Shown: positions 1-26,600 of the stretch, in pieces
Layout of the letters: every line of letters begins with the position of its first letter
How positions within the stretch are numbered: position 1 is the first letter of the stretch
DNA from: a virus
Reading direction: 5' to 3' (one strand)
IMG/VR virus record: IMGVR_UViG_3300030103_001184
Coordinates: 1-26,600 of that record
Length of the DNA stretch: 26,600 bases
Notes under the pieces: model-generated
Told to the model about the DNA's origin: nothing
Seen by the model: the letters and a program-made list of their open reading frames with translations, nothing else
Databases searched by the model: none
Program-made: the position numbers and the translations under genes

Positions 1-1545
1 CCTTTACAGACAACGCTAAATGAAGGTGGCACTCTTTCCGCTAGTGATACAACAATTACCGTAACCAGCACCACTGGTATCGTAGCTAATGATATTATAA
101 TGATTGATAATGAGTTAATTCTTGTCGGCGGCATATCAGGCAATGATTTAACTGGATGCACTAGAGGGTATGCAGGTTCAGGCGCAAGTTCAAATGTAAA
201 CACTTTTGGACCTACAGCCGCTGCTACTCACACTGACGGTAGTTTAGTTATTTTGGCTAAAGGTAATGCTGACCCCGCAGACGATTTTTCTGGATGGGGT
301 GTTGCAGCTTCTGGTGGTTTGACAACCACGACACAGATACGTTTGTGGTCACATGATAATTTTGGAGAAGATCTTCTTATAAACCCGCGAGATTCTGGCG
401 TGTTTTATTGGGATAAATCAACTGGCACAAACGCTAGAGCAGTGGAGTTGTCTACTTTGTCAGGCACAAAGAGAAGCGTTCCTACCATTTGTAAACAGAT
501 TATGGTTTCTGATAGAGATCGTCACGTTCTTGCTTTTGGCTCTGATGGATTAGGTAGTTCAACAGACACTCAAGGTAACGGAGTGCAAGACCCACTGTTA
601 ATACGTTTTTCCAGTCAAGAAAGTCCAATAGACTGGTTTCCTACTTCTTCTAATACTGCTGGGGATCTGCGACTTGGTTCAGGCTCTACCTTCGTAAAAG
701 CTATTGAAACTAAACGTGAAATCCTAGTGTGGACAGATACTGCGCTTACATCTATGAGATTTATTGGCCCTCCTTTTACATTTGGATTACAGCAGCTTGC
801 ATCCAACATAACTATAGCCGGGCCAAATTCCGCTGTTGCTACGGAAGATTTTGTGTTCTGGATGGGTGACGACAACTTTTATGTCTATGCTGGTCAAACA
901 AAACAATTACAATGTACTGTTAAGGATAAAGTATTCAACGACATTAATCTTGATCAAAACGACAAGATATATGGCGGAGTTAATTCTGAATTTAGTGAGG
1001 TGTTCTGGTTCTACGCATCAGCTAATTCACAGTCTAATGACAGATATGTAGTGTACAATTACTTGGACAAAATATGGTATTATGGCAATCTTAGCAGAAC
1101 AGCTTGGTTGGATCGTGGTACTCGGCCCTTCCCTCTGGCTACAGAAGGTGGGTATGTTTACAACCAAGAGTTCGGTCACGATGACGATGGAGCGGCTATG
1201 GAGTCGTATATAGAATCAGCGGTAATGGATATTGGTGATGGAGATAGATTTACTTTTATAAACAAGGTAATACCAGATTTAAGTTTTTCTGGTTCAACAG
1301 CTATATCTACCCCGCAAGCTACATTTACAATAAAATCCAGAGACAACCCCGGAGAGGATTTTTCTAATACTGGTTCTGGAACAACAATTAGGACACAAAC
1401 AGTCCCAGTTGAAACATATACAGCACAGTTAGACATGAGATCTCGTGGTCGTTCATTCGCGTTGAGGGTTGAGTCAAGTGCAGTTGGAGCTAAGTGGAGA
1501 CTAGGAAGCCCACGGGTTAATCTGCGTCAGGATGGGAGGCGCTAA
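1..1545 (+). CDS. P22 gp10-like tail / packaged-DNA stabilisation protein (5' end outside window)
   Basis: The reading frame is open from base 1, so the true start lies upstream; the first ATG at 100 is internal. The first ~60 visible residues form a beta-rich module ending in the pattern SGNDLTGCTRGYAGS and HTDGS, common in phage tail proteins. The rest is beta-rich and rich in aromatic residues, like a propeller, with VWTDTALTSMRFIG and VFWMGDDNFYVY. This layout recalls the P22 gp10 / Phage_stabilise family, which plugs the portal-tail channel after DNA packaging in podoviruses. The protein would sit in the virion tail hub. It is followed with a 1-base TAATG overlap by a 76-aa gene, so translation is coupled. 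The exact family is inferred by resemblance; a generic tail protein is the alternative. Confidence 0.6.
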   Translation, partial: PLQTTLNEGGTLSASDTTITVTSTTGIVANDIIMIDNELILVGGISGNDLTGCTRGYAGSGASSNVNTFGPTAAATHTDGSLVILAKGNADPADDFSGWGVAASGGLTTTTQIRLWSHDNFGEDLLINPRDSGVFYWDKSTGTNARAVELSTLSGTKRSVPTICKQIMVSDRDRHVLAFGSDGLGSSTDTQGNGVQDPLLIRFSSQESPIDWFPTSSNTAGDLRLGSGSTFVKAIETKREILVWTDTALTSMRFIGPPFTFGLQQLASNITIAGPNSAVATEDFVFWMGDDNFYVYAGQTKQLQCTVKDKVFNDINLDQNDKIYGGVNSEFSEVFWFYASANSQSNDRYVVYNYLDKIWYYGNLSRTAWLDRGTRPFPLATEGGYVYNQEFGHDDDGAAMESYIESAVMDIGDGDRFTFINKVIPDLSFSGSTAISTPQATFTIKSRDNPGEDFSNTGSGTTIRTQTVPVETYTAQLDMRSRGRSFALRVESSAVGAKWRLGSPRVNLRQDGRR

Positions 1546-1775
1546 TGTCTAGCAATCAAGTCCCACCACCAAGACTGCCGGAAGCTCCAGAGGAGTACAG
1601 CGTGAGCTATATGTCTGATTTAATAAGAGCTTTGGAGATATTTATTGAGCAAGAGCGTAACCCCGGAGGCATTCGTGCTTCTACTGCCACTTTAACTGGA
1701 TTACCTACAAGTGCATCTGGTCTTGAAGTTGGTTCTTTGTATAATGACTCAGGAACAGTGAAGATAGTGACATAA
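1545..1775 (+). CDS. Conserved small phage protein, 76 aa, virion block
   Basis: The start overlaps the stop of the tail gene (TAATG) and is preceded by GGGAGG at about 7 nt, so this is a real coupled gene. The protein begins with a Pro-rich stretch (PPPRLPEAP), then an amphipathic helix (SYMSDLIRALEIFIEQE), and ends in a short beta motif, GLEVGSLYNDSGTVKIV. Small proteins with this 'GslYnDsGtvKIv' ending are common next to tail genes in marine podophages. That is recalled family knowledge, not a search result. Function unknown; a minor tail or head-tail component is the simplest guess. Confidence 0.75.
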   Translation: MSSNQVPPPRLPEAPEEYSVSYMSDLIRALEIFIEQERNPGGIRASTATLTGLPTSASGLEVGSLYNDSGTVKIVT

Positions 1776-1799
1776 CAAGATTTTTCTGTATAATTGTTC
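1767..1799 (+). promoter_or_regulatory. Possible sigma70-like promoter overlapping an AATTGTTC element
   Basis: GTGACA (1767-1772), a 16-nt spacer and a consensus TATAAT (1789-1794) lie in the 46-nt gap before the gene at 1822. The TATAAT runs into AATTGTTC (1792-1799), the 8-mer repeated across the intergenic regions of this window. It could drive late virion genes; the -35 is imperfect. Confidence 0.4.
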
Positions 1800-1821
1800 G
1801 TGTTTAGTAAGGATTTAAACT

Positions 1822-2676
1822 ATGGGTTTTTTAGATGATCTAGCCAAAATAGCTTTACCTGCGGTAGCTGGCAGCTTTTTAGGGCCTGCTGCTGCTCCTT
1901 TGTTTAGTGGTGCAACTGGGATTATGGCAAACCCAGCCGTACAGAATGCTTTAATATCAGGAGGTATTGGCCTTCTGACTGGTCAAAAACCTAAAGACGC
2001 TCTGAAATCAGCACTGCTTGGCGGGATAGGATCTACCATGTTTGGCGGAGCCGGAACAATAGCTGATCAGGGAACAACTGCTATGGAAAGGGTAGATGCT
2101 CCATTTAGCCCAATGAGAGGAACTCAATCTCCAAGCGAAGCAGCCGCAGCAGCAAGAGAGGCGGCTTCAGCAGGGACAGGTGCAAGTCAAGGAGTTGAAG
2201 CAATTAAGCCAAAAACCATGTCGGCTGAGTTATTGCAGGGCCTTGGTATGGCTGATGACAATTTGTTATACAAAGTTTTAAACACAAAACTTGGCGAAGG
2301 TGCAGCCGCAGGTTTGCTTGCAGAGCTTTTAGCAAGTGGAGATAAAGAGGACACAAGAACGGCATTTGAAAAAAGACCATATGCTGGTGGTTTACAATAC
2401 GGTAAGCTTGGTGGCATAAATTATAATCAAGGCGGTTTAGTCCAGTATTTTAACCAAGGTGGTGCGATGGATAATTATCCAGCAAATCCTCCTAGAAGAG
2501 ACGGGCCTATCAATCCATACGAAGGATCTGGAACCAAAGACGATGTGCCAGCATTATTAACGGCTGGTGAATTTGTTATGACTCGTGACGCTGTTGAAGG
2601 CGCGGGTGGGGGTGACGTAAATAAAGGTCTTAACCGAATGTACAGTATGATGGATAAATTTGAGGGGATGGCATAA
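1822..2676 (+). CDS. Gly/Ala-rich virion-associated protein, 284 aa
   Basis: The start is preceded by TAAGGA. The N-terminal ~75 residues are hydrophobic and Gly/Ala-rich (LPAVAGSFLGPAAAPLFSG, GGIGLLTGQ), a pattern seen in membrane-active or assembly proteins of marine phages. Residues ~205-220 carry NQGGLVQYFNQGG. The C-terminal third contains GTKDDVPALLTAGEFVMTRDAV, a motif repeatedly seen in phage proteins encoded beside tail and ejection genes. It ends with a TAATG overlap into the next gene. No catalytic motif is visible. Context suggests a minor structural or ejection protein; I cannot be more specific. Confidence 0.7.
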   Translation: MGFLDDLAKIALPAVAGSFLGPAAAPLFSGATGIMANPAVQNALISGGIGLLTGQKPKDALKSALLGGIGSTMFGGAGTIADQGTTAMERVDAPFSPMRGTQSPSEAAAAAREAASAGTGASQGVEAIKPKTMSAELLQGLGMADDNLLYKVLNTKLGEGAAAGLLAELLASGDKEDTRTAFEKRPYAGGLQYGKLGGINYNQGGLVQYFNQGGAMDNYPANPPRRDGPINPYEGSGTKDDVPALLTAGEFVMTRDAVEGAGGGDVNKGLNRMYSMMDKFEGMA

Positions 2677-3575
2677 TGTCTACGCAAACAGTAGAACAAA
2701 TACAGCGTCTGGCTCCCTACCTTGAGGGGTTAGAACAGCGTCTCCTTGGAACAGCATTCGGTGAGTTTGATTCGTCTGGCAATCAAACTTCACAGGGCTT
2801 GCTTGATAGTCCAATTGCTTTACCACAACAACAAGTTGCTGGTCTTGATCCCCTACAACAGCAAGCCCTTGGCATGGCTCCGGGCATGGTTGGATCTTAT
2901 GCTCCATTTATGTTGGGTGCTTCAGGTCAAACGCTAGGTGGGCAAGCGGCTCTTTCTGCTGGTCTTGGCTCTTTAATGAACCTTCCAGCTATGGCTCAAC
3001 AATACATGAACCCGTATCAGGGTAGTGTTATCAATGAAATAAATCGCCAAGCTGCTATGGAAAAAAACAAACTAGCAGGTTCCGCTGTTGGGGCAGGGGC
3101 TTTTGGTGGTTCTCGTCAAGGTGTACAGGCTGCTGAAGCAGAGGGACGTAGATTGGCTGCTGTAGGAGAAGCACAGCGTAAAGGCTACCAAGATGCAATG
3201 AATACCGCACAAAAGTCCGCTCAACTCATGGGCGGTTTAGGGCAGGCATATGGTCAATTAGCTGGCACAACAGCCGATATTGGTCGTGTGCAGTCAGAAC
3301 TTGGCAGGGCTGATCTTGGCATGCTTACACAGCTAGGTGATATTGGTCGAAATCTCCAGTCACAACAGCTTGAGGCTCAAAGACAAAATCAATTAGCAGC
3401 GGCACAAGAGCCATTTACACGCCTTGAAATGGGACAGTCCTTGTTAAAAGGTATGCCTAGTGCTGGTTTATCGTCCACCTTTAAATCAGCCACAACTCCG
3501 GCAACAAATCCTTTCTTAGCAGGTGTGGGAGCATATACTGCCTTGCAGGGCATTAAGCCAACTGGCAGTAAATAG
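2676..3575 (+). CDS. Coil-containing virion protein, 299 aa
   Basis: The start overlaps the previous stop, and the ribosome site GAGGGG lies just upstream. The protein is Gln/Ala/Gly-rich. Its central part (about residues 109-180) reads YMNPYQGSVINEINRQAAME, then AGAFGGSRQGVQAAEAEG, then a long Ala/Gln helix. The combination 'NPYxxxV...GAFGGSRQ...' is a recurring signature of virion proteins in marine podo- and siphophages. Predicted largely helical, with coiled-coil character over residues ~115-250. Probably a component of the tail or of the internal core; function unknown. Confidence 0.7.
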   Translation: MSTQTVEQIQRLAPYLEGLEQRLLGTAFGEFDSSGNQTSQGLLDSPIALPQQQVAGLDPLQQQALGMAPGMVGSYAPFMLGASGQTLGGQAALSAGLGSLMNLPAMAQQYMNPYQGSVINEINRQAAMEKNKLAGSAVGAGAFGGSRQGVQAAEAEGRRLAAVGEAQRKGYQDAMNTAQKSAQLMGGLGQAYGQLAGTTADIGRVQSELGRADLGMLTQLGDIGRNLQSQQLEAQRQNQLAAAQEPFTRLEMGQSLLKGMPSAGLSSTFKSATTPATNPFLAGVGAYTALQGIKPTGSK

Positions 3576-3585
3576 GAGAGCTTAG

Positions 3586-5376
3586 ATGGCTCAAAATCAA
3601 ACATTACCTTTAAGTTCTGGTTTAGGGGCAATTAAAGCACCATCTCTACAAGGTGACGCAAACGAAGCAGCGTTTCGTAAGGATGCGGCAAGCGGTGGTA
3701 TGCTGGGTAAATTATTAAGCATGTACCCTACTCAGACTGAAGCAATTAATGCAAGAAAGTCTGCTCAAGAGGGGATTCTTCAAGCAATAAAAAATCTTAC
3801 AAGTGGGACTGGCTCAATAAACCCTAATTTAGCTGGAGCTGCTATGGATGGAACAGGCATTAGCGGCATGCCAGACCCAAGTCCTTTCGATATATTTGAT
3901 CCAGATCCTTCTGAAAAAATGCCTCTTACTGGTGATGGCGATCTTGGTGGAAGTAATGAAGACCAACCTCTTGTGTTTTCTGGAGATCCAAACCTAAATG
4001 TTGACATTGGAGCCGCTGGCCTTGGTGTTGAGCCTCCTGCTGACAGTGGAGGATCTACTCCGTCCACGGCAACCACTGGCGGCGCTGGTAGCGGCGAAGA
4101 GGCTGGTGGGCTTAGTGAGACTAATGCAAATCAAGCTCTTGTGTTTAGTGGCTCATCTCAAGACGCTGGAGATAAAAAAGAATATAAGAGTCCTTACGAA
4201 GAAGCCATTGCACAAGCTATGAAATCTTACGAAGATACAAAATCTGGTAAAGATACTGGTGTTAAAGGAATTGAATATTATAAAGACGAATTTTCTAAAG
4301 CTACAGGCATTGATATTTCAGGAGAAGCTGATAATCGTGCAGCTTTGATGGCTTTTGGATTAGCCCTTATGCAGAACAAAGCTGGCAGAGGGTTTGATGT
4401 TGGTAATATTTTAGGTGCAGTTGGAGCGGCTGGTGAGAAAGCCTTGCCTGTTATGGAAAAAGCAAGACAAGAACGCCGTGCAGGACAAATTGCTGCGGGA
4501 AAATATGCTCTTGAACAAAGAGCTAAAGATAAAGCTACAGTATTAGCAACTGAACAAGCGGCTTTGACTAGGTTGCAAGATTTGCAAAAAGCAGAAATGG
4601 ATAGACGCGCCAAAGAGAGATTAGAATTAATTAAAGGTATGCAGACCAGAAAAACTGAGAGGCTTAAAACTGAACTTAAAATGCTTGAAGATGGAGAAGG
4701 CGGTAATCTTGAATTTGATAAGACATACAATCTTCCATTTGCGACTGGGCAAGGAGCAAAGGATGCCTTTGATATTATTATGGCTTACGATAAGAAAAGT
4801 CCCAATAAGCCTGTGATCATTGGCGCAGAGCCTATGGTAAGAAAATATATAGATGGAAGGGCTGGTGTTCAGGACGCTAAAGAGCTTTTAGATGTTATGG
4901 AAAGTGCTGCCAGAGATATTGCTCAAGGAGGAGGTACAGCTAAATTAGCATTTGATAGACTTGCCTCTGTTAGCAAAGCCTTGTTCCCAGATCAAAATGT
5001 AGGAAAGCCAACAAGTGAAAAAGAATATGTTCAAGCTGTTAATGCTCTCATGGGAAGATTTAAAAGGTTCATGACTCAAGAAACAGGTAATGGCATTTCA
5101 AATGTGGATGTTAGCATATGGACAGAAGAAATTATGAAAAAGCCAACGTGGTTTACTAACCTTGATGAAACATTAAATGCCGTTAATCTTTTAAGAGACT
5201 TATTTGATCAAAAGTTGAATGAATTTGATCAAGGTTTAGATCATCTTTATGATGCACAAAATCACGTTGATGCTAAAGATCTTGTAGCTATTGAAGATAA
5301 ATATGGAACACTTGATCAAATTAAAGGCGTTGAAGGAAAATTAATTTTTAAAGACGGAAAAATAATTAGGGGATAA
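3586..5376 (+). CDS. Large probable internal virion / ejection protein, 596 aa
   Basis: AGGAGAG precedes the ATG. Three parts are visible. The N-terminal ~90 residues are mixed. Residues ~90-210 are a low-complexity, acidic Gly/Ser/Pro-rich segment that contains a near-duplicated phrase (QPLVFSGDP near 125, QALVFSGSS near 181). Residues ~288-371 are a long charged helix, very likely coiled coil (ALEQRAKDKATVLATEQAAL and following). The C-terminal ~200 residues are helical (FDKTYNLPFATGQGAKDAFD, YVQAVNALMGRFKRFMTQET). Size, composition and position before another large protein and the lysozyme match internal core or ejection proteins of podoviruses. No enzymatic motif seen. Confidence 0.65.
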   Translation: MAQNQTLPLSSGLGAIKAPSLQGDANEAAFRKDAASGGMLGKLLSMYPTQTEAINARKSAQEGILQAIKNLTSGTGSINPNLAGAAMDGTGISGMPDPSPFDIFDPDPSEKMPLTGDGDLGGSNEDQPLVFSGDPNLNVDIGAAGLGVEPPADSGGSTPSTATTGGAGSGEEAGGLSETNANQALVFSGSSQDAGDKKEYKSPYEEAIAQAMKSYEDTKSGKDTGVKGIEYYKDEFSKATGIDISGEADNRAALMAFGLALMQNKAGRGFDVGNILGAVGAAGEKALPVMEKARQERRAGQIAAGKYALEQRAKDKATVLATEQAALTRLQDLQKAEMDRRAKERLELIKGMQTRKTERLKTELKMLEDGEGGNLEFDKTYNLPFATGQGAKDAFDIIMAYDKKSPNKPVIIGAEPMVRKYIDGRAGVQDAKELLDVMESAARDIAQGGGTAKLAFDRLASVSKALFPDQNVGKPTSEKEYVQAVNALMGRFKRFMTQETGNGISNVDVSIWTEEIMKKPTWFTNLDETLNAVNLLRDLFDQKLNEFDQGLDHLYDAQNHVDAKDLVAIEDKYGTLDQIKGVEGKLIFKDGKIIRG

Positions 5377-5377
5377 T

Positions 5378-8300
5378 ATGCCTACAATTGACGTAGAAAT
5401 TTTGCCCGGACAATTTGTTCCTTTTGAAATTAGGGGAGAGAAACCTAATTATATTGAAATGCAACAAATAAATAAACTTGCAAAACAAGCTGAAAGATCT
5501 TCTTTACAACAAAATCAAGCCGCTCAAGCTACTCAACAAGAACAATTGTTCGACACAAAAACAGGCGTAAAAAGCGGATCTCTTCGTGCTGTTCTTTCTA
5601 TGGCTGAAACTGCTGAAGAAGAAGATGCTAAGTTAACAGAATTGTTCGGCATGTCTAAGGACACCGACTTTTTGCGCGATAATCGTGGGAGACTAGCTCT
5701 TACTCCTGAAGGTGGTAAAAAGGTTGGAGTTGACCTAGCGCAAAACACACTTATTGATGAAGAAGGTCTTTCTCGTTACGACTTTGCTGATTTAGCAAGC
5801 ATGGGCGCTGATATTGCTGGCGGTATTTACGGAACGGTAAAAGGCGCAGCGTTAGGCAGTGCAATGGGGCCAGTCGGTACTTTTCTTGGAGGCGCATTAG
5901 GCGCGGGTACGGGTACAGCAGCTTCAGGAGCCATTGAAGAGGCCATTGAAGGAATGCTTGGTGTTTCTAGGCAAAGTGCTGGTGAAATAACAAAAGATCT
6001 TGCTTTGGATTTTGGGATTGGCGCTGCTGGTGAAGTCGTTATTGGTGGCGCAATAAAGATTGCTGCTCCATTTGTGCGTGGGTTAAGAGGTAAAAGGCTT
6101 GAGGGAGAAGAGCTTCAAACAGTCGGCATGGGTCTTGCTGATGAAAAAGCGTCTAAAAGAATACTTTTAGCTCAAGCAAAAGAAATTTCTGAAAAAACAG
6201 GCCGTCCCGTTGATGAGGTAATGACCGAAATTTCTGGGCCAACAGGCATGGGGTTTGGCGAAACTCGTGTTGGATTTGGAGGTTTAGCACCAACTCTTGA
6301 TACTGCCGGGGGAACAGCAATTGGTGCCAGAGCGCAAAGAATTGGTGAAAAAATCAGAGGCACAAGTCAACGGTTAATTAACAATTATAAAACTTTAAAT
6401 GATACTTTTAATACTTACAAATCCCAACTTGGATTGTCTGCTGATGCACCTATATCCCAGACCATTGCAGATGAAGCTGGTGAGGTATTAAAAGCTGGAA
6501 TACAAGGCAAAAATCAAGCTTTAAGAGTTGCAGAAGAAGAAGCCAGAATGGGAGTTTTAAATCAATTTGATGAACTCACTAAAGAGCTTGGCGCAGCAGC
6601 AAAATCAGATGACAGTATAAATAATTTTGTATTTCAGTCCTTGGCTAAATCACTTAACCAATTTGATCAGTTAGCAACATCTAAGTATGCGGCTATTGAT
6701 AAGGTCATGAAAGACACGGTTGGTGATGCGGAAATATTTCTTACAAGTGACTTAAAGAAAACAGCAAAAAAACTTAAAACACGTTACACACCATCTATCA
6801 GAGCCAGCACTGGAATTCCTGACAAGCTGGCAGATGAAGATTTAGTAGCGAATGCAATTATACAAGGTTTTGAGGGCCTCGGAGACAAGGCTTCCTTTGC
6901 TCAACTTTATCTTCTTCGTAAAAAGCTATGGGATACAAACTTCGCTTTCAAAGGCATGAATGGCACGGATAAACTTGATGATGCAATCCGTCAAATAGAC
7001 GGCATGATGACAGAACAGGCTGTTAAAAACGTGGCCATATCTCCTGCCGCTTCTTCACTTAGCGCCGATAGTGTTCAATTATTAAACAATGCTGCCGAAC
7101 AGCTTGCTCCTGCTCGTAAGTTCTATTTGGACGGCATGACCAAAATTGACAACATGACCAGAGCAACAGGCTTGAAAGAACTAAGAGACAATGTTGTTAG
7201 GAGCAGAAATTCTGGCACTCCTATAGAAGATTTAATGCCGAATGTTACTCTTATGTCTAAAATAATTAAAAATGGGGATGCTCAGTCTGTAACTAAAACC
7301 TTAGATGTTATTAGAGCAAACGCACCTAAAGGGCAAAAAGACAAGCTTACGAATGAATTTAGAGAACGCCTTGCAACTGAGTGGTTAACAAATGCTGCAA
7401 AGAAAACAAGCTTTAAGGCTGATGATGCTTATGCTTTTAAGGGATCTAATTTTTCTCAACAGATTGACGATTTAGGCGCGACTGGTGATGTTCTTTTTGG
7501 AAAAGAACGGTATGCAAAGATTAAAAATCTTGCAGATCAAATACGTCAAACAACTATTCCCGGGAGAACAAGTAAGGTAGATGTGGAAAACGCATTAATG
7601 ATGGCAAGATCTACAGGTGCTAAACAACCATTTGTAAATGCTTTGCAAAACGTAGCGAAAGCTCAAAAAGAAGCTTACGATTTTCAAAATAATAGCATCC
7701 GAAAGAAAATATTGGCTAATGAAGATATAGACGCTGGAGTGGCAGCTTCTTATATCTCAGGCCCAGCTAAAACTAATGAAGTAAAATCAATAATGAACTC
7801 ACTTGATGATGCTGGCAGGGAAAAAGTGCAACAATTTTTCTTATCTCAGTTAACTCAAGATTTTGGAGTTAGCGCACTTGTCGATGGAAAGGCTTTACAG
7901 GGTATGTCTAAGGCTTTCTCTGCGGCAGCAGAAAAAGGCAAGTTAAGAGCCGTGTTTGGCAAAGAAACTGGAATTGATATGGAAAAGTTTGCTAAAATTC
8001 TAGCGGCAAATGCAAAAACTGCTCAAGGCGGTGATCTTATTGCGGCTAATATCGCTGCAAGTCCTTTAGCTAATCTGGGTTCAATTATCAGAGCTACTTT
8101 AGTTACAAGGATTTTAGACTCTGCACCAATATATCGTAGAGTCGTTAGAGACTATGAGCGTATGTCAAAAGGTCTTAGCCCTAAATCAAAGTCAGAGCTT
8201 CTAGGACAATTAATTGGAGCTGCTGTTGCTCAAACTCCGGGTCAAGCTTTGCAAGAAGGCGTTAACGAAGCCTCTAAACAAATTCGTGCCATAGCTGATA

Positions 8301-8512
8301 ACTCAGGATTAACTGAACAATTGTCCGCAATCCGAAGTAAGATGACTCCACCAAACACAGCATCTAGTCTTGGAGGCATAAACGTAACACAACCAACAGC
8401 CCCAGCAGGAACCAGTACAATTCGACAACAGGCAGCAGCGAACCCCGGTGTAGCTCAAACCTTGGGCATCAGAGGCCCAACGGCAGGTCTGTTAGGAACA
8501 GGGAACCCGTAA
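5378..8512 (+). CDS. Very large probable internal virion / ejection protein, 1044 aa
   Basis: It follows the 596-aa gene with one intervening base. The first ~40 residues form a small beta unit (VEILPGQFVPFEIRG) with a helix. Residues ~140-195 and ~207-236 are long Gly/Ala-rich hydrophobic stretches (GGIYGTVKGAALGSAMGPVG, FGIGAAGEVVIGGAIKIAAP) that could insert in a membrane. The remaining ~800 residues are helical and charged. This architecture fits podoviral internal core proteins that are injected with the DNA to span the envelope. No transglycosylase or peptidase motif was recognised. The perfect palindrome GAACAATTGTTC (5540-5551) lies inside the gene. Confidence 0.65.
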   Translation: MPTIDVEILPGQFVPFEIRGEKPNYIEMQQINKLAKQAERSSLQQNQAAQATQQEQLFDTKTGVKSGSLRAVLSMAETAEEEDAKLTELFGMSKDTDFLRDNRGRLALTPEGGKKVGVDLAQNTLIDEEGLSRYDFADLASMGADIAGGIYGTVKGAALGSAMGPVGTFLGGALGAGTGTAASGAIEEAIEGMLGVSRQSAGEITKDLALDFGIGAAGEVVIGGAIKIAAPFVRGLRGKRLEGEELQTVGMGLADEKASKRILLAQAKEISEKTGRPVDEVMTEISGPTGMGFGETRVGFGGLAPTLDTAGGTAIGARAQRIGEKIRGTSQRLINNYKTLNDTFNTYKSQLGLSADAPISQTIADEAGEVLKAGIQGKNQALRVAEEEARMGVLNQFDELTKELGAAAKSDDSINNFVFQSLAKSLNQFDQLATSKYAAIDKVMKDTVGDAEIFLTSDLKKTAKKLKTRYTPSIRASTGIPDKLADEDLVANAIIQGFEGLGDKASFAQLYLLRKKLWDTNFAFKGMNGTDKLDDAIRQIDGMMTEQAVKNVAISPAASSLSADSVQLLNNAAEQLAPARKFYLDGMTKIDNMTRATGLKELRDNVVRSRNSGTPIEDLMPNVTLMSKIIKNGDAQSVTKTLDVIRANAPKGQKDKLTNEFRERLATEWLTNAAKKTSFKADDAYAFKGSNFSQQIDDLGATGDVLFGKERYAKIKNLADQIRQTTIPGRTSKVDVENALMMARSTGAKQPFVNALQNVAKAQKEAYDFQNNSIRKKILANEDIDAGVAASYISGPAKTNEVKSIMNSLDDAGREKVQQFFLSQLTQDFGVSALVDGKALQGMSKAFSAAAEKGKLRAVFGKETGIDMEKFAKILAANAKTAQGGDLIAANIAASPLANLGSIIRATLVTRILDSAPIYRRVVRDYERMSKGLSPKSKSELLGQLIGAAVAQTPGQALQEGVNEASKQIRAIADNSGLTEQLSAIRSKMTPPNTASSLGGINVTQPTAPAGTSTIRQQAAANPGVAQTLGIRGPTAGLLGTGNP

Positions 8513-8513
8513 A

Positions 8514-8978
8514 ATGAACAAAGACAGATTACGCGAAGAGATAGCCGCTGATGAAGGCGTTAAACTCAACAGTGAAGGTGATCATATCATATATTTAGAT
8601 CACCTATCACTCCCAACCTGTGGTGTGGGTCATTTAATTACTGAGTCAGATGAAGAGTATGGCAAACCTGTAGGCACAGTCGTTGAAAAAGAGAGAGTGC
8701 GGAAATTGTTCGCCTTAGACATTGCAGTGACTATAGACGAGTGTCGAGTGCTATATGATGACTTTGATGACTTACCAGAAGAAGCACAACATATTATTGC
8801 AAACATGTGCTTTAATATGGGACGTCCCCGGTTGTCTAACTTTAAAATGATGAAAGCTGCTGTAGACGCTAGAGACTGGAATGAAGCCGCAGAACAGATG
8901 ATAGATTCTAGGTGGCACGATCAAGTCCCGAATCGAGCCAAGCGTTTGGTTAAACGGATGAGGGCGCTGGCTGATTAA
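8514..8978 (+). CDS. Phage lysozyme (endolysin), GH24 / T4-lysozyme type, 154 aa
   Basis: This enzyme hydrolyses the MurNAc-GlcNAc bond of peptidoglycan for lysis. The catalytic triad of T4 lysozyme (E-D-T, with D and T six residues apart) is visible as E14 in ADEGVKL, D28 in IYLDHLSLPT, and T34 followed by CGVGHLI. Downstream, FNMGRPRLSNFKMMKAA and the WNEAAEQMIDSRWHDQVPNR region match the C-terminal lobe of the family. Length is normal. There is no signal peptide, so a holin is expected, but none lies next to it; the two-helix protein at 20998 is the only small membrane protein seen. AGGAACAGGGAA serves as ribosome site. The 3' end is overlapped by an opposite-strand gene. Confidence 0.9.
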   Translation: MNKDRLREEIAADEGVKLNSEGDHIIYLDHLSLPTCGVGHLITESDEEYGKPVGTVVEKERVRKLFALDIAVTIDECRVLYDDFDDLPEEAQHIIANMCFNMGRPRLSNFKMMKAAVDARDWNEAAEQMIDSRWHDQVPNRAKRLVKRMRALAD

Positions 8979-9111
8979 CGGTTTTGCCGTTTGATATTTG
9001 TAATCCACACACGTTGCAAATTGTTATATCTTTACTATAGTCCACAGCGCTTTTGCACTTGGGGCATAGACCTGCCTCTATGAGCCTTTGCATTTCGCCT
9101 TTCTCCCTCAT
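8950..9111 (-). CDS. Small zinc-ribbon protein, 53 aa
   Basis: This short minus-strand gene starts at 9111 in an ATGA overlap with the stop of the ribbon-helix-helix gene, a strong sign of translational coupling. The protein has two CxxC knuckles, C16/C19 in LCPKCKS and C32/C35 in ICNVCGL, 12 residues apart, the pattern of a zinc ribbon. Its 3' end overlaps the last 29 bases of the lysozyme gene on the other strand. Zinc ribbons of this size bind nucleic acid or act as protein adaptors, so a partner or co-regulator for the RHH protein is plausible. Function not established. Confidence 0.65.
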   Translation of the reverse strand: MREKGEMQRLIEAGLCPKCKSAVDYSKDITICNVCGLQISNGKTVNQPAPSSV

Positions 9112-9287
9112 GCGGCTGAACCAATACCAGAATTAACTTCATTGCCATAACGCTCCTGATAAGAGTCAGAAACAAGTTTTGTAATTTGTTGTGATATTTT
9201 GCGATGATCGTCTGTAGCCAGTTTTGCAAGTTTCTTATGTGTCGCAAGATCTACAGCAACTGACTTGTATTGTTTTGTATCAGTCAT
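9108..9287 (-). CDS. Ribbon-helix-helix (Arc/CopG-like) DNA-binding protein, 59 aa
   Basis: The chosen start (MTDTKQYKS) has GGGAG seven bases upstream; an in-frame ATG eight codons earlier lacks one. Residues 7-43 fit an RHH fold: a beta strand (YKSVAVD), then helix A (LATHKKLAKLATDD), a turn (HRKIS) and helix B (QQITKLVSDSYQE). RHH proteins dimerise and bind DNA through the strand pair, usually as repressors. It is divergent from the nuclease gene at 9330, with a 42-bp gap, and coupled to a zinc-ribbon gene. These are the only minus-strand genes here, which fits an early or autonomous regulator. Target unknown. Confidence 0.75.
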   Translation of the reverse strand: MTDTKQYKSVAVDLATHKKLAKLATDDHRKISQQITKLVSDSYQERYGNEVNSGIGSAA

Positions 9288-9329
9288 TATAATACTCCCA
9301 TAAATTAACAACTATAGACATATATTAGC

Positions 9330-9710
9330 ATGTACAACTACAAACGCAAGACAAACAAATACGGTGCCAGAAAAACTACTTTTATGGGGATCAAGTTTGA
9401 TTCCAAGTGGGAGGCAGAGCGTTGGGGCGAACTTACAGCTATGGAAAAAGCTGGTTACATAACAGACCTGCAAAGACAAATCTCATATGAGATTGTGGTC
9501 AACGATCAAAAGATTTGTAAATATGTGGCTGACTTTCGATATAATAAAGTAGATGAGTACGGTAGTCTTGAGGAAGTTGTAGAAGATGCCAAAGGCGTGG
9601 AAACTGCTGAATTTAAACTCAAAAAGAAACTCATGAAAGCTGTTTATGGAGTTGAGATTTACCTTTCTAAAAAAAATAATAACAATTTTCTCAAATTGCC
9701 CTTGACTTGA
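9330..9710 (+). CDS. DUF1064-type PD-(D/E)XK nuclease, 126 aa
   Basis: The protein opens with KYGARKTTFMGIKFDSKWEA and continues with LQRQISYEIVVNDQKICKYVADF and VVEDAKGVETAEFKLKKKLM. This is the DUF1064 pattern, a phage family of small PD-(D/E)XK-fold nucleases sometimes described as Holliday-junction resolvase-like. Candidate catalytic residues are E28/E30, D68 in VADF, and the D86-x-K88 pair in VEDAKG. The start lacks a good Shine-Dalgarno; TATATT sits 7 nt upstream of the ATG, so the message may be leaderless. A later start at 9387 would remove the conserved KYGARKT. The end of the gene overlaps the promoter of the next operon. Confidence 0.8.
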   Translation: MYNYKRKTNKYGARKTTFMGIKFDSKWEAERWGELTAMEKAGYITDLQRQISYEIVVNDQKICKYVADFRYNKVDEYGSLEEVVEDAKGVETAEFKLKKKLMKAVYGVEIYLSKKNNNNFLKLPLT

Positions 9711-9730
9711 AAAGATTGCATGCTTACCTT
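9702..9730 (+). promoter_or_regulatory. Promoter of the replication/recombination operon
   Basis: TTGACT (9702-9707), a 17-nt spacer and TACCTT (9725-9730) precede the gene at 9773. The spacer contains ATTGC followed by ATGC, one half of the GCAA-NNN-TTGC palindrome found in other promoters of this window. The segment GCATGC plus the TTTCAG after the -10 resembles the promoter at 24232. The -35 overlaps the stop of the DUF1064 gene. Confidence 0.6.
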
Positions 9731-9772
9731 TCAGTTGTATCTAGCGATATTCAAACTCTGAAAGGAAAAGCA

Positions 9773-10204
9773 ATGAACGCTATTACTTTGAATAATGATC
9801 TGACTGCTTTGTTTAACAAGCGCGAAGATCTCAAATCTAAAATTGATGATCTGCAAAAAGAATTGAAGATCGTTAATAACTCCCTCAAAGATCAGTTTGA
9901 AGAGACTGCCAAGATGCAGCTTGCTCAAGACGGCAAGGATTTTGGTCAGACTACAATGAACAATGGTGACTTCAAAGTTACCGTTGATTTTCGTAAGAAG
10001 GTCTTATGGGATGAGACTATTCTGTTGCGTGTTCTTAATTCTTTGGATGAGGATACAGCAAAGCATCTGGCTACGGTCAAATACACTGTACCTGAAGCAA
10101 AGTTTCAGAATGCCACACCAGATCTTAAAGCAGCACTGTCTGAGGCTCGTACCGTTGAGTTGCAGGGCGTGTCTGTTGATATAAAAAGAAGAGAGGAAGG
10201 TTAA
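9773..10204 (+). CDS. Coiled-coil protein upstream of the Sak4-like ATPase, 143 aa
   Basis: The start at 9773 (MNAITLNND) has AAAGGAAAA just upstream and lies 43 bases after the promoter -10; the longer frame back to 9707 would include promoter DNA. Residues ~12-45 form a charged helix, FNKREDLKSKIDDLQKELKI, very likely coiled coil. The rest is a mixed domain (NNGDFKVTVDFRKKVLWDE; HLATVKYTVPEAKFQN). Small proteins of this kind are frequent just before Sak4-type ATPases in phage recombination operons. Function unknown; an accessory factor for DNA annealing or loading is possible. The stop overlaps the next ATG (TAATG). Confidence 0.75.
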   Translation: MNAITLNNDLTALFNKREDLKSKIDDLQKELKIVNNSLKDQFEETAKMQLAQDGKDFGQTTMNNGDFKVTVDFRKKVLWDETILLRVLNSLDEDTAKHLATVKYTVPEAKFQNATPDLKAALSEARTVELQGVSVDIKRREEG

Positions 10205-11067
10205 TGCTTAAAATAATTACAGCAGAAGAAAGGCTTGCCGAAAAGCGCGGTCACAAGATCGTAATTGGTGGAAAGTCAGGGGTGGGCAAGACGAGTCTTG
10301 TCCGCACCCTTGATATGGACAAAACATTATTCATGGACTTGGAAGCTGGTGATGCCGCTATCGAAGGATGTAAAGTTGATGTGATTAGACCGCGCACTTG
10401 GCAAGAGTGTAGAGACTTTGCATGCTTTCTTGGCGGTGGCAATCCTGCAATAACAGATGACTCTCCATATTCAATGACACACTATGACGGAGTTTGTCAG
10501 GTTTATGGTGATCCCACTCCAGTTCTTGAGAAATACGATACTATTTTTATTGATAGTATTACAGTCGCAGGTCGGCTTTGTTTTTCATATAATCAAAACT
10601 CACCAGAGAACAGATCAGATCGTTCAGGCAAGTTAGACACTCGTGCGGTTTATGGCGCTCAAGGTCGTGAGATGATGGCATGGTTAACACACCTTCAGCA
10701 TATTCGTGACAAGAACGTAATTTTTGTCGGCATTTTAGACGAAAAGACGGATGACTATGGACGCATCACTTACGACTTGCAGATTGAGGGTGCAAAGACT
10801 GGGCGTGAGTTGCCCGGAATTGTGGATGAACTAATCACGATGACAACACTTACGGCGGATGATGGCACATTATTCAGAGCCTTTGTCTGCGACACACTAA
10901 ACCAGTGGGGCTATCCCGCTAAAGATAGAAGCGGCAGACTTGAAGCTATTGAAGAGCCGCATCTTGGCAAACTCTTTGAAAAAATGTCTGGTCCAAGGCC
11001 AGAAGCAATGCAGTTTGTAAATCCCAAAACGGTCAATAACACAGAAGAGGAAAACGTAGATGCTTGA
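10204..11067 (+). CDS. Sak4-like RecA-core ATPase (single-strand annealing recombinase), 287 aa
   Basis: A P-loop ATPase with Walker A GKSGVGKT at residues 23-30 and Walker B IFIDS around 114-118. LFMDLEAGD follows the first strand, and GAKTGRELPGIVDE near residue 200 is typical of the phage AAA_24/Sak4 group. These are small RecA-fold proteins that, with an SSB-like partner, promote annealing of single-stranded DNA. The partner here is the next gene (DUF669), overlapped by 8 bases. The set of coiled-coil protein, Sak4-like ATPase, DUF669, helicase and Cas4-like nuclease forms a recombination/replication operon. Assignment as Sak4 rather than another AAA_24 ATPase is by motif and context. Confidence 0.85.
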   Translation: MLKIITAEERLAEKRGHKIVIGGKSGVGKTSLVRTLDMDKTLFMDLEAGDAAIEGCKVDVIRPRTWQECRDFACFLGGGNPAITDDSPYSMTHYDGVCQVYGDPTPVLEKYDTIFIDSITVAGRLCFSYNQNSPENRSDRSGKLDTRAVYGAQGREMMAWLTHLQHIRDKNVIFVGILDEKTDDYGRITYDLQIEGAKTGRELPGIVDELITMTTLTADDGTLFRAFVCDTLNQWGYPAKDRSGRLEAIEEPHLGKLFEKMSGPRPEAMQFVNPKTVNNTEEENVDA

Positions 11068-11689
11068 TCTAAATAACGTACCGCCAAACGAGGGCGGAAA
11101 CTTTGAACTTATACCTGACGGCACTGTCGTTAATGCTATCATTAAACTGGAAGGTGGAAATCTGGAGATTCCCGAATATGGTGCTGGCACCTTCTTTAAG
11201 CAGTCTCTAACCACCAGCGCAAAATGGTTACCGATTGAGTTTACCATAGTGGGCGGTAACTTTGATAAATGCACATTTAAACAGAACGTCTTTGTTGATG
11301 GCGATGCTAAAGATGAGAATGGCATGTCCAAAGCCCGAAAGATTGGTTTAAATCGCATTAAGGATATGGTCGATAGTGGGTTTGGTATTTCGCCAAAAGA
11401 TGAAAGCGATGACGCTAGAGCAAAACGTGCTTCCATTCAAGGTATCCACATGATCAATGGTATGATCATATGCTGCACTTTAGGAATTGAAAAAGGCAGT
11501 AATGGGTATGCTGATCGTAACAAGATCAAAACGGTCTTGACACCAGACTCGCCTAATTATATTCAGAGTGGAGGACAAGCTGCACCTGTCACGCAAGCGC
11601 CTGTAGCGCAAGCACCAGTTGCACAAGCACCAGTGGCTCAACCGCAACAAACTGTACAAGCGGGGGTAGCACCATCATGGGCGCGTTAG
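11060..11689 (+). CDS. DUF669 single-stranded-DNA-binding-like protein, 209 aa
   Basis: The N-terminal ~150 residues fit DUF669: LIPDGTVVNAIIKLEGG, then FKQSLTTSAKWLPIEFTIVG, and a helix SKARKIGLNRIKDMVDSGFG. DUF669 proteins are small phage proteins found beside Sak4-type ATPases and probably bind single-stranded DNA. The C-terminal tail is low complexity, with four tandem APV(A/T)Q units and a short basic ending (PSWAR) rather than the acidic tip of bacterial SSB. The start overlaps the ATPase gene by 8 bases; the end overlaps the next gene by 13. Confidence 0.85.
   Translation: MLDLNNVPPNEGGNFELIPDGTVVNAIIKLEGGNLEIPEYGAGTFFKQSLTTSAKWLPIEFTIVGGNFDKCTFKQNVFVDGDAKDENGMSKARKIGLNRIKDMVDSGFGISPKDESDDARAKRASIQGIHMINGMIICCTLGIEKGSNGYADRNKIKTVLTPDSPNYIQSGGQAAPVTQAPVAQAPVAQAPVAQPQQTVQAGVAPSWAR
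11582..11641 (+). repeat. Four 15-bp tandem repeats coding APVTQ/APVAQ
   Basis: Four in-frame 15-bp units (11582-11596, 11597-11611, 11612-11626, 11627-11641) encode APVTQ once and APVAQ three times in the DUF669 tail. The codons differ between units, so the repeat is kept at protein level rather than being a fresh DNA duplication. Confidence 0.85.
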
Positions 11690-12027
11690 AGAGACTCTGG
11701 GCATTTATTAGCGGCAAACCTTCAGAGGTCGCTAGATCCAGTAAGGGGGGCGCTGGAGCCGTAAAGCCCCCCATCATCGACACTAAGTTTGAAGATGGCA
11801 TTCCGCCATATATGACTTTTCCTATTGATGACGTTCCTAAATTCGCACAAAACACACTCAAGATGATTTCTCGTAAAAAAGGAGCAACAGTTGATGAAAT
11901 TCATGCGGTCATTGGGAATAAGAGGGCATCTGTTTATAATCATATCTACCTGATCAAAAAGGCTGGCTATGAGATTGTGAAAACCTACGATAAAAACTTA
12001 GGCAATCACAGGTATAGACTAGGCTAG
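11677..12027 (+). CDS. Winged-helix/HTH protein, 116 aa
   Basis: The start overlaps the DUF669 gene by 13 bases. The first ~50 residues are variable. Residues ~57-115 read like a winged helix: a helix (FAQNTLKMISRKKG), ATVDEIHAVIG, the recognition helix NKRASVYNHIYLIKKAG, and a wing YEIVKTYDKNLGNHRYRLG. Such domains bind DNA in replication initiators and regulators. Lying between DUF669 and the helicase, it may serve as an origin- or helicase-loading factor or a local regulator. This is inferred from position only. Confidence 0.65.
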   Translation: MGALERLWAFISGKPSEVARSSKGGAGAVKPPIIDTKFEDGIPPYMTFPIDDVPKFAQNTLKMISRKKGATVDEIHAVIGNKRASVYNHIYLIKKAGYEIVKTYDKNLGNHRYRLG

Positions 12028-12031
12028 TACA

Positions 12032-13714
12032 ATGATTCTCCGTGAGTATCAGGAAGTCGCTGTAAACGATGCTTCTGATGCACTGGATAAGCACGGTAAC
12101 ACTTTAGTCGTTGCACCAACCGGGGCTGGAAAGACAATCATGCTTTCTGCCTTGGTTGGCAAACGTCACAAGGGTTCACAAAATGTGCTTGTGCTACAGC
12201 ATCGTGACGAACTCGTTTCACAGAACTCCAGTAAATTTCACCTTGTAAACCCATCTTTGAGGACCAGTGAAGTAAACGCTGCACAAAAGGATTGGTCAGG
12301 TGACGCTGTATTTGCAATGGTGCAAACACTTTGCCGCGAGAAAAATTTGGACAATATGCCCAAAGTTGATCTTATCGTGGTTGATGAAGCGCATCACACC
12401 ATTGCGGATACATATCAACGCATCATTAACGCCGCAAAGAAGGCCAATGAGGGGGTTCAAATCGTTGGCTTTACCGCTACCCCTAACCGTGGCGATAAGA
12501 AGGGCTTACGGGACGTATTTACGAACTGTAGCCATCAAATAGAAATTTCCACGTTAATTCGTGAAGGGTTCCTCGTACCGCCGAAAACATATGTGATTGA
12601 TGTTGGTGTGCGGAGTGAGTTAAATCAAGTACGCAAAACCATATCCGATTTTGATATGGCGCAAGTTGAACGCATTATGAACCGCCGCGCAATTAATAAG
12701 CGTGTGGTCGAAGAGTGGGATGACAAAGCTGGTGATCGCCAGACGATTGTATTCTGCTCAACTGTGCAGCATGCCGAGGATCTATGCGAAGAGTTTGTAG
12801 CCTACGGTATTGATGCTGCAACGGTCACAGGCGAAACACCAAAACATGAACGCGAACAAATCTTACATGGTCTAAGCACTGGACATATTCAGGTTGTTGT
12901 CAACGTGGCTGTGTTGACTGAGGGCTTTGATGCTCCACCTGTGTCTTGCATCGTATTGACTAGACCTTGTAGTTACAAAGCAACGATGGTGCAAATGATT
13001 GGTCGTGGTCTGCGTACAGTCAATCAAGAAGAATACCCGGGCGTAGTTAAATCTGATTGCGTTGTGATGGACTTTGGCACATCTGTACTAACGCATGGAT
13101 CACTTGACGATGCTGTTAATTTGGATGGCAGTCAAAATGATGATGCCCAAGGCGATGCACCAGTAAAAATATGTTCTAACTGCGATGCTGAGATACCGTT
13201 GAATGTACGCGAGTGTCCTATATGCGGCCATGAGATAGAGCGTCCAGAACCAGAAATTTTAGAAGATTTTGTTCTAACCGAAGTGGATCTGATGGAAAGA
13301 TCTCCGTTTCGATGGATAGATTTGTTTGGGAATGGAGCTTGTATGTCTGCGTCTGGCTTTAATTGTTTCGCAATGATTGCTGACGTAGATGGTCTTTGCA
13401 TTGCGATTGTGAAGAAAAAAGAGGGCAAGACCAGAGTAATGTCTATTGGTACTAAAAGACACGTTATGGCATCTGCTGACGACTTTATGAGACAGCATGA
13501 GACAAGCGATAGTGCAAAAAAGACTAAGCGTTGGTTGAATGATGCAGTTAGCATTAAGCAACGGGAATTGTTAGCAAAAAACGGTGTGAATGTAAGTCCG
13601 ATTGATTTTTCATGGACTAAGTACAGAGCAAATTGTATGTTGAATTATGTCTGGAATAAGCGTTTCATTGACCATCTTGTTAATGACATAGTTTCAGAAG
13701 AGAGAAGCGCATGA
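12032..13714 (+). CDS. SF2 DEAD/DEAH-box helicase with C-terminal zinc ribbon, 560 aa
   Basis: An ATP-dependent helicase of the RecG/UvsW/RAD3-like 'ResIII' type. Visible motifs: I, APTGAGKT (28-35); II, DEAH (118-121); III, TATP (148-151); then the second RecA lobe with TEGFDAP (296-302) and motif VI QMIGRGLR (321-328). A zinc knuckle follows, C381/C384 and C395/C398. The last ~160 residues are a separate domain (WIDLFGNGACMSASGFNCFA; RWLNDAVSIKQRELLAKNG) often seen in phage helicases of this type. It probably unwinds or remodels forks and recombination intermediates alongside the Sak4/DUF669 pair. The stop overlaps the next start (ATGA). Confidence 0.9.
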   Translation: MILREYQEVAVNDASDALDKHGNTLVVAPTGAGKTIMLSALVGKRHKGSQNVLVLQHRDELVSQNSSKFHLVNPSLRTSEVNAAQKDWSGDAVFAMVQTLCREKNLDNMPKVDLIVVDEAHHTIADTYQRIINAAKKANEGVQIVGFTATPNRGDKKGLRDVFTNCSHQIEISTLIREGFLVPPKTYVIDVGVRSELNQVRKTISDFDMAQVERIMNRRAINKRVVEEWDDKAGDRQTIVFCSTVQHAEDLCEEFVAYGIDAATVTGETPKHEREQILHGLSTGHIQVVVNVAVLTEGFDAPPVSCIVLTRPCSYKATMVQMIGRGLRTVNQEEYPGVVKSDCVVMDFGTSVLTHGSLDDAVNLDGSQNDDAQGDAPVKICSNCDAEIPLNVRECPICGHEIERPEPEILEDFVLTEVDLMERSPFRWIDLFGNGACMSASGFNCFAMIADVDGLCIAIVKKKEGKTRVMSIGTKRHVMASADDFMRQHETSDSAKKTKRWLNDAVSIKQRELLAKNGVNVSPIDFSWTKYRANCMLNYVWNKRFIDHLVNDIVSEERSA

Positions 13715-13995
13715 ACCGGGGTGAGGTAAAATTAACAGTATTGTTTGAGGATGAGGTTTCTCTTGAAGCAAGTTATTTTGTGTTGTTCAAAAGCGCAGAT
13801 GATAGAGATGAGTTTCAAGAAGCCATCACAAATCTTCTTTATGGATTAATTGAAGACAAAGAAGAAAGTTTTGAGGGCGCGGTTGCGGAAGTAGACATAC
13901 AAGGTTCAGATGCAACTTATGTTTGTACATATGGTCCGCTATCAAAGGAGGTCATAGAATGGATCAGGGAAGGGGAATACGAGACTCTTCATTAA
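13711..13995 (+). CDS. Hypothetical protein, 94 aa
   Basis: The ATGA overlap with the helicase stop supports it as a real gene. The protein is acidic, with alternating strand and helix (VKLTVLFEDEVSLEASYFVL; DDRDEFQEAITNLLYGLIED; SFEGAVAEVDIQGSDATYVC) and ends EWIREGEYETLH. No family recognised. Its 3' end overlaps the next gene by 37 bases. Confidence 0.7.
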   Translation: MNRGEVKLTVLFEDEVSLEASYFVLFKSADDRDEFQEAITNLLYGLIEDKEESFEGAVAEVDIQGSDATYVCTYGPLSKEVIEWIREGEYETLH

Positions 13996-14201
13996 AACAA
14001 GTAGGAGAATTGTTCGGGAATATTGGCTGGGAAAAGCGATTATGTGACTTAAACGAGGAAGAAGTGTTAGCTATAACACTAATCCTAAAACGAATATCAG
14101 AAGGGCTTGATGATGAATACTCTAGCACAAACCTTACAGAAATTTACTTCCGATACGGAGGCGGCAGAATTGGCCTCACAGAATCGGACATCCCTTTCTG
14201 A
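13959..14201 (+). CDS. Hypothetical protein, 80 aa
   Basis: The start is set by AAAGGAGGT eight bases before the ATG at 13959 (MDQGRGIRD); the frame is open further upstream but without a ribosome site. The protein has a helical core (LNEEEVLAITLILKRISEGL) and ends with NLTEIYFRYGGGRIGLTESD. It overlaps both neighbours. AATTGTTC at 14008 falls in codons for Glu-Leu-Phe. No family recognised. Confidence 0.65.
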   Translation: MDQGRGIRDSSLKQVGELFGNIGWEKRLCDLNEEEVLAITLILKRISEGLDDEYSSTNLTEIYFRYGGGRIGLTESDIPF

Positions 14202-14913
14202 TGCAGAAAATATCATTAAAGAGCTTGATCGGGCGATTGTAGAAAAAGAACGCAAGCAACCAAAGCGCAGGTATCTTGGTGCCTCTAGCCTTGGTGATCC
14301 ATGCTCACGCAAGCTCCAGTACCGTTACATGAACCAAGAAGTTGATGAGGGTAAAGGGTTTCCTGCGAAGACATTACGCATATTTGGACTCGGGCATACC
14401 ATCGAAGACATGATGATTATGTACTTCCGTGACGCTGGCTTTGATCTGCGGACAGAGAAACAAGGCGAACAATTTGGTTTTGAGACTGCTGGCGGCGAAG
14501 TCAGGGGTCATATTGATGGGGTCATATGTGGTGGTCCGCTGCACCTTTCATACCCTATGTTGTGGGAGTGTAAGTCAGCATCTGAAAAGAAGTTTAATGA
14601 ATTTGTTCGTAAAGGCGTGGCGGAAGCCAACCCGGTATACGCAGCGCAGATTGCTTTGTATCAAGCCTACATGGATCTTACTGAAAACCCTTGTGTATTC
14701 ACGGTGTTAAACAAAAACACGAGCGAGATATACATTGAGATGGTTCCGTTCAACAGTCAGCTTGCACAAGCCACCAGTGACAAAGCAGTACAAATCCTAA
14801 AAGCTACAGAAGCTAACGACATGCTGCCGCGTGTCGCACAAAATGATGATTATTTTATTTGTAAGTGGTGCGAGTTCCGCAACACTTGTTGGCAAAAAGA
14901 AGGGGCGGTATGA
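14113..14913 (+). CDS. Cas4/RecB-like PD-(D/E)XK exonuclease with probable Fe-S cluster, 266 aa
   Basis: Motifs of the RecB/Cas4 nuclease group are clear: E98 in GHTIEDM, D135 in GHIDG, E152-x-K154 in WECKSA, and the Q179 motif YAAQIALYQAYM. Four cysteines are placed as in Cas4 and AddB: C64 in GDPCSRK near the N terminus, and C250, C253, C259 in CKWCEFRNTCW at the C terminus, which suggests a 4Fe-4S cluster. The likely role is end resection feeding the Sak4/DUF669 annealing pair. GAAGGG precedes ATGs at 14110 and 14113; the latter has better spacing. It overlaps the 80-aa gene by 89 bases in another frame. No Cas1 or CRISPR array is present. Confidence 0.88.
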   Translation: MNTLAQTLQKFTSDTEAAELASQNRTSLSDAENIIKELDRAIVEKERKQPKRRYLGASSLGDPCSRKLQYRYMNQEVDEGKGFPAKTLRIFGLGHTIEDMMIMYFRDAGFDLRTEKQGEQFGFETAGGEVRGHIDGVICGGPLHLSYPMLWECKSASEKKFNEFVRKGVAEANPVYAAQIALYQAYMDLTENPCVFTVLNKNTSEIYIEMVPFNSQLAQATSDKAVQILKATEANDMLPRVAQNDDYFICKWCEFRNTCWQKEGAV

Positions 14914-14921
14914 GCCGCCCC
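14902..14921 (+). other. Stem-loop across the stop codon of the Cas4-like gene
   Basis: GGGGCGG (14902-14908) pairs perfectly with CCGCCCC (14915-14921) across the 6-nt loop TATGAG, which contains the TGA stop. There is no U-run, so it is not a typical terminator. It may modulate read-through or mRNA decay before the primase gene. Confidence 0.5.
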
Positions 14922-14955
14922 TAGTTGAAAACAATGCTTAACGAGGATCAATATA

Positions 14956-17118
14956 ATGAGTGTAATAAGGTTTGGCAATACTACATCTAGTAGTAATGAC
15001 ATAGTTGAGGAGATTTCTCGTAAAGTCCCCAAAAGCGAACAAATTAGGATTTTGCAGGATACGTTTCCTGCTGGGCGTGTTCATGGCAAAACATTTTACA
15101 TCGGGTCACTGCTTGGTGATCAAGGGCAATCGCTAAAAATCAACATTGACCCTGCCTCGCAGCATTTTATGCAGGGTCAGGATTTCAACGGCGGTGTTGG
15201 CATCGGGGGCATTGTAAAGATCTTGATAGAAGCTCGTGGTATGAAGTTTCCAGAAATAAAAGAGATGTTTGCCAGTTACCTCGACAGCACTGGGCCTGAA
15301 ATTGTTCGTGATAATGCGCCGATAGAAAATCCTATCAGGCCGCAGTACAACGCAAATAGCCCGTATGATGCTGAGTATGTGTACACCAACGCTGATGGTG
15401 AGGTGCTTGTCACAGTCCGTAGGTACAATGTAAAAGACATTGCTGGTAATCCCATGTTGAACACCAAGGGCAAGCCAAAGAAAGAGTTTAGGCCGTTTGT
15501 CGAAGGCTCACCATATTCCAAGTTTCCAGATATACGCCCATTGTATAACATTCCGAATGTATTAGCCTCCGATCGTGTTATATGGGTCGAGGGCGAAAAG
15601 TGTGCTGATGCTCTAAATCATGCTGGATACACAGCTACCTGCACGATTGGTGGGGCTGGTGCATTAACAAAGAAGACGGCTCACCAATTTGACTTTTCCC
15701 CATTGCAGAACAAAGAGCTTATTTTGTGGCCTGATAACGATCCTGCTGGCAAAAAGCTGGCTGATCTCATACAGGATTTTGCTTTGGCTGCTGGGGCTAG
15801 GTCAGTCACAATGCTTACACCGCCAATGGGTAAACCCGAAGGTTGGGATGCTTCAGATGCTTTGTCTGAAAGTTATAACATTGAAGAATTTGTTAATACT
15901 AAAGCAAAGATAACCAAAACAAATATTAACCTTCTTGATGATTCGTTCCTTGTCAGTCGGTTTGCCGGGGCTGCACCCGAACAAAAGTTCTTGATTGATG
16001 GTACGTTTCCGCTCGGAGTTCCCATTCTGTTTGCTGCGGCAGGTGATGCTGGTAAGGGCATGATGACACTGGACATGGGCATGAAGGTAGCATCGGGAAA
16101 GCCAATGACAAATACGTTTGGCGGTCTGGTCAAAGAGTTCGGGAACGTAGTGATTTTTACTGCTGAAGATGACGAATCCGAGATGCACAGGCGGGTTGAG
16201 CGGCTTGACCCGTTTGAAGAAAGGCGTGGTTATCCGCATGATTTAAAAATTGTATCACTTCCAAATGTGGGCGGCGTGTTTGCAATCATGAATGAGTCCA
16301 ACGGCGAGTTCAGCACAACAGCGGAGTTTGAGAAGATATACGAACAAATCTTACAGATGAGTAATTTGAAATTGATCGTGTTTGATCCGCTGGCATCTTT
16401 TGTTCATGCGGATGTCAACGCTGATCCTGCTGCTGGTGCTGCTTTAACAGGTCTGCTGGCTAGGATGGCAACAGAAACAGGTGCATCTGTATTGGTTTGC
16501 CACCACATGACCAAGATCAAGGACGATGCAGTTGTTAAAACACCAGAGCAAGCTCGTAATCTTATTCGGGGTACAACGGCTCTGGTCGATGGTGTCAGGT
16601 CTTCATTTGCTATGTGGCAGGTCGATACGGCCCGTGGCAAAAAGACATGTGAACGGTTGGGTTTGCCATATCAACGCAACAGTTGCTTTGATGGCGCTGT
16701 GGTCAAGTCTAACGGGCCAGCCAGTAGAAATGTTCGGCATTTTGTCCGGGATCCAATGACCGGGTTGCTGAATGATCGTACTGAGGAGATTAAATCACTG
16801 AGTAGTGGCACGATGCTTGAGATGAAAATGGATGCTATGTTTGATTGGATTATTCATTGTGAGCGCGAAGGTGTGGCTTTAACTCATATGAGTGGCAACA
16901 ACGGGGTTCATAAGCGTTCAGAGGACGCTGATGCTCCTGAGATACTGCAAGGCATTGGGAAGCAGACGTTGGAAGGATATGTTCGCACATTGCAGCAGGA
17001 TGGTCGGATTGATAAGTTTCAATTGACCGCAACAGGCGGCAGGGTATGGCTCGGAGCAGTTGATGGTCCTATGAGTCGGGGTGAATATGAAGCTGTTACA
17101 GCGAGGGATAACGTATGA
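14956..17118 (+). CDS. TOPRIM / RepA-type AAA ATPase fusion: replicative primase-helicase, 720 aa
   Basis: Two enzyme modules are visible. A TOPRIM-like domain has WVEGEKCADAL (210-220) and PDNDPAG (259-265), the acidic residues that hold metal for primer synthesis. A RecA-fold ATPase of the RepA/AAA_25 type has Walker A AGDAGKG (362-368), FTAEDDESEM (401-410), Walker B LIVFDP (473-478) and CHHMTK (515-520). The first ~110 residues resemble the DNA-binding part before bacteriophage TOPRIM domains but lack an obvious zinc finger. It would both unwind DNA and prime at the fork. GAGGATCAA precedes the start; the end overlaps the next gene (ATGA). No DNA polymerase gene lies in this window. Confidence 0.88.
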   Translation: MSVIRFGNTTSSSNDIVEEISRKVPKSEQIRILQDTFPAGRVHGKTFYIGSLLGDQGQSLKINIDPASQHFMQGQDFNGGVGIGGIVKILIEARGMKFPEIKEMFASYLDSTGPEIVRDNAPIENPIRPQYNANSPYDAEYVYTNADGEVLVTVRRYNVKDIAGNPMLNTKGKPKKEFRPFVEGSPYSKFPDIRPLYNIPNVLASDRVIWVEGEKCADALNHAGYTATCTIGGAGALTKKTAHQFDFSPLQNKELILWPDNDPAGKKLADLIQDFALAAGARSVTMLTPPMGKPEGWDASDALSESYNIEEFVNTKAKITKTNINLLDDSFLVSRFAGAAPEQKFLIDGTFPLGVPILFAAAGDAGKGMMTLDMGMKVASGKPMTNTFGGLVKEFGNVVIFTAEDDESEMHRRVERLDPFEERRGYPHDLKIVSLPNVGGVFAIMNESNGEFSTTAEFEKIYEQILQMSNLKLIVFDPLASFVHADVNADPAAGAALTGLLARMATETGASVLVCHHMTKIKDDAVVKTPEQARNLIRGTTALVDGVRSSFAMWQVDTARGKKTCERLGLPYQRNSCFDGAVVKSNGPASRNVRHFVRDPMTGLLNDRTEEIKSLSSGTMLEMKMDAMFDWIIHCEREGVALTHMSGNNGVHKRSEDADAPEILQGIGKQTLEGYVRTLQQDGRIDKFQLTATGGRVWLGAVDGPMSRGEYEAVTARDNV

Positions 17119-17381
17119 AAAGGGCAGAGGTGCTGGACACAGCAAAGAAGTATGTAACGAAGGACAGAGCAGCAGACCACGGGGCGATGGAGGATAATTT
17201 CCGAACAATTGCTCGTTACTGGTCAATTCACTTGGAAATGGACATTACCCCGGGCGATGTAGGTGTAATGATGAGTCTGCTGAAAATTGCTCGTATTAAA
17301 AGTAACGTGAGTCACGAAGATAATTATGTTGATGGATGCGGTTATCTTGCATGTGCGGCAGAGTGTGAAAAAAATACTTAG
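17115..17381 (+). CDS. DUF6378-like phage protein, 88 aa
   Basis: The pattern RAADHGAMEDNFRTIARYWS, then ITPGDVGVMMSLLKIARIKS and HEDNYVDGCGYLACAAE, matches a small helical family common in phages (DUF6378 as I recall it). Conserved charged positions in EDNF, KIAR and HEDN suggest a MazG-like helical fold, but function is unproven. The start overlaps the primase stop (ATGA), so it belongs to the replication operon and is its last gene: a T-run and a new promoter follow. Confidence 0.8.
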   Translation: MKRAEVLDTAKKYVTKDRAADHGAMEDNFRTIARYWSIHLEMDITPGDVGVMMSLLKIARIKSNVSHEDNYVDGCGYLACAAECEKNT

Positions 17382-17389
17382 TTTTTTTA

Positions 17390-17418
17390 TTGACAAGTAT
17401 GCAATCACTTCTTATATC
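17390..17418 (+). promoter_or_regulatory. Promoter of the accessory operon
   Basis: TTGACA (17390-17395), a 17-nt spacer and TATATC (17413-17418) follow a run of seven T. The spacer holds GCAATCA (17401-17407), one half of the palindrome present at the cassette promoters. It drives the gene at 17449, whose GGAGG lies about 20 bases downstream of the -10. Confidence 0.65.
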
Positions 17419-17448
17419 TGTTATCAGCGACTATCAATGGAGGTTTGT

Positions 17449-17640
17449 ATGCAAAGATCAACAAATTATTTGGAGGTGCAAGCGTTGCTTAATCAAACGA
17501 TCAACGCTGTGCATAGTTTAGTTACCAGTGATGCTACTGAAGCTGAAGTTGGTTTGTTACTTGGCGCGGCAGGTGGATTGCAGGAAGCGCAGTCAATGTT
17601 AATCAAGGCAAGGTTGAGGGTGGAAAACAATGACAGTTAA
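17449..17640 (+). CDS. Hypothetical protein, 63 aa
   Basis: The start at 17449 is preceded by GGAGG at a 5-nt spacing; an upstream in-frame ATG at 17437 overlaps that site. Mostly helical (YLEVQALLNQTINAVHSLVT, EVGLLLGAAGGLQEAQSMLI). It overlaps the next gene by 11 bases. First gene of the accessory operon; no family recognised. Confidence 0.65.
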   Translation: MQRSTNYLEVQALLNQTINAVHSLVTSDATEAEVGLLLGAAGGLQEAQSMLIKARLRVENNDS

Positions 17641-17998
17641 ACGTATTGAAATGGCGTTGCACGTTATGGAACTAGCGGCACGGCACAAGATTAAAGTTTC
17701 TTATCAAAGCCTAGATGAGTCCGAGCCTAGATATTGGGCAAGACGCAATCCGCGTGAGATACAAATTCGTCCAACCAAAAACACTGGTTACTATGTATCT
17801 GCTTTGCATGAAATTGGGCATATCGTGGGTAAACGTCAGAACGATAATATTACAACGCTAACGCAGGAATTGTACGCTTGGATCTGGGCAAAGAAGAACG
17901 CCTTGGTCTGGACTGATACCGCAGAGAGGATCATGCGTAAAGCGATGGATAGCTATGGCTGGAAGCAACGTCAGAAAGACATTTGGGAGAGGGTGTAA
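17630..17998 (+). CDS. Small HEIGH-motif putative zinc metalloprotein, 122 aa
   Basis: The zinc motif HExxH is seen as H60-E61-I-G-H64 in SALHEIGHIVGKRQ, with E80 in TLTQELYAWIWA as a possible third ligand, the arrangement of gluzincin/IrrE-ImmA-type peptidases. The N-terminal part has REIQIRPTKNTGYYV, a strand usually found before the active helix. At 122 aa it is minimal for a protease. Phage proteins of this kind might cleave a host regulator or repressor, but the substrate is unknown. It ends with a TAATG overlap into the next gene. Confidence 0.65.
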   Translation: MTVKRIEMALHVMELAARHKIKVSYQSLDESEPRYWARRNPREIQIRPTKNTGYYVSALHEIGHIVGKRQNDNITTLTQELYAWIWAKKNALVWTDTAERIMRKAMDSYGWKQRQKDIWERV

Positions 17999-19158
17999 TG
18001 GCTAGTTCATGGGATGGCGTTGAGCGTATGGCTGATGACATGAAAAACCGTAATTTGGTCAAGGAAGAAGACAGTCCTGTTCTGGCGAACATGGTGCAAG
18101 CGGCTTTGGCTGAACCGAAGAAGGGCTTTGCCGTGTATACTGGCGGCAGTGTCGCTGAAGCCATGAGGCGAAATATGCAAGCTGATATGGCAACAATGCA
18201 AAAATTTATGGTGGACAATACGCTTCTGGACGAGATTGTTAAAGCGTCTTTTGTTAAGCCGCAAACATTGCTTGCGATGTTGCATAGGGCTATGCCGTGC
18301 TTTGATAGCATGTGGATAGAGTGGGATGAACAAGCGCGTAGGACTTCAAGAAAAGACGCTCATGATAAATATACCCCAGACATGTACATAAAGTTTGATG
18401 ACGATGTTAAAGGGAAACGCACTGGTTATCATATCCGCAGGGTAAATGACAAAATTGTTTATGCTAAATATGGCATTACAATACATGAAGGTTCAGAACG
18501 CATTGCGGCTTACCCTATGGGGTTTGAAATTTCCAATGGAGACAGGATATTTTCTGATAAAGCTACAATGCTTGAAACAAATTTTAATCAGGAAACTTCT
18601 GATATTATTTTCGCGCCTTGGTATTACGCAAAGTATAGCAAAGATCCTGTTCAAAGAGAGTTCTTGGACGAGATTATGTGCAAGTGTGGACTTATCCAAA
18701 CGGCGGCTATGCACTGGTCTATACCAGCACAAAAGTTCAAAATGGGCTGGGAACCAAACGAAATGGCTGAGTTGGTCAAACGTAATTTTTCTGCTGATCA
18801 GGGCAAATATGGAATGGGCGATGTCAGGTTTCTGATCGCGTTACTTAGTACGCTTAATTACGATCAGGTTATCCATCTAAACACAACGCCGCCAAAAAAG
18901 ATTGACCATATACGCTTTGGGCGTGTGGTTCCAAAGAACGAATATAAGGTGGTGACAATCCAGTTGCCCAAGCCTCGTGGTGTAAAGATCTATGAGCAGA
19001 TGTTTACAGGGCATGGAACGCCTAAGAGGGAGCATTGGGTAAGAGGACACCACAGGCGCATTAAAGGGCGTAGTGAGCCAACGTGGATACCGCCTCATAT
19101 AAGAGGCAATTCTGATCTGGGTACGATTATCCATGATTATAAACTAGAAGCTAAATAA
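17998..19158 (+). CDS. Hypothetical phage protein, 386 aa; possible AcrVA2-like family member
   Basis: The start at 17998 overlaps the previous stop (TAATG) and is preceded by GGAGAGGG. The N-terminal ~110 residues are helical with repeated Met and Ala; the middle is alpha/beta (YHIRRVNDKIVYAKYGITIH); the C-terminal ~60 residues are basic, with HWVRGHHRRIKGRSEPTWIP followed by HIRGNSDLGTIIHDY. This 'HxVRGHxRR...WxxPHxRG...LG...HDY' ending recurs in a broad family of phage proteins, some of which I recall being annotated as AcrVA2-type anti-CRISPRs. That link is from memory and untested. It is otherwise unassigned. Confidence 0.6.
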   Translation: MASSWDGVERMADDMKNRNLVKEEDSPVLANMVQAALAEPKKGFAVYTGGSVAEAMRRNMQADMATMQKFMVDNTLLDEIVKASFVKPQTLLAMLHRAMPCFDSMWIEWDEQARRTSRKDAHDKYTPDMYIKFDDDVKGKRTGYHIRRVNDKIVYAKYGITIHEGSERIAAYPMGFEISNGDRIFSDKATMLETNFNQETSDIIFAPWYYAKYSKDPVQREFLDEIMCKCGLIQTAAMHWSIPAQKFKMGWEPNEMAELVKRNFSADQGKYGMGDVRFLIALLSTLNYDQVIHLNTTPPKKIDHIRFGRVVPKNEYKVVTIQLPKPRGVKIYEQMFTGHGTPKREHWVRGHHRRIKGRSEPTWIPPHIRGNSDLGTIIHDYKLEAK

Positions 19159-19176
19159 GGGCAAAAGGAGAGAGCA

Positions 19177-19851
19177 ATGCCATATTACGCATTAGTGAAT
19201 GAAAACCACTCAACAATGGGACTGGAGAGTGTTGAAGAAGTCAAAAAATTTGTGGCGATGGGTTTGAAAAATCGCCATTGGCCTCAAGGTGACTCTGGTT
19301 CTGATGGAACATGGGACATGGTTGAGGTCTATGATATGAAGATAAAGCCTAATGGTAGGCGTGATCTTGTGACAAAATACTTTCACAAAGATGGTGAAAT
19401 AGAAGAGGCTGATGAATCAGCTTCATTGATCCATACCCATGCGAAAGATGACATATACAAAATGTTCGGCATGAGCAATGTGAATGATCGTGTGCAGGAT
19501 CCAGAAAATTTATTCGTGGATATTACGATGATTGTAGATCCAACAACACTTTCAGATGATGGCTCATTTGCTATGAATTTTGAAAAAAACTACCTTGATG
19601 ACAATGGCAGCGAAGACGCTGAAGAAAAAACAATATCACGCATTCTGGATCACAGGATGTTTGATATTATCATTGATGTAGTCAGCAAGGACTTTGTTGA
19701 TAATCACCTTGATGGCAAAAATGTTCTGAAAATAGAATATGGTGTTAAAGGCGCAACATTTATGGATGAGGATACATATATCCAAGGATGGATATACAAC
19801 CAACAAGGCAAACTTATTGAACAACATGGATACCCTAGAAAGGGGTTTTAA
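19177..19851 (+). CDS. Acidic hypothetical protein, 224 aa
   Basis: AAAGGAGAG precedes the start. The protein is strongly acidic (DDNGSEDAEEKTI, HKDGEIEEADESAS) and appears to be alpha/beta, ending with YIQGWIYNQQGKLIEQHGYP. Its stop is directly followed by the methyltransferase ATG, so the two are probably co-translated. No family recognised. Acidic small phage proteins next to methyltransferases are sometimes anti-restriction DNA mimics, but nothing in the sequence proves this. Confidence 0.65.
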   Translation: MPYYALVNENHSTMGLESVEEVKKFVAMGLKNRHWPQGDSGSDGTWDMVEVYDMKIKPNGRRDLVTKYFHKDGEIEEADESASLIHTHAKDDIYKMFGMSNVNDRVQDPENLFVDITMIVDPTTLSDDGSFAMNFEKNYLDDNGSEDAEEKTISRILDHRMFDIIIDVVSKDFVDNHLDGKNVLKIEYGVKGATFMDEDTYIQGWIYNQQGKLIEQHGYPRKGF

Positions 19852-20781
19852 ATGAACGTACTTAGTTTGTTCGATGGTATGTCGTGTGCAAGGCTGGCTC
19901 TTGATAGGGCTGGCTTGCCTGTCACCAGTTACTTTGCCAGCGAGATTGATAAGTATGCAATCACAGTTGCCAAGGCTAACTACCCAGATACAGTTCATCT
20001 GGGCGATGTAACGAAGATTACAGCAGGTGATCTGCCAGCAGTTGATCTATTGATCGGCGGCAGTCCGTGTCAGGGATTTTCGTTTGCCGGAGGCCAGTTG
20101 GCGTTTGATGACCCGCGCAGCAAATTGTTCTTTGAATTTGTTCGTGTTCTGAAAGAATGCAAACCGAAGTATTTCCTGCTGGAAAACGTCAATATGAAGC
20201 AGGAGTTCCAAGATGTCATAAGCGAACAATTAGGGTGCAAACCCGTGGATATTAATTCCAATATTGTCAGCGCACAAAACAGGCGAAGACTGTACTGGAC
20301 AAATATTCCCGTTAGGTCGTTGCCGGAAAACAAACGCATATACCTAAAGGACATACTGGAAGATGGTTTTACAGACCGCGATAAAGCGCATTGCGTGGAT
20401 GCTAACTACTTCAAGGGCGGCAATTTAAAGTCATACTTTGAAAAGCACAGGCGGCAGTTGGTGTTTGATTTCGCTGATGAAGCAGACGCAGAAGGCACAG
20501 TTCTGGCTGGAGAAGCTGATCTAAAGGGGCATGATTACAACAGGCGTGTGTATCACCCAGATGGTAAGGCACCAACGCTTGCAGCGGCTAGTGGTGGCAA
20601 TCTGGAGCCGAAGGTTATGAAGGGTGTTAATTGGCGTAAACTAACGCCAATTGAGTGTGAGCGGTTGCAAACCGTTCCAGATAACTACACCAACCATGTA
20701 TCGAATACACAAAGGTACAGGATGTTGGGCAACGGCTTTACAGTTGATGTAATAGCTTTTTTATTGGAGGGCATAAAATGA
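19852..20781 (+). CDS. C5-cytosine DNA methyltransferase, 309 aa
   Basis: All key motifs of SAM-dependent C5-cytosine methyltransferases are in order: I LFDGMSCARLAL (6-17), IV GGSPCQGFS with catalytic C73, VI LLENV (109-113), VIII QNRRRLYW (142-149), the target-recognition segment (~150-255), IX RKLTPIECERLQTVPDNY (262-279) and X GNGFTVDVIAFLL (293-305). It transfers a methyl group to C5 of cytosine in a short DNA site. No partner endonuclease is adjacent, so it is an orphan and most likely protects phage DNA from host restriction. The compact single-domain form with a short recognition region resembles Dnmt3-like phage enzymes. The recognition site cannot be read from sequence. Confidence 0.92.
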   Translation: MNVLSLFDGMSCARLALDRAGLPVTSYFASEIDKYAITVAKANYPDTVHLGDVTKITAGDLPAVDLLIGGSPCQGFSFAGGQLAFDDPRSKLFFEFVRVLKECKPKYFLLENVNMKQEFQDVISEQLGCKPVDINSNIVSAQNRRRLYWTNIPVRSLPENKRIYLKDILEDGFTDRDKAHCVDANYFKGGNLKSYFEKHRRQLVFDFADEADAEGTVLAGEADLKGHDYNRRVYHPDGKAPTLAAASGGNLEPKVMKGVNWRKLTPIECERLQTVPDNYTNHVSNTQRYRMLGNGFTVDVIAFLLEGIK

Positions 20782-21008
20782 CCAATTACGAAAGACATGG
20801 AAGTGATGATTACTGGCAAAAATATTATGGTCGGTTAGAAGGGGCTAAGATTACCAAGTTCTGGATGAGCGATGATGGATACCCTACATTTGGGCTAGTT
20901 CATCCCAAGTTAGGGGCTTTTGTTATTGAAGTTAGCCGTGACCCAGAAGGCAATGATCCTGGATTTTTATTTATTAGCGATGGAAAGGAAGAGCAAGATG
21001 GGATTTAA
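20778..21008 (+). CDS. Hypothetical protein, 76 aa
   Basis: GGAGGG and an ATGA overlap with the methyltransferase stop support this gene. It begins NYERHGSDDYWQKYYGRLEG and then forms beta strands (ITKFWMSDDGYPTFGLVHPK, GAFVIEVSRDPEG). Similar small proteins with 'P.f.l....G....ieVSrDpEGN.pGflf' are scattered in phages; function unknown. It overlaps the next gene by 11 bases. Confidence 0.7.
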   Translation: MTNYERHGSDDYWQKYYGRLEGAKITKFWMSDDGYPTFGLVHPKLGAFVIEVSRDPEGNDPGFLFISDGKEEQDGI

Positions 21009-21174
21009 AACAGGAAATTATGTTACTGGCGCAGGTTTCATACTTGTGCTGCTGATGTCAGCAGTCGAGCCTATGCCACATAGCTTTGAATTGTTCTGGT
21101 TGCATGTCGGACTGCTGATGATCGGAGCAGTGCTTATGGGTTCGGGAACATACCTTACATGGAAAGGAAAATAG
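20998..21174 (+). CDS. Two-helix membrane protein, 58 aa
   Basis: The start at 20998 (MGFKTGNYV) has AAGGAAGAG at good spacing; the longer upstream frame reads through the previous gene. Two hydrophobic helices are clear: residues ~11-26 (GAGFILVLLMSAVE) and ~34-54 (LFWLHVGLLMIGAVLMGSGTYL), followed by a basic tail (TWKGK). It would sit in the inner membrane. A holin or superinfection-exclusion role is possible; it is the only small membrane protein in the window, yet it is 12 kb from the lysozyme. Confidence 0.65.
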   Translation: MGFKTGNYVTGAGFILVLLMSAVEPMPHSFELFWLHVGLLMIGAVLMGSGTYLTWKGK

Positions 21175-21175
21175 A

Positions 21176-21391
21176 ATGAAGGTGCCTACAATGGAAGAAA
21201 TTAAGGACGCTCTTAGATTGGTAAGTGACAATCCAGCATACAGGCAAAAGATCAGCCGTGATAAAGCCAAAGAACAGGGATTAAAAACATTCTTTACTGG
21301 CAATGCTTGTGTACATGGGCATGTTTCAGATCGTCTGGTTTCAAATGGTAATTGCGTAGATTGTTATTATGTTAATGGGGGTCGTTCTTGA
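21176..21391 (+). CDS. Small zinc-finger (CxxGH...CxxC) protein, 71 aa
   Basis: Residues ~35-66 read GLKTFFTGNACVHGHVSDRL followed by SNGNCVDCYYVNGG. The C-x2-G-H...C-x2-C layout is the same knuckle seen at the N terminus of many phage HNH/GIY-type endonucleases and in stand-alone small phage zinc proteins. The HNH catalytic domain itself is missing, so this is either a stand-alone zinc-binding protein or the remnant of a homing-type nuclease. GGAAAATAG precedes the ATG, and only one base separates it from the membrane-protein stop. Confidence 0.7.
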   Translation: MKVPTMEEIKDALRLVSDNPAYRQKISRDKAKEQGLKTFFTGNACVHGHVSDRLVSNGNCVDCYYVNGGRS

Positions 21392-21401
21392 TACGTTCTT
21401 G

Positions 21402-21429
21402 TTTGGGTTTAGAAGTTTAGAAACCCAAA
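21402..21429 (+). repeat. 9-bp perfect inverted repeat
   Basis: TTTGGGTTT (21402-21410) and AAACCCAAA (21421-21429) flank a 10-nt loop. Not followed by a U-run; it could be an operator or RNA hairpin just after the zinc-finger gene. Confidence 0.6.
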
Positions 21430-21585
21430 GTTGGTACCCCAAAGTTCATAAAGTTGTTATGTATCAATGGGTTAAGAGGTTTTGGTTTGGGTTTGCAATG
21501 ATAGCACAAACAAAGCAAAATAGGGGTCGTAAGTTATTGAAAAGGCTCAAAGTTTAAGGTTTGGGTTTTTCTCCCTATTACATAG

Positions 21586-21613
21586 GGGTATAGGTATAAA
21601 CAAACCTATACCC
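21586..21613 (+). repeat. 10-bp perfect inverted repeat, operator- or hairpin-like
   Basis: GGGTATAGGT (21586-21595) and ACCTATACCC (21604-21613) flank 8 nt, 60 bp upstream of terS. The spacing of half-sites is about two helical turns, as in operators for dimeric regulators. A related CCCTATACC string recurs at 25720-25728. Confidence 0.6.
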
Positions 21614-21672
21614 TGTAACGTGTGGTTGCTGCCAAATGCAACCCGAAGAATTGTTCTACTTAGGAGGGCGTA

Positions 21673-22200
21673 ATGCCGAATGTCGGAGAAGATCTACCAA
21701 AGGAACAGCGGCTAGCTGGACACAAAAGATTAACACCCCAGCAGCAACAGTTTCTGGATATGTATCTGCACAAGGATATGACACAGACTGAAGCGGCTCG
21801 TCAGGCAGGGTACAAAAACCCCACAGTGCAAGCTGTACGGCTTTTGCGTAACCCGGTCGTAGCGGAACGCCTACAGGAGATGAGACTGGAGACACAGGCT
21901 CGTTTCGGGGTAACAATCGATAAGTCTATTCGGGATTTAAAAAAGATTAGAGATCAGGCGTGGGAGATGGGCAAATTCAGCGATGCGTTGAGAGCAGAGG
22001 AACTGCGGCTGAAGGCTGCGGGACTACTGATCAACAAGCAGCACGTTGTCAAAGAGGAGATCACAGCGAACACAAAGCAGGATATTGCGAACAAATTGGC
22101 TGAGTACAAGCGTTTGGCTGAGTCACGAATGAGGAACGTAACACCAGATGTAGATGTTATTGAGCATGAACCACAAGATATAGCAGAAGATAGCAGATAA
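21673..22200 (+). CDS. terS: Terminase small subunit, 175 aa
   Basis: The protein recognises phage DNA and starts packaging with the large subunit. The N-terminal HTH is typical of this family: LTPQQQQFLDMYLHKDMTQT followed by EAARQAGYKNPTVQAVRLLR and NPVVAERLQEMR. The centre (IDKSIRDLKKIRDQAWEMGK; ALRAEELRLKAAGLLINKQ) is the oligomerisation helix pair. Length is normal. AGGAGGG precedes the start. The large subunit does not follow; 570 bp of non-coding, GC-rich repeats come instead, so the packaging site or an inserted cassette region could lie directly after terS. Confidence 0.85.
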   Translation: MPNVGEDLPKEQRLAGHKRLTPQQQQFLDMYLHKDMTQTEAARQAGYKNPTVQAVRLLRNPVVAERLQEMRLETQARFGVTIDKSIRDLKKIRDQAWEMGKFSDALRAEELRLKAAGLLINKQHVVKEEITANTKQDIANKLAEYKRLAESRMRNVTPDVDVIEHEPQDIAEDSR

Positions 22201-22250
22201 CCCAGATATTCCCATGAAACACCCCGTGCGGGGGGAGGAGGCGGCGACCA

Positions 22251-22371
22251 TCGGGCTTTTCGGGCTTGTACCAGTAGAATTGTTCGGGTTCGGGGTCCTC
22301 GGGGTTCTGCTCGGGACATCGGGATCGGGGTTTGATCGGGATCGGGCTTGACATCGGGGTTGCATCGGGGT
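22251..22371 (+). repeat. TCGGG array with G-quadruplex potential; contains an AATTGTTC element
   Basis: TCGGG occurs 12 times in about 120 bp, mostly as (A/T)TCGGG(G/A). The segment 22321-22346 has four runs of three or more G separated by ATC, TTTGATC and ATC, which fits the usual G-quadruplex rule. AATTGTTC (22278-22285) is embedded, within a degenerate copy of the 22-bp palindrome (22269-22290, 7 of 11 pairs). Confidence 0.7.
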
Positions 22372-22404
22372 CATTCTAAGACTCCTCCCTTAGAAGAACT
22401 GCCT

Positions 22405-22432
22405 CGGTAGCCACGCGCTGCCGGGGTTTTTT
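22405..22432 (+). terminator. Rho-independent terminator, junction A
   Basis: CGGTAGC (22405-22411) pairs with GCTGCCG (22417-22423), one G-U pair, over the loop CACGC, followed by GGG and six T (22427-22432). It would stop transcripts leaving terS, 205 bases downstream of its stop codon. Confidence 0.6.
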
Positions 22433-22438
22433 CTTCGG

Positions 22439-22460
22439 AACCCGTACAATTGTTCGGGAT
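22439..22460 (+). promoter_or_regulatory. 22-bp AATTGTTC palindrome, junction A
   Basis: The half AACCCGTACAA meets its near-complement TTGTTCGGGAT; 9 of 11 pairs match around the centre. It begins 7 nt after the terminator. Same element as at 23030, 24042 and 25652. Confidence 0.65.
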
Positions 22461-22464
22461 CGGG

Positions 22465-22517
22465 GCTGCGACCTCCTCGGAGGAAATCCTCCCGGCGTTC
22501 GGACTCCGGGTCGCAGC
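22465..22517 (+). other. Candidate structured RNA block between two palindromes
   Basis: GCTGCGACC (22465-22473) is perfectly complementary to GGTCGCAGC (22509-22517). Inside are a small hairpin TCCT-CGG-AGGA (22474-22484) and a CCCGG/CCGGG pair (22491-22495 with 22506-22510) that partly competes with the outer stem. This could fold into a branched RNA or a DNA cruciform. No known RNA family recognised. Confidence 0.45.
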
Positions 22518-22536
22518 ACCCTCCCGGTCTTCGATT

Positions 22537-22558
22537 CATTAGTACAATTGTTCGTGTT
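22537..22558 (+). promoter_or_regulatory. Degenerate AATTGTTC palindrome
   Basis: The core GTACAATTGTTC is intact (22542-22553) but the outer arms have decayed; 6 of 11 pairs match. It lies ~70 bp before the junction A promoter. Confidence 0.5.
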
Positions 22559-22628
22559 GTCTTCCCGGTCCCAGTTGGCTGCGGTTTTGTACCAAATGAT
22601 ACTTTTTTTATTTTTTTGTTTTTTGTGC

Positions 22629-22657
22629 TTGACCCTGGTCGCAATGATTGCTATATA
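22629..22657 (+). promoter_or_regulatory. Promoter with GCAA-NNN-TTGC operator, junction A
   Basis: TTGACC (22629-22634), a 17-nt spacer and TATATA (22652-22657). The palindrome GCAATGATTGC (22641-22651) fills the 3' part of the spacer and abuts the -10, an ideal place for a repressor. A T-rich tract precedes the -35. Confidence 0.72.
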
Positions 22658-22709
22658 TGATGAGTAAGCCAAAAGTATAACGCCGTTAGGTGATTGTAAT
22701 CGTGGCTAG

Positions 22710-22748
22710 GCCAGTGAGATGGGTTAATGGGTTATCCCGCTCACTGGC
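22710..22748 (+). other. Leader stem-loop upstream of the 59-aa gene
   Basis: GCCAGTGAG (22710-22718) pairs perfectly with CTCACTGGC (22740-22748); an inner GGG/CCC pair is possible. It lies inside the ~105-nt leader made from the promoter at 22629 and ends 9 nt before the AAAAAGGAGGG ribosome site. It could protect the message or control translation. Confidence 0.55.
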
Positions 22749-22770
22749 TGCACTTAAAAAGGAGGGCAAA

Positions 22771-22950
22771 ATGCCAACAGGAATCACAGACGAGAACATT
22801 CATTACTGGCCTTCTTCGCATGGGGAACTAATGGTTAGCATTGAGGATACAAAAACATTGATGTCATTTAAGACTCTGGATGATGCAATAAATTGGCTTT
22901 ACTTAAAAGGCTTTAAGAAAAGCGCAAGACAAATACACGGGGACTGGTAA
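22771..22950 (+). CDS. Hypothetical protein, 59 aa (cassette A)
   Basis: AAAAAGGAGGGCAAA precedes the ATG at 22771, which sets this start; the frame is open upstream through the leader but without a ribosome site. The protein reads MPTGITDENIHYWPSSHGEL, then strands (MVSIEDTKTLMSF) and a helix (TLDDAINWLYLKGFKKSARQ). It may be a small alpha/beta fold. It is a single-gene transcription unit with its own promoter and terminator, typical of an accessory ('moron'-like) gene. No family recognised. Confidence 0.75.
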   Translation: MPTGITDENIHYWPSSHGELMVSIEDTKTLMSFKTLDDAINWLYLKGFKKSARQIHGDW

Positions 22951-22979
22951 GAGGCAACCCGTAAAGTTTTCATTACCTG

Positions 22980-23005
22980 ACCCGGCGAGAGCCGGGTATT
23001 TTTTT
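22980..23005 (+). terminator. Strong rho-independent terminator, junction B
   Basis: ACCCGGC (22980-22986) and GCCGGGT (22991-22997) form a 7-bp GC-rich stem with a GAGA tetraloop, followed by A and seven T (22999-23005). It ends the 59-aa gene's transcript. Confidence 0.92.
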
Positions 23006-23029
23006 GTCCGTGCTGCGTCCTCCGGCGCT

Positions 23030-23051
23030 AACCAGTACAATTGTTCTGGTT
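23030..23051 (+). promoter_or_regulatory. 22-bp AATTGTTC palindrome, junction B (best copy)
   Basis: AACCAGTACAA followed by TTGTTCTGGTT; 10 of 11 pairs match, the only mismatch being T/T at the fifth base from the centre. It lies 25 nt after the terminator. Confidence 0.75.
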
Positions 23052-23113
23052 GTTCCCCGGCGCTGCTGACTGGCACCCGTTGAAAAAAAATTCTTTTTTT
23101 CTTTCTTTTCCTG

Positions 23114-23142
23114 TTGACAGTGTGTGCAATGATTGCTATGTA
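23114..23142 (+). promoter_or_regulatory. Promoter with GCAA-NNN-TTGC operator, junction B
   Basis: Consensus TTGACA (23114-23119), a 17-nt spacer and TATGTA (23137-23142; TATATA four bases later). GCAATGATTGC (23126-23136) is identical to the copy at 22641 and at the same distance from both boxes. An A/T-rich tract precedes it. Confidence 0.8.
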
Positions 23143-23169
23143 TATAAGTACAGAAGGAGGGCAAACGCC

Positions 23170-23541
23170 ATGACTAAAGTTCATCATACAGTGTATAAGA
23201 AAAATTATCGTGAATATATTTTAGATCACATCGATCAAGACCACGATGGTAATCAACTAAGCTCAGACAAAGAAAAGATCAAATTTTTATTTGATCGTTT
23301 CAATTCTGAATATGGATGGAACATACAAAGAGTAGGCAAGAGAAAAGCTATGATTGAATGGCTTTCTGGAGTGGCTATTAGCTTTGCTATCTATAACAAT
23401 GAAATAATAGATTTAGCCATTCGCATGGGTTCAATTGATGAGAACCCAGATGATCGTTTGGTTGATCGTGTTTTAGATAATTATTTTCCGTTTATGGCTA
23501 ATATTATTCTAGGCATGGAATCAGAACTGGAGGTAAAATGA
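23170..23541 (+). CDS. Conserved phage protein of unknown function, 123 aa (cassette B)
   Basis: AAGGAGGG precedes the ATG at 23170, about 30 bases after the promoter. The pattern YREYILDHIDQDHDG, DKEKIKFLFDRFNSEYGW, KRKAMIEWLSGVAISFAIYN and VDRVLDNYFPFMANIIL matches a helical protein I recall from many unrelated phages and plasmids, with no known function. The mix of acidic helix and conserved 'EYGW...WLsGlai' suggests a compact single domain. It overlaps the next gene by an ATGA, so the two are co-translated. Confidence 0.8.
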   Translation: MTKVHHTVYKKNYREYILDHIDQDHDGNQLSSDKEKIKFLFDRFNSEYGWNIQRVGKRKAMIEWLSGVAISFAIYNNEIIDLAIRMGSIDENPDDRLVDRVLDNYFPFMANIILGMESELEVK

Positions 23542-23963
23542 GTAGACTATATTTCGCCTATGGCTCAAACTTGAACAAAAGCCAGATGGCATTTCGTAGC
23601 CCCACCGCGAAAGCGTTGGGATCTGCGTATTTTGTCGGGTGGCAGTTGGTCTTTCGGGGCGTAGCTGACATAGAACGAGGAGATGATGACAGCTTGCTTC
23701 CTGTAGGCATCTGGCGCATTGAAGAAGCAGACGAGGCCGCACTTGATAGATACGAGGGTGTGAGTTCTGGACTTTATCGCAAGGTGGAGATCAACGGGAT
23801 GCTAACCTATCGGATGAATAGATACTCTTACGCTAGACCATCTGCTGAATACTTTACCACAATCCTGAACGGGTATCGGGACTTTGGGCTTGATGAGTCG
23901 GAATTGTACAATGCGCGGGATGAATCGACATTTCGTGAGGAGGAACAGCGGATATGGATATAA
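23538..23963 (+). CDS. Gamma-glutamylcyclotransferase / AIG2-like protein, 141 aa
   Basis: The family signature is plain: the substrate loop FAYGSNL (6-12), catalytic glutamate E73 in RYEGV, GLYRK (78-82), and EYFTTILNGYRDFGL (104-118). GGCT-fold enzymes cyclise a gamma-glutamyl group to 5-oxoproline and release the amine. Phage copies are common but poorly studied. It is translationally coupled to the 123-aa gene and is followed, in the next transcription unit, by an amidoligase, an enzyme class that makes the kind of bond GGCTs cleave. It may reverse a modification, or process a gamma-glutamyl metabolite. The stop codon runs into AATTGTTC (23963-23970). Confidence 0.88.
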   Translation: MSRLYFAYGSNLNKSQMAFRSPTAKALGSAYFVGWQLVFRGVADIERGDDDSLLPVGIWRIEEADEAALDRYEGVSSGLYRKVEINGMLTYRMNRYSYARPSAEYFTTILNGYRDFGLDESELYNARDESTFREEEQRIWI

Positions 23964-23979
23964 ATTGTTCGGGTTATTT

Positions 23980-24014
23980 TGGGCCGTGGCCGGGCGCTGC
24001 GGCCCATTTTTTTT
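23980..24014 (+). terminator. Rho-independent terminator, junction C
   Basis: TGGGCCG (23980-23986) pairs with CGGCCCA (24000-24006); the 13-nt interior is GC-rich and eight T follow (24007-24014). It ends the GGCT transcript. Confidence 0.85.
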
Positions 24015-24041
24015 GCCCAATCACGGGCAGCGCGGGGCCAT

Positions 24042-24063
24042 AACCTGTACAATTGTTCGGGTT
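24042..24063 (+). promoter_or_regulatory. 22-bp AATTGTTC palindrome, junction C
   Basis: AACCTGTACAA followed by TTGTTCGGGTT; 9 of 11 pairs match and a tenth is a T/G wobble. It lies 28 nt after the terminator. Confidence 0.72.
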
Positions 24064-24076
24064 ATTGAGTCGAGAC

Positions 24077-24129
24077 TCGGGCAGCACCGGGCTGAATCGG
24101 ATCGGGGATCGGGGCATCGGGCATCGGGG
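24077..24129 (+). repeat. TCGGG array with canonical G-quadruplex motif
   Basis: Within 24104-24129 four G-runs (4, 4, 3 and 4 G) are separated by ATC, CATC and CATC, a textbook quadruplex pattern on the + strand. The unit ATCGGG(G) is the same as in the array after terS. Confidence 0.7.
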
Positions 24130-24231
24130 TTAGCTGCTGCTGCTGGTTACGATCTTCCTTTCTTTCACGCGCACGCACACCCGCCCTCCCGATCAATAAT
24201 TAAAAAAATACGAACAATTGCTCTTTTTGTG

Positions 24232-24261
24232 TTTACATACGCAATGTTTGCATGCTAGTTT
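24232..24261 (+). promoter_or_regulatory. Promoter with GCAA-NNN-TTGC operator, junction C
   Basis: TTTACA (24232-24237), an 18-nt spacer and a weak TAGTTT (24256-24261). GCAATGTTTGC (24241-24251) lies in the spacer. The sequence from TTGCATGC onwards resembles the replication-operon promoter at 9702. Confidence 0.6.
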
Positions 24262-24306
24262 TCAGAAGTGGCGCAAACGTGCGTCTACAAAAACAGAAAA
24301 AAGGTA

Positions 24307-25587
24307 ATGAAAACAATGCTTTATTTTACAGATGGATCAAAAATGACTGGTGGCTGTGAATGGGAACTAGCCCACAAGCCGAATTCTGACTGCTCTGGAT
24401 GGGGTGTTTATGAGTGGAAAAACGCTATCCGTAACGCTGGATTTAGTTGGATCAGAGTGGAAAGCGACGGGTCTTACAATGTGAAAGTTGAGTTGGTTTC
24501 ACCGGCTTTCCTATTGCCTCTTGATGGTCAAGCTTATGCTGACATTAAAGCCTTACTTGAATTTGTTGAAAGTAAAGGTGGCAAGATTAAAAAAGGTTGT
24601 GGGTTGCATGCTAACATAGGAACAAGGCTTGTGACTGGCATTACGGCAGATGAATTCTGGAATGCAAGCAAACTTGCCATGTCAAATTCAGATAGTTTTT
24701 ATAGGCCAGACGCTATCAACTTATCTGATGCAATGCCAATTGAGTTGGTGAAAGATGTTATCAAACGTTATGCAATCCATCATGACGATGTAGATAGTTT
24801 ACTTGCACCGTCCAGACGTTGTGAGAGTAGTGGCATCTTTTCTTATCCTGCACCGTCTGATCATTGGCCACAAGATAACGACAACCAGTCTTATTTCTGC
24901 CACAGCATCCGCCGCATTGCTGGTGTGATGGAAAGTCGTTTTGATGCCTGCACCACAGAATATGAGGTGGCAGAAACCCTAAAGGCTTGCCAAACTTTAT
25001 ACCGCTCACAGCATGCCAAATTTGCCGCTATCAATATGGGTCATTTTGGTTCTGGCCGAATTGAGTTTAGACAACACCAAGGCACGTTAAACGTCAAAAA
25101 GACTGCCGCATGGTTAAAGCTTATTGAACAAATGTTCCGCTATTCGCATGACGCAAGAGTTGCGTATGTTCCAGAACATCAAGTTACCAATGGAACACCC
25201 ACCGCACCATACCGTGCAGGATCAAGAATTGCTGTTATGTGGGATATAATTAGACGCGATGGTGGTGCGACTACACAACAAATTAGCAGTGTTACCGGAT
25301 GGGATGCTGGCACCATCCGCGCTAGAATTTCAGAAATGAGAGCGCAACATGGGCAGGACAATATTCGTTGTCATACTCAACAACGCTATGGCAACGCCTA
25401 TGGTACTAGCCAAGGCAATCATGATCTAAATGGATATGAGGCAATTCAAGGTGAGGTTGTCACCATTCCTGCAAAGTGGGAATTATTGCCAGCCAATAGA
25501 ATTGGTGTAACTAGCATATTTGCAGGGCTGGATGATCAGACATTTGAATACTTAATGGAAAGACGATCTGATTTTAGGCAAAACTAG
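24307..25587 (+). CDS. Amidoligase (glutamine-synthetase-like ligase) with C-terminal helix-turn-helix, 426 aa
   Basis: The N-terminal ~290 residues match the putative amidoligase family (COOH-NH2 ligases): GGCEWEL (15-21) with E18/E20, VESDGS (51-56), VELVSP (61-66), CGLHANIG (98-105) and IEFRQHQGTLN (252-262). These enzymes use ATP to join a carboxyl and an amine. Residues ~306-350 form an HTH: AVMWDIIRRDGGATTQQISS followed by TGWDAGTIRARISEM; a further ~75 residues follow. This ligase-HTH fusion is unusual. AAAAAAGG precedes ATGs at 24307 and 24316; spacing is short for the first and long for the second, so the start may be nine bases later. A gamma-glutamylcyclotransferase lies just upstream, suggesting linked chemistry. 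Substrate unknown. Confidence 0.85.
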   Translation: MKTMLYFTDGSKMTGGCEWELAHKPNSDCSGWGVYEWKNAIRNAGFSWIRVESDGSYNVKVELVSPAFLLPLDGQAYADIKALLEFVESKGGKIKKGCGLHANIGTRLVTGITADEFWNASKLAMSNSDSFYRPDAINLSDAMPIELVKDVIKRYAIHHDDVDSLLAPSRRCESSGIFSYPAPSDHWPQDNDNQSYFCHSIRRIAGVMESRFDACTTEYEVAETLKACQTLYRSQHAKFAAINMGHFGSGRIEFRQHQGTLNVKKTAAWLKLIEQMFRYSHDARVAYVPEHQVTNGTPTAPYRAGSRIAVMWDIIRRDGGATTQQISSVTGWDAGTIRARISEMRAQHGQDNIRCHTQQRYGNAYGTSQGNHDLNGYEAIQGEVVTIPAKWELLPANRIGVTSIFAGLDDQTFEYLMERRSDFRQN

Positions 25588-25607
25588 CCAAACATAAAAA
25601 CGCGATT

Positions 25608-25636
25608 AGAGGCGCTTGCAGCGCCTCTTTTTTTTT
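25608..25636 (+). terminator. Strong rho-independent terminator, junction D
   Basis: AGAGGCGC (25608-25615) pairs with GCGCCTCT (25621-25628) over TTGCA, followed by eight T (25629-25636). It ends the amidoligase transcript. Confidence 0.93.
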
Positions 25637-25651
25637 GCGGTAGGTTACCAG

Positions 25652-25673
25652 CAGCCGAACAATTGTACGGCAT
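25652..25673 (+). promoter_or_regulatory. 22-bp AATTGTTC palindrome, junction D (inverted orientation)
   Basis: The core CCGAACAATTGTACGG (25655-25670) is palindromic except for one A/A pair; 8 of 11 pairs match overall. AATTGTTC is on the minus strand here. It lies 16 nt after the terminator. Confidence 0.65.
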
Positions 25674-25698
25674 AGGTGCAGCTCTATGGGCGATTAAC

Positions 25699-25709
25699 GC
25701 AATGTTTGC
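25699..25709 (+). promoter_or_regulatory. Operator-like GCAATGTTTGC without a clear promoter
   Basis: Identical to the 11-bp palindrome at 24241, but no good -35 or -10 lies around it. It may be an auxiliary operator for the promoter 170 bp downstream, or the remains of an older promoter. Confidence 0.5.
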
Positions 25710-25869
25710 ATCTAAGGTACCCTATACCTTGGCAATATGTGGCAAAATCGGGGATGGGTGGGTATACCACCACCCCTAAAAAAAATTTTGACAGGGCGAA
25801 AGGTTGCGCCAACTTTCCCACAAACAACCCTCAAAAAATTTTAAAAAAAAATTTTACATCATATTTTCC

Positions 25870-25898
25870 TTGATTGTTTGCAATCTTTGCACTATGTT
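25870..25898 (+). promoter_or_regulatory. Promoter with GCAA-NNN-TTGC operator, junction D
   Basis: TTGATT (25870-25875), a 17-nt spacer and TATGTT (25893-25898). GCAATCTTTGC (25880-25890) lies in the spacer. It precedes AAAGGAGGGG and the gene pair at 25925 and 26163, which includes an XRE regulator. Confidence 0.68.
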
Positions 25899-25924
25899 AT
25901 GTGAAACAACTAAAGGAGGGGCAA

Positions 25925-26176
25925 ATGCCTAAGTTTTTATTAAAGATCAGCGAGGATCCAATTGAGTTTGAGGCTCCTAGTGCTGAAGGGTTTCTTGCTG
26001 CATGGAAGGACATCTTCTTCATGGCAGACCGGGAAGACAAAGATTGGATTCGTACAGCAGCTTCTGTTGCATGCGATTGGAGTGGCAAGTCTATCAGGTT
26101 CGATACTGTTGAGGCTTTTGCTGCCGACATGATTGACGCTGGTATGCTGGAGGAGGTAGAGGATGTACAAGGCTAA
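25925..26176 (+). CDS. Hypothetical acidic protein, 83 aa
   Basis: AAAGGAGGGG precedes the ATG at 25925; the frame is open upstream into the promoter but without a ribosome site. It begins with two strands (FLLKISEDPIEFEAPSAEGF), then a helix, and ends with an acidic tail (AFAADMIDAGMLEEVEDVQG). No family recognised. The next gene overlaps it by 14 bases, so the pair is co-translated. Confidence 0.7.
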   Translation: MPKFLLKISEDPIEFEAPSAEGFLAAWKDIFFMADREDKDWIRTAASVACDWSGKSIRFDTVEAFAADMIDAGMLEEVEDVQG

Positions 26177-26528
26177 AGAGTCCTACAGCATGTGGGATGG
26201 CAAGACGTTGGCAAAGAAACGTAAGCAACTTGATGTAACGCAGATGAACATGTCCCGGTCTTTGGGTGTGAGTCATCGAATGTATTGTTACTACGAAAGT
26301 GGTGAGCAGGAGATACCGCGTTCAATAGAGCTATCTGTGCGTTATATGGAGAATACAAAGGGTAATGACGTTTTGATGCCCACAGGTACTTTGAGTAACT
26401 TTGACAAGGATCGTATTGCTCGTTTGTGTAGTGCGTTGAATGGAATGGAGGGTACAGATGCTCATATAGACAAGGTTTTGAGGCAATCAAAGACCGAGTT
26501 AGAGTATCTGTTGTCAAAGTTTGAATAA
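26163..26528 (+). CDS. XRE-family (Cro/CI-type) HTH regulator, 121 aa
   Basis: Residues ~13-62 form a lambda-repressor-type five-helix HTH: WDGKTLAKKRKQLDVTQMNM followed by SRSLGVSHRMYCYYESGEQE and IPRSIELSVRYMEN. The remaining ~55 residues are helical (NFDKDRIARLCSALNG; HIDKVLRQSKTELEYLLSKF), probably a dimerisation tail, with no LexA-type autoprotease motif. It overlaps the preceding gene, and their shared promoter has a GCAA-NNN-TTGC palindrome inside it, so autoregulation through that site and control of the matching promoters is the simplest reading. This is inference. A second in-frame start at 26190 is possible. Confidence 0.8.
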   Translation: MYKAKESYSMWDGKTLAKKRKQLDVTQMNMSRSLGVSHRMYCYYESGEQEIPRSIELSVRYMENTKGNDVLMPTGTLSNFDKDRIARLCSALNGMEGTDAHIDKVLRQSKTELEYLLSKFE

Positions 26529-26536
26529 TAAACTAT

Positions 26537-26596
26537 CATTGGCCCCGTGTATTTTTCATAGAGGGTTAGAGCATGACAAGTTTCATGGGGCCAATG
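26537..26596 (+). repeat. 10-bp perfect inverted repeat around a ribosome site and start codon
   Basis: CATTGGCCCC (26537-26546) and GGGGCCAATG (26587-26596) flank 40 nt that contain GAGGG (26561-26565) and the ATG at 26573. The right arm lies within codons 5-8 of the partial gene. A stem here could mask or expose the start of translation. Confidence 0.55.
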
Positions 26597-26600
26597 GCAC
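26573..26600 (+). CDS. Start of a further gene, cut by the window end
   Basis: ATG with GAGGG seven bases upstream begins an open frame MTSFMGPMA that runs off the window. Too short to identify. Since terS lies upstream and the large terminase subunit is missing from the window, terL is a possibility, but it cannot be supported here. Confidence 0.5.

Follow-up and report, generated by a model that had tools for sequence, protein, structure and literature searches.

A repeated terminator-palindrome-promoter block separates the small accessory genes of an uncultured marine phage family and is a probable point of their exchange

The closest described counterparts of the locus analyzed here are the PeSL promoter-terminator cassettes of T4-like phages, for which modular shuffling has been proposed (Arbiol 2010; Comeau 2014, as cited in PMC4503421). 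As the PeSLs are outlined there, small accessory genes of plastic regions are separated by a repeated composite of terminator and promoter; in the phages studied here, too, promoter and stem-loop terminator form one intergenic composite, the genes around it are small and variable and the region is plastic, and fused modules (below) indicate, at the level of sequence, that copies recombine to shuffle genes. Relative to that outline, however, these are not T4-type phages with T4 early promoters but members of an unrelated group with sigma70-like promoters, and they have in addition an oriented operator (s), a GCAA-N3-TTGC sequence in the promoter and structured leaders after some copies. The morons of lambdoid and other phages are likewise small accessory genes inserted into a phage genome with their own promoter and terminator, and the slot-1 and slot-2 genes described below have both signals and are absent from close relatives; morons, however, lack one common repeated boundary block, and no prophage state is known for the present phages. 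The stoperators of cluster A mycobacteriophages occur in many copies, are intergenic and are oriented with transcription (PMC9283540), and s sites share all three properties across the genome, but s is near-palindromic, 12–22 bp long and less numerous, with no known repressor and no evidence of lysogeny. The Aca autorepressors of anti-CRISPR operons resemble the small, putatively Xre-type HTH protein encoded here, a candidate binder of inverted repeats in the accessory promoters and its own, although its fold matches are weak, its binding is predicted and no anti-CRISPR has been identified. By TerL the phages are HTVC023P-like: HTVC023P-type pelagiphages, HTVC027P and DSL-LC04 have TerL proteins 54–63% identical and a TerS-TerL interval whose genes are likewise widely spaced, but their genomes have no exact s sites. 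TerL relatives are located in alphaproteobacterial MAGs, and a megablast search against known phages gave no match. The group is marine, podovirus-like and unrelated to T4 phages, and the best reading of its modules is as PeSL-like promoter/terminator shuffling cassettes with an extra oriented operator.

We analyzed a 26,600-nucleotide stretch (the window) of the IMG/VR virus record IMGVR_UViG_3300030103_001184, in which small accessory genes of this uncultured marine phage family adjoin the DNA-packaging genes and are separated by a single repeated control block. Its parts are a terminator (T), the palindrome s, a T-rich tract and a promoter (P) with GCAA-N3-TTGC, in that order, which recurs in about 60 relatives. 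An earlier sequence-only reading had proposed such a four-part module at four junctions, here A to D, and its parts could all be located in the window (on the forward strand unless noted) with their order kept in relatives. Terminator A (22401–22427) has an 11-pair stem and a T-run, and a terminator scan places B at 22980–22997, C at 23980–24006 and D at 25608–25628; since the scan finds eight terminator-like sites in the window against 6.3 in shuffles, the evidence for terminators is their repeated position in relatives, not their number. The palindrome that had been reported after each terminator is indeed exact (GWACAATTGTWC) at 22444, 23035, 24047 and 25657, but a fifth exact copy, at 22542, had been overlooked. 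Junction A therefore has two sites, A1 (GTACAATTGTTC, 22444–22455, in a 22-bp palindrome at 22439–22460) and A2 (GTACAATTGTTC, 22542–22553), both seen in relatives, and the others have B (23035–23046, 22-bp palindrome at 23030–23051), C (24047–24058) and D (GAACAATTGTAC, 25657–25668, no strand assigned). The sequence ACAATTGT is present seven times in the window (0.91 expected), a count that no shuffle reached. Variants of s lie past the TerS stop but ahead of terminator A (GTAGAATTGTTC, 22274–22285, at the equivalent position in most relatives) and, found by site scan, just 5' of promoter C with the conserved half reversed (CGAACAATTGCTC, 24212–24223, reverse strand).

The T-tract and promoter of junction A occupy 22603–22657 (TTGACC-17-TATATA from 22629, GCAATGATTGC at 22641–22651) and those of junction B 23091–23142 (TTGACA-17-TATGTA from 23114, GCAATGATTGC at 23126–23136), and both are conserved in relatives. 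Promoters C (24232–24261, TTTACA-18-TAGTTT, GCAATGTTTGC at 24241–24251) and D (25870–25898, TTGATT-17-TATGTT, GCAATCTTTGC at 25880–25890), recognized from sequence and box scan, are weak. The GCAA-N3-TTGC box is present, as had been proposed, in all four spacers and is conserved, but none of the four promoters passes a strict sigma70 scan and promoter scanning gave no excess, so their assignment rests on conservation and position. The box itself occurs in 11 copies (1.26 expected), four of them in the module promoter spacers and the others elsewhere. Lying between -35 and -10, it is probably a repressor operator, and the candidate regulator is the predicted Xre/Cro-type HTH protein encoded at 26163–26528, whose gene co-occurs with the box in relatives. 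This assignment draws on alignment, an AF2 model (pLDDT 77 overall and about 90 in the HTH region) and Foldseek, which gave weak matches to Aca, C-protein and P22 c2 folds (best E 0.007, none ≤0.001).

In relatives the order s-T-s-s-P-slot1-T-s-P-slot2-GGCT-(s)-T-s-(s)-P-amidoligase-T-s-P-g83-HTH is kept while the slot genes differ. Slot 1 here holds a 59-aa gene with no Pfam or PHROG match (22771–22950), which is replaced or missing in relatives, and slot 2 a 123-aa gene of unknown function (phrog_11100, 23170–23541), where relatives have other genes. The gamma-glutamyl cyclotransferase (AIG2/GGACT; GGCT, 23538–23963) and the amidoligase with a C-terminal DUF3489-like winged helix (24307–25587), both assigned by domain and PHROG matches, and the conserved 83-aa protein g83 (25925–26176), encoded 5' of the HTH gene, are syntenic with that gene in nearly all relatives. 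Thus the description of the intervening genes as independent accessory cassettes holds for the small slots 1 and 2, which turn over, but not for GGCT, amidoligase and g83-HTH, which form a conserved block; as judged from these genomes, turnover is limited to the small flanking slots. When the relatives are aligned, gene gains and losses occur at the blocks, and the comparison supports the proposal of a standard unit through which accessory genes are independently controlled. The slot-1 cassette has a structured 5' leader (22658–22770, fold z = -4.8 versus shuffles). Such leader RNAs follow part of the module copies and are mobile; an Rfam search with the leaders gave no match, and a leader model searched against 190 genomes of one bacterial class gave only weak matches (22–26 bits), the four inspected of which look like chance.

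The position of s is tied to the terminators: in relatives it lies ≤90 nt downstream of 148 of 214 terminators, whereas 68.8 would be expected if s were uniformly distributed in intergenic DNA. It is not, however, a tag of cassettes only, because s-like sites are also found at other gaps of the genome, including those of the late operons: at 1788–1799, preceding a gene that starts at 1822 (four relatives have the exact palindrome here), as forward half-sites at 14004–14015 (gap 13996–14106) and 21085–21096 (TTTGAATTGTTC, gap 21009–21175), both from the site scan, and at 21645–21656, 17 nt 5' of the TerS start (site scan and relatives). Forward half-sites are present in 40 of 128 gaps (0.8 expected), including those upstream of TerS and of the tail gene and the one downstream of the major capsid gene, and s is enriched 58-fold in intergenic DNA. 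The element is asymmetric, with a near-constant downstream half (AATTGTWC), a degenerate upstream half and an orientation that follows transcription; one-mismatch deviations number 57 in the left half and 12 in the right, and AATTGTTCG with a different left half occurs 106 times on the forward strand and 17 times on the reverse. Relatives with the same genes but no palindromes would speak against the proposed module, and a sister lineage (L009–L015, TerS 97–98% identical) does keep terminators and GCAATGATTGC promoters in cassettes without s; this is such a case only in part, because the lineage shares TerS and the HTH gene but lacks GGCT and amidoligase. The lineage that lacks amidoligase at this locus nevertheless retains s upstream of TerS and of the tail gene, so the amidoligase, with its DUF3489 winged helix, is unlikely to be the s binder. 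The genome also encodes an RHH protein (9108–9290) and a separate DUF3489 protein (11677–12027), which with the HTH protein are candidate binders of s and of the GCAA-N3-TTGC box.

Among 239 distinct s sites the arms show no excess pairing at variable positions; we therefore take s to be a predicted protein-binding DNA site rather than an RNA hairpin or cruciform. Stoperator-like insulation by this candidate operator is plausible. A stronger form of this idea, in which a bound repressor stops elongation in an orientation-dependent manner at unit boundaries genome-wide and the cassettes are one case among others, is possible but tentative: the strand and half-site biases and the many occupied gaps agree with it, and mycobacteriophage stoperators are likewise intergenic and orientation-dependent (PMC9283540), but L5-type sites are asymmetric where s is near-palindromic, many s sites adjoin a terminator, which makes a block look redundant, no repressor has been identified, and a search of 12 records, most of them fragments, found no integrase.

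Homology breaks among 19 close relatives largely avoid genes, whose interiors make up 57.5% of the region yet, of 524 edges on each side, contain 1 on the left and 50 on the right, counted from pairs of relatives that are not independent; as distinct edges the numbers inside genes are 6 of 159 and 21 of 191, respectively. Four relatives have fused modules in which the left half matches one module type and the right half another, and in each a two-parent fit far exceeds the best same-type pair (185 versus 150 in L024, 174 versus 149 in L016, 170 versus 147 in L156 and 183 versus 150 in L171), while most pure modules gain nothing from such a fit and the largest gain is 8. A fifth candidate, L083 (162 versus 159), was not counted. 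The crossover intervals fall in the T-tract, the -35 or GCAATGATTGCTATA, with exact shared stretches of 4–17 bp; a pattern scan for A-to-B fusions found four contigs in four metagenomes, and both A-to-B and B-to-A polarities are present. Recombination inside the module promoter has thus apparently added, removed or exchanged genes. Cassette exchange through boundary repeats had been suggested before, and the fused modules support it, but they place the crossovers in the promoter core, from T-tract to -10, and not in the palindrome.

We consider it probable, at roughly two chances in three, that the block is both a composite transcription-unit boundary and the place where accessory genes are exchanged. 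The terminator would close the upstream transcription unit; s, bound by a protein, may insulate or regulate read-through; the T-tract and sigma70-like promoter would launch the next one- or two-gene unit; and the HTH protein encoded at the zone end may repress through the GCAA-N3-TTGC box. Because a promoter core of roughly 45 bp is nearly identical between copies, non-allelic copies could recombine, within one genome or between co-infecting phages, so that a gene would be dropped, added or swapped with its expression signals intact. The candidate recombinase is a Sak4-like ssDNA annealing protein (10204–11067, phrog_124, E 4e-42); of the Sak4/DUF669 assignment made earlier the PHROGs confirm Sak4, but Pfam does not recognize the neighbour as DUF669. 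The direction of these events is inferred, and the fused modules could also be ancestral empty sites that later received a cassette.

The classic moron, or semilegitimate-recombination, view holds that recombination or insertion occurs anywhere through short or no homology and that only products with intact promoter, gene and terminator survive, the block being a result of regulation and not a means of exchange. We think this rather unlikely. It accounts for breakpoints outside genes, since avoidance of gene interiors is also expected from selection on random recombination, and the crossover stretches are short and many slot-gene changes come with no fused module, but the fusions have both polarities and their crossovers recur in the promoter core, at positions where the parents are alike, as homology-guided exchange predicts. 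Slightly more doubtful is a two-layered arrangement in which s is a genome-wide, orientation-dependent stoperator-like system insulating most forward units in a group where no integrase was found, a separate Aca-like HTH protein controls the cassette promoters, and the boundary block joins both layers and a recombination point. A host LexA (SOS) box, or a role as an RNA hairpin, is a very improbable explanation of s: the LexA half-site of cyanobacteria and Gram-positives (GTAC/GAAC-N4-GTTC) is similar, but RGTACNNNDGTWCB fits only two s sites of the window, s lies 60–210 bp upstream of promoters rather than overlapping them, the alphaproteobacterial LexA box, which would be that of the MAGs with TerL relatives, is of a different type, and the lack of covariation between the arms speaks against a hairpin. 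Least probable of all are metagenome assembly chimeras, for although every relative is a metagenomic contig and the modules are repeats, the shared crossover stretches are shorter than usual assembly k-mers and the fusions lie in contigs of different metagenomes with different downstream genes.

As a probable boundary and exchange point, the block extends promoter-terminator shuffling beyond the T4-like phages. Abundant marine phages carry many small genes of unknown function that turn over rapidly, and in the present phages this turnover leads back to a defined block of DNA, in which fossil fusions mark where exchange took place. With the block as a sequence handle, accessory genes of uncultured phages, counter-defence genes possibly among them, can be found, and the oriented s element raises the question of how such phages insulate their transcription units.

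Nearly all genes of this 26.6-kb viral contig are carried on the plus strand, and between the TerS stop codon (position 22200) and a helix-turn-helix (HTH) gene they form small transcription units spaced by gaps of 570, 219, 343 and 337 bp. Each gap contains a terminator, one copy or two of GWACAATTGTWC (the s site), a tract rich in A/T and a promoter. A GCAA-N3-TTGC box sits in the promoter spacer, between -35 and -10. All four junctions of the sequence-only reading are present where it placed them. Both ACAATTGT (7 occurrences in the window vs 0.91 expected) and the box (11 vs 1.26) exceed chance. The case for the terminators and promoters comes from conservation, because terminator-like matches in the window are not above chance in number and a strict promoter scan of it did not report the four module promoters. 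Among about 100 distinct relatives, collected by TerS and palindrome searches, the module order is unchanged in nearly all, even in a clade whose TerS is only ~50% identical, and s lies within 90 nt downstream of 148 of their 214 terminators (68.8 expected). TCGGG-rich short-period arrays adjoin s at 22286-22366 and 24079-24129, and the window's three G-quadruplex-like motifs all fall within them.

The nearest named phages by TerL (54–63% identity) are DSL-LC04, 023Pt_psg01 and the pelagiphages HTVC027P and HTVC023P. Exact s is found in none of these four; three, those measured, have a similarly widely spaced TerS-TerL zone, and other short-unit repeats occur in this zone of HTVC027P, 023Pt_psg01 and DSL-LC04. 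MAGs assigned by binning to Hellea, Maricaulis and Rhodobacteraceae contain TerL relatives at 71–76% identity, which hints weakly at alphaproteobacterial hosts.

Nearly every relative retains the synteny of the genes for gamma-glutamyl cyclotransferase (GGCT), amidoligase, an 83-aa protein and the HTH protein. At the two accessory positions, slots 1 and 2, small genes are replaced or missing among relatives (at least seven slot-1 families within the group with 95–100% identical TerS), and some relatives have additional cassettes between GGCT and amidoligase. GGCT (23538-23963) and the amidoligase with its DUF3489-like winged helix (24307-25587) occur together in nearly all relatives, and probably function as a pair in modifying a peptide. 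In some relatives GGCT is instead placed before TerS. Two cassette-gene families, MGTRAIY... and MLTISNMTGKL... (L218 12120-13905, L015, L076), are shared with a second phage group that has different promoters and no s.

Homology edges among 19 close relatives avoid genes: gene interiors cover 57.5% of the region, yet only 1/524 left and 50/524 right edges (6/159 and 21/191 when distinct edges are counted) fall inside them. Left edges concentrate at the promoter or start codon, and right edges past the stop codon, ahead of the terminator. In six relatives without a separate slot-1 cassette we compared the sole remaining module with modules of the junction A and B types. Three (L024, L156, L016) are A-type on the left and B-type on the right, and L171 is the reverse; a calibrated two-parent fit gains 23–35 matches over the best same-type pair in these four, while pure modules mostly gain nothing (maximum 8). 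The fit did not clearly favour fusion in L083. Scanning for the A-to-B fusion pattern turned up four contigs, each from a different metagenome. Crossovers map to the T-tract, to the -35 region or to GCAATGATTGCTATA. Fusion could be the ancestral state and not a derived one; whichever holds, the two module types meet within the promoter core. The proposal that repeated boundaries allow cassette exchange thus gains support, but the homology shared is that of the promoter core rather than of the palindrome.

The arms of s vary independently (239 distinct sites), so it is most simply a putative protein-binding DNA site. It is oriented, as single deviations number 57 in the upstream half and 12 in the other; half-sites with a different upstream half number 106 forward and 17 reverse. 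Full sites are 58 times denser between genes, and the forward half-site occurs in 40/128 gaps of eight long records (0.8 after shuffling). Beyond the accessory zone, s lies 17–23 nt upstream of TerS, ahead of the tail gene at 1822 and, in relatives, just past the major capsid gene, where an s-like site directly after the stop codon precedes a terminator and promoter-like region (G001 46785, G003 34654, G004 29278, G005 41636). In being intergenic and orientation-dependent s resembles stoperators (PMC9283540); no repressor or integrase was found to accompany it (12 records, mostly fragments, in the integrase search). The sister lineage L009-L015 shares the terminators and GCAATGATTGC promoters yet lacks s at its cassettes (L009, whose contig reaches far enough, also lacks GGCT and amidoligase there), and its longer records retain s before the tail gene and, in one, before TerS; s is therefore separable from the terminator-promoter boundary.

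In distant clades the promoter box is altered to GCAGTGATTGC or GTGTGGGATAATGTGGG, with s unaltered. The last unit, whose own promoter bears the box, encodes an Xre-type HTH protein; its model, confident in the HTH part only, has weak fold matches to Aca, controller proteins and P22 c2, and we predict that it binds the box. A 60-aa ribbon-helix-helix protein (9108-9290), the only clear minus-strand gene, is kept after the lysozyme gene, weakly matches MatP_C and is a second candidate regulator.

Directly 3' of cassette promoters there can be a 66-nt structured leader RNA, [stem]GGUAGCGAUGACCGCCGACCAGUGAUGCGAACAGCACC[stem] (L027 2519-2584, L028 2344-2409, L042 3537-3601, L065 3913-3978, L079 12031-12097, L142 2572-2638, L171 888-953, L218 12037-12103, and further cases). 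Its core is near-invariant, four outer-stem pairs show compensatory changes, and the genes behind it differ; a second phage group, one that has no s, carries it too. An Rfam search gave no match, and it is possibly a new riboswitch or attenuator. Another structured leader (22655-22772, fold z -4.8), upstream of the 59-aa slot-1 gene, is by alignment shared with L003, L006, L025 and L035.

Among known systems the module comes closest to the PeSLs, cassettes of promoter and terminator in T4-like phages (cited in PMC4503421). As far as that citation describes them, the module works alike but is no PeSL by descent, and adds to the PeSL plan the s site and an operator-like promoter box.
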